From positions 1 through 53,139 of the forward strand of contig DATKVX010000011.1 in assembly GCA_035529855.1 (NCBI GenBank): DNA of 53,139 nt, written 5' to 3'. This document shows, piece by piece, positions 1 to 53,139 of the stretch. A program made the translations under genes and the position numbers. Within the stretch, counting starts at the first letter, position 1, and each line of letters starts with the position of its first letter. Below the pieces are notes generated by a model. The model did not search any database. It had not been told where the DNA came from and saw only the letters and a list, made by a program, of their open reading frames with translations. Source of the DNA: a bacterium. GTDB taxonomy: Bacteria > RBG-13-66-14 > B26-G2 > WVWN01.

Positions 1-1
1 G

Positions 2-1972
2 GGGAAGGCGAAGACGCTGGCGCGGGCGCTGCCGTTGGCGGCGGCCTTTTTATTGGCGGGGGTCTCGGTGAACCTCTACACGCCGTTGCGGGCGGCGCGG
101 CAGCCGCTCTTCAACTGGAACGACCCCTCCACCGCGGCCTCGCTCTACGCCCACCTGGCCGGTGTCCAATATCAGGGTAACTTCCTCGAGGAGGGGTTGG
201 CCGGCGTGCGGGAGGCGTGGGCGCAGTATCGCGGCGCGGTCTTGTCCAACGTCACGCCGCTGGCGGCGTTCGCGGCGGCGGGGCTGGCGTGGTTGTTCGC
301 GAAACGCCGGTGGGCCGTCGCGCCGGCGCTTGTGCTGTATTATGCCGGGTACCTCGCCTATTGCGTCGTGTATTCTATTCCCGACATCTGGTACTACTTT
401 ATCCCGCTGCACCTCGCCGCGGCGTTCGTGGCCGCTGTCGGCGTCGGCGTCGTCGCGCGCGTTATAGCGGAGAGGTTTACGGCGGCGCGTTTGCCGGTCG
501 CGGCGTGCGCGGCGGCGGCAATCCTCGCGGCTACGGGGTGGGCGTTCGCGACGAATTACCCGTACGGCCATCGCCGCGGCTTCATCTTCGCGGAGACGTA
601 CGGCCGGCGCCTGCTGGCGGCGCTGCCGGAGAAAGCCCTCTTCTTCCCCAGCGGCGACACGAACACCTTCATAACCTGGTACAACCTTTACGCGCGGCGC
701 TCCCGGCCCGACGTGGCCGTCGTGGACCAGATCCGGCTCGCGAGCCGCGGGTATTTAACGGCGCTCGCGCGCCGCAACCCGGACCTGGTCGTCCCGGAAG
801 AGGCGGAGGTGCGCGTTCTCGCCGAGCGGGCCGTGGCGCGCGGCGACTACGACGTTTCCGGAATCATCTTCCGCTCGAGCGACGACTTCATTTTACCCGA
901 GGTCATCGCGGCCATAATTGCCGAGAACGCGGGCCGTCGCCGGATGTTCTGGGGGCTGGGCGACCGGAGCAAGAGGTTGCGGAAATATTTCGTTCCGTAC
1001 GATCTGGCGTTGGAGGTGGTAACGGAGGAACCTCCCCCGGCGGAAGTGCGCCGGCGCGCCGCGGCGTCGATTCGGGCCTTCACGGCTTTGATGGCCGAAA
1101 TCGAGGAAAAGGGCCGGGGCGAGCTTCGCGACCCGTTTTTTGCGCGGCTCGTCACGATATATTATTCCCGCTTGAGCAATCACCTGGCCGACCGCGGCAT
1201 CATCCAACCCCAGGAGGAGTTGTTGAAGTCGTACGTCCGTCTTCTCCCGGACGACCCCGACGGCTACCAGAATTTAGCCAGCATTTATATGGTGTCGGGC
1301 CGGGAGGAGGAGGCGGTGAAATATTACCGGCGGGCGCTGGAGCTAGCTCCCGGAAGTGCCGCTATCCGCGCCAAGCTGGCGCGCGTGCTGTTCGCCGCCG
1401 GCCGGGCGGGCGAGGCCGCGGAAGTGGCCGAAACGCTGGCGGCGGACGAAACCGGCGAGGGCGGGTACGTCGGCGCCGTCATCTTCCGCGAGCGGGGCGA
1501 CTTGGACAAGGCGCTGGCGGCGTTCGAGGCGGCGAAGCCGCGCCACGTCGACGACGCCGAGTTCTGGTGGGAGTTGGGGTTGACGTACGACGCCGCCGGC
1601 GACAGCCGCGCCGCGGTCGCGGCTTTCGACAGGTCGCTCGAGCTCAACGCCTACGCGTCGCGCGCGCATACCGCCCGCGGCGTGAACTTCTTAAAGTTGG
1701 AGGACGCGACTTCCGCGGCAAAGGATTTCGAGGCCGCGCTCGAGCTCAACCCGGGCGACGCCCAGGCCCACTATAACCTCGCCTGCCTGCGGGCGGGGGA
1801 GGGGCGGCCCGACGCCGCCTTGGGACACCTGGCGCTCGCCCTCGAGCTTAAGCCGGGCCGCTACGGGCCGATGGCGCGGGAGGACCCGGACCTCGCGAGC
1901 TGCCGCGACAGGCCCGAATTCCGGGCGCTGCTCGAGCGTTACCCGGCCGCGGGACCGGAGGCGGGACGATGA
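2..1972 (+). CDS. DUF2723-type membrane protein with C-terminal TPRs (5' end outside window)
   Basis: The frame is open from the first bases, so the N-terminus lies upstream of the window. What remains starts inside a multi-spanning region (about the first 170 residues are hydrophobic helices), followed by a soluble stretch and a TPR array over roughly the last 260 residues, with repeats such as YQNLASIYMVSGREEEAVKYY and AHYNLACLRAGEGRPDAALG. The next gene is a full-length relative with the DUF2723 N-terminal signature, so I infer this is the C-terminal part of a DUF2723 (TMEM260-like, GT-C fold) protein, probably a membrane glycosyltransferase or a cell-surface sugar-transfer protein. The stop overlaps the next start by 4 bases (ATGA), which implies translational coupling. 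Substrate unknown. The family call rests mostly on the neighbour. Confidence 0.75.
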   Translation, partial: GKAKTLARALPLAAAFLLAGVSVNLYTPLRAARQPLFNWNDPSTAASLYAHLAGVQYQGNFLEEGLAGVREAWAQYRGAVLSNVTPLAAFAAAGLAWLFAKRRWAVAPALVLYYAGYLAYCVVYSIPDIWYYFIPLHLAAAFVAAVGVGVVARVIAERFTAARLPVAACAAAAILAATGWAFATNYPYGHRRGFIFAETYGRRLLAALPEKALFFPSGDTNTFITWYNLYARRSRPDVAVVDQIRLASRGYLTALARRNPDLVVPEEAEVRVLAERAVARGDYDVSGIIFRSSDDFILPEVIAAIIAENAGRRRMFWGLGDRSKRLRKYFVPYDLALEVVTEEPPPAEVRRRAAASIRAFTALMAEIEEKGRGELRDPFFARLVTIYYSRLSNHLADRGIIQPQEELLKSYVRLLPDDPDGYQNLASIYMVSGREEEAVKYYRRALELAPGSAAIRAKLARVLFAAGRAGEAAEVAETLAADETGEGGYVGAVIFRERGDLDKALAAFEAAKPRHVDDAEFWWELGLTYDAAGDSRAAVAAFDRSLELNAYASRAHTARGVNFLKLEDATSAAKDFEAALELNPGDAQAHYNLACLRAGEGRPDAALGHLALALELKPGRYGPMAREDPDLASCRDRPEFRALLERYPAAGPEAGR

Positions 1973-4200
1973 GGCGCATCGCCGGAAAATCCGCGTTGCT
2001 CGTCTTCGGCGCGACGTACGTCGCCGCCGCGGCGTTGTACGTCGCCTCCGCGGCCCGGGCGCCGGCCGGCGGCGACTGGGGCGATTTCGTCGCCGCGGCC
2101 TCCGTGCTCGGCATCGCCCACCCCACCGGGTACCCCGTTTACCTGCAAATACTCGCGCTCCCGCTTTCGGTGTTGCCGGCGGCGTGGGCCGCGGCCGCGG
2201 CGGACGTCGCCAACGCGTTGGCGGTCGCGCTGGCGCCGGCGCTGCTCGCGTGGGGGGCGTATCGCGTAGGCCGCGGGAACGGCCGGGACGACGTCGGTTT
2301 AGCGGCGTTCGCGGTCCTGGCCGGCGTACTTTTCGCCGGGGCGCCGTCGTTATGGCTGGAGGCCACGTCGGTAGAGGTCTACGGCGCGGCCTTCGCTTTG
2401 CTGCTCGGCGCGCTTTTAATCCTCGACTTGACGCATCGCGGCGACGGCCGGCCTTATATAGCGGCGGCGTTCCTGGGCGGCCTGGGCGCCGGCGTCCATT
2501 TGACGGCGTTCGCGTACGTTTTGGTATTGCTCGCCGTATGGGGCGCGGCCCGCCGGCCGCCGGTTCGCGTCGTTTGGTTGGCCGCGGCCTGCTGGGCGCT
2601 GGGGTTATCGGCGGCGCTATTTTTACCCATACGCGCCGTCGCCGCGCCGCCCCTAACCTGGACCTGGACCGGCATCAGCGACCTCCGGACGTTCGTCATC
2701 CACGCCACCGGCCGCCAGTTCTCCTATAACTTCAGGGCACCGACGTGGCTGCTCGCGACCTTGCGGCTGCGCGAGCTTTTCGCCGCGGTGTGGCGGAGCG
2801 GCGGGCCGTTCGTATTCCTCGCGCCCCTGGGCTTGTGGCTCTTATGGCGGCGGGCCCGGGCGGCCGCGGCGGCCGTCGTCGCGGTGTTGGTTTTGAACAC
2901 GGCCTTTCTCCTCTGCTACGACATCCCGGACCTGGCGAGTTATCAATTGCCGTTCGTAGGGCTGGTCTTCGCGTGTGCGGCGTGTGGGGCGGCGGCCCTC
3001 TTCCGCGCCGCGGGCGGGAAATTGCGCGTCGCCGTGACGGCCGTTGCCGCGGCGGCCGTCGCGTTCTCGTTGGCCCGCGAGTGGCCGCGGCAGCGGCGCG
3101 ACCCGGAATTCATATCCTATTACGGCCGTCAGATAGTCTTGCCGGTGGGGTATCGGGCGGTTTACGTCTCCGGCACGACGACGTCCAACTTCCTCTATTG
3201 GTTCCGCCAGTACACCCTCCGACAGCGCCCGGACGTAGAGCTCTACAACATCAACGACGAGCGCTTCGACATCGACAAACTGTCGGCGTTGATTTGGCGC
3301 GAGGTCGGCGCCCGCCCGGTATTCGTGGATTATTTCTTCCTGTACCAGACCCACCAGCGCCGCGCCTTTTGCCGGCGGGGCCGGCCGGCGGGTTTCATAC
3401 TGGGGCTGGCCGACCGCGAGACCGGGCCCGAGGAGGCGTGGCCGCTGGACGCCGAGGTGTTGGCCCGGGCCGGCGCTTTCGCGACGGCCCGGCGCTACCG
3501 CAAAGGCGACCCGGACCAGGGATTGAACCTCGCCGTAAGCGTTTGGGAATACCACGGCCTCTTCTACGAGTACCGCGGCGACCCGGGCCGGACGGCGTAC
3601 TATCTCGAACGCGCCGCCGCGTTCGACGTCGACTCGTCCGTGCCTTACATCAACCTGGCCCGGTTTTACTTTGACCAGGGCCGGTACGAGGAGGCGCGCC
3701 GGGCGGCGCATAAGGCCGTCGCCATCGGGGGGGAGGAGTATATGTCGTATATGGCGTACGCGTACCTGGCGATGGCCGACCAGGCCGAGGGCGACCTCGA
3801 CGCGGCGCTGAAACACGCCCGCGTGGCCGTGGCGCTCAAACCCCACGACGGCAAGACCCACCGGCTGGTGGCCGCGATTTACCTCGAGCGGGGCGAGCGC
3901 GAACGCGCCAAGCGCGAGCTGGAGAATACGCTTGAGTGCGGCTACAACGACCCCGACGTCGTCCTCCTTCTGGCGGCTATGTATCGGCGGGAAGGCCGCG
4001 ACGACGAGGCGTTTAAGCTGCTGGCCGAGAACGTCCACGAGTATAACGACGTGCGCTTGATGAACGCGTACGCGCTGGCGCTCATCGCCCGGGGGCGGTA
4101 CGTCGAGGCCAAGGCCGAGCTTGTGCGCGCGGCCCGCATCGCCCCCCATTCGGCCGAGGTCCGCGCCAACCTCGCCCGGCTGGAGGCGATGGGGTGGTAG
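1969..4200 (+). CDS. DUF2723 (GT-C-like) membrane protein with C-terminal TPRs
   Basis: 743 aa. The N-terminus has a first membrane segment followed by GGDWGDFVAAASVLGIAHPTG, the hallmark of DUF2723: an acidic loop of the GDSGDF type and an HPPGYP-like motif, here HPTGYP. About ten further hydrophobic segments run to residue ~370. A periplasmic-type region follows, then TPRs from about residue 520 to the end (for example VPYINLARFYFDQGRYEEA). The protein family is related to eukaryotic TMEM260 and is thought to transfer sugars from lipid carriers; its bacterial substrate is not known. It is tandem with, and translationally coupled to, the upstream paralogue, so the pair may act together on envelope glycans or glycoproteins. 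The stop is TAG at 4198-4200, and no clear terminator follows before the REP region. Confidence 0.85.
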   Translation: MRRIAGKSALLVFGATYVAAAALYVASAARAPAGGDWGDFVAAASVLGIAHPTGYPVYLQILALPLSVLPAAWAAAAADVANALAVALAPALLAWGAYRVGRGNGRDDVGLAAFAVLAGVLFAGAPSLWLEATSVEVYGAAFALLLGALLILDLTHRGDGRPYIAAAFLGGLGAGVHLTAFAYVLVLLAVWGAARRPPVRVVWLAAACWALGLSAALFLPIRAVAAPPLTWTWTGISDLRTFVIHATGRQFSYNFRAPTWLLATLRLRELFAAVWRSGGPFVFLAPLGLWLLWRRARAAAAAVVAVLVLNTAFLLCYDIPDLASYQLPFVGLVFACAACGAAALFRAAGGKLRVAVTAVAAAAVAFSLAREWPRQRRDPEFISYYGRQIVLPVGYRAVYVSGTTTSNFLYWFRQYTLRQRPDVELYNINDERFDIDKLSALIWREVGARPVFVDYFFLYQTHQRRAFCRRGRPAGFILGLADRETGPEEAWPLDAEVLARAGAFATARRYRKGDPDQGLNLAVSVWEYHGLFYEYRGDPGRTAYYLERAAAFDVDSSVPYINLARFYFDQGRYEEARRAAHKAVAIGGEEYMSYMAYAYLAMADQAEGDLDAALKHARVAVALKPHDGKTHRLVAAIYLERGERERAKRELENTLECGYNDPDVVLLLAAMYRREGRDDEAFKLLAENVHEYNDVRLMNAYALALIARGRYVEAKAELVRAARIAPHSAEVRANLARLEAMGW

Positions 4201-4218
4201 GGGCGGGGCCGACCGGCT

Positions 4219-4234
4219 CTACCGGAACAACCCC
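4219..4234 (+). repeat. Left copy of 16-bp direct repeat flanking the RAYT block
   Basis: CTACCGGAACAACCCC occurs here and again, perfectly, at 4880-4895. The two copies bracket 645 bp that contain the RAYT gene and its REP palindromes. The right copy contains the stop codon and last codons of the UGA-containing exported-protein gene on the minus strand. It could be a target duplication, or a copied gene end left by REP/RAYT mobility. Confidence 0.6.
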
Positions 4235-4236
4235 CT

Positions 4237-4253
4237 ACGCGTTGCGCCCCTAC
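4237..4253. repeat. REP-like half-palindrome at RAYT 3' end
   Basis: ACGCGTTGCGCCCCTAC is one arm of the REP-like palindrome found several times near the RAYT gene (general form GTAGGGGCG.AACGCGTT.CGCCCCTAC). The RAYT stop codon (complement of 4250-4252) falls inside this unit. Confidence 0.7.
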
Positions 4254-4813
4254 GGCCGGTAATAATCGTCCTCGGGCCAACGGCCGGCGTTGTCGTAAAT
4301 ATACGCGTGGATGCGCGCGGCCTCATCGTCGTCCCTGATGATCCGTTCGTAATAATTACGTTGCCACGCCCGCGCGCCCGGCGTCCCGCGCAATAGGTTG
4401 ATGCGTTTCGTTACGGCCATTTTGAACCCGGCGACGAACGACCCCAACGACCCCGGCGGCCTGTATGCCGCCGGTCGTTGTGCGTTCGTTTCGGGTAGGG
4501 GCGTAACGCGTGGGGGCGCAACACGTTGCGCCCCTACAGCGTCGTCCGTTATAATTACGATGCCGTGGACGTGGTTGGGCATAACGACGAACGCGTCCAA
4601 TTCGATTTCGGGCCTGTGGGCCGCGGAACGCAACCATTCCTCCCGGGCGACGAGGCCGTAGTCGTTCAAACGGACCGCGTCGCCGTCGACGGCCCCGAAC
4701 AGACGTTCCGGGCCGTACGTGCATATCGTAATGAAATACGCCCCGGCCGCCGCGTAATCGTAGCCGCGGAGGCGGATGGACCGGCGGTGGTGTTTGTGGC
4801 GGTCGAACGTCAT
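4250..4813 (-). CDS. REP-associated tyrosine transposase (RAYT, IS200/Y1 family)
   Basis: 187 aa from the ATG at 4813; a longer TTG start at 4837 would begin inside a REP repeat. The HUH metal motif is clear (MPNHVHGIVII), the N-terminus has the typical YFITICTY strand, and the C-terminal helix carries the probable nucleophile in QRNYYERIIRDDDE. RAYTs nick single-stranded REP hairpins and are usually immobile, single-copy genes that spread REP sequences. The gene is surrounded by REP-like palindromes, and it also carries an array of them inside its reading frame (4493-4538), which encodes a low-complexity insert (VGAQRVAPPRVTPLP) between the HUH strand and the Tyr helix. No Shine-Dalgarno is visible. 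It lies directly against the 3' end of the UGA-containing gene upstream on the same strand. Confidence 0.9.
   Translation of the reverse strand: MTFDRHKHHRRSIRLRGYDYAAAGAYFITICTYGPERLFGAVDGDAVRLNDYGLVAREEWLRSAAHRPEIELDAFVVMPNHVHGIVIITDDAVGAQRVAPPRVTPLPETNAQRPAAYRPPGSLGSFVAGFKMAVTKRINLLRGTPGARAWQRNYYERIIRDDDEAARIHAYIYDNAGRWPEDDYYRP
4493..4538. repeat. REP-like palindromes inside the RAYT coding sequence
   Basis: Two overlapping units of the GTAGGGGCG.AACGCG / CGCAACACGTTGCGCCCCTAC type lie in frame within the RAYT gene. They add about 15 residues (VGAQRVAPPRVTPLP) that are not part of the RAYT core. Confidence 0.75.
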
Positions 4814-4825
4814 AAAACGTTCATC

Positions 4826-4883
4826 GTAGGGGCGCAACGTGTTGCGCCCTTATGCGTTGCGCCCCGACGCGTTGCGCCCCTAC
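4826..4883. repeat. REP-like palindrome cluster upstream of RAYT
   Basis: A run of inverted units between the RAYT start and the upstream gene: GTAGGGGCGCAACGTGTTGC, then TATGCGTTGCGCCCC, then GACGCGTTGCGCCCCTAC. It can fold as REP/BIME-type hairpins and is the expected substrate of the adjacent RAYT. Confidence 0.75.
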
Positions 4884-4895
4884 CGGAACAACCCC
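4880..4895 (+). repeat. Right copy of 16-bp direct repeat flanking the RAYT block
   Basis: Perfect copy of 4219-4234. On the minus strand it encodes the last residues and the TAG stop of the exported-protein gene that ends here. Confidence 0.6.
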
Positions 4896-5533
4896 TTCAC
4901 CCGCCCCAGCGACGTTGGCGCGGCGGCGGCGCCGGTCATCGTTATTCGCATGTAATGTACGTAATCCTGGACGCGGCCGGCGTCGGGGTAGCCGCATTCC
5001 GGTATGCCTTTCGTCACGAAGGACACGACGCACCGCCCCATGAAGTCCCGGCCCCAGTCGGTGTAGGCGTTGGCCTCGTTCTCCTGCCCCGCCCACCACA
5101 CCTCGACGATGAGGTTATCGCGGCCGTTATAATCGAACGGCGCGTCGCAGGTGAAGCCGAACCAATCGTTGAGTTTGGGGTCGAATTGTACGGGGTCGCG
5201 GTAGAAGACTTGCGCCGGCGTGTTGCCGTCGTAGTTGTCGGCGTACTTCTCGGTCAGCGCGCGCCGCGAGGTGTGGCACAGCGTAAGGCGGAACTTGAAA
5301 TATTTCCCGGCCTTGACCTCCTTGCCGACGCCGAACCACTCCCACCTGGTGACGCGGCCGGCGGGAAGGGCGTCCGTTTGCAGCACGAGGTCCTGCATCC
5401 TGCAGGCCTCGCTCCCTCAACAGCCGCGGAACGGGTAGTCGCCGTCGGTCCCGCGCTCGCCGACGAGGAACTGGTCCGCCGCAGCCGGCGCGAGGCAGGC
5501 CAATATCATTACGAGGCCGAATACGCTGCGCAT
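4880..5533 (-). CDS. Exported protein with in-frame UGA: candidate new selenoprotein (Cys38-Sec39)
   Basis: Reading from the ATG at 5533 gives 217 aa with a single internal TGA (5419-5417) at codon 39. The ATG has a strong Shine-Dalgarno (GGGAGGT at 5546-5540) and a TTGACA promoter upstream. Residues 1-19 form a signal peptide (MRSVFGLVMILACLAPAAA), which would be lost if translation began after the TGA at the internal ATG (5398). The TGA follows a Cys codon: PFRG-C-U-GSEAC. Directly downstream is an 11-bp hairpin with an AGGA loop (see 5386-5411), typical of a bacterial SECIS. The rest is intact, beta-rich and ends YNGRDNLIVEVWW...GRVKGLFR, resembling exported adhesin-like or carbohydrate-binding folds; I do not recognise a named family. 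A nonsense mutation is the alternative, but the hairpin and intact flanks argue for selenocysteine. Confidence 0.7.
5386..5411 (-). promoter_or_regulatory. Predicted bacterial SECIS of the exported selenoprotein
   Basis: Read on the minus strand, the stem is CGAGG-CCTGC paired to GCAGG-A-CCTCG: an 11-bp helix if the extra outer C-G and the loop-closing A-T are included, with one bulged A at 5391. The loop is A-GGA-T, centred on 5401-5397. The loop starts 16 nt after the UGA, inside the 16-37 nt range known for bacterial SECIS elements, and has the required G at its start. It matches the AGG loops in mvhA and mvhD. Confidence 0.75.
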
Positions 5534-5539
5534 CGCACT

Positions 5540-5608
5540 ACCTCCCGTTGGTAAAAGGGTTCGCGCTCTCTATGAAATTTTAAACCTTAGGGGCGGCGGC
5601 GTTGTCAA
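5540..5608 (-). promoter_or_regulatory. Promoter and ribosome binding site of the exported selenoprotein gene
   Basis: On the minus strand there is TTGACA (5608-5603), an 18-nt spacer and TTTAAA (5584-5579), then GGGAGGT at 5546-5540, six bases before ATG 5533. The promoter and RBS fix the start upstream of the in-frame UGA. Confidence 0.55.
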
Positions 5609-5640
5609 GGAAGCGGGTTGCGTTTCGTAACGGCGCCCGT

Positions 5641-5662
5641 GGGGCGGAACGCGTTCCGCCCC
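5641..5662. repeat. REP-like palindrome at 3' end of Fe-S oxidoreductase gene
   Basis: A 22-bp perfect palindrome with arms GGGGCGGAACG / CGTTCCGCCCC, the same form as the repeats around the RAYT at 4.2-4.9 kb. It ends on the stop codon of the minus-strand gene that terminates at 5662, so it may act as an mRNA 3' stabiliser or weak terminator. Confidence 0.7.
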
Positions 5663-6906
5663 TACGGCCCGCCGCCCTCGTTCAACACCTCCGCCGTGTG
5701 CCGGGCCTCGGCCTTTGCGCCCCGGCGCCGCAGCGCCTCGTTAATATATAAGACGCAGGCCGGACAGCCGGTCGCGACGACGTCCGCGCCGGTGGCTTCT
5801 ACCGCCGCGGCTTTCTCGCCCCCTATCTTCGCGAAGACGTCGTCGTACGTCAGGCCGTACGCGCCGGCGCCGCCGCAGCACGTCACGGCCCCCGGCGCCT
5901 CCAACTCGACGAGCCGGCCGATTTTACTTAAAAGCGTCCGCGGCTCCGCGGTGACGCCCAGCCCCCGCGCCAGGTGGCACGGGTCGTGATACGTGACGCG
6001 GCCGTCGTCCCGCGCCTCGATAACGTCGGGCGGGATTAGCTCGGTAAAATCCTTCACCCGCTCCTTGAAAGACGCCGCGCCCGGGACCTCCAGCACGTCG
6101 TTATAATAATACGTGAGCATCGTGCCGCAGCTGCCGCAGTCGACGACGACCGGCTCGTCGCCGGCGAGGGCCGCTACGTTCCGCGCGGCGAGCTCGCGGG
6201 CCAGGTCGACGTCGCCGTTCGCGAGCGCCGGGATGCCGCAGCACCGGCGCGCGGCGGGTACGAAGACCAGGTAGCCGGCCCGGGTGAGGAGCTCGACCAC
6301 CGCTCGAGCGGTAGATGGGTAAAGGTACGTCGCCCCGCAGCCGGCGAAGTACGTGACCCGGCCGCGCCACTCGGTCCCCTCCGCCGGTATGAAGTATTGT
6401 TCCCGGGAGGCGTCGAACGGCTTCGCCTCCAGCTTGGGAAGCGCCAGCCGGGGCGGTAGGCCGAAGAACCACAGCGCGAAGGGCAGGAGGTGCGCCTGCT
6501 GCGCGACGTACAACAGCCGCGTCAACAGCGCCAGGAGCCGGGGACGGCCCAGCGCGAGGCGGTAGGCCCACGATTTGAAGAAGGGGAAGCCGCCGCGGCA
6601 GAGCCCCGCCTCCCGCGCGGCGAGGACCAACACGTCGCCGGCCACGCCCGAGGGGCAGCGCTCCGCGCAGGCGCGGCAGCTCAAGCAGTACGCCAGCGAC
6701 TCGAGGAACGGCGCGCCGAACTCCTCGGCCGGGGGCTCGCCCTCCAGCGCCGCCTCCAGCAGCGCCAGCCGGCCCCGCGGCGAGAAGCGCTCCGAGGCCG
6801 TCGCGCGGAAGGCCGGGCACACCTCGCGGCACAGGCCGCAACGAAGGCACCGCGCGAGGTTTTCGCGCCAGCCGTCGATGAGGTTGTCTCGTATTTTCGC
6901 GGCCAT
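5662..6906 (-). CDS. GlcF/LutA-type Fe-S oxidoreductase with two CCG domains
   Basis: 414 aa. The N-terminus has two [4Fe-4S] ferredoxin motifs, CLRCGLCREVCP (about residues 20-31) and CLSCRACAERCP (about 74-85). Two cysteine-rich CCG domains follow. The first contains GCGATYLYP, RRCCGIPA and DCGSCG; the second contains HDPCHLARG, TCCGGAGAYG and GCPACVLYI. This is the layout of the glycolate oxidase iron-sulfur subunit GlcF and relatives that pass electrons from a flavin 2-hydroxyacid dehydrogenase. No GlcD partner lies in the window, so the substrate is open (glycolate, lactate or another 2-hydroxyacid). It is divergent from the gene at 6985, and no strong RBS is seen upstream of the ATG. 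All cluster ligands appear intact. Confidence 0.85.
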   Translation of the reverse strand: MAAKIRDNLIDGWRENLARCLRCGLCREVCPAFRATASERFSPRGRLALLEAALEGEPPAEEFGAPFLESLAYCLSCRACAERCPSGVAGDVLVLAAREAGLCRGGFPFFKSWAYRLALGRPRLLALLTRLLYVAQQAHLLPFALWFFGLPPRLALPKLEAKPFDASREQYFIPAEGTEWRGRVTYFAGCGATYLYPSTARAVVELLTRAGYLVFVPAARRCCGIPALANGDVDLARELAARNVAALAGDEPVVVDCGSCGTMLTYYYNDVLEVPGAASFKERVKDFTELIPPDVIEARDDGRVTYHDPCHLARGLGVTAEPRTLLSKIGRLVELEAPGAVTCCGGAGAYGLTYDDVFAKIGGEKAAAVEATGADVVATGCPACVLYINEALRRRGAKAEARHTAEVLNEGGGP

Positions 6907-6984
6907 TTACGGTTCGGCGGCAAAAAACGGTTGCTTTGGCGCGGGGTTAAAACGTAATATACGGCGTACCGAGGCGGATAGGCG

Positions 6985-7626
6985 TTGCACAATATTACTA
7001 TAATAACGGTTGCGATAACAGCGCTAACGGCGGCGGCCGCGGCCGGCGAAAAACCGCCGCCGCCTGGGCGGGCGTTCATAGGCCTGAACGCGGCCTTCGG
7101 CCGCAGCGCCGCGGCCGGCAACCGCGTCGCGGCGTCGGGCCGGGGCGCGGCCTTCCGCGGCGAGTTCGGCTGCCGGCTCAGCCCCGCCGTCACGCTGCCG
7201 TACGTTACGGGCGGCGCGAGCTGGAGCCGGGGCGACGCGCCCGAGTGGGATATAGAGGAGTACCCCGAGCCCGCGCGGTACCTGGGCTTGTACGCGACGC
7301 AACTGACCGCCGGCGGCTACTACGGTTACCCGTTCGTGGGCGACGTTCTCGCGGCGTACGGCGGGCCGGCCTTCCTCGCCGCGTGGCCGCGGCGCGAGGT
7401 GCAGACCTGGTACGGAGGCACGATGAAGTCGAGGTCCGGCTCGGGCCTCGGTTGGGCGTTGGTGGGCGGCGTCGAGTTCGCGCCCGGCGGCGGCCAGACG
7501 CTGAGCCTACAGGTTCTGAACGGCCGGGCGTATTCGGCGTGGTCGGATTTGCCGGCCGGCGCCGACGAGGATTTCGTTTTCGAGCAGCTGCAGGTCGGCG
7601 GCGTATTTCGCTTCTTTTTGTTTTAA
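6985..7626 (+). CDS. Exported outer-membrane-like protein
   Basis: 213 aa from a TTG start. Residues 1-20 (MHNITIITVAITALTAAAAA) form a signal peptide. The mature part is rich in Gly, Tyr and alternating hydrophobic residues and ends in aromatics (VGGVFRFFLF), as expected for an outer-membrane beta-barrel with a C-terminal Phe. No domain is recognised. It is followed after 16 bases by a second protein of similar character, and the two probably form an operon with rtcB. The start is uncertain because no good Shine-Dalgarno precedes the TTG. Confidence 0.6.
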   Translation: MHNITIITVAITALTAAAAAGEKPPPPGRAFIGLNAAFGRSAAAGNRVAASGRGAAFRGEFGCRLSPAVTLPYVTGGASWSRGDAPEWDIEEYPEPARYLGLYATQLTAGGYYGYPFVGDVLAAYGGPAFLAAWPRREVQTWYGGTMKSRSGSGLGWALVGGVEFAPGGGQTLSLQVLNGRAYSAWSDLPAGADEDFVFEQLQVGGVFRFFLF

Positions 7627-7642
7627 ATGACAGGGGGCCGCG

Positions 7643-8299
7643 ATGCGGCGTTTGACGGTGATATTTTTAATGGCTATGACCTCGGCCGGCGCGGGGGCGT
7701 CCGCGGACGCGGACCTTCCGGGCCGCATCTCTTTCGGCTTCAACGTCGGCGGCTGCCACAGCGCGAACGACCACGAGCTCTGGTCGGGGAGCGGAGCGGG
7801 GTACGCGTACTTCGGCGAGGTGGCGTACGAGCCGGCGAGCTGGCTCGTCGCACCCGAGCTGCAGTGGGGTTATACCTACGCCTCCGGCGACGCGCCGGCC
7901 CGGGAAGGGGAGGAGTATCCCGTCCCCCCTACGGAGTTGAAGGGTGAAGGTGACACCTTTTTAATGGGCGGCCGCGCGCGGGTTCCGCTGTGGCGGATGA
8001 GGCTCCGGCCTTACGCCGGCGGCGGCGCGGTTTGGACGAACTACCACCGCATCGTAATGGATAATTCCGACGTACTTTCGGATAAAGGGAGCTTCGGCAC
8101 CGGCTGGGCGGCGCTCGCCGGTTTGGAGTTCTTCCCGGACCCGGCGACCGGCTTCTCTTTGGTCGTGGAGTACCGGTACGCGTCGACCCGCCAGGAATGG
8201 CGGGAGCCCGTCAGGTCGTGGAATAAAGGCGCCTTCGACCCCAAGTTCAACCTGACGGAGAAGCTGGTTACGCTGGGGGTCAAGGTATACACATTATGA
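7643..8299 (+). CDS. Exported outer-membrane beta-barrel-like protein
   Basis: 218 aa. It has an N-terminal signal peptide (MRRLTVIFLMAMTSAGAGASA), then a beta-rich mature domain with repeated amphipathic strands (AYFGEVAYEP, FSLVVEYRYA) and a last strand VTLGVKVYTL. This is the OmpW/OmpX-like or generic porin-like pattern, but no family can be named with confidence. An RBS-like AGGGGG lies before the ATG. It is similar in size and style to the upstream gene (glycine-rich, conserved GDAP segment in both: WSRGDAPEW and YASGDAPARE), so the two may be diverged tandem duplicates. Confidence 0.65.
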   Translation: MRRLTVIFLMAMTSAGAGASADADLPGRISFGFNVGGCHSANDHELWSGSGAGYAYFGEVAYEPASWLVAPELQWGYTYASGDAPAREGEEYPVPPTELKGEGDTFLMGGRARVPLWRMRLRPYAGGGAVWTNYHRIVMDNSDVLSDKGSFGTGWAALAGLEFFPDPATGFSLVVEYRYASTRQEWREPVRSWNKGAFDPKFNLTEKLVTLGVKVYTL

Positions 8300-8306
8300 A
8301 CGGGGG

Positions 8307-9770
8307 ATGATGATGGCCGAAGAATGGCAAGGACCGCTGGAGAAGGTTGACGCGTGGCGTTGGCGGCTGCCGAAATCGTACGACGGCCGCATGCGCGTCG
8401 ACGGCATGATATACGCCGACGAAAAAATGCTGGGGCACTTGCGGATGGACAAGACGCCGCAGCAGGTGGCGAACGTCGCCGCGCTGCCGGGCATAGTCGG
8501 TTACTCGCTCGCCATGCCGGATATCCACTGGGGGTACGGCTTCCCCATCGGTGGCGTGGCGGCGACGCGCGAGCGCGACGGCGTCGTCTCGCCGGGGGGC
8601 GTGGGCTACGACATCAACTGCGGCGTCCGCCTTATGAGCACGTCGCTTACCGTCGACGACGTACGGGGCAAGGTCCGCGGGCTGCTGCAGGGCCTGTACG
8701 ACGCCATACCGTGCGGCATCGGCACCAAGAGCAAGCTCCGGCTGAGCGAGGCCGAACTCAAAAGGGCGCTGCGGGACGGCGCGCGGTGGGCCGTGGCGCA
8801 GGGCTTCGGCGACGCGGCCGACCTCGAGCGCACCGAGGCCGGCGGCTCGCTCCCCGACGCGGACCCCGGCGCGCTGTCGGCGCGGGCGTTGGAACGCGGC
8901 CGGCCGCAGCTCGGGACGTTGGGGGCCGGCAACCACTTCATCGAGATCGGTCGGGTGGCGGAGCTCTTCGACGAGGGCGCCGCGCGAGCCTTCGGCCTCG
9001 AGCCCGACGGCGTCACGCTTATGATTCACTCCGGCTCCCGCGGCCTCGGCTACCAGGTGTGCGACGATTGGGTCAAAGTAATGCGCAGCGCGATGGGCCG
9101 CTATAAGATATCGGTTCCGGACCAGCAGCTGGCGTGCGCGCCCATAAACTCGGACGAGGGCCGGGGCTACCTGGGCGCGATGAACGCCGCGGCCAACTAT
9201 GCCTGGGCCAACCGACAGATAATGATGTACTGGGCCGAGGAGGTCTTCGTTAAAGTACTGGGCGCCTCTCCGCGCGGGCTGGGGATGAACCTGGTGTACG
9301 ACGTGGCGCACAACATCGCCAAGTTCGAGACCCACGACGTCGACGGCCGGCGCGAGGAGTTGCTCGTCCACCGCAAGGGCGCCACCCGCGCCTTCGGCCC
9401 GGGCCAAGCCGAGCTGGCCGACGTGTACCGGGACCTGGGCCAACCGGTTATCATCCCGGGGGATATGGGCACCGAGTCGTTCGTCTTGCTGGGCACCGCG
9501 CGCGCGATGGCCGAGACCTGGGGCTCGACCTGCCACGGCGCGGGCCGCGTAATGAGCCGCAAGGAGGCGACGAGGCGGGCCAAGGGCCGCTCCATCTCGC
9601 GCGAGCTGGAGGACCGCGGCGTCGAGGTCGTGTGCCGCTCGCCCAAGACGCTGGCCGAGGAGATGAGCGACGCCTACAAGGACGTGAGCGACGTAGTCAA
9701 CGTCGTGACCAACGCCGGCATTTCGAAGGCGGTGGCGCGCCTCGAGCCGTTGGGGGTCATCAAGGGGTAG
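8307..9770 (+). CDS. rtcB: RNA-splicing ligase RtcB
   Basis: 487 aa, the usual length. RtcB joins 2',3'-cyclic phosphate (or 3'-phosphate) and 5'-hydroxyl RNA ends using GTP and Mn2+, in tRNA splicing or RNA repair. Visible motifs are GGVGYDINCGVRLM (metal-binding Cys), AGNHFIEIG, HSGSRGLGYQV (His metal ligand), MGTESFVL, and near the C-terminus the catalytic guanylylated-His region STCHGAGRVMSR. All are intact. No archease gene is adjacent. It sits 7 bases after the upstream exported-protein gene and is probably co-transcribed with it. Confidence 0.95.
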   Translation: MMMAEEWQGPLEKVDAWRWRLPKSYDGRMRVDGMIYADEKMLGHLRMDKTPQQVANVAALPGIVGYSLAMPDIHWGYGFPIGGVAATRERDGVVSPGGVGYDINCGVRLMSTSLTVDDVRGKVRGLLQGLYDAIPCGIGTKSKLRLSEAELKRALRDGARWAVAQGFGDAADLERTEAGGSLPDADPGALSARALERGRPQLGTLGAGNHFIEIGRVAELFDEGAARAFGLEPDGVTLMIHSGSRGLGYQVCDDWVKVMRSAMGRYKISVPDQQLACAPINSDEGRGYLGAMNAAANYAWANRQIMMYWAEEVFVKVLGASPRGLGMNLVYDVAHNIAKFETHDVDGRREELLVHRKGATRAFGPGQAELADVYRDLGQPVIIPGDMGTESFVLLGTARAMAETWGSTCHGAGRVMSRKEATRRAKGRSISRELEDRGVEVVCRSPKTLAEEMSDAYKDVSDVVNVVTNAGISKAVARLEPLGVIKG

Positions 9771-9782
9771 CGGCCTAAGGCG

Positions 9783-9833
9783 ACGGCTCCCGGGATACGT
9801 TTCGGGACGTTCGGGGCGAAGCCGTTTTTGCCG
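9783..9833 (+). terminator. Possible weak terminator after rtcB
   Basis: ACGGCT near 9783 can pair with AGCCGT followed by TTTT near 9825-9833, with a long loop between. It is suggestive only. Confidence 0.3.
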
Positions 9834-9874
9834 GCCTTCGTGGGGCGTTTGGGGGTCGGACGCCGAAAAAAACC

Positions 9875-9903
9875 TTGACATTTGAAACCGGTTCTTTTAA
9901 AAT
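9875..9903 (+). promoter_or_regulatory. Consensus sigma70 promoter of the hydrogenase operon
   Basis: TTGACA at 9875-9880, a spacer of exactly 17, then TAAAAT at 9898-9903. Transcription should start near 9910, which leaves an AT-rich leader of about 110 nt before the first gene. A longer reading of the DRTGG gene from the TTG at 9875 would start on the -35 box itself and is therefore wrong. The next strong terminator on this strand is at 20.7 kb, so the operon is about 10.8 kb long. Confidence 0.8.
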
Positions 9904-10021
9904 CACGTTCCGTTTATTTCACCTTCTTAATGGCGCGGATTTAACCTTAGCGCGATTAGTTTTTAGGCGGGTTTGTGAAAAACGTAGCAAATTACTAAAG
10001 CTCCCGGGCGGAGTATCCCCT

Positions 10022-10396
10022 TTGGCCGTAAGGATACGCGATATTGCAGAAAAGCTCGGCGCCGAAGTCTTGACCGGCGAAGACGGCTTGGACCGCGACG
10101 TCGGCGTCGTGATATCCTCGGACCTCGTCAGCGACATCCTCTGCTGTAGGGACGTCGAGGCGTTTCTTATCACCGGCCTGGCGAAGATCCAGATATTACG
10201 CGCCGCGGACATGATCGACCTTATCGGTATTTGCTTCGTGCGCGGTAAGGCGCCGGAGGCGGAAGTCGTCGATTACGCCCGCGAGATCGGCCTTCCGGTG
10301 ATACTTACGCCCAAGACGATGTACGAGTCGTGCGGCTTGGTCTACCAACTCGGCGCGAAGAGCGGGGCGTATATCCCACCCGGCAGAGGGGAATAG
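10022..10396 (+). CDS. DRTGG-domain regulatory protein
   Basis: 124 aa from the TTG at 10022, preceded by GGGCGGAG eight bases upstream. I chose this start because upstream codons overlap the promoter leader. The sequence fits the stand-alone DRTGG domain: IRDIAEKLGAEVLTGEDGLDR, then VISSDLVSDIL and the C-terminal LPVILTPKTMYESCGLVYQL. Such small DRTGG proteins are known from hydrogenase (Hyd) operons of anaerobes, beside an RsbW-like ATPase and NuoE/NuoF genes, where they are thought to be regulatory. It is the first gene of the operon and lies 9 bases before the ATPase gene. Ligand unknown. Confidence 0.75.
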   Translation: MAVRIRDIAEKLGAEVLTGEDGLDRDVGVVISSDLVSDILCCRDVEAFLITGLAKIQILRAADMIDLIGICFVRGKAPEAEVVDYAREIGLPVILTPKTMYESCGLVYQLGAKSGAYIPPGRGE

Positions 10397-10405
10397 CGGC
10401 GCGCG

Positions 10406-10906
10406 ATGACCGGCGCCGATTTTATCTGGACCCGGGAGGGAATAGACTTCGACAAGGTCAGAGGTTGCGCGGGGGTGGCGGCCGACGAGGCCATCGAGAC
10501 CGAAAAAAGGATAATGGGGGGCGACTTCGCCACCGCCGGGGCCGGCGCCATCCAGATAAAGCGGCTGATAAAGAAATTGGCCATATCGCCCCAGGTGGTC
10601 CGGCGCGCGGCGATAGCGTGCTTCGAGGCCGAGGTCAACGTTACGGTCTACGCCAGGGAGGGTAACATAAAGGCGCGCGTAACGCCGCTGTGCATATACG
10701 TGGTCGTCGAAGACCGGGGCCCGGGGATACCGGATATCGAACAAGCGATGCAACCTGGTTGGACCACCGCCACCCCCGAAGTTCGCGAGATGGGCTTCGG
10801 CGCCGGCTTGGGCCTTCCCAACATACGGGGTAACGTCGATTTTTTAAAGATAACGTCGAAGGTGGGCGAGGGCACGGTATTAGAGTTTGCCATCTTGCTG
10901 AGCTGA
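10406..10906 (+). CDS. Anti-sigma-factor-like / GHKL ATPase
   Basis: 166 aa. The C-terminal two thirds form a GHKL (histidine-kinase-type) ATPase: the N-box helix has EAEVN, the G1 box is VEDRGPGIPD and the G2 box is GFGAGLGLPNI. There is no phospho-acceptor His or transmembrane sensor, so it resembles RsbW/RsbT-type serine kinases or anti-sigma factors. Its position after a DRTGG gene and before Hdr/Nuo/Mvh genes matches regulator pairs found in clostridial and Thermotoga-type hydrogenase operons. I infer a role in sensing or controlling expression or activity of the complex. ATG start, 9 bases after the DRTGG stop. Confidence 0.75.
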   Translation: MTGADFIWTREGIDFDKVRGCAGVAADEAIETEKRIMGGDFATAGAGAIQIKRLIKKLAISPQVVRRAAIACFEAEVNVTVYAREGNIKARVTPLCIYVVVEDRGPGIPDIEQAMQPGWTTATPEVREMGFGAGLGLPNIRGNVDFLKITSKVGEGTVLEFAILLS

Positions 10907-10914
10907 AGTTCAAC

Positions 10915-11052
10915 GTGAGAGTTCTAAAGCGCCACGGCGGTTCCGACATCTTTGCAGCTAAGCTCCTTCGTCGTGGCTTAAGAAAAAGCTGCGCAAATCC
11001 CAAAATTTCGGAGCTTACCGAACCGTCTAAGGAGGCCTTATGGCCGAGGTAG
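10915..11052 (+). CDS. Small ORF, ATP-cone-like (uncertain)
   Basis: 45 codons from a GTG, filling the gap between the ATPase gene and hdrC and overlapping the hdrC start by 13 bases. The peptide reads VRVLKRHGGSDIF then AAKLLRRGLRKSC. This resembles the start of an ATP-cone domain as in NrdR or NrdD (V.KRDG...F...KLLRGLRKAC). Codon use is less GC-rich at third positions than in the neighbours. There is no good Shine-Dalgarno and only half an ATP-cone, so it may be a relic or chance. The evidence is a visual motif match only. Confidence 0.3.
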   Translation: MRVLKRHGGSDIFAAKLLRRGLRKSCANPKISELTEPSKEALWPR

Positions 11053-11630
11053 GCAAAGCTATTTGGCGCGAGACGCCCGACCTGGGCTTCTTGAACGAGA
11101 TCCTCGCTATGCCGGGGGGCGAGGCGGTGGCGGCGTGCATCCAGTGCGGCACGTGCTCCGGGACTTGCCCCACCGCCCGCGACATGGATTATACGCCGCG
11201 CGAGGTGATGGCCCTCACCCGCGCCGGTTACCGCGACCGCGTCCTGGGCAGCAACATGATCTGGATGTGCGCCTCCTGTTACTCCTGCTACGTCAAGTGC
11301 CCCAAAGAGATCAAGCTGACCGATTTCTTCTACAAGTTAAAACAGATGGCCATGCGCGAGCGGTACGAGAACCCGGCGTCGAAGCGGGCCCGGGCGCTGG
11401 CGAAGAATTTCGCGGGCGTCGTCCGCTGGCTGGGCCGCAGCAACGAGATGTGGCTCTTGATGAGGTACTTCCTGGCCACCAACATCTTCGGCGCGTTCAA
11501 ATACGCCGGGATGGGTTTGAGCCTCCTCACGACCGGCCGGCTCGAGGTGTTCCCCAAGAAATCCAAGAGCGCGAGCGACGTTAGAAAGATAATAGCGAGG
11601 TCGCGCGAAGAGGCGGCGATGCGGCCATGA
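11040..11630 (+). CDS. hdrC: Heterodisulfide reductase-like subunit C
   Basis: 196 aa with two [4Fe-4S] motifs, CIQCGTCSGTCP (residues ~33-44) and CASCYSCYVKCP (~78-89), as in HdrC. HdrC passes electrons from HdrA to the catalytic HdrB. It has a good AAGGAGG ribosome site. The stop overlaps the hdrB start by four bases, so the two are translationally coupled as is usual for hdrCB. The C-terminal ~100 residues are helical and positively charged, without a membrane anchor of the HdrE kind, so the complex should be cytoplasmic. Confidence 0.9.
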   Translation: MAEVGKAIWRETPDLGFLNEILAMPGGEAVAACIQCGTCSGTCPTARDMDYTPREVMALTRAGYRDRVLGSNMIWMCASCYSCYVKCPKEIKLTDFFYKLKQMAMRERYENPASKRARALAKNFAGVVRWLGRSNEMWLLMRYFLATNIFGAFKYAGMGLSLLTTGRLEVFPKKSKSASDVRKIIARSREEAAMRP

Positions 11631-12514
11631 CGACGTACGCGTACTACCCCGGGTGTTCTATCGAAGCGACGGCGAAACCCTACGGCCGGTCGATAGAGGC
11701 CACGGCGCCGGCGCTGGGGTTGGATTTGAGAGAGGTCGAGGACTGGAATTGCTGCGGCGCTACGGCCTATATGTCCTACGACCACGTCGAGGCCTTCTCC
11801 GTCGCGAGCCGCAACCTGGCGATAGCGGAAAAGATGTCGTCCTCGTCCAACGGCGCGGTCGAGGTCGTCGCGCCGTGCAGCGCGTGCTTCGCGGTCCTCA
11901 ACAACGCCGTGCACTACATGGCCGAGGACCCGAAGTTGTTCGGCGTCGTCAACGACGCGCTGGCCGCCGCCGACCTTCGCTACGAGGGCAAGGTCCGCGT
12001 CCGCCACTTACTCGACGTCTACATCAACGACGTACCGGAGGAAGTCCTCAAGGCCAAGATTATCCGCGATTTGGCGATGGTGCGGCTCGCGCCTTATTAC
12101 GGTTGCCAGATCGTCCGGCCCAAGAACGAATTCGACGACTACGACCAACCCACGAAGTTCGACGACTACCTGAAGCTGTTGGGCGCCCAGGTGGCGTATT
12201 ACCCGGTGAAGGCCAAGTGCTGCGCCGGGACCTTCATAACTACCCAACCCGAGATCGCGGCGCGCATGGTCGGCCTGCTGCTCAAGACCGCCCAGGAGCA
12301 CGGCGCCGACGGGATCGTGACCTGCTGTCCCCTCTGCCAGTTCAACCTCGACAACTTCCAGAAGGAAGCCGGCGATTACTACGGCGAGGAGTTCAACATC
12401 CCCGTCTTATATTTTACGCAAATCGTGGGGCTCGCGCTGGGCGTCCCGCCCGGCGAGCTCGACATCGATAACCACAGGGTATCCGCTGACGCCTTGTTGG
12501 CAAAGATAGTCTGA
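11627..12514 (+). CDS. hdrB: Heterodisulfide reductase-like subunit B
   Basis: 295 aa with two CCG (cysteine-rich) domains. Domain one has YYPGCSIEAT, WNCCGATAY and APCSACF. Domain two has YYGCQIV, KCCAGTF and CCPLCQFNLD. In methanogen HdrB these ligate two noncubane [4Fe-4S] clusters that split CoM-S-S-CoB. The second CCG reads CCAG, not CCGG, but the cysteines are all there. The natural substrate here is unknown: a bacterium without CoM/CoB would use another disulfide, persulfide or protein thiol. Its co-transcription with NAD-linked and H2-linked subunits shows it is one branch of the complex. Confidence 0.9.
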   Translation: MTTYAYYPGCSIEATAKPYGRSIEATAPALGLDLREVEDWNCCGATAYMSYDHVEAFSVASRNLAIAEKMSSSSNGAVEVVAPCSACFAVLNNAVHYMAEDPKLFGVVNDALAAADLRYEGKVRVRHLLDVYINDVPEEVLKAKIIRDLAMVRLAPYYGCQIVRPKNEFDDYDQPTKFDDYLKLLGAQVAYYPVKAKCCAGTFITTQPEIAARMVGLLLKTAQEHGADGIVTCCPLCQFNLDNFQKEAGDYYGEEFNIPVLYFTQIVGLALGVPPGELDIDNHRVSADALLAKIV

Positions 12515-12527
12515 GCCGGAGGTAACG

Positions 12528-13433
12528 ATGGTAGCGGAAGAAGAACCCAAAACCGGCGAAGAGGAAGAACCGAGAACCGGCGTCTACGTCTGTCACTGCG
12601 GCCACAACATCCTGGGTATGGTCGACGTGCCGGCGGTGGTGGAGGACGCGGTGAAGTTGCCCGGCGTCGTCGTAGCGCGCGAATACCAGTTCATGTGTTC
12701 CGACCCCGGCCAGGAGCTTATAAAAAAAGACATCCGCGAGCTGGGCCTCAACCGCGTCGTCGTGGCCTCCTGCTCGCCCTTGATGCACGAGCGGACGTTC
12801 CGGCGCACGTGCGCCGAGGCGGGTCTTAACCCGTACCTGTTCGCGATGGCCAACATCCGCGAACACGTCTCGTGGGTTTCGGAGGACCGCGAGCTGGCCA
12901 CCGACAAGGCGAAGCAGCTCATCCACGGCGAGGTGCGGCGGGTAGCGCTGCAGGAGGCGCTGACCCCCACGGTGGTGGAGGTTACGCCCGCGGCGTTGGT
13001 GGTCGGCGGCGGCATCGCCGGCATTCAGGCCGCGCTCGACATCGCCGACGCCGGCAAGAAAGTATACCTCGTCGAGCGCGAGGCCAGTATCGGCGGCCAT
13101 ATGTCGGTATTCGACAAAACCTTCCCCACGCTCGACTGCGCCGCCTGCATCCTGACGCCCAAGATGGTGGACGTCGGCGTCCACCCTAATATCGAGCTCC
13201 TCACCTATTCCGAAGTCACCAACGTGGACGGCTTCGTCGGCAACTTCAAGGTGACGGTTAAAAAGAAAGCGCGGTACGTCGACCTCGAGAAGTGCAACAG
13301 CTGCGGCGACTGTATGGAGAAATGCCCGCGCATACCGTACCCCTCCAAGCTTATCATCGCGATCGAGGGTACGACTATTAAGGCCAAGAAACTCGAGGAG
13401 AAAGAAAAGGCCCGGGCCGCGGCCGGGGAATAA
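12528..13433 (+). CDS. hdrA: N-terminal half of HdrA (split gene)
   Basis: 301 aa, about half the usual HdrA length. It holds the N-terminal cysteine domain (VYVCHCGHN, MCSDPGQ, ASCSPLMHERTF, RRTC), then the first FAD-binding Rossmann motif VVGGGIAGIQAALD (residues ~161-174) and a VEREASIGGHM segment. It ends shortly after a single ferredoxin motif, CNSCGDCMEKCP. The remaining half of HdrA (second ADP-binding motif, FAD and Fe-S region) is not missing but is encoded at 15948-17732 behind a NuoG-like domain. A good GGAGGT RBS precedes the ATG and the stop is a clean TAA, with no sign of a frameshift, so the split looks like a stable gene arrangement. HdrA is the flavin bifurcation subunit. Confidence 0.85.
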   Translation: MVAEEEPKTGEEEEPRTGVYVCHCGHNILGMVDVPAVVEDAVKLPGVVVAREYQFMCSDPGQELIKKDIRELGLNRVVVASCSPLMHERTFRRTCAEAGLNPYLFAMANIREHVSWVSEDRELATDKAKQLIHGEVRRVALQEALTPTVVEVTPAALVVGGGIAGIQAALDIADAGKKVYLVEREASIGGHMSVFDKTFPTLDCAACILTPKMVDVGVHPNIELLTYSEVTNVDGFVGNFKVTVKKKARYVDLEKCNSCGDCMEKCPRIPYPSKLIIAIEGTTIKAKKLEEKEKARAAAGE

Positions 13434-13474
13434 CGCCCCAGCCGGCCGGCGCCGCGGTTGCGGGAGGATACGAT

Positions 13475-13969
13475 ATGGCTATCGATATGGAACGGGCCGA
13501 GACGTTGGTGGAAAATTTCCGCCGGAGTGACGCCAGTTTAATCGAGCTGTTGTTGGATGTCCAGGACGAGTTCAACTACGTCCCGGAGAAGGTCCTCATT
13601 ATGGCCGCCGAAAGGCTCCACGTTCCGCTGGAGCGTATCCTCGGCCTTTCGACTTTTTACAACGCGTTTTCCGGCGCGCCGCAGGGAAGGTCTCACGTCA
13701 AGGTGTGCACCGGTACGGCGTGTATCGTCCGCGGCGCGCAGGCGATTCTGGAGAAGGTCATCGACGAGACCGGCGTGGCGCCGGGGGAGACCTCCGATGA
13801 CGGCGACGTCTCGCTCGAGAGCGTGCACTGCGTTGGCGCGTGCGCGTTAGGGCCCATCATAGTGGCGAACGAGGAATATTACGGTCACGTGACTACGACG
13901 AAGGCCGGAGAAATTATCCGGAAACTGAAAGAGGGCGCCGCGGAAGAGGAGAAGGTAACCGCAGCGTAG
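13475..13969 (+). CDS. nuoE: NuoE/HydC-like [2Fe-2S] subunit
   Basis: 164 aa, normal length. It is a thioredoxin-like [2Fe-2S] protein with ligands CTGTAC (residues ~78-83) and CVGAC (~118-122), with the N-terminal helical domain of NuoE (NYVPEKVLIMAAERL). It pairs with the NuoF-like subunit encoded next and passes electrons to or from NAD(H). It sits between the two halves of HdrA, so the NADH module is physically integrated in this operon. GGGAGGATACGAT precedes the ATG. Confidence 0.9.
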   Translation: MAIDMERAETLVENFRRSDASLIELLLDVQDEFNYVPEKVLIMAAERLHVPLERILGLSTFYNAFSGAPQGRSHVKVCTGTACIVRGAQAILEKVIDETGVAPGETSDDGDVSLESVHCVGACALGPIIVANEEYYGHVTTTKAGEIIRKLKEGAAEEEKVTAA

Positions 13970-14014
13970 GCCGAGGGTCTTACCGGAGCCTGACGGACGG
14001 CTTAGGTGGTTGAT

Positions 14015-15928
14015 ATGGCGATAGCGAATCTGAAGGACCTCCACGACGCAAAGGAAAGGGGCTTGGCCGCGCTTTACCCGGCGAAGGTGCGCATCGCCGT
14101 GGGCTCCGCCACGTGCGGTAAAGCCAACGGAGCGGACCCCGTGATGTTGGCTTTGGTCAACGCCGTGCAGCGGGAAGGCTACGACGCCGACGTCGTACCT
14201 ACCGGGTGCATAGGGTTCTGCGCGGTCGAACCGTTGGTCGACGTCTGGCGGCCGGGGCACTCGCGCGTAATCTATAAAAAGATTACCCCCTCCAAGGCCG
14301 AGAAGCTGGTAGCGGCACTCGCCGCCGGCGAAGACAAGGCTTCGTGGGCGTTATGCCGGCTCGAGTCCGAGGAATTCATTACCGACGGTACTATCAAGCC
14401 GTATGGCGTTTCGGCGGGCGACGGCGACCTTGCCGAAGTGCTTACGTACCAGGACCTCCCGTTCTTCAAGAACCAGTTGAAAATCGCGCTGCGGGATTGC
14501 GGGTTCATTAACCCGACGGAATTGGAAGAGTATATAGGCCGGGGCGGCTTCTTCGGCCTGTATAAAGCGCTCCACGATAGATCGTCCGAGGAAGTGATCG
14601 AGAACGTAACGAAATCGGGCCTCAGGGGCCGCGGCGGCGCAGGCTTTTCAACGGGTAAGAAATGGGATTATTGCCGGGCCGCGGCCGGGGACGAGAAGTA
14701 CGTCGTCTGCAACGCGGACGAGGGCGACCCGGGCGCGTACATGGACCGCAGCGTTCTGGAGGGCGACCCCTTCGCCGTCATCGAGGGGATGATTATCGGC
14801 GCGTGCGCCGTCGGCGACTGCAAGGAAGGGTATATATACGTGCGGCGCGAGTACCCCCACGCCGTCGACGTTTTGGGCGTGGCGCTCGATAAGCTGCGCG
14901 GGGCCGGCCTGCTGGGCAAGAACATCCTCGGTTCGGGTTTGGATTTCGACGTCAAGATCGCCCGCGGCGCGGGCGCTTTCGTGTGCGGCGAGGAGACGGC
15001 GCTGTTGGCCTCCATCGAGGGCGAGCGCGGTATGCCGCGGCCGCGGCCGCCGTACCCGGCGCAAAAAGGTCTCTTCGGCAAGCCGACCATAATCAATAAC
15101 GTCGAGACCTGGGCCAACGTCCCGGTCATAATGAACCGCGGCGGCGATTGGTTCGCGGGCATCGGCACGGAGAACAGCAAGGGCACCAAGGTCTTCTCGC
15201 TGGTCGGCAACGTCAACAACACCGGCCTGGTCGAAGTGCCGATGGGCATTACGCTACGCGAGGTCGTCTTCGACGTCGGCGGCGGGATACCGCGTCGGCG
15301 CGAGTTTAAGGCCGTGCAAACGGGCGGGCCGTCCGGCGGGTGTATTCCCGGGGACAACCTCGACCTCAAGATAGACTTCGACGCCTTGACCACGGCCGGT
15401 TCGATGATGGGCTCGGGCGGTATGGTGGTCATGGACAACGACACCTGCATGGTCGAGGTCGCCCGGTACTTCCTCGACTTTTTGCAGGAGGAGTCCTGCG
15501 GGAAATGCACGCCCTGCCGCGAGGGCGTGAAGCAGATGCACGACATCTGCAAGCGGATAACGAAGGGCGAAGGCCGGGAGGGCGACGTTGAGCTCCTGGA
15601 GGAGCTGGGCCGGACCGTCAAGGAGACGGCGCTCTGCGGCCTGGGCACCACCGCCCCCAACCCGCTGCTCTCGACGATACGGTTCTTCCGCGACGAGTAC
15701 GAGGCCCACATACGCGACAAGAAGTGCCCCGCGGGAATATGCAAAGCGCTCATTACGTACTCGATATTGGAGGATAAATGCACCGGGTGCGGCGCGTGCG
15801 CCAAAGTGTGTTCCGAGGGCGCCATTACCGGGGCGAAAGACCAGCCCCACGTCCTCGACGCCGCCAAGTGCATCAAGTGCGCGGCCTGTTACGACGTATG
15901 TAACCAGGACGCCATAGTCCGCCGTTAA
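14015..15928 (+). CDS. nuoF: NuoF/HydB-like NADH-binding flavoprotein
   Basis: 637 aa from the ATG at 14015 (a GTG at 14006 is also possible). It has four parts. An N-terminal thioredoxin-like [2Fe-2S] domain carries TCGKANG and GCIGFCAVEP. The NuoF core has the FMN/NADH motifs GRGGAGFSTGKKW and CNADEGDPGAYMDR. A [4Fe-4S] motif, ESCGKCTPCREG, follows. The C-terminal ferredoxin pair is CTGCGACAKVCSEGA and CIKCAACYDVCNQDA. This is the HydB/HndC layout of electron-bifurcating hydrogenases, larger than respiratory NuoF. It should provide the NAD(P)+ site. The [FeFe] HydA partner is absent; the operon instead supplies a [NiFe] hydrogenase module. Confidence 0.92.
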   Translation: MAIANLKDLHDAKERGLAALYPAKVRIAVGSATCGKANGADPVMLALVNAVQREGYDADVVPTGCIGFCAVEPLVDVWRPGHSRVIYKKITPSKAEKLVAALAAGEDKASWALCRLESEEFITDGTIKPYGVSAGDGDLAEVLTYQDLPFFKNQLKIALRDCGFINPTELEEYIGRGGFFGLYKALHDRSSEEVIENVTKSGLRGRGGAGFSTGKKWDYCRAAAGDEKYVVCNADEGDPGAYMDRSVLEGDPFAVIEGMIIGACAVGDCKEGYIYVRREYPHAVDVLGVALDKLRGAGLLGKNILGSGLDFDVKIARGAGAFVCGEETALLASIEGERGMPRPRPPYPAQKGLFGKPTIINNVETWANVPVIMNRGGDWFAGIGTENSKGTKVFSLVGNVNNTGLVEVPMGITLREVVFDVGGGIPRRREFKAVQTGGPSGGCIPGDNLDLKIDFDALTTAGSMMGSGGMVVMDNDTCMVEVARYFLDFLQEESCGKCTPCREGVKQMHDICKRITKGEGREGDVELLEELGRTVKETALCGLGTTAPNPLLSTIRFFRDEYEAHIRDKKCPAGICKALITYSILEDKCTGCGACAKVCSEGAITGAKDQPHVLDAAKCIKCAACYDVCNQDAIVRR

Positions 15929-15947
15929 TGGCAAAAGGAGTCGGTCC

Positions 15948-17732
15948 ATGTTGAACCTCACTGTTAACGGCAAAGCGGTCGAACTGGAAGAAGGGAAGAC
16001 GGTTCTGGACGCCTGTAAAGCCGCCAACGTCGACGTCCCGACGCTCTGCTACGTGGATTTTCTCGAGCCCTACGGCTCCTGCCGTCTCTGCCAGGTCAAA
16101 GTAACCGAGAAGGGCGGGGCGCCCCGGCTCGCCGCCTCGTGCGTGCTCCCGGCCACCGACGGTATGGAGGTCGTTACCGACGACGAGGACGTTCGGCGGG
16201 CACGCAAAATGGTTTTGGAGCTGCTGCTGGCCCAGGCGCCCGACGCCGAGGTCCTGCACGAGCTGGCGAAGGAGTACGGCGTCGACCGCTCGCGCTTCCC
16301 CGCCGCGGCGCGCGACGGCGACGAGCCGCGCAAGTGCATCCTCTGCGGCCTGTGCGTCCGCTTGTGCGAGCAGCGCGTCCAGGCCTACGCCATAGGCTTC
16401 GTCCAACGCGGCCACGAGGCGGAGGTGGCGCCGCCGTACGGCCGGCCCTCGGACGAATGCATCGCCTGCGGCGCGTGCGCCTCGGTGTGCCCCACGGGGG
16501 CCATCACGGCCGTCGACCGCCTCGGCCGCGCGATCGTCCACGACGAGCTGACGCTCTCGTCCAATTCGGCGATACGGGTCCCGATAAAGCAGGCCGTGCC
16601 CAACGTGCCGTATGTCGAGACTTCCGAGTGCATCCATTTCACGCAGGCCGAGGAGGGTTTGGACGCCTGCCGCATCTGCGAGGACATCTGCCCCAAGGAA
16701 GCCGTCGACCTCGACGCGGCCGAGGAGGAGCTCGAGCTCGACATCGGGACCATAATCATCGCCACCGGTTTCAAGACCTTCGACCCGCGGCGCATTCGGG
16801 AGCTGGGGTACGGCGTACTCCCCAACGTCATCTCGGGTTTGGAGTTCGAATTGATGAACCGGGCCGACGGCTACACCGAGGGCGAGGTCGTTATGGAGAA
16901 CGGCGAGGAGCCGAAGTCCATCGGCATCCTCCACTGCGTCGGCTCGCGGGATAAGAATTACAACCGGTACTGCTCGCGGGTGTGCTGCATGTACTCGCTC
17001 AAGTTCGCCCACCTCATCAAGGAGAAGACCGGCGCCGAGGTCTTCCAGTTCTACATCGACATGCGGACCTTCGGCAAAGGGTACGAGGAATTCTACGACC
17101 GGGTGTTGGAGGAGGGCGTCTTCTTCGTTCGCGGCCGCGGCGCCGAGGTTACCAACGTCGCCGAGAGGCCGGAGGAGGTGGGCAAGCTCGTCGTGTGCTG
17201 CGAGGATACGCTCATCGGCGCGTATCGCCGCGTCCCGGTCGACATGGTGGTCCTGGCCACGGGGCTCGAGGCGCGCGAGGACGCCGACGAAGTCCGGCGC
17301 ACCTTCGGCATCAGCTGCGGCGCCGAGGGGTTCTTCACCGAGAAGCACGCCAAGCTCGCGCCGGTATCGACCACCACCGACGGCGTCTTCCTGGCGGGCG
17401 CGTGCCAGGGCCCGAAGGACATTCCGGACGCGGTGGCCCAGGGCTCGGCCGCGGCGGCGCAGGCCCTCGTGCTCATGGACAAGGGCCTCGTCGAGATCGA
17501 ACCCATTACCTCGGTTATCGACGAGGACGTGTGCTGCGGCTGCAAGATCTGCATCGGCCTGTGTCCGTACACCGCGATCTCGTTCGACGAGGAGAAGAGC
17601 GTCTCCGTAGTGAACGAGGCGTTATGTAAGGGATGCGGTACCTGCGTCGCGGCCTGCACCACCGGCGCCGCGAACCAACGCCACTTCAAAAACGAACAGA
17701 TCCTGGCGGAGATCGAAGGGGTGTTGTCCTAA
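15948..17732 (+). CDS. NuoG-like ferredoxin module fused to C-terminal half of HdrA
   Basis: 594 aa. Residues 1-~90 form a plant-type [2Fe-2S] domain ([11 protein letters not shown], then SCVLP). Next come a [4Fe-4S] motif [13 protein letters not shown] and another, [15 protein letters not shown], as in NuoG/HoxU-type subunits. The usual HxxxCxxC cluster between them is gone; the helix [20 protein letters not shown] stands in its place. From about residue 200 the protein is Hdr[12 protein letters not shown], the Fe-S motif [26 protein letters not shown], a [13 protein letters not shown] flavin loop, and two C-terminal ferredoxin motifs ([23 protein letters not shown]). It continues where the separate HdrA half (12528-13433) stops. 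It probably makes the composite FAD site together with that half. Confidence 0.88.
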
Positions 17733-18181
17733 TGGCGGAAACTTTCGAACCCAAGATCGTCGGCCTGCTCTGCACCTGGTGCGCCTACGCCGGCGCGGAC
17801 CTGGCCGGCACGTCTCGCATCAAGTACCCGCCCAACGTGCGGGGCATCCGCGTTATGTGTTCGGGCCGGGTGGACCCGCAATTCATCTTGGACGCCTTTG
17901 CCCACGGCGCGGACGGCGTCCTGGTGGGCGGTTGACACCCCGGCGACTGCCATTACCAGGAAGGTAATTACAAGGCTCTCCGTCGCGTTACGTTGTTGAA
18001 AAAAGTATTGCAGCAGATGGGCGTCGACCCCGAAAGGCTCCGGCTGGAGTCGGTAAGTGCCTCGGAGGCTCAGCGCTTCGCCGAGACGGTGAAAGGTTTT
18101 ACGGAGACGATAAAGAAGTTGGGGCCGATGCCCAAGGGCGTCGAGGACCCGGCCGTGGCCAAGGAGGAAGTCCATGCCTGA
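17732..18181 (+). CDS. mvhD: MvhD-like hydrogenase/Hdr linker subunit, selenoprotein (Sec68)
   Basis: 149 aa when the in-frame TGA at 17933-17935 is read as selenocysteine. The family is MvhD/FlpD, the small [2Fe-2S] protein that carries electrons between hydrogenase and HdrA. Conserved parts before the TGA are [13 protein letters not shown] and MCSGRVDP; after it comes [13 protein letters not shown]. The family normally has Cys in the GG-C-HPGDC motif, so UGA stands exactly at a conserved Cys. A 6-bp hairpin with an AGGAA loop lies 23 nt downstream. VhuD of Methanococcus is also a known selenoprotein. The start codon overlaps the previous stop (TAATG), and the last 8 bases overlap mvhG. Reading the TGA as stop would delete half the domain. 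Confidence 0.9.
17952..17968 (+). promoter_or_regulatory. Predicted bacterial SECIS of mvhD
   Basis: ATTACC (17952-17957) pairs with GGTAAT (17963-17968) around the loop AGGAA. The loop begins 23 nt after the UGA. The codons in the 3' arm (GGT AAT) differ from the GGC AAC preferred in this genome, as expected if the RNA fold is under selection. Confidence 0.75.
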
Positions 18182-19154
18182 GAAATTCAAGTTCGCCTTC
18201 ATGCCCTCCGCGAGCTGCGGCGGCTGCGAGATAGCCATCGTCGATATCGACGAGGTTATCTTGAAAGTCGCGGAACTGGCCGACATCGTATATTGGCCTA
18301 CCGCGCTCGACTTCAAGGACAAAGATTTAGAGGCCATCCCCGACGGCGGCGTTACGGTGGGCTTCTTCAACGGCGCGGTCCGCAACGACCACGACGTGCA
18401 CCACGCCCACCTTATGCGGCGCAAGAGCCAGGTCCTCGTGGCCTTCGGCGCCTGCGCCCAAATGGGCGGCATACCCTCGCTGGGCAACTTCTGGACTACG
18501 GAAGAGATCGCGCACCGGATGTACGACACCGTCCCGTCGGTGGTGAACCCGGACGGAACGCGGCCCCAGACGACTTTCGAGGTCCCGGAGGGCGAGTTGA
18601 CGCTGCCGCGCGCGATGGAGCGTGCCTACGCCCTCGACCAGGTCGTCGACGTCGACTACTACATCCCGGGCTGCCCGCCGCAGCCGAAGTGGGTAATCGC
18701 CGCGGTCGAGGCCGTGGCCTCGGGCGAGCTCCCGCCCAAGGGGACCGTAATCGCCGGGACCAAGGCCGTGTGCGACGAGTGCCCGCGCGAGCGGTCGGAG
18801 GAGAAACAGGTCACGGCGTTCAAACGTATCCATCTCGTCGAGAACGACCCGGAGAAGTGCCTGCTCGAGCAGGGCATCATATGCTGCGGGCCGGCGACGC
18901 GCGACGGCTGCGAGGCGGCGTGCATCGTCGCGGGCCAGGCGTGTCGCGGCTGCTTCGGCCCCACCGACAACGTCAACGACATGGGCGCCAAACTGGCCTC
19001 CGCTATTGCCTCGATAGTTGTCGCCGACACCCAGGCCGAGGCCGACAGGATATTAGGCCAATTGGACGACCCCGCCGGTTACTTCTACCGCTTCGGCCTG
19101 GCGAAGTCGTTGTTGGGGGTGCAGCGCGGCGAGCGCAAGGAAGGCGACGAGTAG
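18174..19154 (+). CDS. mvhG: [NiFe] hydrogenase small subunit, MvhG-like
   Basis: 326 aa. Group 3-type small subunit without a twin-arginine signal, so cytoplasmic. The proximal cluster motif is SASCGGCEIAI (residues ~12-22). Downstream Cys motifs are FGACAQMGG, IPGCPPQP, CDECPRE, CLLEQGIICCGP and CEAACIVAGQACRGCFGP, giving three [4Fe-4S] clusters. It forms the electron path from the Ni-Fe site of MvhA to MvhD. Its start overlaps the end of mvhD by 8 bases. All ligands are Cys; no UGA occurs in this gene. Confidence 0.92.
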   Translation: MPEKFKFAFMPSASCGGCEIAIVDIDEVILKVAELADIVYWPTALDFKDKDLEAIPDGGVTVGFFNGAVRNDHDVHHAHLMRRKSQVLVAFGACAQMGGIPSLGNFWTTEEIAHRMYDTVPSVVNPDGTRPQTTFEVPEGELTLPRAMERAYALDQVVDVDYYIPGCPPQPKWVIAAVEAVASGELPPKGTVIAGTKAVCDECPRERSEEKQVTAFKRIHLVENDPEKCLLEQGIICCGPATRDGCEAACIVAGQACRGCFGPTDNVNDMGAKLASAIASIVVADTQAEADRILGQLDDPAGYFYRFGLAKSLLGVQRGERKEGDE

Positions 19155-19220
19155 CGCCGCGCGAAGCGCCGCTCGTTTAATATAAGCTCCTAACGGAACC
19201 AGCCCTTACGGAGTATAGTT

Positions 19221-20687
19221 ATGAAGAAAATCGAAATCGACCCCATCTCTCGCCTGGAAGGGCACGGCAAAATAGCCATCTTCCTGGACGACAACGGCGA
19301 CGTCGCGAACGCGTACCTCCAGATCCCGGAGCTGCGCGGCTTCGAGCAGTTCTGCGTGGGCCGGCCGGTGGAGGAAGTCCCCCGGATCACGCCCCGCATC
19401 TGCGGCGTTTGACCGCTCGTCCACCACTTCGCAGGCGCGAAGGCATGTGACGCGGTCTACAAGGTAGAGCTGCCGCCCAACGGCGAGAGACTCCGGCGGA
19501 TGATATACAACTCCTATTTCTTCTACGACCACCTCCTGCACTTCTACTACCTCGCCGCGCCGGACTTCGTCGTAGGGCCGACGGCCGACCCGGCGGAGCG
19601 CAACATCCTGGGCGTCGTGGCCAAGGTGGGCCTCGAGATCGGCGCCAAGGTCATCGAGATGCGGGCCAAGTCCATCGACGTCATGAAGTACTTCGGCGGC
19701 AAGCGCACCCACCCCATTATCGCGCTCCCGGGCGGCATAACGCGGCCGCTGGACGCCGAAGCCCGCGATGAGATGCGCAAGCACGCCGAGGAGGCCGTGG
19801 AGTTCTCCAAGTTCACGTTCCAGCTCTTCGAGGACGTCGTCCTCAAGAACCAGGCGTACGTGGACCTCGTCCTCTCCGATATATACGGCGGCCAGGAGAC
19901 GTACTACATCGGCCTGGTGAACGACGACAACAAGGTCGACTTCTACGACGGCATGACGCGCATCGTCGACCCGGAGGGCAACGAGTTCGCGAAGTATGAG
20001 GGCACGGACTACCTCGACTATATCGAGGAGCACGTCGAGCCCTGGACCTACCTCAAGGTGACGTACCTCAAGGGCGTCGGCTGGAAGGGCTGGGTCACGG
20101 GGAAGGACTCCGGCATCTACCGCGGCGGCCCGCTGGGGCGGCTCAACGCCTCGGAGGGGATGCAGACGCCGGTGGCGCAGGCCGAGTTCGAGAAGATGTA
20201 CGCGACGCTGGGCGGCAAGCCCGTCCACGCCTCGCTGGCCTACCACTGGGCCCGCATCATCGAGGGCGCCCAGGGCGCGGAGCTGTGGCTCGACTACATG
20301 AACGACGACGACATCCTCGACGAGCACATCCGCAATATCCCGACCGAGACGCCGAGCCGCGGCGTCGGGACCATCGAGGCCGCGCGCGGCCACCTCATCC
20401 ACGACTACGACACCGACGAGAACGGCATCGTCACCGCGATGAACCTCATCGTCGCGACGACCCACAACTACGCCGGCATCAACCTCGCCGTGCGCAACGC
20501 CGCCCGGGGCGTCATCAAGGGCGGCGACGTCGACGAGGGGAAGCTGAACATGGTCGAGATGGCGTTCCGCGCCTACGACCCCTGCATGGCCTGCGCGACG
20601 CACGCCCTCCCCGGCAAGACGCCGCTCGAGTTCGACATCTACGACGCCGACGGGAACCTTCGCCGCACGATCAAGCGCAACTGCTAA
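19221..20687 (+). CDS. mvhA: [NiFe(Se)] hydrogenase large subunit, MvhA-like, Sec64 in N-terminal nickel motif
   Basis: 488 aa with one in-frame TGA (19410-19412) at codon 64, read as selenocysteine. The N-terminal L1 nickel motif RxCGxCxxxH appears as RICGV-U-PLVHH, so Sec replaces its second Cys, a bridging ligand in known [NiFe] sites. The frame continues without a gap into [13 protein letters not shown] and the C-terminal motif DPCMACATH (Cys455, Cys458). After His461 there is a 27-residue tail ([10 protein letters not shown]...) that would be removed by the maturation protease, whose gene lies at 22744. Just after the UGA is a 6-bp hairpin with an AGGC loop. If the TGA were a stop, the first piece (63 aa) and the second piece (from ATG 19500) would both lack a complete active site. 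Last gene of the operon. Confidence 0.92.
19427..19442 (+). promoter_or_regulatory. Predicted bacterial SECIS of mvhA
   Basis: CTTCGC (19427-19432) pairs with GCGAAG (19437-19442) around the loop AGGC, which begins 21 nt after the UGA. The fold uses unusual codons for this genome (GCA for Ala). Confidence 0.75.
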
Positions 20688-20706
20688 AGGCCCTGGTCTG
20701 CCGATT

Positions 20707-20735
20707 AAAAGGCGGCCTTCGGGCCGCCTTTTTTT
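20707..20735 (+). terminator. Rho-independent terminator of the hydrogenase operon
   Basis: AAGGCGGCC (20709-20717), loop TTCG, GGCCGCCTT (20722-20730), followed by a T-run. Very stable; it closes the ~10.8 kb transcript. Confidence 0.92.
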
Positions 20736-20815
20736 GTTGCATATTTTACGGCTGATAATATCATAGGGGCGCAAAAGAAGGGGATGCCCGGGCCGGCCTT
20801 AGCCGGAGGTAAGAT

Positions 20816-21427
20816 ATGCCTAAGGACGCGAGAGTCTTTGTCGATAAGGACCGCGAAGTGATGAGCGCGTATTACGATTTTTGCGATTACTACGACTCGG
20901 AGGATTTTGATTACGGAACGGGCGAAAAGCTGTTACGGGAATTCATCGACGAGGACCCGGATTTCCTCGACTCTTATTTGACGCTGAGGGAAATATTATT
21001 GGAAAGAGGCAAATACGCCAAGGCGGAACGTTTATTGAACGAAGCTTACGTCCGCGCCTTGCAGCTGATTAGGGACGCCGCCGGCAATTGGCCCGACGAG
21101 CTTCCTTGGGATCGTTGGGGAAACCGGCATATTATACGCGCGTTACTCGCGAAGGCCGAGGATTTGTGGGAGGCCGGGGAAAACGAAAAAGCGCTCGATA
21201 TCCTCCGTCGGCTGCTTCGAACCAACCTGAACGATAATATCGGCGCCCGGTATTATATATTAGCCATTAGACTAGGCATGGATTTTGATACTTTCTACGA
21301 GCGGTTCGAAGATGAGTACGGATATTACGACGGGAGTATTTTGGAATGGTTCAATGGAAATTACTCCTTATTCCCGGAAGATTTCTGGGGTGTGTGGGTA
21401 GAAGAAGATTTTACGGAAATGGAATGA
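20816..21427 (+). CDS. TPR-like protein of unknown function
   Basis: 203 aa, acidic and helical, with degenerate tetratricopeptide pairs: LLREFIDEDPDFLDSYLTLRE, LLERGKYAKAERLLNEAY and LWEAGENEKALDILRRLL. The C-terminus is very acidic and aromatic (EEDFTEME). It has no signal peptide and no catalytic motif. A strong GGAGGTAAG ribosome site precedes the ATG. Base composition drops towards the 3' end (TATTATATATTAG), unlike the operon before it, which suggests a different origin. It lies between the hydrogenase operon and the maturation genes but nothing shows a link to them. Confidence 0.7.
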   Translation: MPKDARVFVDKDREVMSAYYDFCDYYDSEDFDYGTGEKLLREFIDEDPDFLDSYLTLREILLERGKYAKAERLLNEAYVRALQLIRDAAGNWPDELPWDRWGNRHIIRALLAKAEDLWEAGENEKALDILRRLLRTNLNDNIGARYYILAIRLGMDFDTFYERFEDEYGYYDGSILEWFNGNYSLFPEDFWGVWVEEDFTEME

Positions 21428-21535
21428 ACGAACGCGAAGGCCGTCCTTCGTCGTCGCCGTGGAAAACGCTGCGTGCTGAAAACGTTCGCGCGAGGTATTT
21501 AGCTAAAAGTCGGGACGAGGCCGCTTGCTTTCCCG

Positions 21536-21658
21536 TTCCGCGCCTACGCCCCCGGCACGGCTTGCGGGGCGCACAGCCTCTCCGGCAATATGCCCCTCGA
21601 GTTCGACATCTACGACGCCGACGGCGAGCTCCGCCGCACGATCAAACGCAACTGCTAA
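21536..21658 (+). pseudogene. Remnant of a hydrogenase large-subunit 3' end
   Basis: Forty codons plus TAA that align with the last 40 codons of mvhA without a gap: FRAYAPGTACGAHSLSGN against [18 protein letters not shown], then the same [20 protein letters not shown] tail. The DPC of the nickel motif has become APG, so the first active-site Cys is lost and no function is expected. No upstream hydrogenase coding is left. The nucleotide match over the tail is very high, with only a few substitutions, so this is a recent partial duplicate, or the relic of a second large-subunit gene that was mostly deleted. Confidence 0.85.
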
Positions 21659-21679
21659 GCCAGGATACGTTTAATATAG

Positions 21680-21704
21680 AAAAGCGTCCGTATGGGCGCT
21701 TTTT
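21680..21704 (+). terminator. Rho-independent terminator after the hydrogenase remnant
   Basis: AAAAGCG(T)CC, loop GTAT, GG(G)CGCTTTT, followed by T residues. It still stands at the end of the gene remnant. Confidence 0.8.
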
Positions 21705-21706
21705 AG

Positions 21707-21734
21707 TTGAAAAACTCGAAGGTTTCTATATAAT
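21707..21734 (+). promoter_or_regulatory. Sigma70 promoter of the HEPN-like gene (leaderless)
   Basis: TTGAAA (21707-21712), 16-nt spacer, TATAAT (21729-21734). Transcription would begin at about 21741, which is the GTG start itself. Confidence 0.7.
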
Positions 21735-21740
21735 AATAGC

Positions 21741-22268
21741 GTGAACGGTACAGACTTCGTTAGGCACCCATTCCCCATTCGTAGAGTCCGTCTTTTAACT
21801 CCGAGTGAATATATTAAGGCGGCTGGGGAAAGGCTGGACGAAGGAACTTCGTTATTCCGTGCCGGCATATATTATTCGCTAGCTGTTTATTTGGGGGGTG
21901 TTTCTGTCGAATGCGTGTTAAGCGCTTTGGTCGTGTATCGGTTAGGACACGTTGCAATACCCGTAGGTGTGGAATATCACAACCTACTAGCATACCTTAG
22001 GCACGACCCTTTATCCGTAGGCCCGCAGAGCCCTTTATTATCGCAATTAATAAGTACGAATGTGTCTGCCGTGATACGCCGTTGGAATAATTTTATAAAG
22101 TACCTTACGACGAATACGTTGACATCTCTATATCGGGAACGCGAATTAACCGCTACACGTTCTAACGATTTAGAAGGTATGCGCGAGAACGCGGATAGGT
22201 TATTGCATGCAGCAGGTAATATCTACGTAAGAAGTAAAAGACTATGCAGACATTACGGGATCGTATAG
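21741..22268 (+). CDS. HEPN-like domain protein
   Basis: 175 aa from a GTG start with no Shine-Dalgarno. The segment FRAGIYYSLAVYLGGVSVEC followed by VLSAL matches the second helix of HEPN proteins (Y..A.YLAGY.VEC.LKA). The canonical R-x4-6-H RNase motif is not clear, although RLCRHYG near the C-terminus might serve. It is codon-wise AT-richer than the surrounding genes and overlaps the next small gene by 25 bases, so the two form a unit, possibly a HEPN toxin-antitoxin-like pair or an abandoned accessory module. No MNT (nucleotidyltransferase) partner is present. Function uncertain. Confidence 0.5.
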   Translation: MNGTDFVRHPFPIRRVRLLTPSEYIKAAGERLDEGTSLFRAGIYYSLAVYLGGVSVECVLSALVVYRLGHVAIPVGVEYHNLLAYLRHDPLSVGPQSPLLSQLISTNVSAVIRRWNNFIKYLTTNTLTSLYRERELTATRSNDLEGMRENADRLLHAAGNIYVRSKRLCRHYGIV

Positions 22269-22531
22269 AGGAAATAATTAAAGAAGCGTTTGGGAACGGC
22301 CGCACGGGGGTCGAGCTAGACGAACTCGCCACGAACCGCATCGCGGGTTTCGTAACTTCGACCGTTTTTAAAGGGAAAGACGACCCCGAACGCCAAGAAA
22401 CACTATGGCGGGTACTCCGAGATGCCGTCGCTCACGGTAAAATAACCGAAGAAGAATTAACTCGCGTTTCTTTTATAATAACGCTAACGCCCGAAGAAGA
22501 CGAAGCTTATTCGGAGGTGGAAGGCGAGTAA
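22244..22531 (+). CDS. Small acidic protein paired with the HEPN-like gene
   Basis: 95 aa, overlapping the upstream gene by 25 bases in another frame, hence probably translationally coupled. The N-terminal helix is MQTLRDRIEEIIKEAF and the C-terminus is acidic (TPEEDEAYSEVEGE). No known domain is recognised. Pairing with a HEPN-like protein and the overlap are typical of two-gene modules in which the second product controls the first, but this is only an inference from layout. Confidence 0.55.
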   Translation: MQTLRDRIEEIIKEAFGNGRTGVELDELATNRIAGFVTSTVFKGKDDPERQETLWRVLRDAVAHGKITEEELTRVSFIITLTPEEDEAYSEVEGE

Positions 22532-22673
22532 CCAATAAGGAAGCCGCGGTATATTAGTATCTTGCGGTACCATCTTACCCGGTATGGTATCGGAGGAGTC
22601 GTAATAAACAGGGCGGTTTGTTTTTTGGAGCTCGGCCTATTCGTAACGCGGTAAAATAAGCTTAGCCATGATT

Positions 22674-22697
22674 ACCCGGCCTCGAGCCGGGTTTTTT
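22674..22697 (+). terminator. Rho-independent terminator
   Basis: ACCCGGC, loop CTCGA, GCCGGGT followed by TTTTTT. It separates the HEPN pair from the hydrogenase maturation genes. Confidence 0.88.
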
Positions 22698-22726
22698 ATT
22701 CCCTCCTCGCTGGTACTAATTTTTTA

Positions 22727-22735
22727 TGTTACAAT
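22727..22735 (+). promoter_or_regulatory. Extended -10 promoter of the hyp operon (leaderless)
   Basis: TGT-TACAAT is an extended -10 element; no good -35 is visible. The predicted transcription start is about 22742, two bases before the ATG at 22744, which has no Shine-Dalgarno. Confidence 0.5.
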
Positions 22736-22743
22736 TCACGCCC

Positions 22744-23244
22744 ATGTCCGCCGAAATCGAGGCCAGACGCGGCAAAACGCTGGTATTGGGCATCGGCAAC
22801 GAGATCCGCGGCGACGACGGCGTCGGCATCCACGTCGCCCGCCGCGTGGCCGAGTTGTTGCCGGCCGAGCTCGCCGCCCGCGTCGACGTCGACGAGGCGT
22901 GCACCGGCGGCTTCGACCTGGTGGACTACCTTCGCGGTTACGACCGCGCCGTCGTGGCCGACGCCATCAAGACCGAGGGCGGCGAACCGGGGACGGTTTA
23001 TCGATTCGCGGCAGAGGCGCTCGAGCCCACGGCCCACCTCGGCCACAGCCACGGCGTCAACCTGGCCTCGGCGCTCGCCATCCTTCGGGAACTTAAACTC
23101 GGCGCGCCCCGGGAGGTAAGGGTCGTCGCGGTCGAGGCCGAGTGGTTGTACGAGTTTCGCGAGGACCTTTCGCCTCGCGTCGCCGCCGCGGTAGAGGAGG
23201 CCGCCGCAGCCGTGCTCGGAATATTAAAGGATAGCGCCCCGTGA
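22744..23244 (+). CDS. Hydrogenase maturation protease
   Basis: 166 aa from the ATG at 22744. An upstream ATG at 22726 would overlap the probable -10 box. The HyaD/HycI family pattern is clear: LVLGIGNEIRGDDGVGIHVA (Asp/Glu nickel contact), then the DEACTGGFDLVDYL segment, AVVADAIKTEGG, and HSHGVNLASAL. It removes the C-terminal tail of the large subunit after nickel is inserted; the substrate here should be MvhA, whose tail of 27 residues follows DPCMACATH. First gene of the maturation operon. Its last codons overlap the hypF start by four bases. Confidence 0.9.
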   Translation: MSAEIEARRGKTLVLGIGNEIRGDDGVGIHVARRVAELLPAELAARVDVDEACTGGFDLVDYLRGYDRAVVADAIKTEGGEPGTVYRFAAEALEPTAHLGHSHGVNLASALAILRELKLGAPREVRVVAVEAEWLYEFREDLSPRVAAAVEEAAAAVLGILKDSAP

Positions 23245-25529
23245 AACCGGCAACGACGACAGCGAGGAAGAGGCTGCGCGTAGCCGGCGTCGTCCAGGGC
23301 GTCGGCTTCAGGCCGCACGTCTACAACCTGGCGCGACGCCTCGGCCTGGCCGGCTTCGTCCTCAACGACGGCGCCGGCGTCGTCGTCGAGCTGGAGGGAC
23401 CGCCGGCCGCGATTGACGAGTTCGTGACGCAACTACAGGCCGCGCCGCCGCCCCGCGCGCGGCTGGACGCGGTGGAGGAGGAAGAGCTCGCCCCCGCCGG
23501 CGAGGATACGTTCGTAATAAAGGAAAGCGTCCCGGGCGAGGCGCAGACGCTGGTCTCGCCGGACCTGGCCACCTGCGGCGACTGCCTCGACGAACTGCTC
23601 GAGCCGGCGGACCGCCGTTACCGGTATCCCTTCATCAACTGCACCAACTGCGGCCCGCGCTTTACCATCATCCGGGGCGTGCCGTACGACCGGCCCAAGA
23701 CGACGATGGCCTCCTTCGAGATGTGCCCGGCCTGCCGGGCCGAGTACGACGACCCGGGCAACCGGCGCTTCCACGCCCAACCCAACGCCTGCGCCGCGTG
23801 CGGGCCGCGCCTCGCGCTGTGGGACGCCGAGGGCAACCCGCTCGACGCGGACGACCCGCTCGGCGAGGCGAAGCAGCTCCTCTTCGACGGCTGCGTCGTC
23901 GCCGTCAAGGGCCTGGGCGGCTATCACCTCGCTTGCGACGCTACCTCCGCCGAGGCAGTCGAGAAGCTGCGCTCGCGCAAGTACCGCGAGGACAAGCCGT
24001 TCGCCGTTATGGCGCGGGACGTCGCCGTAGCCCGGCGGTACTGCGAAATGAGTGACGACGAACTCGAGCTGTTGACCTCCGAGAAGCGGCCCATCGTCCT
24101 CCTGCGTAAGCGCGAGCCGTGCCACCTCCCCGACGCGATCGCTCCGCAAAACCGCTACCTCGGCGTGATGTTGCCGTACACGCCGTTGCACCATTTATTG
24201 TTCGACGACGACGTCGAGATCCTGGTAATGACGTCCGGCAACCGCGCCGACGAGCCCATCGCCTACCGCGACGACAAGGTGGTCGAGCACCTCGCCGGCA
24301 TCGCCGATTATTACCTGACGCACGACCGGGCCATAGGCCGCCGCGTCGACGACAGCGTGACGCGGGTCTTCCGCGGCCGAGAGTACGCCGTCCGGCGTTC
24401 GCGCGGGTACGTGCCGTTGCCGCTCGAGCTGGGCCGCACGTATAAAACGAGCGTGCTGGCGGTCGGCGCCGAGCTCAAGAATACGTTTTGCATGACCAAA
24501 GGCTCGCAGGCGTTCGTCTCGCACCACGTCGGCGACCTGGAGAACGTCGCGACGCTGGAGGCCTTCGAGGAGGGCATCGCGCACTTCCGGGAGATGTTCG
24601 ACGTCGAGCCGGCGGCGGTCGCCCGCGACCTCCACCCCGACTACCTCGCCTCCCGCTACGCGGTCGCGTCGGGCTTACCGGAGGTCGTGGTCCAACATCA
24701 CCACGGCCACGTCGCCTCGGTCCTCGCGGACGCGGGGTATTACGAGGGAAAAGTTATCGGCGTCGCGTTCGACGGCGCGGGCCTGGGCGACGACGGCGCC
24801 GTCTGGGGCGGCGAGTTCCTGGTCGCGGACCTCGCGGGTTACGAACGCGCGGCCCACTTGAGGTACGTGCCGCTGCCGGGGGGCGACGCCGCCGCCCGGG
24901 AGCCCTGGCGGATGGCGCTCGCCTGGCTCCGCGAGCTCTACGGCGACGACGCGCTCCGCAGGCCGCTGCCTTTTCTGGACGATATCCCCGAAGGCCGGCG
25001 CGAGATGGTGCTGGAGGCCGCGGCCAAGGGCGTGAACGCGCCGCCCACGAGCTCGATGGGACGGCTCTTTGACGCCGTCGCGGCGCTGGCGGGAATCCGC
25101 AATTTCGTCAATTACGAGGGGCAGGCCGCGCTGGAGTTTGAGCAACAGGTCGCGTGCGAAGAGGACGGCGCGTACGAGTTCTCGTACGACGACGGGAAAC
25201 CGCTGGTGATAGACGCGGCGCCGGTAATCGAGGCGGTCGTAGCGGACGTGCGGGCGGGTACAGCGCCCGGCGCGATAGCGGCGCGCTTCCACAACGCCGT
25301 CGCGGCCATGGCGGCCGACGTCGCCTCCCGTCTCCGCGACGAGTACGGCCTGAGTGCGGTCGCGCTCGGCGGCGGCTGTTTTCAGAATATAACCTTGTTG
25401 CGTAAACTGGTGCCGACGCTCGAGGGCGCCGGCTTCGACGTTTTAATTCACGAGCGGGTGCCGACCAACGACGGCGGCCTGTCGTTGGGGCAGGCCGCGG
25501 CGGCGCTGGCGCGTTTGGAGAAGGATTAG
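23241..25529 (+). CDS. hypF: Carbamoyltransferase HypF
   Basis: 762 aa, usual length. In order it has an acylphosphatase domain (VAGVVQGVGFRPHVYNLA), two zinc-finger motifs (CGDCLDELL...CTNCGPRF and CPACRAEYDD...CAACGPRL), a YrdC-like domain (KGLGGYHLACDAT, KYREDKPFAVM), and a Kae1-like C-terminal domain with QHHHGHVASVLAD and GVAFDGAGLGDDG. HypF makes the carbamoyl group from carbamoyl phosphate and ATP for transfer to HypE, on the way to the CN ligands of the Ni-Fe centre. Starts GTG at 23241 within the protease gene. All motifs intact. Confidence 0.95.
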   Translation: MKPATTTARKRLRVAGVVQGVGFRPHVYNLARRLGLAGFVLNDGAGVVVELEGPPAAIDEFVTQLQAAPPPRARLDAVEEEELAPAGEDTFVIKESVPGEAQTLVSPDLATCGDCLDELLEPADRRYRYPFINCTNCGPRFTIIRGVPYDRPKTTMASFEMCPACRAEYDDPGNRRFHAQPNACAACGPRLALWDAEGNPLDADDPLGEAKQLLFDGCVVAVKGLGGYHLACDATSAEAVEKLRSRKYREDKPFAVMARDVAVARRYCEMSDDELELLTSEKRPIVLLRKREPCHLPDAIAPQNRYLGVMLPYTPLHHLLFDDDVEILVMTSGNRADEPIAYRDDKVVEHLAGIADYYLTHDRAIGRRVDDSVTRVFRGREYAVRRSRGYVPLPLELGRTYKTSVLAVGAELKNTFCMTKGSQAFVSHHVGDLENVATLEAFEEGIAHFREMFDVEPAAVARDLHPDYLASRYAVASGLPEVVVQHHHGHVASVLADAGYYEGKVIGVAFDGAGLGDDGAVWGGEFLVADLAGYERAAHLRYVPLPGGDAAAREPWRMALAWLRELYGDDALRRPLPFLDDIPEGRREMVLEAAAKGVNAPPTSSMGRLFDAVAALAGIRNFVNYEGQAALEFEQQVACEEDGAYEFSYDDGKPLVIDAAPVIEAVVADVRAGTAPGAIAARFHNAVAAMAADVASRLRDEYGLSAVALGGGCFQNITLLRKLVPTLEGAGFDVLIHERVPTNDGGLSLGQAAAALARLEKD

Positions 25530-25537
25530 CATATAAT

Positions 25538-25768
25538 ATGTGTCTGGGCGTACCGATGAAGATAATCGAGGTTAACGGGACGATGGCGACGGTCGAGATG
25601 GCGCACGTGCGCCAGGAGTGCGACCTCTCGCTCTCGCCGGACGCGAAGGTGGGCGACTACGTAATAGTGCACGCCGGCTTCGCGATAGAAATATTGGACG
25701 AGGAGGACGCGCGCGAGACGCTCGAGCTCCTCGACGAGATAGGGTTCGATACGGGGCGCGGGAGTTGA
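25538..25768 (+). CDS. hypC: Hydrogenase maturation chaperone HypC
   Basis: 76 aa beginning with the family signature MCLGVPMKI, whose Cys2 carries the Fe(CN)2CO unit together with HypD. Then VEMAHVRQECDL and VGDYVIVHAGFAIEILDEEDA, all standard. It lies 8 bases after hypF. Its stop is embedded in the hypD start (TTGA), so the two are coupled. Confidence 0.95.
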   Translation: MCLGVPMKIIEVNGTMATVEMAHVRQECDLSLSPDAKVGDYVIVHAGFAIEILDEEDARETLELLDEIGFDTGRGS

Positions 25769-26856
25769 AATACTTGGAGGAGTTTCGCGACGCCGAACGC
25801 GTTCGGAAGGTCGCGGCCGCCGTGGCCGCCGTTGCGCCGGCCGACCGCGCGTTCACGTTCATGGAGGTATGCGGGACGCACACCATGGCGGTGGCGCGCT
25901 ACGGCTTGAAGAAGCTCCTCCCCGCCAACGTCCGATTGATATCCGGCCCCGGCTGCCCGGTGTGCGTGACGCCCAAGGAGTACGTCGACCACGCCGTCGC
26001 GCTCGCGCGCGAGCCGGGCGTAGCGGTGGCGACGTTCGGCGATATGATGCGCGTACCCGGCAGCTCGTCGGACCTGTTGCGGCTGCAGGCGGAGGGCGCC
26101 GACGTGCGTGTCGTTTATTCGGCGCGGGACGCGGTGGCCTTCGCCCGGGCCGAGCCGGACCGCCGGGTGGTCTTTCTGGGCGTCGGCTTCGAGACTACCG
26201 CGCCCACCGTCGCGGCTACCGCGAAGGAAGCCGCGGCCGCGGGCATCCGGAATTATTTCGTCTTGGCCGCGCACAAGTTGATACCGCCGGCGATGCGGGC
26301 GTTGTGCGAGAGCGGCGACGTAGCCCTCGACGGTTTCCTGTGCCCGGCCCACGTGAGCGCGATAATCGGCGCCCGGGTGTACGAGTTCATCCCGCGCGAC
26401 TACGGCCTGGCGTGCGCCGTGGCCGGCTTCGAGCCGGTGGATATTCTGCAGGGTATTTATTTATTGTTGAAGCAATACGCCGACGGCGAGCGGCGCGTCG
26501 ACAACCAATATTCCCGCGTCGTCAAACGGGAAGGCAACCTGCGGGCGCAGGAGGTCCAGGCCGAGGTGTTCGACGTTTGCGACTCTCGCTGGCGGGGCCT
26601 GGGGGATTTGCCGGCCAGCGGCCTGGCGATACGCGAAGAGTACGCCGCCCTCGACGCCGCCCGGGCGCTCGAGGTCGAGCCGGAGGAGACGGTCCCCGAC
26701 CACGGCTGCATCTGCGGCGACGTGCTCACCGGCGCCAAGGTCCCGGCGGATTGCCCGCTCTTCGGCGACGAGTGCACGCCGGCGCGGCCGGTGGGGCCGT
26801 GCATGGTCTCTTCCGAGGGGAGCTGCGCCGCGGCGTTTAAATTCGAATATGAGTGA
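25765..26856 (+). CDS. hypD: Hydrogenase maturation protein HypD
   Basis: 363 aa from the TTG at 25765, which overlaps the hypC stop; the reading frame stays open further upstream but that part is inside hypC. Motifs: FMEVCGTHTMAVARYG, ISGPGCPVCVTPKEYVDHA, TFGDMMRVPGSSSDL, GFETTAPT, and the C-terminal [4Fe-4S] Cys set CICGDVLTG, CPLFGDECTP, GPCMVSSEG. HypD with HypC is the scaffold on which the Fe(CN)2CO centre is built. The final bases overlap hypE. Confidence 0.95.
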   Translation: MKYLEEFRDAERVRKVAAAVAAVAPADRAFTFMEVCGTHTMAVARYGLKKLLPANVRLISGPGCPVCVTPKEYVDHAVALAREPGVAVATFGDMMRVPGSSSDLLRLQAEGADVRVVYSARDAVAFARAEPDRRVVFLGVGFETTAPTVAATAKEAAAAGIRNYFVLAAHKLIPPAMRALCESGDVALDGFLCPAHVSAIIGARVYEFIPRDYGLACAVAGFEPVDILQGIYLLLKQYADGERRVDNQYSRVVKREGNLRAQEVQAEVFDVCDSRWRGLGDLPASGLAIREEYAALDAARALEVEPEETVPDHGCICGDVLTGAKVPADCPLFGDECTPARPVGPCMVSSEGSCAAAFKFEYE

Positions 26857-27853
26857 CGAGTTAATACAAATGGGTCACGGCGCCGGCGGCCTCCTTATGC
26901 GGCGGCTGGTGGCGGACGTCTTCGCGCGGCATTTCGACAACGCGGCGCTGCGCGAGCTCGACGACGCCGCGACGTTGACGTTGCCGCCCGGGCAAGTCGC
27001 GTTCACCACCGACGCGTACGTGGTCAAGCCGTTGTTCTTTCCCGGCGGCGACGTGGGCAAGCTCGCGGTGTGCGGGACCGTCAACGACCTGGCGGTGATG
27101 GGCGCGGTCCCGCGGTATCTGTCGGCGAGCTTCACGTTGGAGGAGGGGCTGCCGCTCGCGACGCTGGCGCGCGTCGTGGTGTCTATGGCCGCGGCGGCGC
27201 AGGAAGCCGGGGTGGAAATAGTCTGCGGCGATACCAAGGTCGTCGCCCGGGGCGAGGCGGACGGTCTCTTCATCACCACCGCCGGCATCGGCGTGTTCGA
27301 CGGCGGCGGGCCGGCGCGGGCGCCGCTGGAGGCGGGCGACGCGGTCGTGCTCAGCGGCACCCTCGGCGACCACGGCGTCGCCGTCATGGTGGCGCGCGAG
27401 CAGTTTAAGCTCGAGGCGACGATAGAGAGCGACTGCGCGCCGCTGGGCGGCCTGTGCGCGGCGATGCGCGAGGCCGCGCCGGGTTTGAAGTTCATGCGGG
27501 ACCCGACGCGCGGCGGCCTGGCCGCGGCGCTCAACGAAGTCGCGGCGGCGTACGGCGTCGGCGTCGAGATATACGAAGAAAATATACCGTTCAACGAGGA
27601 CGTCGTCGCGGTGTGCGAGATATTGGGGCTCGACCCCCTCCTGGTAGCCAACGAGGGGAGGGTGGTCGCGGTGGCGCCGGCGGCCGAGGCCGAGGCGCTC
27701 GTGGCCGCGATGCGCAACCACCCGCTGGGCGCGCGCGCCGCGGTCATCGGCGAAGTCGTGGCCGAGCCCAAGCGCGTCTTCGTCCGCACCACGGTGGGCG
27801 GAACGCGCATCCTGGAGATGCCGCTCGCCGACCAGCTGCCGAGGATATGCTAA
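26849..27853 (+). CDS. hypE: Hydrogenase maturation protein HypE
   Basis: 334 aa with the AIR-synthase/SelD-like fold: MGHGAGGLLMRRL, DDAATLTLPPGQVAFTTDAY, GTVNDLAVMGAVPRYLS, HGVAVMVAREQ, DPTRGGLAAALNE. The C-terminus is the required PRIC, whose Cys is converted to thiocyanate. It overlaps hypD by 8 bases. It is not SelD: it lacks the Sec/Cys-containing N-terminus of selenophosphate synthetase. Confidence 0.95.
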   Translation: MSDELIQMGHGAGGLLMRRLVADVFARHFDNAALRELDDAATLTLPPGQVAFTTDAYVVKPLFFPGGDVGKLAVCGTVNDLAVMGAVPRYLSASFTLEEGLPLATLARVVVSMAAAAQEAGVEIVCGDTKVVARGEADGLFITTAGIGVFDGGGPARAPLEAGDAVVLSGTLGDHGVAVMVAREQFKLEATIESDCAPLGGLCAAMREAAPGLKFMRDPTRGGLAAALNEVAAAYGVGVEIYEENIPFNEDVVAVCEILGLDPLLVANEGRVVAVAPAAEAEALVAAMRNHPLGARAAVIGEVVAEPKRVFVRTTVGGTRILEMPLADQLPRIC

Positions 27854-27854
27854 G

Positions 27855-28214
27855 ATGCACGAGCTGGCGGTGGTCCACAGCCTGGTGCAGCAGCTCCGCG
27901 AAGAGGCGGAGCGGCTGGGCGTCGTCGGCGAAGTCGCCGTCGTCCACCTCAAGCTCGGCGCGCTGACGACGTTCGTACCGGAGGCGATGACGTTCTACTT
28001 CGAGGCGTTGACGAAGGGGACCGATCTGGAATCGGCGCGGCTCGAGGTAGAGGAGGTCCCGGTGGCGGGTACGTGCCGCCGCTGCGGCGAGGCGGTTACG
28101 CTGGAGGGGCTCCCGTTCGCGTGCGCGGCGTGCGGCTCGCCCGACCTCGAGATAACGTCGGGGCGGGAGTTGGTGATAGAATCGCTCGAGGTGCGAGACG
28201 ACGGTGCGAGGTAG
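27855..28214 (+). CDS. hypA: Nickel metallochaperone HypA
   Basis: 119 aa. It starts MHELAVVHSLVQQL (His2 nickel ligand) and has the zinc site in two CxxC pairs, GTCRRCGEAVTL and FACAACGSPDLE. It supplies nickel to the large subunit with HypB. It begins two bases after the hypE stop. Confidence 0.95.
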   Translation: MHELAVVHSLVQQLREEAERLGVVGEVAVVHLKLGALTTFVPEAMTFYFEALTKGTDLESARLEVEEVPVAGTCRRCGEAVTLEGLPFACAACGSPDLEITSGRELVIESLEVRDDGAR

Positions 28215-28220
28215 GTCCAT

Positions 28221-28877
28221 ATGGAGATAAAAATAGTTAAGAAGGTCCTCGAGGCCCACGAGAAGCTGGCCGACGAAAACCGGCAGCTGCTCGCCGCCGG
28301 GGGCGTATACGCCTTCAACCTCATCGGCTCGCCGGGCTCGGGGAAGACGCTGCTGTTGGAGCGTACGTTCGAGGCCGAGGCCGCGGAAATCAAACCCGGC
28401 GTAATCGAGGGCGACATCGCGACCACGGCCGACGCCGAACGGCTGCAGCGCTTCGACGTCCCCATCGTCCAGATAAACACCGGCCCCTTCGGCGGTGAAT
28501 GTCACCTCGCGCCCAACCTCATACGCGCGGCGCTCGAGGACCTCCCGCTCGACGAGCTCAACGTCGTCTTCGTCGAGAACGTCGGCAACCTGGTTTGCCC
28601 GGCGGAGTTCTACGTCGGCGAGGACGAGAAGGTAGTCGTGCTCTCGGTCGCGGAGGGGGAGGACAAGCCGCTCAAGTACCCGCTGGCTTTCCGCGAGGCG
28701 AAGGCGGTGGTAATAAATAAGCTCGACCTCCTTCCGCATCTCGACGTGGACTTGGAGGTATTGAAGAAAAACGTCGCGGCCGTGAACGCCGGCCTGAGCG
28801 TCTTCGAGGTATCCGCGAAGACCGGCGACGGCGTCGCGGCGTGGGTGGATTACGTAAAAGGCCGGCTCGGCGGTTAG
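28221..28877 (+). CDS. hypB: Nickel-inserting GTPase HypB
   Basis: 218 aa. The P-loop is GSPGSGKTLLLERTF; further G-motifs are EGDIATTADAERL, FVENVGNLVCPAEF and INKLDLLPH. The metal site GECHLAP is present. There is no N-terminal His-rich or CXXCGC extension, so it has only the low-affinity G-domain nickel site. Last gene of the hyp set. A separate ribosome site precedes the ATG. Confidence 0.95.
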   Translation: MEIKIVKKVLEAHEKLADENRQLLAAGGVYAFNLIGSPGSGKTLLLERTFEAEAAEIKPGVIEGDIATTADAERLQRFDVPIVQINTGPFGGECHLAPNLIRAALEDLPLDELNVVFVENVGNLVCPAEFYVGEDEKVVVLSVAEGEDKPLKYPLAFREAKAVVINKLDLLPHLDVDLEVLKKNVAAVNAGLSVFEVSAKTGDGVAAWVDYVKGRLGG

Positions 28878-28931
28878 CGGTCGGGCGTAATTCGACGGCG
28901 CCCGTTCGAAAGGCGCCGAGAAGGGGCGATT

Positions 28932-29207
28932 ATGGAACACGTGGAAGGGACCGTGGACCGGGGCGACGTTAAGCTCTACGCGTTGTCGACCTGCGTGTGG
29001 TGCAAGAAGACCCGCGCCTTGCTGGAGGAGTGGGGCGTGGCGTACGATTACGAGTACGTGGACCTGGCGCCGCCGGCGCGCCAGGACGAGATAGAGGCCG
29101 AGATAACGGCGCTCGCCGGCCGCGCGAGTTACCCCACGCTGATCGCGAATGAAGGCTGCGTCGTCGGCTTCCGGCCGGATGAGATCAAGGAATTGTTAAA
29201 ACTTTAA
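28932..29207 (+). CDS. Glutaredoxin-like protein
   Basis: 91 aa. VKLYALSTCVWCKKTRALLEE gives the CxxC active site (CVWC), with YPTLIANEGCVVGFRPDEI as the cis-Pro strand and C-terminal helix. It resembles glutaredoxin/NrdH-like proteins that take electrons from a ferredoxin-dependent reductase in anaerobes. It lies 12 bases before the FTR-rubredoxin gene, so the two probably form an electron chain. A third Cys (EGC) sits after the cis-Pro. Confidence 0.85.
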   Translation: MEHVEGTVDRGDVKLYALSTCVWCKKTRALLEEWGVAYDYEYVDLAPPARQDEIEAEITALAGRASYPTLIANEGCVVGFRPDEIKELLKL

Positions 29208-29219
29208 AGGGGGTGTGTT

Positions 29220-29729
29220 ATGGCCGAGCTCGACCCTAAAGAGGTGGACGCGCTGTACGAAAAGCTCGCGCGCGAGGCGGAGGCGAGCGGTTACCACCTA
29301 AACCCGGACCGCGAGTTCACCCGGGCGCTGATGGAGGGGCTGCTCACCAACGTCAACCGCTACGGTTACCCGGCGTGCCCCTGCCGCCGCGCGACGGGCA
29401 CCCGCGAAGAAGACCTCGACGTAATCTGCCCGTGCGACTACCGCGACGCCGACCTGGGCGAATACGGCGCGTGTTACTGCGCGCTGTACGTCTCGAAGGA
29501 CGTCGTCGCCGGCAAGAGGGAAGCCCGGGCCATTCCGGAACGCAGGCCGCCGAAAAAAGAAGACCGGCTTCAATATAAACAGAGGGCGCAAACGGCCGGC
29601 GGGGGGATAAAGGTGTGGCGGTGCCGCGTGTGCGGGTACCTCGCCGCGCGCGACGCGCCGCCGGAAGTGTGCCCGATTTGCAAGGCCGCGAAGGACCGCT
29701 TCGAGCCGTTCGCGTTTCCGCCCGCGTGA
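29220..29729 (+). CDS. Ferredoxin:thioredoxin reductase catalytic subunit fused to rubredoxin
   Basis: 169 aa. Residues 1-~105 form the FTR beta chain: YGYPACPCRRATGT, ICPCDYRD and ACYCALYVSKD carry the [4Fe-4S] and active-site cysteines. The last motif is CYC where plant-type FTR has CHC, so the His next to the disulfide is replaced by Tyr. A linker leads to a C-terminal rubredoxin-type domain, VWRCRVCGYLA...CPICKAAKDRF, with four Cys for one Fe. There is no FTR alpha chain nearby. It probably reduces the neighbouring glutaredoxin-like protein with ferredoxin or rubredoxin electrons. Strong GGGGGTG before the ATG. Confidence 0.88.
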   Translation: MAELDPKEVDALYEKLAREAEASGYHLNPDREFTRALMEGLLTNVNRYGYPACPCRRATGTREEDLDVICPCDYRDADLGEYGACYCALYVSKDVVAGKREARAIPERRPPKKEDRLQYKQRAQTAGGGIKVWRCRVCGYLAARDAPPEVCPICKAAKDRFEPFAFPPA

Positions 29730-29757
29730 GCATTTTAATAAAATATCGCCGACGAAG

Positions 29758-29784
29758 AAGCCGGCCCGAAGGCCGGCTTTTTTC
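29758..29784. terminator. Rho-independent terminator between convergent genes
   Basis: AAGCCGGCC, loop CGAA, GGCCGGCTT with a T-run on the plus strand and an A/T-rich flank on the other side. It can serve both the hyp/FTR transcript and the minus-strand gene ending at 29809. Confidence 0.88.
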
Positions 29785-29808
29785 TATAGCGGCTACGTTA
29801 GCGTGGGG

Positions 29809-31128
29809 TTATGCGGTCACGACGTTGTCGCCGGCGTATCCCAGCCGCCGCGCGACGCCCCGGGCGTCGACGACGAGCCGCGCTTCGCGGAACACCATAT
29901 CGTAATCGACGCCGGTGTGGTCGGTCGCGATGACGACGGCGTCGTATTCCCGCACGGCCTCCGGCTCGAGCTCGGCCGACGTCAGGCCGAAGTCGTACTT
30001 GCGCGTTCGGGGCAGCGCCGGCGCGTACGGGTCGTGGTAGGCGACGTCGGCGCCGCGGTTCCGCAGAAGGTCGATGACGACCAGGGCGGGCGACTCGCGC
30101 AGGTCGTCGACGTTGGCCTTGTACGCCACGCCCAGCACCAGCACGCGGGCGTCGGCGAATTTTACGCCGCGCTCGCCCAGCGCCCCCTCCAGCCGCGAGA
30201 CGACGTACTCCGGCATCTCGTCGTTGACGCGGCCGGCGAGCTCGACGAAGCGGCTCTCGTGGCCGAACTGGCGCGCCCGCCACGCCAGGTAGTACGGGTC
30301 GAGGGGGATGCAGTGGCCGCCGACCCCGGGGCCCGGCGCGAACTTCTGGAAGCCGTACGGCTTCGACGCCGCGGCGTCGATTACCTCGAACACGTCGAGC
30401 CCCATCTTACCGCATATAACTTTGAGCTCGTTCACCAGGGCGATGTTTACGGCGCGGTACGTATTCTCCAGGAGCTTGGACATTTCGGCGGCCTCCGCCG
30501 ACGATACTTTTATTACCTCGCTGACCACCGGCTCGTAGAACGCGGCGGCGAGCTCCGCGGCGGCGGCGTCCACGCCGCCCACGACGGTCGGTATCTCCTT
30601 CAGCGGGAACGCCTTGTTGCCGGGGTCGACGCGCTCGGGCGAGAAGGCGAGCCAAAAGTCGCGGCCCGCGGCGAGGCCTCTCTGCTCGAGGAGGGGCAGG
30701 ACGAAGCCACGCGTGGCGCCCGGGTAGACGGTGGACTCTACGACGACCAGCTGGCCCGGGCGCAAGTGGGCGGAGAGCGTCTCCGCGGTGTCGCCCAGAA
30801 ACAACAGGTCCGGTTCTTTATCGGCGGTCAAGGGCGTCGGGACGCATATCGCGACGACGTCGGCCTCGCCCAGCCGCGCCGGGTCGGTGGTGGGCGCGAA
30901 CGCGCCCTCGGCGACGGCCGCAGCCACCCGCTCGTCGGTCACGTCGCCGATGTAGGACCGGCCGGCCAGAAGATTATCTATTTTGTCGGGGTCAACATCG
31001 TAACCGATAACGCGGTAGCCGGCGTCGACGTAGGCCAGGGCCAGCGGCAGGCCGACGTAGCCCAACCCCACGACGGCGGCGCTCGCGTCGCGGCTTCGGA
31101 TTTTACCCATTAAATCCTCGTAAATCAT
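29809..31128 (-). CDS. UDP-N-acetyl-hexosamine 6-dehydrogenase (WbpA/WecC type)
   Basis: 439 aa. The NAD-binding Rossmann motif is VVGLGYVGLPLALAY; further signatures are CVPTPL, ESTVYPGAT, the FSPERVDPG block and the catalytic Cys loop GPGVGGHCIPLDP. This is the WbpA/TviB/WecC branch of nucleotide-sugar dehydrogenases, which oxidises UDP-GlcNAc or UDP-ManNAc C6 to the acid for capsule or O-antigen. I cannot choose between these substrates from sequence. No glycan cluster surrounds it; it stands alone here. Ribosome site AGGAGC before the ATG. Confidence 0.85.
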   Translation of the reverse strand: MIYEDLMGKIRSRDASAAVVGLGYVGLPLALAYVDAGYRVIGYDVDPDKIDNLLAGRSYIGDVTDERVAAAVAEGAFAPTTDPARLGEADVVAICVPTPLTADKEPDLLFLGDTAETLSAHLRPGQLVVVESTVYPGATRGFVLPLLEQRGLAAGRDFWLAFSPERVDPGNKAFPLKEIPTVVGGVDAAAAELAAAFYEPVVSEVIKVSSAEAAEMSKLLENTYRAVNIALVNELKVICGKMGLDVFEVIDAAASKPYGFQKFAPGPGVGGHCIPLDPYYLAWRARQFGHESRFVELAGRVNDEMPEYVVSRLEGALGERGVKFADARVLVLGVAYKANVDDLRESPALVVIDLLRNRGADVAYHDPYAPALPRTRKYDFGLTSAELEPEAVREYDAVVIATDHTGVDYDMVFREARLVVDARGVARRLGYAGDNVVTA

Positions 31129-31245
31129 GGCCTTGCTCCTAAACCTTGCTAATTCTCATAAAGGCTGTAACGTTTTACCGGGCCGCCGCACCAATATTTA
31201 GGACGGCAATCATAAATAATTGGTACTTTTCGGCCCCAGGAGGTG

Positions 31246-31261
31246 CCGATATATATATCGG
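31246..31261. repeat. 16-bp perfect palindrome at a ribosome binding site
   Basis: CCGATATATATATCGG. Its right end overlaps the GGAGGT Shine-Dalgarno (31260-31265) of the small gene at 31271; a second Shine-Dalgarno, AGGAGGT (31238-31244), lies just left. It could be an operator, or an RNA hairpin that hides or presents the ribosome site. Confidence 0.6.
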
Positions 31262-31270
31262 AGGTATGAC

Positions 31271-31495
31271 ATGGAGACAAAGGTTTTTCCCGCGGTTAAA
31301 CGGCTGACCGAGGAGGATGTTAATAAAGAAAACGTTTCGACCGCTCGAGCTCTTGACGTAGGACAGGAAGAAAAGATTGATGGACTCCAAACCCGTTTGG
31401 GCCGATTTCTGGGGCGCCTCGCCGAACGAACGGCGCTCCCTCCCGGAAGAGCGGCGAGCATACTGGAGCGCGTAAGGGAAGCGTCACGAAAATAA
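31271..31495 (+). CDS. Small protein of unknown function
   Basis: 74 aa, charged and helical (METKVFPAVKRLTEEDV ... LGRFLGRLAERTALPPG). No domain, signal peptide or metal site is seen. The ATG at 31271 was chosen because it has a perfect GGAGGT five bases upstream and the earlier start codons would overlap a palindrome. A strong terminator follows at 31518. It is an independent transcript between two divergent gene groups. Confidence 0.6.
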   Translation: METKVFPAVKRLTEEDVNKENVSTARALDVGQEEKIDGLQTRLGRFLGRLAERTALPPGRAASILERVREASRK

Positions 31496-31517
31496 CGCGG
31501 GCCCAATTTCCGCGTCG

Positions 31518-31545
31518 GGGAACGGCTTAGGCCGTTCCCTTTTTT
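31518..31545 (+). terminator. Rho-independent terminator of the small gene
   Basis: GGGAACGGC, loop TTAG, GCCGTTCCC followed by TTTTTT. Confidence 0.9.
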
Positions 31546-31603
31546 AAACGTTTACCGGCCGCGGCGCTTTATGTTAGTATACATCAAAAAGGAGGAATTT
31601 TCC

Positions 31604-32137
31604 ATGCCGTGCAAACACCTGATTTGGCCCCTCATATTGGCGTTGGGCATATTCTCGCTCTCGGCGTGCAAGACGAAGACGGAAAAACCCGTGCCGCCGG
31701 GCGAGGAGCCCCCGACGGCGACCGAGCCCCCGGAAGGTTTCTCGCTGATAAGCGCTTCCGAATTTAAGGTGGAAAATTATAAGGGCCAGGTCCTGGTCCT
31801 CGACTTCTGGGCGACGTGGTGCGGCCCGTGCAAGATGGAAATCCCTCACCTCATCGAGCTGCAGGAGAAGTACCGCGACCAGGGCCTGACGGTCGTCGGC
31901 ATCACGCTGGACGACAACCCGGATAAAGACGTCCCGCCGTACGCCGCCGAAGTCGGCATGAACTACGTCAACGTCCGCGGCGGCGACGAGATGAAGGGCA
32001 AGTACGCCGTTATCGGCCTGCCCACCATTATCATCTACGACCGCGACGGCAACGAGGTTATGAAGCGGCCCGGGTTTATCGGGAAGGAGCAGCTCGAGGC
32101 CAAGATAACGCCGCTGCTCGCCCCGCCCTCGTCCTGA
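31604..32137 (+). CDS. TlpA-like thioredoxin lipoprotein
   Basis: 177 aa from the ATG at 31604, which has AAGGAGG nine bases upstream. Residues 1-~19 are a lipoprotein signal peptide with lipobox LSAC. The mature part is a TlpA/ResA thioredoxin fold with the active site FWATWCGPCKMEIPHL and the cis-Pro region GLPTIIIYDRDG. It probably reduces or exchanges disulfides of exported proteins at the membrane, such as cytochrome c or Cys-rich exported proteins. It is a candidate redox partner for the exported selenoprotein at 4.9-5.5 kb, but only by location in the envelope. Confidence 0.9.
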   Translation: MPCKHLIWPLILALGIFSLSACKTKTEKPVPPGEEPPTATEPPEGFSLISASEFKVENYKGQVLVLDFWATWCGPCKMEIPHLIELQEKYRDQGLTVVGITLDDNPDKDVPPYAAEVGMNYVNVRGGDEMKGKYAVIGLPTIIIYDRDGNEVMKRPGFIGKEQLEAKITPLLAPPSS

Positions 32138-32168
32138 TAGGGGAGCGGGTCGCGGCCCGGCAGGGCTT

Positions 32169-34595
32169 TTAAAACATAGTGTGAACGCGAAGGCGCCGGC
32201 CGTCGGTTTGAACGACGGCGGCGCCGTTTTCGCCGGCGGTGCGAAGGAGCACGCCGGCCTTGCGGTACAACGCCAGCGTCTCCGCGGCGGGGAATTTCGG
32301 CGAGCCGGCCTTCACGGGGAAGAAGGCCGCGCGCGGGTTGGCCGCCGCGACGAAGGAAGGGAGCGCGGCGCCCCGCGAGCCGTGGTGCGGTACCTTCAAC
32401 ACGTCCGCCCCCAACTCCCGGCCGGCCTCGAGGATACGTTCTTGCGCCCGGCTTTCGACGTCGCCCGTTAGTAGGGCGGCGAAGTCGCCGTACGTCAGCC
32501 GCAATACCGTCGACGAATCGTTGGATGAAAAGGCCGGCGGAACGCCGCCGGCCGGCGGCCACACCCGCGTAATGCCGACGCCGCCGACGTTCACGCCCTT
32601 CGGCGCGGCGGCGATGCGGACGCCCTCGGCTCGAGCCGAGGCGGCCAATTCCTCGAGCGCGCGACTCGGCTCCGCGTCGGCCGGGAACCACAGCTCGCCC
32701 AAGTCGAAATTTTTTACGAGATAGGCCGCGCCGCCGGCGTGGTCGGCGTCGCCGTGGGTCACGCACAGGTAATCTATTTTCGTTATACCCTTGGCGTGGA
32801 GCACCGGCGCCACGACCTGCTCGCCGGCGTCGTATCCGCGGCCGGCGTACCCGGCGTCCACCACCATCGTCTTGCCGCCCGGGAATTCCACGAGCGCGCC
32901 GTCCGCCTGGCCCACGTCCAGGAAGGTGATGCGAAGCGGCAGCTCGGGGGCGGCGAGCCTGGGCGCGAGCCACAGGCCGAGGCAACCCGCGGCCGCGGCG
33001 GCGAACGCGAACCTTATCCGCGTTCTCCGTACCGCCGTCGCTCCGATTGCGAAGACCACGAGTAAAACTAGAAACGGCGACGGCCTGGCGACCCAGAACT
33101 GTAAATCCCATCGCGGCCCCAGGAAGGGCACGCCGGCGAGTATGGGCCAGCGGCCCGCCAGCGGCTCGAGCCCCAGCGAGAAGTAATGCCCCGCGGCCGT
33201 TAGCGCTTTGGCGGCGAGCCAGGCCGCGCCGCCGAAGAGCTCGCCGAGGGCGGGCCACACGGCGCCGGTGAGAATCGTGATGAGCGCCAGCGCGACGGCG
33301 CACCCGGCGAGCGGGACCATCGCGAGGTTGGAGACCAGCGCCGTCGGCGTGAAGCGATTGAAGAAGTAGAGCTGCAGCGGCAGCACGCCCAACTGCGCGG
33401 CGCACGTCACGGCCAGCGACTCACGAACCAAACCCGGGACCGGTTTCAGGAATTTTTCTATGGGGCGGTACAAGGCCGCAATAGCGAAGACGGCGGCGAA
33501 CGAGAGCAGGAACGAGACGTCGCTCACGTACAGCGGGTTGGCGATCAGGATGATCAAGGCGGCGGCGGCGAGGACGTTATACAGGTCTACGTCGCGGTCG
33601 AGCAGCGCCGCGGCGAGCGCCAATATCCCCATCAAGCTCGCGCGGACGACCGGCGGATTGAACCCGGTCAAGAGGGCGTACGCCGGAAGGAACGCCATCA
33701 CCGTCAGGTTGGCGGCTACTTTCGGCACGCGCGTCCCGGCAAGGACCAGAAACAGCATGAACGCGACGAAGCCGACGTGCAGGCCCGATATCGCGAGCAA
33801 GTGCATGGTGCCGGCGCCGCGGAAATCCTCCACGATGGCGGGGTCGATTTCGGCCCGCTTGCCCAACGTGAGGCCCTTGAGGACCGCGGCCTCGTCGCCG
33901 CCCACCGCCCGGTCCAATATCGACGCGGCCTTGTCCCGGGCCGCGAACGACGCGCGCAGCACCGGGTTGCCGCGGCCGCGCGCGAGCAGCGTTACGTCTT
34001 CGGCGTCGCCGGCCGTGACGAGCGCCGTCATGCCCCGCCGCTTCAGGTACGAGCGATAATCGAAGCCGCCGGGATTGCGCGCCGGCCTGGGCGCGACCAA
34101 CTTGCCCTTTATCGCGACCTCGTCGCCGTAGCGGAGGGGGACGTTCTCGTATACCGAGACGCGGGCCCGGCCGCTCGCCGGTTCGGCGTCGCCGTCCAGC
34201 GCGACGTTTTCGATTGCAAGGGGGAAGACGGTGGCGTAAGGGCGCTGCTCGGGGTCGCCGGCGACGACGCCCGTGACCACGGCCGCGGCCGGCCGGAAGC
34301 GCCGGTCCAGTTTGAAAGATATGTCGCTTGGGGCGAGGTAGTCGGCGCGGGCCGCGTACCAGCCGGCACCCCCCAGCGCCAACGCCGCCAGTACGAGCCA
34401 GCTCGAGACGCGCCGTTGGATAAAAATGACGGCCGCTAAGGCGAGGGCCGCGGCGCCGGCTATGAGCGGCCACGGCGGCGGCGAGAACAGCGCCGCTAAG
34501 ACAAGGCCGCCGGCGAAGGGGGCGGCGGCCAGGCAGGCGGGGCGGTGACGGCTCGAGCCGTCCACTCCCGCCCGTTCGCGCGTCGTCGTCGGCAT
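32169..34595 (-). CDS. comEC: ComEC/Rec2-family DNA uptake protein
   Basis: 808 aa. The N-terminal membrane part includes a DUF4131-like segment (residues ~120-200), then the competence core with HLLAISGLHVGFVAF and NLAMVPLAGCAVAL. The C-terminal metallo-beta-lactamase domain is complete: DVGQADGALVEFPGGK, THGDADHAGGA, LTGDVE and KVPHHGSRG. ComEC forms the channel for single-stranded DNA in natural transformation. The yebC-serS genes lie upstream on the same strand, and ComEC starts four bases after the yebC stop. No other competence gene is in the window. Confidence 0.92.
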   Translation of the reverse strand: MPTTTRERAGVDGSSRHRPACLAAAPFAGGLVLAALFSPPPWPLIAGAAALALAAVIFIQRRVSSWLVLAALALGGAGWYAARADYLAPSDISFKLDRRFRPAAAVVTGVVAGDPEQRPYATVFPLAIENVALDGDAEPASGRARVSVYENVPLRYGDEVAIKGKLVAPRPARNPGGFDYRSYLKRRGMTALVTAGDAEDVTLLARGRGNPVLRASFAARDKAASILDRAVGGDEAAVLKGLTLGKRAEIDPAIVEDFRGAGTMHLLAISGLHVGFVAFMLFLVLAGTRVPKVAANLTVMAFLPAYALLTGFNPPVVRASLMGILALAAALLDRDVDLYNVLAAAALIILIANPLYVSDVSFLLSFAAVFAIAALYRPIEKFLKPVPGLVRESLAVTCAAQLGVLPLQLYFFNRFTPTALVSNLAMVPLAGCAVALALITILTGAVWPALGELFGGAAWLAAKALTAAGHYFSLGLEPLAGRWPILAGVPFLGPRWDLQFWVARPSPFLVLLVVFAIGATAVRRTRIRFAFAAAAAGCLGLWLAPRLAAPELPLRITFLDVGQADGALVEFPGGKTMVVDAGYAGRGYDAGEQVVAPVLHAKGITKIDYLCVTHGDADHAGGAAYLVKNFDLGELWFPADAEPSRALEELAASARAEGVRIAAAPKGVNVGGVGITRVWPPAGGVPPAFSSNDSSTVLRLTYGDFAALLTGDVESRAQERILEAGRELGADVLKVPHHGSRGAALPSFVAAANPRAAFFPVKAGSPKFPAAETLALYRKAGVLLRTAGENGAAVVQTDGRRLRVHTMF

Positions 34596-34599
34596 AACG

Positions 34600-35349
34600 T
34601 CAGGCCGTGAGCTCCTCCATCACCGACGTCGGGATGTCGAAGTTGGCGTAGACCGTCTGGACGTCGTCGTGGTCCTCCAGCGCCTCCAGCAGCTTCAGGA
34701 ATTTGGCCGCGTTCTTGCCCTCCAGCGGGATGACGCTCTTGGGGACGAGCGAGACCTCCGCGGTGGCGAACTCCACTCCCGCCGCGCCTAATGCGTCCGT
34801 CACGTCGGCCAACCGGTCCGGCGGACAGTAGACCTCGAAGACGTCGTCGCCCGGGCGGATGTCCTCGGCGCCGGCGTCCAGCACCGCCTCCAGCAGCTGT
34901 TCCTCGGTGGCGCGGTCGGCGTCGACGATTACCATCCCCTTGCGCTCGAACATCCACGTTACCGCGCCCGCGTCCGCCATCGAGGCGCCGTACCGGTCGA
35001 GGATAAAGCGGATCTCGGGCGTGGTCCGGTTCTTGTTGTCGGTCATGACCTCGACGCACATCGCGACGCCGCCCGGGCCGTAGGCCTCGTACGTTACCTC
35101 CTCGAGCTGCGCGCCCTCGCCTTCACCCGTCCCGCGCTTGATGGCCCGGGCGATGTTGTCCGCCGGCATGTTGGCGACCTTGGCGGCCTGGACCGCGACC
35201 CGGAGCCGCGTGTTGGCCGTCGGGTCGCCGCCGCCCTGCCGCGCCGCGACGATTATCTCCCGCGCCAGCCGCGAGAAGACCTTGCCGCGCTTCTGGTCCT
35301 CTTTGGCCTTTTTGCGTTTTATGGTGCTCCACTTGGAATGGCCCGACAT
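34600..35349 (-). CDS. yebC: YebC/PmpR (TACO1) family protein
   Basis: 249 aa, usual length. It starts MSGHSKWSTIKRKKAKEDQKR, as all family members do, and has the FSRLAREIIVAARQGGGDP and YEAYGPGGVAMCVE signatures. YebC has been described as a DNA-binding regulator and more recently as a translation factor for proline-rich stretches. Strong GGAGGGG ribosome site. It lies between serS and comEC in one minus-strand operon. Confidence 0.95.
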   Translation of the reverse strand: MSGHSKWSTIKRKKAKEDQKRGKVFSRLAREIIVAARQGGGDPTANTRLRVAVQAAKVANMPADNIARAIKRGTGEGEGAQLEEVTYEAYGPGGVAMCVEVMTDNKNRTTPEIRFILDRYGASMADAGAVTWMFERKGMVIVDADRATEEQLLEAVLDAGAEDIRPGDDVFEVYCPPDRLADVTDALGAAGVEFATAEVSLVPKSVIPLEGKNAAKFLKLLEALEDHDDVQTVYANFDIPTSVMEELTA

Positions 35350-35388
35350 ATGCCCCTCCGAAACGCGAAGGCCGCGGCGCCGCTTTCC

Positions 35389-36816
35389 CTACGCTATCTT
35401 CTCCAGGCCGTCCATATAGGGCCGGAGCGCGTCGGGTATCGTAACGGAGCCGTCGGCGTTTTGAAAGTTCTCTATGATCGCTACCAACGTCCGGCCTATG
35501 GCCAGGCCGGAGCCGTTGAGGGTGTGTACGAATTCGGGTTTGGCGCCCTTCTTGGGACGGAAGCGCGTGTTCATGCGGCGCGCCTGGAACGCCTCGTAGT
35601 TGGAGCAGCTCGAGATCTCGCGGTACTTTTCCTCGGACGGTATCCACACCTCGAGGTCTACGCACTTGGCCGCGCCGAAGCCGAGGTCGCCGGTGCTGAG
35701 GACCGCCTCGCGGTAGGGGAGCTCGAGCAGCTCGAGGATGTGCGCGGCGTCGGCGACCAGGCTCTCCAGCTCGTCGTACGAGGCGTCGGGGTGGACGATT
35801 TTGACGAGTTCCACTTTTAAGAACTGGTGAACGCGGACCATACCGCGGGTGTCGCGGCCCGGCGCGCCGGCCTCCCGCCGGAAGCACGGCGTGAACGCGG
35901 CGTACTTTATGGGCAGCTCGTCCGCGGTCAGGATTTCCTCGCGGTGGAGGTTCGTAACCGGGACCTCCGCCGTGGGTATTAACCAGTGCCCTCCCCCCAG
36001 CGCAACAGTTAAATCTTCTCTCCATTTTCGGAAATCGGATTCTTTGGTTATTGCGGGTGGTGATTTTCCATCGAAAGGCGTTAACACATGCCTAAGTTCT
36101 TCGGATTCCACCTTATACATATCAGCCGCAAACTTGGGTAGTTGTCCCGTTCCTACCATCGAAGTCTTTAGTACCATAAAAGGAACGTTAACCTCGCGAT
36201 AACCCCGCTTCCGAGCTTCGTCCAACATCAGGTTTTGCAACGCCCGTTCCATTCGGGCGCCCGTGCCTACGGTCATCGCGAAGCGGGCGCCGGCCACTTT
36301 GACCGCGCGCTCGGAGTCTATGATGCCGAGCATCTCGCCCAGCTCCCAGTGGGGCCGGGGTGGGAAGTCGAACGCGCGCGGCTCCCGGCCTACGCGCCGA
36401 ATCTCGTTGTACGTCTCGTCCGGCCCGACGGGCACGGAGGCGTCGAAGACGTTCGGTAAGTAAAGTAGCCGGTTGTCGAGGTAGGCTTCTTCCAAATATA
36501 ATCCCGGTGTAAGTTCTTTAATCGAGGCTTTAATTTCTTCGGCTTGTTTTAGGGATTTTTCATTTTCTCGTAAAAGGGTTTTTAATTCCTTTTCTGTAAT
36601 TTCGAAACGCTCCGGGTTTGCGATTCGTGCCGCTAGTTCGGCGATTTTTTTGCTTAACTTATTCTGCTCGGCCTTTTTAGCTTCGACTTTGCCGATCATT
36701 TCCCTTCGACGCGCCGCGAGCTCTAGCACCTCATCCAGGTCGAACTCGACGCCGCGGGCCGCGAGCATCTCGCGTACGCGTTTTTCGTTTTCCTCGATAA
36801 ATTTCAGGTCCAGCAT
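35389..36816 (-). CDS. serS: Seryl-tRNA synthetase (mosaic base composition)
   Basis: 475 aa, about 50 longer than most bacterial SerRS. The N-terminal coiled-coil arm ([21 protein letters not shown] onward), motif 2 ([21 protein letters not shown]) and motif 3 ([18 protein letters not shown]) are intact. Between [16 protein letters not shown] and [12 protein letters not shown] there is an extra stretch of about 30 residues ([19 protein letters not shown]...) not usual in this enzyme. Two segments of the gene, 36002-36240 and 36478-36720, are strikingly AT-rich next to GC-rich flanks; the insert lies in the first. This enzyme also charges tRNA-Sec with serine, the first step of selenocysteine synthesis. 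Confidence 0.93.
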
Positions 36817-36824
36817 AAGTTCCC

Positions 36825-36842
36825 GTCGCCTCGGTAGGCGAC
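36825..36842. promoter_or_regulatory. Inverted repeat between serS and the MFS promoter
   Basis: GTCGCCT, loop CGGT, AGGCGAC. It lies in the serS leader and touches the -35 box of the divergent promoter; it may be an operator or a leader hairpin. Confidence 0.4.
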
Positions 36843-36844
36843 CC

Positions 36845-36873
36845 TTGACAAAGGCCGCGCCTTCGGTTAGATT
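36845..36873 (+). promoter_or_regulatory. Sigma70 promoter of the MFS gene (leaderless)
   Basis: TTGACA (36845-36850), 17-nt spacer, TAGATT (36868-36873). The start of transcription should be at about 36880, two bases before the ATG at 36882. No Shine-Dalgarno exists. Confidence 0.7.
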
Positions 36874-36881
36874 ACTCGCTA

Positions 36882-38171
36882 ATGGCCGCCGCGGAAAACG
36901 GTCCCCACTACCGCTGGAACTTCGCCTGCGCCGCCGCCAACGGCGTAATTTTCAATATATCCCTCGCCGTCCTCAACCCCGCGACGGTGGTCCCGGCGTT
37001 CGTGGGCACGCTGACGGCCAACCCGGTGTGGGTCGCCGTCGCGGGGCAGCTGGACGCGATATGCTGGCCGCTGCCGCAGCTCTTCGCCGCCTCCCGCATC
37101 CTGCACCTGCGGCGTAAGATGCCGTTCTACCGCGGGACTGCCGTCGTCCGCGGCGTCATCGTCGCCCTCCTGGCGGCGCTGCCGTTCGTGCTCGCGCCCG
37201 GGCCGGCGCTGTTGGTCGCCTTCCTCGTCGCATACGGCGCGCTTAACTTTACCGCCGGCCTCGCCGGCCCGCCGTTCATGGACGTCATCGGTAATACGAT
37301 ATCGTCCCGAGGCCGCGGCCTGTTGTTCACGGTCCGGCGGTTCGGCGGCGGCGTCCTGGCCGTGCTAACGGGCGTCATCCTGGTCGGGCCGGTACTACGG
37401 TCGTTGCCGTTCCCCACGTCGTACGGCGTCCTCTTCGTCGTCGCCGCGGCCGTCAGCGGGTTCGCGCTCCTCGCGATGTCTCTCAGCCGCGAGCCGGAGG
37501 GCCAGGCCGTGGTCGAGAAGCACTCTTTCCTCCAGACCGTCAGGGCCGGCTTCGGCCTGCTGCGTGCGGACGCCAACTACCGCCGCTTCGTGACCTCCCG
37601 GGTATTCATTTGTTTCAGCCGGCTGGGCGTGCCGTTCTACATCGGCCTCGCGATGTGGAAGCTCCGGGTGGGCGCCGCGGCGGCCGGGCCCTTCCTCGCC
37701 GCGCTCATGGCCGGGACCGTAACCTCCAACCTGCTCTGGGGGTACCTCTCGAGCCGGCGCGGCAACCGGGCGCTGGTGCGGGGCGGCGCGCTCCTCACCA
37801 TCTTACCGCCGCTGTTATACTTCCTCTCGGCCCGGGCGGAGTGGGGCGGCATCTATCTTTTCTACGCCCTCTTCTTCCTGGTCGGCTTCGGTTGGTCCGG
37901 CGCCGAGTTCGGCAGCATCAACTACGTCATCGACGTCGCCCCCGCCCACCTTCGGCCGGTTTACGTCGGCTTCAACAATACCGTGAACGGCCTCGCCATG
38001 CTCGCGGCCATAGGCGGCGGCTTCATCTTGAAATACTCGAGCTACGACGTACTCTACGGCCTGGCCGCGGCCTTCGCCGTCCTCGCGCTGTGGTTTACGC
38101 GCCGCCTGCTCGAGCCCCGCGAGGAGGGCGCGACGCCTTCCCTCGTCGTGGGCGGCACCCGCCTCGGCTAG
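36882..38171 (+). CDS. MFS-type transporter
   Basis: 429 aa with about 12 hydrophobic segments. The N-terminus is [21 protein letters not shown] and the second half begins around residue 215 after a short cytoplasmic loop ([13 protein letters not shown]). It looks like an MFS sugar or drug transporter. No substrate motif can be named. It directly abuts the convergent prenyltransferase gene with no space between the stop codons. The transcript is predicted to be leaderless. Confidence 0.7.
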
Positions 38172-39077
38172 TTAGGCCGCGCGGCCCAGCGCCAACCCTA
38201 CCGCCAGCAATATCCCCGTCGCGAAGTGGACGATTATCGTCAGCGCGTTCGCCGCCAGTAGCTTGTACGGCTCGGCGTAGCGGCGCATCAAAACCGTTAC
38301 GGCCTTGACGGCGAGCGGAAGGGTGAGCAAGCCGAGCAGCGCCCACGTCGGTAGGCCGCCGACGGCGACGAAAGTAATAATCGCGGCGTACGTCAGCGCA
38401 ATTAATATTATATAACCGTAACGCGCGCGTTTGGGCCCCAACAAAACGATAAGGGTCTTTTTGTTGACTTGCCGGTCGGCCTCGTAATCCGGGAACTCGT
38501 TTATGTACAGCACCGCGGCGATGAGCAGCCCCACCGGGACCGAGGCGATCAGCGCCGCCGGCGACAGGCGGCCGGCCTGCACGTAGTGGGCGCCGAGCAC
38601 CGCCAGCGGCCCGAAGTTTAACCCCACGAAGAGCTCGCCCACGCCGCGGTAGCCGATGGCCACCGGCGTCGCGGTGTACAGGAAGCCGGACGCCACGCCC
38701 GCCAGCCCCAGCCACAGGACGACGTTGCCGGGCGTTACGCGCCACAGGTAGAGGCCGCAGGCAATGCCGACGGCGAAGCAGGCCAGCGAGTATACGAACA
38801 TCGCCCGCGGCGAGATGACGCCGTCCTGTATTACGCGCGAGCCCCCCGAGAACGGCGTCGGCGTCAGGTTGACCCAGTCGTCGCGGGTGCGGTGGTCGAA
38901 GTAGTCGTTGGCGAGGTTGGTGCCGCCGTGCAACGCGACCAGGCCCACGAGCGTGAGCGCCGCGTGCCACCAGTTGACGGCGTAACCCTCGTAGAACGCG
39001 ACGGCGACGCCGACGACCGCCGGCGCGACGGACGCGGTGAAGAACGGTACCCTTATCGCGACGAGCCATTTCTTCAT
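38172..39077 (-). CDS. UbiA-family prenyltransferase (MenA-like)
   Basis: 301 aa, about eight or nine membrane segments. The first Asp-rich motif is NLANDYFDHRTRDD and the second is NEFPDYEADRQVNKKT, both intact; GGSRVIQDG between them is typical of MenA (1,4-dihydroxy-2-naphthoate polyprenyltransferase). It would make demethylmenaquinone from the product of the prenyl synthase found at 45.1 kb. Other men genes are not in the window, so it could act on another aromatic acceptor. ATG start at 39077. Confidence 0.85.
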   Translation of the reverse strand: MKKWLVAIRVPFFTASVAPAVVGVAVAFYEGYAVNWWHAALTLVGLVALHGGTNLANDYFDHRTRDDWVNLTPTPFSGGSRVIQDGVISPRAMFVYSLACFAVGIACGLYLWRVTPGNVVLWLGLAGVASGFLYTATPVAIGYRGVGELFVGLNFGPLAVLGAHYVQAGRLSPAALIASVPVGLLIAAVLYINEFPDYEADRQVNKKTLIVLLGPKRARYGYIILIALTYAAIITFVAVGGLPTWALLGLLTLPLAVKAVTVLMRRYAEPYKLLAANALTIIVHFATGILLAVGLALGRAA

Positions 39078-39216
39078 AATACGGGCGGCGTACGCGGCCG
39101 GGCCGCGCGAGTGTAAGGATTTTAAATTAAAAACGAAGGCCGGGCAAGCGAAATCCCAAAATCGGGGCCACTTCCCGGCGTTGGAGGCGCAGTTATACTA
39201 GGTTACCAACAAATTA

Positions 39217-39245
39217 TTGACAAAAAAGCCGTGGAATATTATGAT
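39217..39245 (+). promoter_or_regulatory. Sigma70 promoter upstream of the glycosyltransferase/TPR gene
   Basis: TTGACA (39217-39222), 17-nt spacer, TATGAT (39240-39245). The predicted transcript start is ~39252 and the leader to ATG 39288 is about 36 nt. Confidence 0.75.
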
Positions 39246-39287
39246 TAGCCGCCATTTTGACGTGGCGCGTTTTTTTATCTCCGGCGC

Positions 39288-41414
39288 ATGAAGTCTTTTT
39301 TACGTAAAATCGGCGGCCCCGGGCCGGCCATTATTTTCATATCGGCGTTGGCGTATCGCCTCGCGTACTTCCTCACCGTGCGCGACGACCCGCTCATGAC
39401 GTACGTCGACGCCGTACCGGACGCGTCGTTGTACCACAATTGGGCCGTGGATATTATTAACGGCGTTGGCCCGGCGACGGCGTACTATATCGGGCCCGCG
39501 TACGCCTTCTTCCTCGCGCTGGTCTACAAACTATTCGGCGTGGACCTTTACGCCGTAATTTTGGCTCAGACGGTCCTGGGCGCGGCTACGGCGGCCTTGG
39601 TTTACGTCCTGGCGCGGCGCCTGTACGGCTCTTTGGCCGCGGCGGTCGCGGGCGGCGTTTGGGTCTTCTATCTCCCGGCCGTCTTCTACGATACGCAAAT
39701 TTTACCGGCGTCGCTCATGCTCTTTTTGGTCACGGCGTCGCTGTTGTTGTTGGCGGTGGCGCTCGACTTCGGCCGGCGGTGGTTCGCGGCGGGCGCGGCC
39801 GCGGGGTTGCTCTTCGGCGCCGCGGCGTTAACCCGACCCAACTTGTTGCTGTTCGTACCGGCGTTGGCGTTGTGGCCGCTCCTGCGGCGGGGTGCGGCGT
39901 GGCGCGCGGTGGCCGGTTTTGCGGTCCCGGTAATATTGATTATAAGCGCGGTAACGGTCCGAAATAAAGTGGCGGCCGACGAGTGGGTCGTGGTCTCGTC
40001 GCAAGGGGGCGTGAACTTTTTTATCGGCAACAACCGCGGGGCGCCGGGGTCGTTTATGTCGCCGCCGGGGACGATTGGGAGGCCCGAGGCGCTGAACGAA
40101 ATCCAGACGCGGGGCGCTGGCGGAGGCCGCGTTCGGGCGGCCGGTGACCGCGGCCGAGGCGTCGCGGTGGTGGCTCAAACGCGGCCTGAGGTACCTGGTG
40201 CGGAACCCGGGCGACGCGGCGCTGCTCTACGGCCGCAAGATTTCGCTCTTGACGAATAATTACGAGGTGACGTTGAAAGCGGACTTCCGCTTTCGGCGCA
40301 ACTTCTCCTTTTTGCACCGCGTCCCGGTCCCGTACTACGGCCTGTTGTTCGCGTTCGGCGCGGTGGGGCTGGCGTTGGGTTGGCGGGGCGAACCCCGCGG
40401 AAGGCGGGCTTGGCGATATTTTTTCTCGCGACGGCGCTGTCGGTGGTGCTCTTCTTCGTCGTCGACTGGTACCGCGTGCCGCTGGCGCCGGTTCTGGCCG
40501 TCGCCGCGGGGAACGGCGCCGCTCGTATCCGGGAGGACGCGCGGCGTCGCCGTTGGAAATCGGCCGCTCTCGCGACGTCGGCCGTGGCCCTCCTGCTCGC
40601 TTTCTCCTGGGTCCCGGGCGTGGGTTGCGACCGCGACGGCGTCGCGACGCAGTCGTACTTCAACTACGGTACTTACTACCTCTTCCAAGGCGACCTTGAC
40701 GAAGCGGCGGCGCACTTCCGGGAAGCCCTTACGTACAAAGACGATAATGCGTACGCCCTCGGCTACCTGGGCCTGGTTTACGAGCGCCAGGGGCGCGACG
40801 ACCTCGCCCAGTACTACTACCTCGAGTCGCTCGAGATAGACCCGTTGGACGCCGAGACGAACTATTTCCTCGGCGCCAGCCTGGCGCGCCGCGGCAAGTA
40901 TAACCTCGCGGTCCCCTTCCTCGAGACCGCGGTAGGGAGTTTCCCCGGTTACGCCGACGGCTGGCGCGCGCTCGGCGAGTGTCACATCAGGCAGGAGGAA
41001 TACGGCGCCGCGGCCGAGGCTTATCGGCGGTTGGCAAACCTTACGCCGCGCGACGGCGGGGCGCTCGCGCGCTGCGCCGCGGTTTTGATGGAGACGGGGG
41101 ATTACGACGAGGGGCTGGCGGCCGCGCGCCGGGCCGTCGAGGTTGACCCGGGGGTAGCGGGCGCCCATTTGTTGCTCGGCAGATATTACCGCAGTAGGGG
41201 CGACGTCGCCGCCGCGGTCCGCGAGCTGGAGGCCGAGCGCCGCGTTTCGCCCCGTTCGGCCGTAGTATACGCTTATCTCGCCGAGTGTTATTCCACCCTG
41301 GGAGAAACGGCCGCCGCGGAGGCGGCCTATCGCCGGTACGTCGCGCTCGGCGCCGCCGCCGAAGTAAGGCCGGAGGCGCGAAAAGAACCGGATTTGAAAA
41401 GCCCGACGGATTAA
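39288..41414 (+). pseudogene. PMT-like membrane glycosyltransferase with TPRs, two compensating frameshifts
   Basis: The N-terminal part (39288 to about 40111) is a GT-C-type membrane protein: GGPGPAIIFISALAYRLAYF and YVDAVPDASLYHNWAVDI, a DxD-like acidic loop. The frame then shifts +1 within a GGGG run (40111-40114); the next stretch (LAEAAFGRPVTAAEASRWW ... FGAVGLALGW) continues in another frame. Near 40385 the frame shifts back, after which it reads on through AIFFLATALSVVLFFVVDWYR to a C-terminal TPR region ending at 41414. Deleting one G at 40111-40114 and adding one base near 40385 restores a continuous protein of about 708 aa. Either the gene is recently inactivated or these are sequencing errors; the lack of other damage favours errors or very recent mutation. 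It is similar in design to the DUF2723/TPR proteins at the start of the window. Confidence 0.75.
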
Positions 41415-41422
41415 GTTATAAT
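41394..41422 (+). promoter_or_regulatory. Consensus sigma70 promoter of the NtrC-type regulator (nearly leaderless)
   Basis: TTGAAA (41394-41399), 17-nt spacer, perfect TATAAT (41417-41422), placed inside the end of the previous gene. The predicted start ~41429 is five bases before ATG 41434. No Shine-Dalgarno. Confidence 0.8.
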
Positions 41423-41433
41423 CGCCGTACGCT

Positions 41434-42834
41434 ATGGTTAAAAACAAGGCCGCAACCGAGAGGAGAACCACGCGGGCGCCGTCGGCGCGTGCGGCCGTCC
41501 TGGTCGTCGACGACCACCGCGCCGCGGCGGAGGGATTGGCCGAGCTTTTACGCGCCGACGGCTACGAGACGTACGTGGCCTTCGACGTCGACGCCGGCTT
41601 GAAGATACTCGAAGACGAAGCCGTCGACGTCGTAATTGCCGATATGGTCATCCCGGGGATGGACGGCCTGGATTTCTTGATGTTGGCGCGCGAGAAGTGG
41701 CCCGCGGTTCCATTCGTCATCCTCACCGGCTACGGGACCATCGAGACCGCGGTGGAGGCCACGCGGCGCGGCGCATACGAATACCTGACGAAGCCCATCG
41801 ACCCCGAGGGTCTGGGCCGCGTCGTCGATAAAGCTCTCGAGAAGCGTAAGCTCGAGCTCGAGAACCTGGAGCTCAAGACGCGGCTGTACGAGAGGTTTTC
41901 CTTCGACCGCATCATAGGCCGCTCGAAGCCGATGCAGGAGATATACGACCTCATTACGCGCATAGCGCCCACCAACGCCACCGTTTTGATCTACGGAGAG
42001 AGCGGCACCGGTAAGGAGCTCATCGCCGACTCCATCCATTACAACAGCCGGCGCCGCGACGGGCCGCTGGTGAAGCTCAACTGCGCCGCGCTGGCGGAGG
42101 GCGTGTTGGAGTCCGAGCTCTTCGGCCACGAGAAGGGGGCGTTCACGGGTGCCGTACGGCGGCACAGCGGACGGTTCGAATCCGCCGACGGCGGCACGCT
42201 TTTCCTGGACGAGGTGTCGCAGATCCCGCCGGCGACGCAGGTCAAGCTGCTGCGCGTTCTGGAGGACGGCGTCTTCCAGCGCGTAGGCGGCGCCGAGGAT
42301 ACCCAGGCCGACGTCCGCCTGATCGCCGCGACCAACGCCCGCCTCGAGGAAGCGGTGAGCGAGGGCCGTTTCCGCGAGGACTTATACTATCGATTGAAGG
42401 TCGTAACCGTAGACGTGCCGCCGCTCCGCGAGCGGGCCGAGGATATCCCGCTCCTGGTGAACGCGTTCATCCGCGAGTTCAACGAGAAAAACCACCTCGA
42501 CATCGAGGGCGTGGACGACGACGTCGTCTGGCTCTTCCGCGCGTATAATTGGCCCGGCAACGTCCGCGAACTGCGGAACGTCGTCGAGAGTATGGCGGTG
42601 ATGGCGCGCTCGAGCCGCCTGACGCGCGCCGACATCCCGCCCAACGTGCAGAAGTCGGTCGAAGAAGCCAAAGCCGACGGCATCCGGGTCGGCATGAAGT
42701 TGGCCGACGCCGAACGCTATATGATCGAAAATACGTTAAACGAGCTGGGCGGCAACCGCACCAAGGCCGCCAAAGTTTTGGGAATAGGGTTGCGAACGTT
42801 GCAGCGTAAACTTAAATCGTACGGGGTCAATTAA
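41434..42834 (+). CDS. NtrC-family sigma54-dependent response regulator
   Basis: 466 aa. Receiver domain with VLVVDDHRAAAEGL and phospho-Asp in VVIADMVIPGMDGL. AAA+ domain: Walker A YGESGTGKELIADSIH, the sigma54-contacting loop ELFGHEKGAFTGA, Walker B GGTLFLDEVSQIP. C-terminal Fis-type helix-turn-helix LGGNRTKAAKVLGIGLRTLQRKL. It activates sigma54 promoters upon phosphorylation. No histidine kinase is beside it. The downstream folD starts two bases after its stop, so it may head an operon with folD-xseA-xseB-dxs-tlyA. Confidence 0.93.
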   Translation: MVKNKAATERRTTRAPSARAAVLVVDDHRAAAEGLAELLRADGYETYVAFDVDAGLKILEDEAVDVVIADMVIPGMDGLDFLMLAREKWPAVPFVILTGYGTIETAVEATRRGAYEYLTKPIDPEGLGRVVDKALEKRKLELENLELKTRLYERFSFDRIIGRSKPMQEIYDLITRIAPTNATVLIYGESGTGKELIADSIHYNSRRRDGPLVKLNCAALAEGVLESELFGHEKGAFTGAVRRHSGRFESADGGTLFLDEVSQIPPATQVKLLRVLEDGVFQRVGGAEDTQADVRLIAATNARLEEAVSEGRFREDLYYRLKVVTVDVPPLRERAEDIPLLVNAFIREFNEKNHLDIEGVDDDVVWLFRAYNWPGNVRELRNVVESMAVMARSSRLTRADIPPNVQKSVEEAKADGIRVGMKLADAERYMIENTLNELGGNRTKAAKVLGIGLRTLQRKLKSYGVN

Positions 42835-42836
42835 CC

Positions 42837-43679
42837 GTGGGGCACGCTACCGTAGTCGACGGGAAACAGCTCGCCGCGGCCGTAAAGGAAAAAGTAAAGG
42901 CCGCCGTGGCCGAGGCCGCCGCGTCGCCCACGCTGGCGGTAGTGCTCGCCCGCGGCGAGGACGGCGCCGCGGCCTATACCGGTTCCCTCGCCCGCGCCGG
43001 CGAGGCCGTCGGCGTTAGCGTCGTCGTGCACGAGCTGGCGCCGGAGGCCGGCGAAGCCGCGCGCGTTATTGCCGACGCCAACGGCGACCCCTCGGTACAC
43101 GGCATAATACTCCAAAAGCCCTTCGCCGGCAGGGATGCGGACGCCGAGCTCGCCGACGGGATATCCGTCGCCAAGGACGTCGACGGCCAGGCCAGCGCGT
43201 CGCTGGGCCTTCTGTGGGCCGGGCGGCCGGCGTTCGTTCCGTCGACCGCGGCCGCGGCGTTGTACATCCTGGACGCGTACGGCGTCGAGCTCGTCGGCGC
43301 GGAGGCGACGGTGGTGGGAAGGTCGCCGGTAGTAGGCAAGCCCGCGGCGGGCCTGCTGGTCGCGCGCCACGCGACGGTTACGATATGCCACACGCGGACC
43401 CGCGACCTGGCGGCGGCCTGCCGGCGCGCGGACGTGCTGGTCGTGGCCGCGGGCTCGGCCGGCCTGGTTACGGGTGATATGATAAAGGCCGGCGCCGCGG
43501 TGGTGGATTGCGGCTACAATTTCCTGGCGGACGGTACCGTCGTCGGCGACGTCGCGTTCGAGGAGGCGGCGGAGGTGGCGTCGCTGGTCACGCCCGCCAA
43601 AGGGGGCGTGGGGCCGGTGACGACGGCGTTGCTGCTGGCCAACGTGGCCCGGGCCGCGGGGGCGGGGATATCGTTATGA
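42837..43679 (+). CDS. folD: FolD-like protein, catalytic Lys missing
   Basis: 280 aa from the GTG at 42837. FolD oxidises methylene-THF and hydrolyses methenyl-THF. The fold is FolD: HGIILQKP (usual GILVQLPLP), KDVDG, the NADP loop VVGRSPVVGKP, and GGVGPVT. Key differences: the first motif reads AYTGSLARA where the family has YV.SK.KA, so the catalytic Lys (Lys54 in E. coli) is Leu. The PCTP motif reads VPSTA. Gln (in LQKP) and Asp (KDVDG) remain. Loss of the Lys should remove cyclohydrolase activity, so this may be a dehydrogenase only or a paralogue. Last codons overlap xseA. Confidence 0.8.
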   Translation: MGHATVVDGKQLAAAVKEKVKAAVAEAAASPTLAVVLARGEDGAAAYTGSLARAGEAVGVSVVVHELAPEAGEAARVIADANGDPSVHGIILQKPFAGRDADAELADGISVAKDVDGQASASLGLLWAGRPAFVPSTAAAALYILDAYGVELVGAEATVVGRSPVVGKPAAGLLVARHATVTICHTRTRDLAAACRRADVLVVAAGSAGLVTGDMIKAGAAVVDCGYNFLADGTVVGDVAFEEAAEVASLVTPAKGGVGPVTTALLLANVARAAGAGISL

Positions 43680-44932
43680 ACGACGAACGCGAGTTCCCGC
43701 TTTTCGAGGCGCCCGTCGGCCCCGCCGTCTACACCGTGAGCGAGTTTACGGAAGAGGTGCGGGCGACGCTGGAGGGAGCGTTCGACGCCGAGCTCGCGGT
43801 GCGGGGCGAGATATCGAACTTCAAACATCACGCCGCGCGGCACATGTACTTCTCGCTCAAGGACGACGCCGCGGTACTGCGGTGCGTATTCTTCCACCCG
43901 GCGAACAACAGGCTGCGTTTTACGCCCGAGAACGGCCTGGAGGTCGTCGCCCGCGGCCGGGTTGGCGTCTACCCACCCCAGGGCTCGTACCAGCTCTACG
44001 TCTCCTCGCTCGCGCTGCGGGGCGAGGGCGAGCTTATGGCCGCGCTGGAGCGGCTTAAGAAGAAGCTCGCCGCGGAGGGGTTGTTCGACGAGGAGCGGAA
44101 GCGGCCGCTGCCGCGCTTCCCGCGCCGGGTGGGCGTGGTAACGTCGCCCTCGGGGGCGGCGTTCCGGGATATCAGGAACGTATTGTCGCGGCGCTGGCCG
44201 GGTATCACCATTATACTAAGGCCGGCGAAGGTCCAGGGGGAAGGCGCCGCGGCCGACGTGGCGCAGGCCATAGCCGACTTCGACCGGGCCGGCGCGGCGG
44301 ACGTCCTCATCGTGGGACGGGGCGGCGGCTCGCTCGAGGACCTGTGGGCCTTCAACGAGGAGGTCGCGGTCCGCGCGATAGCGGCGTCGCGAACGCCGGC
44401 GATATCGGCGGTGGGGCACGAGGTGGACTGGACGCTGGCCGACTTCGCCGCGGACGTCCGCGCGCCCACGCCTTCCGCGGCGGCCGAGCTCGCGGTGCGG
44501 GTAAAGGAGGACGTCCGGGCCGAGGTAGAGGAGATGGGGCTCGAGGCGCTCGGCGCCGCTCGCGATTACGTCGCCGCCGCGCGCGAGGGGGTGGCGGCGG
44601 CCGGAAGGTCGTACGGCTTCCGCGCCGTTCCCGGCCGGTTGGACGAGAGGCGCCAGCGCGTCGACGAAGCCGCCGCCCGGGCGTCGCGGGCCGTAGGCCA
44701 CGCCGTCGCCTCTTTCCGGGGCGGGTACGTGGAAGTGTCGCGCGCCTTTCGCGCGCTCTCGCCGGCGGCCACGCTGGAGCGCGGTTACAACGTCGCCGGC
44801 CGCGACGGCAGGACCGTCAAACGCGCCGCCCAGGCCGGAGCGGGCGAGAGGCTAACGTTACATTTCGCCGACGGCCGCCGGGCCGTGGACGTCGTCGACG
44901 GGGAGGCCGGAGAAGTTGCCCAAAAAAGATAA
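43676..44932 (+). CDS. xseA: Exodeoxyribonuclease VII large subunit
   Basis: 418 aa from the ATG at 43676, overlapping the folD stop (ATGA). OB-fold N-terminus (AVRGEISNFKHHAARHMYFSL), catalytic core with FPRRVGVVTSPSGAAFRDI and VGRGGGSLEDLWAFNEEVAVRAI, SAVGHEVDWTLADFAADVRAPTP, and a C-terminal ALSPAATLERGYNV segment. ExoVII degrades single-stranded DNA. The frame is open upstream of 43676 but that region is folD. Confidence 0.93.
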   Translation: MNDEREFPLFEAPVGPAVYTVSEFTEEVRATLEGAFDAELAVRGEISNFKHHAARHMYFSLKDDAAVLRCVFFHPANNRLRFTPENGLEVVARGRVGVYPPQGSYQLYVSSLALRGEGELMAALERLKKKLAAEGLFDEERKRPLPRFPRRVGVVTSPSGAAFRDIRNVLSRRWPGITIILRPAKVQGEGAAADVAQAIADFDRAGAADVLIVGRGGGSLEDLWAFNEEVAVRAIAASRTPAISAVGHEVDWTLADFAADVRAPTPSAAAELAVRVKEDVRAEVEEMGLEALGAARDYVAAAREGVAAAGRSYGFRAVPGRLDERRQRVDEAAARASRAVGHAVASFRGGYVEVSRAFRALSPAATLERGYNVAGRDGRTVKRAAQAGAGERLTLHFADGRRAVDVVDGEAGEVAQKR

Positions 44933-45152
44933 GCCGACGTTCGAGGACGACCTCGCGCGCCTGTCGGAGATAGTGGCCGCGCTCGAGGAGGGCCCCGAGA
45001 CGCTTGACGAGATGCTCGCGCTCTACGAGGAGGGCGTCGCGATAACCAAGCGGCTGGAAGAGGTGCTGGACCAGGCCGAGACCAGGATTAAGAAGCTGTC
45101 GCGCGACGCGGAGGGCGAGCCGGAACTCGAGGACCTCGACGAGGGGGACTGA
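44916..45152 (+). CDS. xseB: Exodeoxyribonuclease VII small subunit
   Basis: 78 aa from a TTG at 44916 overlapping the end of xseA. FEDDLARLSEIVAALEEGPET and LDEMLALYEEGVAITKRLEEV fit XseB. It supports the large subunit; the overlap indicates coupled translation. Confidence 0.92.
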   Translation: MPKKDKPTFEDDLARLSEIVAALEEGPETLDEMLALYEEGVAITKRLEEVLDQAETRIKKLSRDAEGEPELEDLDEGD

Positions 45153-45160
45153 GTGAGGCG

Positions 45161-46234
45161 TTGACCCGAGAAGAAATAATAGAAGCTATCGAAGCGCGGG
45201 CGCGCCGGGCGCGCGAGTACCTGGCCGCGGACGACTTCCTGTCGGCGGTGGCGCCGGCGCACCTGCGGGAGGCGACGGCGGCGTACCTGAAGCGCGGCGG
45301 CAAAGGCCTTCGGCCCGCGGTGGTAATGTTTTGCTGCGGCGCGGCGGGGGGCGAGGAGGATTGGGCGCTGGCCGCGGCGGCCGCGGCCGAGGTGACGCAC
45401 AACTGGACCCTTATCCACGACGACATCATCGACCGCGACGAGCTGCGGCGCGGCGGCCCGACGGTTCACAACGAGCTCGCCGCGCGCGGGTCGGCGGAGC
45501 TGGGCCTGGAGGGCGAGGAAGCGGAGCATTACGGCCTGACGGTGGCCCTGTTGGCGGGGGATATGGGGCCGTGTTGGGCGGCGCATCTGCTGTCTCGACT
45601 TCCCGAGAACGGCGTGACGACGGCCGAGACGGCCTGGCGGCTGGGGACCGAGCTCGCCGCGGCCGCGGTCCCGGCGATCCTGGCGGGCGAGACCGAAGAC
45701 GTGCGATTGAGCCGGGCCCCGCTGGCGGAAGTAACGGTCGAGGCCGTGGAGGATATGCTCGCCAAGAAGACCGGCGTGTTGTACGAGTGGTGCGCCCGGG
45801 CCGGGGCGACGGTGGGCGGCGCGGCGCCGGACGTAATAGCTAAACTTGGGGCCTTCGGCCGGTCGTGCGGGACCGCGTTCCAGCACGTCGACGATACGCT
45901 CCCGTATTTCGCCGACGAAGGCAAAACCGGCAAGGCCGCGGCCTCCGATTTGCGGGAGGGCAAGCGGACCGCGGTCGTGCTGGGCGCGTACCGAAACGCC
46001 GGCGCGGGCGACCGGGAGTACGTCGAGGCGACGCTGGGCCGCGACGACGCCACCGACGAGGAAGTCGACATTTTAAAGGAGAAGCTGGCCGCGCTGGGCG
46101 GCGTTGCGTACGCTCGCGAACGGGCGCGCCGGCATCACGAGAGAGCGTTGCAGGAGTTAGACGGCGTTCCGGCGGGCGACTACCGCGACATGCTCGCCGC
46201 GTGGGCCGAGTTTTTACTCGCACGAACGTACTGA
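45161..46234 (+). CDS. Polyprenyl (farnesyl/geranylgeranyl-type) diphosphate synthase
   Basis: 357 aa from a TTG at 45161. The first Asp-rich motif LIHDDIIDRDELRRG is canonical. GGKGLRPAVVMF and the C-terminal SDLREGKRTAVVLG are also present. The second Asp motif, normally DDxxD, reads VDDTLPYFADEG: DD is kept but the third Asp is replaced, followed later by Asp-Glu. It makes isoprenyl diphosphates from the DXS-derived precursors and could feed the UbiA-type enzyme. Chain length not predictable. Its place between xseB and dxs is the usual bacterial ispA/xse/dxs order. Confidence 0.88.
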   Translation: MTREEIIEAIEARARRAREYLAADDFLSAVAPAHLREATAAYLKRGGKGLRPAVVMFCCGAAGGEEDWALAAAAAAEVTHNWTLIHDDIIDRDELRRGGPTVHNELAARGSAELGLEGEEAEHYGLTVALLAGDMGPCWAAHLLSRLPENGVTTAETAWRLGTELAAAAVPAILAGETEDVRLSRAPLAEVTVEAVEDMLAKKTGVLYEWCARAGATVGGAAPDVIAKLGAFGRSCGTAFQHVDDTLPYFADEGKTGKAAASDLREGKRTAVVLGAYRNAGAGDREYVEATLGRDDATDEEVDILKEKLAALGGVAYARERARRHHERALQELDGVPAGDYRDMLAAWAEFLLARTY

Positions 46235-46281
46235 CGGCGGTCGCGGCGACGTCGGCCGGCAATCGTCGTAAGGAATAGGTA

Positions 46282-48168
46282 ATGGCTGAGATTCTCCCCC
46301 GTATAAATTCGCCCGCGGACTTGAAGGGCTTGACCGAAGACGAGCTCGAGCAGCTCGCGGACGAGTTGCGGACTTTCATCATAGAGAACGTCTCGCGGAC
46401 CGGCGGCCACCTGGCGCCCAGCCTGGGCGTCGTCGAGTTGACGGTGGCGCTGCATTACGTCTTCGACTCGCCGCGCGACAAGATAGTATGGGACGTGGGG
46501 CACCAGGCGTACGGCCACAAGATCCTGACGGGCCGCCGCGAGGGTTTCGATACTTTGCGGCAGCTCGGCGGCATTTCGGGTTTCCCCAAGCGTTCGGAGT
46601 GCGAGTACGACGCGTACGGCGTCGGGCACGCGTCGACGTCGATATCGGCGGCGCTGGGGATGGCCGTCGCTCGCGACCGCAACGGCGAGGACTTCCACGT
46701 CGTCGCCGTCATAGGCGACGGCGCGCTCTCGGGCGGCTGCGCGCTGGAGGGCCTTAACGTAGCCGGCCACCGCGAGGATACCGACTTCATCGTCGTCCTC
46801 AACGACAACGAGATGTCCATATCGCCGTCGGTGGGCGCCATCGCCGACTACCTCGCGCGCGTCATGTTGTTCCCCCCTTACGACAAGTTCCGCTCCGACA
46901 TGCAGGACCTCGTGAAATCGGTTCCGGCGTGGGGCAAGTCGCTCTTCGGCGCGGCCCGCCGCCTGGAGGAGTCGATAAAAAACCTCCTCACGCCCGGGAT
47001 GTTGTTCGAGCAGCTGGGCTTCCGCTACGTCGGCCCCGTCAAGGGCCACGACATCCCCACGCTCGTTCGAACGCTGGAGGGGGTCAAGAAGCTCAACGGC
47101 CCGGTGCTGCTCCACGTCCTGACGCAAAAGGGGAAGGGCTACATCCCCGCCGAGAACGACGCCACGACCTACCACGGCCACCCGCCCTTCGACGTCGCCA
47201 CCGGCAAGCCGCGCAAAAAGGCCGAGGCCAAACCCTATACCAAGGTGTTCGCCGAGACGCTGGTGGAGTTGGCGGAGGAGGACGAGAGCATCGTCGCCAT
47301 CACCGCGGCCATGCCGGAGGGCACCGGCCTGAGCCTATTCCGCGAGCGGTTCCCGGACCGCTTCGTCGACGTCGGTATCGCCGAGCAGACCGCGGTCCTG
47401 CTCGCCGCCGGAATGGCGTGCGAGGGGTTAAGGCCGGTGTGCGCCATCTACTCCACGTTCCTGCAGCGCGCGTACGACCAGGTGAACCACGACGTGTGCT
47501 TGCAGAAACTGCCCGTTACGTTCGCGCTCGACCGCGGCGGCGTGGTGGGCGACGACGGCCCCACCCACCACGGCACCTTCGACCTGGCCTATATGCGCCA
47601 CTTGCCCCATATGGTCGTCAGCGCCGCCAAGGACGAAGCGGAGCTGGCGCAGCTGTTGTACAGCGCGATTTACTACGACCTCGGGCCGTGGTCGATACGG
47701 TACCCGCGCGGCACGGCCGTCGGCGTCGAGATGGCCGGCGAGCGGCGCGCGCTCGAGCCGGGCGTCGCCGAGCTGCTCCGCGAGGGCGACGACGTGCTGT
47801 TGCTCCCGGTGGGGCGCCTCGTCTACCCGGCGCTCGAGGCGGCGGGGCTGTTGGCCAAGGACGGCGTCGAGGCGGCGGTCGTGAACGCGCGCTTCATAAA
47901 ACCGTTGGACGAGGACCTGATACTCGAGTGGGGGCGGCGGAGCGGCGCCGTCGTTACCGCGGAGGACGGCTGCCTGGCCGGCGGCTTCGGCTCGGCCGTG
48001 GCGGAATTACTTATGGACCGCGACCTGGCCGGCGATATTAGGCTTGCCCGGCTGGGTTACCCGGACGAGTACGTCGAGCACGGGACGCCGCAGCAGCTGT
48101 TGGATAAATACGGCTTGAACGCCGCCGGCATAGCGGCCGCGGCCAGGGGTTTGTTGAAGCGGCGGTGA
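46282..48168 (+). CDS. dxs: 1-deoxy-D-xylulose-5-phosphate synthase
   Basis: 628 aa, usual length. DXS condenses pyruvate and glyceraldehyde-3-phosphate with TPP, the first step of the MEP pathway. Motifs: [16 protein letters not shown], the TPP loop [15 protein letters not shown] followed by [27 protein letters not shown], and in the C-terminal half [17 protein letters not shown] and [19 protein letters not shown] ribosome site. The stop overlaps the tlyA start by four bases. Confidence 0.95.
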
Positions 48169-48965
48169 GGGCGGCGTTGGCGAAACGCAGGTTGGACGAG
48201 ATATTGGTAGCCAGGGGGCTCGCCCCTTCGACCGCGAAAGCGGCCGGTTTAATTATGGCGGGGAAGGTGACGGTGGAAGGGCGGGTGGAGGAGAAGGCCG
48301 GGACGGCCGTCGACGAGCGGGCCGACGTCGCGGTCGCGGCGGGGCGCCGGTACGCGTCGCGCGGCGGCGAGAAGCTCGCCTTCGCGCTGGACCGCTTCGG
48401 CGTAGACGCCGAGGGAAAGGTATGTTTGGACGTCGGCGCGGCCGCGGGCGGCTTCACCTCTTGCCTGCTGGAGCGGGGGGCGGCGCACGTCCACGCGCTG
48501 GACGTAGGCCGGGGCCTTTTGGCTTGGGAACTCCGCGTCGACGAGCGGGTAACGGTGTGGGAAGGTTTCAACGCCCGGGAATTCGACGGCTCGACGCTCG
48601 AGCCGGCGCCGACGCTGCTCGTCATAGACGTGTCGTTTATCAGCCTCTGGAAGATACTCGAGCCGCTGGTGCCGACGCTGGCCGAGCTGGAGGAGATGAT
48701 CGCGCTCGTCAAACCGCAGTTCGAGGCGCCGCGAGACGCGGTGGAACCGGGGGGCGTCGTGCGGGACGCGGCCGTGCACGGCGACGTTATCGCGAAGAAC
48801 GTGAGGGTATTCGACGAGCTGGGGTTCGCCGCCGTCGGCGTCGCGGCGTCGCCGCTGCGGGGCCCGGCCGGCAACCGCGAGTTCTTCCTGCGCGGCGTGC
48901 GGGGCGCGGAAGGCCGCGACCTCGCCGCCGAGATCGCGGCCGTCGTCGCTTCGGAGAACGCTTAA
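48165..48965 (+). CDS. tlyA: TlyA-type rRNA 2'-O-methyltransferase
   Basis: 266 aa from a GTG overlapping dxs. N-terminal S4 RNA-binding domain ([18 protein letters not shown]), then an FtsJ-like methyltransferase: [12 protein letters not shown], the SAM motif [27 protein letters not shown] and KPQFEA. TlyA methylates ribose in 16S and/or 23S rRNA; family members are also called hemolysin A. Standard neighbour of dxs. Confidence 0.93.
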
Positions 48966-49004
48966 CGCAAACCTTTGAAAGGCGTTTCCAAAGGAGGTAT
49001 TTCC

Positions 49005-49829
49005 ATGTTAAGACGTTCGTTAACCGCGGCGTTGATTTTCCTGCTCGCCTTCGCGGCGGGGGCCTTCGCCGCCGATACCGCGGCCTACATTTACGGCCTG
49101 GTTGGCGTCTTCGCCGGGGACTACGACTCGGGCGACAGTAAAATTTACGAGAAGCTCGTCGGTTACTACGATTACGACATCAAGCCGCCGGTCGACCCCT
49201 GGCAGGAGGTCGAACTCTCGAGCACCGATTTCGCGGCTTCGCCTTTCGGCTTCGGCTTGAAGGGCGATACCTGGCGCGCGTCGTTCGCCTCGCTGTGGAA
49301 CCGCCACGAGATCGACTCGATGACGGAGACGCGCCAGGTCAACAACGCGACGCTCACCGCGACCGGCGGGTACATCTTCAACCGCGGGTACTTCGAGGAC
49401 AAGATGTTGAAGCCGTATTTCGGCGGGTTCTGGCGCGGCAACTGGACCAAGGCCGAGAACGTGGAAAACGGCATTATAGCCAACGGCTTCGGCCCCGACG
49501 TGGGCGCCGTGATGGAGTTCGACTTGAACCGGTCCTTCGCGCTCATAACGTTCGGGTACCAGTATAAGGCGTATATGTTGACCGGTACCAAGACGGACGA
49601 CCCGACGAACCACGGCGCGGACCCGCCCCAGGCGCCCTACTATAACTACACGTACGTGCCGGAGGACGCGGTCCCGGGTAGCGGCTCGAGCTTCTACGTC
49701 AGCGCCAAGAGCTCGCTCCAACTACACCGGCGCGTAGGCGCCGAGGTTGAAGTGCGATACGACCTGGACCTGGGCGACTCCTTTATGAACGGCCTGACCT
49801 TCGCCGCCGGCCCGAGCCTCTGGCTGTAG
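49005..49829 (+). CDS. Exported outer-membrane-like protein
   Basis: 274 aa from ATG 49005, with AAAGGAGG nine bases upstream. Signal peptide at residues 1-~23 (MLRRSLTAALIFLLAFAAGA). The mature protein is rich in Tyr, Gly and alternating hydrophobic residues (ALITFGYQYKAYML) and ends GLTFAAGPSLWL, a beta-barrel-like pattern. No family assigned. It has its own ribosome site and appears to be a separate transcription unit. Confidence 0.7.
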   Translation: MLRRSLTAALIFLLAFAAGAFAADTAAYIYGLVGVFAGDYDSGDSKIYEKLVGYYDYDIKPPVDPWQEVELSSTDFAASPFGFGLKGDTWRASFASLWNRHEIDSMTETRQVNNATLTATGGYIFNRGYFEDKMLKPYFGGFWRGNWTKAENVENGIIANGFGPDVGAVMEFDLNRSFALITFGYQYKAYMLTGTKTDDPTNHGADPPQAPYYNYTYVPEDAVPGSGSSFYVSAKSSLQLHRRVGAEVEVRYDLDLGDSFMNGLTFAAGPSLWL

Positions 49830-49873
49830 CCGGCGCTTAAATCGCTACCCGGGCGGCGCCTCGTTGCTCCGAC

Positions 49874-49894
49874 TGCCGCGTGGGCGGCAGTTTA
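49874..49894 (+). terminator. Possible hairpin between exported protein and MATE genes
   Basis: CTGCCGC and GGCGGCAG can pair, followed by only TTT. Weak. Confidence 0.35.
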
Positions 49895-49919
49895 CCCGAT
49901 GCGTCCAAGAGAGCCTTAG

Positions 49920-51275
49920 ATGTTCGAACGTTACCGCAACGCCGACCTTACGTCCGGGTCCTTGATAAAGCCGATCCTTTGGCTCGCCGTTCCTACCGTC
50001 GCCGGGAACCTGCTCCAGAGCGCGTTCAACATCGCCGATATGTACTTCGTAAGCCGGCTGGGGACCGCGGCCATCGCCGCGGTCTCCTTGGCCGGCCTTG
50101 TTATCTGGCTGGTGTGGACGACGATAATGGGCGTCGCCATCGGCTCCCAGGCGCTGGTCACGCGGTTCCACGGCGCGCGCGACGGCGCGAGCCTGCGAAA
50201 GGCCATGGCGACGACGCTGGCGGCGGCCGCCGTTCTCGCCGTTTTAATGGCGTCGGCCGGGCCGCTTGTGGGGAAACCGTTATTGCAAATATTGGGCGCC
50301 GAAGCCCACGTCGTCGACCTGGCGTACGGATACATCACCATATTCTTCTTCGGCGGATTTGCGTTCGTATTTATGGTGATGATCAGCGCTATGCTGCGCG
50401 GTCTGGGCGATTCGGTTACGCCGACCATTATCGTCGCCGGGGCCGTAACGGTAAACATCCTCCTCGACCCGGTTTTTATCTTCGGCCTGGGGCCCGCGCC
50501 GGAGCTGGGGGTGCAAGGCGCGGCGCTGGCCACGGTGTTGGCGTACGCCGTCGGGTTGGCGGCGGCCGCGGCCGTGTTCACCCGCCGGCATCTGCCGTGG
50601 CGGTCTTTCGTGCCCGCGAATTTGAGCGGCAAGATAGCGTGGCAGATATTGACGATCGGCGTACCGGCCAGCACGCAGATGTTGATCCGGGCGGCGGCGG
50701 CGATGGTCCTGGTGGGTTTCGTGGCGGCGGCCGGGACCGGGGCCATCGCGGCCTACGGCATCGGCGGCCAGTTGACGGGCCTGATATTGATGCCCGGCTT
50801 CGCGCTGGCGATGTCGGCGGCCATCCTGGTGGGGCAGAACCTGGGCGCCGGCAAGAAGGAGCGCGCCGAGCGCACGGCGATGGCCTCGGTGGGGATATAC
50901 GCGGCCGTCGCGGCGGTGATGATAGTTGTGCTTTTGGCGTTCGCGCGGCGGTGGGTGGCGATATTCGACCATACCGCCGAAGTGGTCGGGTTGGGCGCGC
51001 TCTACATATATATCTGCGCGCCGGCCTTTATATTCGTGCCTTTGGGGATGGTGCTCTCGCGGGCGATGAGCGGCGCCGGCGTCTCGGTGCCGCCGCTCGT
51101 CGTGACGGCGGTGGTGTTGCTGGGGGTACGCATACCGATGGCGTACGTGTTTACGAAGGTCCTCGGGATGGGGGTGGCGGGGGTGTACTGGGCGATTACG
51201 ATCCCGACCGTACTCGAGGGCTGCATTATGTACGCGGTATTCAGGACCGGCATTTGGAAGCACAGGAAACTTTAA
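49920..51275 (+). CDS. MATE-family efflux transporter
   Basis: 451 aa with twelve membrane segments in two MatE repeats. Start region SLIKPILWLAVPTVAGNLLQS, then LGTAAIAAVSLAGLV and a second half with GVPASTQMLIRAAAAMVLVG and GQNLGAGKKERAERTA. These proteins export drugs or metabolites using Na+ or H+ gradients. Substrate unknown. A strong terminator follows at 51300. Confidence 0.93.
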   Translation: MFERYRNADLTSGSLIKPILWLAVPTVAGNLLQSAFNIADMYFVSRLGTAAIAAVSLAGLVIWLVWTTIMGVAIGSQALVTRFHGARDGASLRKAMATTLAAAAVLAVLMASAGPLVGKPLLQILGAEAHVVDLAYGYITIFFFGGFAFVFMVMISAMLRGLGDSVTPTIIVAGAVTVNILLDPVFIFGLGPAPELGVQGAALATVLAYAVGLAAAAAVFTRRHLPWRSFVPANLSGKIAWQILTIGVPASTQMLIRAAAAMVLVGFVAAAGTGAIAAYGIGGQLTGLILMPGFALAMSAAILVGQNLGAGKKERAERTAMASVGIYAAVAAVMIVVLLAFARRWVAIFDHTAEVVGLGALYIYICAPAFIFVPLGMVLSRAMSGAGVSVPPLVVTAVVLLGVRIPMAYVFTKVLGMGVAGVYWAITIPTVLEGCIMYAVFRTGIWKHRKL

Positions 51276-51299
51276 GGCGAGCGGCGGCCCGCAAAAGTA

Positions 51300-51326
51300 A
51301 AGCCCGGCTCGAGCCGGGCTTTTTTA
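51300..51326. terminator. Rho-independent terminator between convergent genes
   Basis: AGCCCGGC, loop TCGA, GCCGGGCT with a T-run. It ends the MATE transcript and lies just past the radical-SAM stop at 51349. Confidence 0.9.
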
Positions 51327-51348
51327 CGTCGCCCCGTTTTTTATTACG

Positions 51349-52419
51349 CTAACGTAACGGACGCCCGAAGACCTCCTTCGCGGCCCGGGCCACGCGGCAG
51401 TGTTCGCGCGACGCCCTCCGTATGTCCCCCTCCTCCAACAGCGAAAAAGCCGGGCACCGGAAGCAGTAGCGGTCGAGCTCGCACCGGGCGCACTCTTCGG
51501 CGGTTTCGTCCACGAGGGCGCGGACGCGCTCCGCCTCCTCGCCGTGCCATATCTCGTCGAACGGCTTTTCGCGGATGTTTCCCAGATCGTACGGAAGCGA
51601 AACGCAAGGCCAAACGGTGCCGTAGGGGTCGATGGAGCAGTTGTTGAAGCCCGACATGCAGCTGAGCGCCCGGCCGTTGTAGCGGACCGGCGTCGAAATA
51701 TCCTCGTCGCACGCGTCCGCTTCGCTGGGCGGCAGGCCCACCCAGTCCTTGACGGCTTGGAAATATTCCCGCAGCTGCTCGTCGGTCATCCGCAATCCGA
51801 GCGGCTCCCGGCCGCCGTCGTTCGTGACCGAGACGTACGGCGAGTAGCGGAAGTCCGCGCCGAAGGACTTGGCGAGGTCGTGCAGGGTTCTCACCACGTG
51901 GTAGTTGAAGTTCATGACGTTCATTTTAATTATGACGTTGACGCCGAGTCCGGCCAACCGACGAGCGGCGGCCATGGCTTTGTCCCAGGTCCCCTCCCGC
52001 CCCACGAAGCGGTCGTGGAGCTCGGGGGTGGCGGCGTGTATCGAGATCTCGACCGCGATGGGGTGGAGGGAGGCGATATCGGCGGCCAGGCCCTCGTCGA
52101 GCAACGTGCCGCCGGTAAAGATGCGGACGGCGAAGTGTCGCGCGCGCGCCGCTGCCAGGATGTCGACGAAGTCGGTCCGGCAGAGCGTTTCGCCGCCGGA
52201 GAGCGTCAGGAAAAGGGTGCCCGCGGCCGCGAGCTGGTCGAAGAGCGATATGTATTCGGCGAGCGTGAGCTCGTCGCCGCCGGGCCGGGCGTCTACTACG
52301 TAGCAGTGTTCGCACTCGAGCGGGCACCGGTACGTCAGGTTGCACATCACCGCGATCGGAATCCGGTCGGCGGCCGCCGCGTAGGTCAATTTCCGGTAAA
52401 GGCTCTCTTTTTGTTCCAA
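51349..52419 (-). CDS. Radical SAM/SPASM peptide maturase
   Basis: 356 aa. The radical-SAM cluster is CPLECEHCY (residues ~32-40), followed by TLSGGETLCR. The C-terminal SPASM region has CMSGFNNCSIDPYGTVWPC, GNIREKPFDEIW, and CARCELDRYCFRCPA, for two auxiliary [4Fe-4S] clusters. Such enzymes install thioether or C-C links in RiPP precursors (for example PqqE and sactipeptide maturases). The neighbours upstream on the same strand are a PqqD-like RRE protein and a Cys-rich small peptide, so this should modify that peptide. Confidence 0.92.
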   Translation of the reverse strand: MEQKESLYRKLTYAAAADRIPIAVMCNLTYRCPLECEHCYVVDARPGGDELTLAEYISLFDQLAAAGTLFLTLSGGETLCRTDFVDILAAARARHFAVRIFTGGTLLDEGLAADIASLHPIAVEISIHAATPELHDRFVGREGTWDKAMAAARRLAGLGVNVIIKMNVMNFNYHVVRTLHDLAKSFGADFRYSPYVSVTNDGGREPLGLRMTDEQLREYFQAVKDWVGLPPSEADACDEDISTPVRYNGRALSCMSGFNNCSIDPYGTVWPCVSLPYDLGNIREKPFDEIWHGEEAERVRALVDETAEECARCELDRYCFRCPAFSLLEEGDIRRASREHCRVARAAKEVFGRPLR

Positions 52420-52473
52420 GGCAGAAAAAACGCCGACGACTTCCGCCCTCGGCCAATTCGAGAGCGACGGCGG

Positions 52474-52743
52474 CTAGCCGTCGTTCCGGGTTAATATTCC
52501 CTTGGCCTCCAGTTCGGCCAGGAACGACGCCAGGTCGGCCTCGACCTCGGCCGCGGGGGCGTCGTACTCGTCGAGCAGCAGGCGCAGGATTTCGTCTTCG
52601 TTCTTGCCCTCGTCGAGGAGCTCTACGACCCGAACGCCCGCGCCCTTTACGTTGTGGAGGGTGCTGTCACTCGTCGTAAGGACGAAGTATTCGTCGCCGA
52701 TTTTACGGTAAGCGATTTCTTTTTTCTTCAGGACGTAGGTCAT
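52474..52743 (-). CDS. PqqD-family RiPP recognition protein
   Basis: 89 aa. Winged-helix RRE of PqqD: YRKIGDEYFVLTTSDSTLHN, then GVRVVELLDEGKNEDEIL and a C-terminal helix DLASFLAELEAKGIL. It binds the leader of the precursor peptide and presents it to the radical-SAM enzyme. It lies 25 bases after the precursor gene and 54 before the radical-SAM gene. Confidence 0.9.
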   Translation of the reverse strand: MTYVLKKKEIAYRKIGDEYFVLTTSDSTLHNVKGAGVRVVELLDEGKNEDEILRLLLDEYDAPAAEVEADLASFLAELEAKGILTRNDG

Positions 52744-52768
52744 AGATCGTCCGTAGCCGCGCTTCTTT

Positions 52769-52966
52769 TTAAGAGTAGGGGACGGGGGGCCAGGTTAATT
52801 CGGGGCACTCCGCGTTCCGGATTTTATACGGGGAATCGCAGAATCCCTCGTACTTGAAGCCGTCGGCGCACACCCCCGGAGAGGCTTCGTTTACGCCGCA
52901 GGCCTGCGACGTCAATTTGAACACTTGTTCGCTACCGATGGAGGGTTTATCGTACTTCTTTTTCAA
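52769..52966 (-). CDS. Probable RiPP precursor peptide
   Basis: 65 aa from a TTG start with GGACGGGG upstream. The leader MKKKYDKPSIGSEQVFKL followed by TSQAC has the K..YxKPxI..E.VF...AC pattern of many radical-SAM RiPP precursors. The core has further Cys residues (PGVCADGF, GFCDSPYK, NAECPELTW), four in all, and ends WPPVPYS. It is the first gene of a precursor-PqqD-radical SAM set on this strand. Thioether (sactipeptide or ranthipeptide) links from these Cys are a fair guess, not shown. A transporter or protease might lie beyond the window. Confidence 0.75.
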   Translation of the reverse strand: MKKKYDKPSIGSEQVFKLTSQACGVNEASPGVCADGFKYEGFCDSPYKIRNAECPELTWPPVPYS

Positions 52967-53139
52967 TTTTCCCCGTCCTTAACGTTGCGGCGTAGCTTCG
53001 CATAGCGCCGGGTTTTTCCAGACGGATTTGATTTGGGGCGAATGACGGGCGTAAAGTACCCCGGCCCTTTTTAATACGGGCGTTTCGACCGCGATCGGTT
53101 TTCTATATTACCCCCGAGGCGACGGCCGTACCCGCGGCG
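52967..53139. other. Non-coding end of window
   Basis: No gene is seen. It should hold the promoter and leader for the minus-strand RiPP cluster, but no convincing -35/-10 pair stands out. Confidence 0.4.

Follow-up and report, generated by a model that had tools for sequence, protein, structure and literature searches.

An in-frame TGA at the N-terminal bridging-cysteine position of an MvhA-type [NiFe] hydrogenase points to a naturally occurring selenocysteine ligand

Introduction

Explanations for the use of selenium in [NiFe] hydrogenases have centred on a single terminal ligand, to which a special role in proton transfer and in protection against oxidants is ascribed. The described [NiFeSe] enzymes HysA, FrhA and VhuU are UGA-encoded selenium variants of the common active site, and in each the selenocysteine (Sec) is the first residue of a C-terminal UxxC motif and a terminal nickel ligand. 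A 2026 inventory that separates 119 subfamilies by Sec position lists hydrogenase large subunits as UxxC only (PMC13188914). In the hydrogenase of Desulfovibrio vulgaris Miyazaki F, Cys84 and Cys549 bridge nickel and iron, while Cys81 and Cys546 bind nickel alone (PMC12117559).

Other positions have been occupied by selenium in the laboratory. In Escherichia coli Hyd-1 and Hyd-2, each of the nickel cysteines, the bridging ones included, has been replaced by Sec (Evans et al. 2021, 2024; as described in PMC13111528). In Hyd-1, every such replacement reportedly reduced H2 oxidation, and O2 tolerance rose only with Sec at the natural NiFeSe position (PMC9961374). In contrast to these engineered variants, the gene analyzed here would represent a natural use of another position. 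An earlier note, made from the DNA alone, had drawn attention to it as a possible enzyme with Sec in its N-terminal nickel motif.

Results

The large-subunit gene and its TGA codon

The window, by which we mean the whole stretch of DNA analyzed, comprises 53,139 nucleotides of contig DATKVX010000011.1 (assembly GCA_035529855.1). On its plus strand, positions 19221..20687 form an open reading frame that begins with ATG, ends with TAA and translates into 488 amino acids. The product matches PF00374 with 126 bits (cut-off 25.8), and its closest solved relative is the methanogen F420-non-reducing hydrogenase subunit MvhA (5odc; E=1.6e-108), to which residues 1-477 align with the L1 and L2 motifs in register. 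By sequence and by its gene context of MvhG, MvhD and Hdr subunits, the product is an MvhA-type (group 3) [NiFe] hydrogenase large subunit. Against NCBIfam NF041785, the VhuA equivalog profile, it scores 397 bits where the cut-off is 800; on this profile it is a relative of VhuA and not an equivalog. The second-best solved relative is the large subunit of PDB 7t2r (E=7.6e-106), presumably a bifurcating NiFe hydrogenase of the HydABCSL type, which shares NuoE/NuoF-like and Fe-S partners with the window cluster but differs from it in HdrA, which in the window is split around nuoE-nuoF. No other full-length relative of the subunit was found in the same genome.

The reading frame contains one internal stop codon, a TGA at codon 64 (19410..19412, plus strand), in the context RICGV-U-PLVHH. 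It occupies the second cysteine position of L1, where both MvhA (residue 64, RICGIC) and 7t2r have Cys. The C-terminal L2 motif (20577..20594) reads DPCMAC in translation and is all cysteine. The earlier note had described the TGA, the intact frame on either side and the cysteine-only C-terminus in the same way, and the translation bears it out. The gene thus encodes three of the four cysteines of the usual ligand set plus one TGA, and the Sec that defines classical [NiFeSe] enzymes, the first residue of a C-terminal DPUxxC, is absent.

The L1 pair of the D. vulgaris Miyazaki F enzyme consists of Cys81 and Cys84, and residue 64 corresponds to the bridging Cys84. CxxC spacing and the alignment accordingly place residue 64 at the predicted bridging Ni-Fe position, and the bridging role proposed in the earlier note is supported at the level of homology. 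Whereas Sec in HysA, FrhA and VhuU is the first residue of a C-terminal UxxC, here it would be the second of an N-terminal CxxU. We consider it very likely that UGA64 is read as Sec, by SelB and tRNA-Sec acting with a hairpin in the message, and that this residue serves as a bridging ligand in a natural variant of the MvhA type.

A different arrangement, in which Sec is inserted but does not bridge the metals of an active hydrogenase and instead belongs to a rearranged site, a redox switch or a regulatory function, is the best surviving of the alternatives and nevertheless improbable. Ligands can move, since the oxidized Hydrogenophilus thermoluteolus enzyme has a reorganized nickel coordination (PMC10214449). 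However, conservation extends to the other three ligand positions and the surroundings of L1 and L2, as well as to the small subunit and the genes for maturation.

Conservation of the TGA among relatives

The same codon is present in three further genomes of the genus (L001-L003, taken as G006, G004 and G005, each counted once), whose proteins are 90-91% identical to the window protein, and thus in all four sampled species. Public labels of these three metagenome-assembled genomes (MAGs) clash: two of the records say Zixiibacteriota, the other Coatesbacteria. G003, from another family of the same order, also has TGA at codon 64, in a gene with 74% identity located on a 2.6 Mb single contig. 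The same-class genomes G001 and G002 have Cys at the site, and so does every other sampled genome of the phylum whose sequence there is readable. The homologues of which the earlier note had suggested a survey carry either Cys or TGA at this position. Most of the Cys-bearing relatives in the phylum possess selA, which argues that the Sec machinery is insufficient to account for the TGA.

Pairwise comparison of the same-genus genes gave more synonymous than non-synonymous codon differences for five of the six pairs in the part before codon 64, and for all six in the part after it, as in a gene translated on both sides of the TGA. A separate MvhA-like gene, from a Desulfobacterales MAG (L013, 2286-3719), has its TGA in the C-terminal motif (DPUISC), so that a bacterial group 3 enzyme carries it where classical NiFeSe enzymes have Sec.

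A SECIS-like hairpin downstream of the TGA

A hairpin resembling a SECIS element, CUUCGC-AGGC-GCGAAG, is predicted at 19427..19442 of the plus strand, with its loop beginning 20 nt after the UGA. The 53-nt stretch at this site folds better than each of 200 shuffled sequences (z=-3.6). Across four species, codons 65-78 show synonymous changes in 0 of 14 cases, compared with 124 of 381 elsewhere in the gene (p=0.004), and the longest invariant run in the same-genus genes spans codons 59-78. With a criterion of a stem of at least 6 bp and a loop that starts NGG 19-22 nt past the UGA, which was set after viewing these same sequences and is thus tuned on them, the hairpin is found in 7/7 TGA genes and in 0/20 Cys homologues. 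In the seven TGA genes it stands 20-22 nt after the UGA. The same layout occurs in selD and mvhD of this genome. The two TGA genes from other phyla described below (L067 in G211 and L068 in G141) differ in one stem pair, U-A against C-G; both substitutions are synonymous and pairing is retained.

Synonymous recodings of the same peptide yield such a hairpin in 35% of trials for the window gene, so that its presence there is not significant alone; the corresponding rates are 2% for L067, 0.8% for L068 and 2.6% for mvhD. The case for the hairpin rests on the gene set, on independent lineages and on the contrast with Cys homologues, and not on the window gene by itself. A scan of the window against Rfam matched no RNA family, which is expected because SECIS elements are gene-specific.

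These data bear on the reading in which the UGA is a true stop, leaving either a broken gene or two polypeptides, one of 63 amino acids and one restarted at 19500. TGA does serve as a normal stop elsewhere in the cluster, and an ATG is present at 19500. Yet the protein is kept on both sides of the TGA over a range of 74-91% identity, a restart at 19500 would drop the L1 region, the hairpin and the synonymous conservation would be left unexplained, and the genome would be left without a full-length subunit of this kind. We regard this reading as very unlikely.

Selenocysteine decoding machinery

The genome contains a tRNA-Sec with anticodon TCA (66.7 bits, cut-off 47) together with SelB (327.6 bits), SelA (393.8 bits) and SelD (345.8 bits), all three by profile score; selD itself contains a TGA. 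The absence of such genes would have counted against the earlier note, which had named them as a check. The gene set, an in-frame UGA aligned with Cys of homologues and a SECIS-like hairpin just 3' of it are features by which bacterial selenoprotein genes are recognized, and on these grounds we strongly infer Sec insertion at codon 64.

Reassignment of UGA, or its read-through as another amino acid, would also yield a full-length protein. However, hdrC, hdrB and the maturation protease gene of the same cluster end at ordinary TGA stops and Trp in the cluster genes is encoded by TGG; from these sequences, UGA is not generally reassigned. Internal TGA codons occur in the cluster only at codon 68 of mvhD and codon 64 of mvhA, and the latter falls on a metal-ligand Cys in a genome equipped for Sec. 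This explanation thus carries as little weight as that of a true stop.

Occurrence in other phyla

A codon-pattern search (Arg-x-Cys-Gly-x-TGA-x-x-x-His-His/Arg) of 386 genomes sampled across the domain recovered the five genes already known and added two, in G211 and G141. One further match, L069 in G333, was rejected as due to chance, its frame being short and its product not a hydrogenase. The two new genes are full-length and MvhA-like, with 59-60% identity to the window protein, an L1 motif of RICGV-U-PGAHH and an intact DPC..C. G211 and G141 belong to two other phyla, represented by 6 and 2 sampled genomes, and selA is present in both, as it is in G003. In G141 the TGA gene is preceded by the same series of hdrA, nuoF, nuoG-hdrA, mvhD and mvhG; in G211 mvhG lies upstream and an apparent maturation protease gene downstream. 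Resampling of genomes around G141 drew a nearly identical set and gave no further case, and a search of viral contigs gave no match. In total, the codon-64 TGA occurs in seven genomes of three phyla, and the close relatives otherwise examined all have Cys.

A maximum-likelihood tree was built from 26 sequences, Sec being entered as a gap. In it, the proteins of the window's order (100/100) adjoin a Chloroflexota Cys protein, and those of G141 and G211 (89/85) adjoin a Bacteroidota Cys protein. The tree needs two changes, and a single TGA clade is rejected (AU p=0.005); sampling is thin and supports near the relevant forks are 86-93. Because the tree rejects a single clade, at least two origins of the L1 TGA are likely on the sequences sampled. 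One gain followed by losses is a possible alternative.

A sequencing or assembly error in a Cys codon has almost nothing to recommend it: every sequence compared is an assembly, and most are MAGs, but the same codon appears in seven separate assemblies, one of them with the gene on the long single contig of G003. Equally negligible is the notion that the gene encodes a standard [NiFeSe] hydrogenase like HysA, VhuU or FrhA. Sec in a NiFe large subunit and the DPUISC relative would fit it, but the C-terminal position is Cys in 7/7 L1-TGA proteins.

The gene cluster

The large-subunit gene lies in a plus-strand cluster. It begins with genes for an hdrC-like Fe-S subunit (11040..11630, profile match) and an hdrB-like protein with CCG domain (11627..12514, PF02754), followed by the N-terminal half of HdrA (12528..13433, profile matches), a nuoE-like [2Fe-2S] subunit (13475..13969, PF01257), a nuoF-like NADH/FMN subunit (14006..15928, profile matches) and a NuoG-type Fe-S domain fused to the C-terminal half of HdrA (15948..17732, profile matches). 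HdrA is thus split, with nuoE and nuoF between its halves and the second half behind the NuoG-type domain; the same split occurs in G141. Next are an mvhD-like (FlpD) gene (17732..18181, PF02662) and the mvhG-like small-subunit gene (18174..19154, PF01058), for which VhuG is the best match. Their composition suggests that HdrB, HdrC, split HdrA, NuoE, NuoF, NuoG-HdrA, MvhD and MvhG form a soluble electron-bifurcating complex.

The mvhD TGA is codon 68 (17933-17935), within GG-U-HPGDCHY, and is followed by a SECIS-like hairpin at 17952-17968. MvhD is already listed as a selenoprotein (PMC13188914). The mvhD TGA is shared by L001, L003 and G003; mvhD of G141 has Cys, although its mvhA has the L1 TGA.

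Downstream of mvhA lie genes for a maturation protease of the HycI family (22726..23244, PF01750), a hypF-like maturation protein (23241..25529, recognized by reading the translation only) and HypE (26849..27853, TIGR02124 above cut-off). Between mvhA and the protease gene, positions 21524-21658 repeat the last 44 residues of the large subunit in degenerate form (68% identity), with APGTAC where mvhA has DPCMAC, in this genome only. The fragment is a relic of duplication or recombination. We rejected it as a separate VhuU-like subunit, its DPC being lost and its occurrence limited to this genome. Upstream of the cluster, 8307-9770 encodes an RtcB-family protein whose best match is the intein-containing RtcB family, over the C-terminal part of the model only.

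Discussion

We propose that UGA at codon 64 would be decoded by SelB and tRNA-Sec under direction of the hairpin just downstream. Sec64 would replace the N-terminal bridging Cys, so that the Ni-Fe bridge would consist of one selenolate and one thiolate, and both terminal nickel ligands would remain Cys. The enzyme would work within the soluble Hdr-Nuo-Mvh complex, where H2 is probably coupled by bifurcation to NAD(H), ferredoxin and a disulfide or another partner.

Selenium oxides are easier to reduce, and one idea for selenium at this site is a reversible oxidation of the bridge. As conjecture, a selenolate bridge might ease recovery after oxidation, or it might tune the electronics of the Ni-Fe center. 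In the group 3 enzyme of Cupriavidus necator, O2 tolerance is reportedly achieved by reversible sulfoxygenation of the bridging cysteines (PMC12596923). The Hyd-1 Sec variants argue against a simple benefit, which makes the natural L1 case of greater interest.

The earlier note knew of no such enzyme, and our searches of the open-licence literature, where absence is weak evidence, likewise yielded no description of a hydrogenase that naturally has Sec in its N-terminal motif; nor did the 2026 inventory, whose UxxC-only entry agrees with the C-terminal Sec that the note gives for known [NiFeSe] enzymes. L1-TGA genes have probably been missed in databases because standard gene callers would split them.

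We think it probable that, beside the classical [NiFeSe] enzymes, these genes represent a second class of natural [NiFe] hydrogenases with selenium. Their N-terminal bridging Sec would have arisen two or more times among uncultured anaerobes, and selection would have repeatedly favoured a position at which engineering of E. coli enzymes showed no advantage. If this is true, a repeatedly evolved bridging Sec would mean that the usefulness of selenium at the active site is not confined to the one terminal ligand. It would also offer a natural test of what each of the four thiolates does, and it would enlarge the known selenoproteome by a subfamily.
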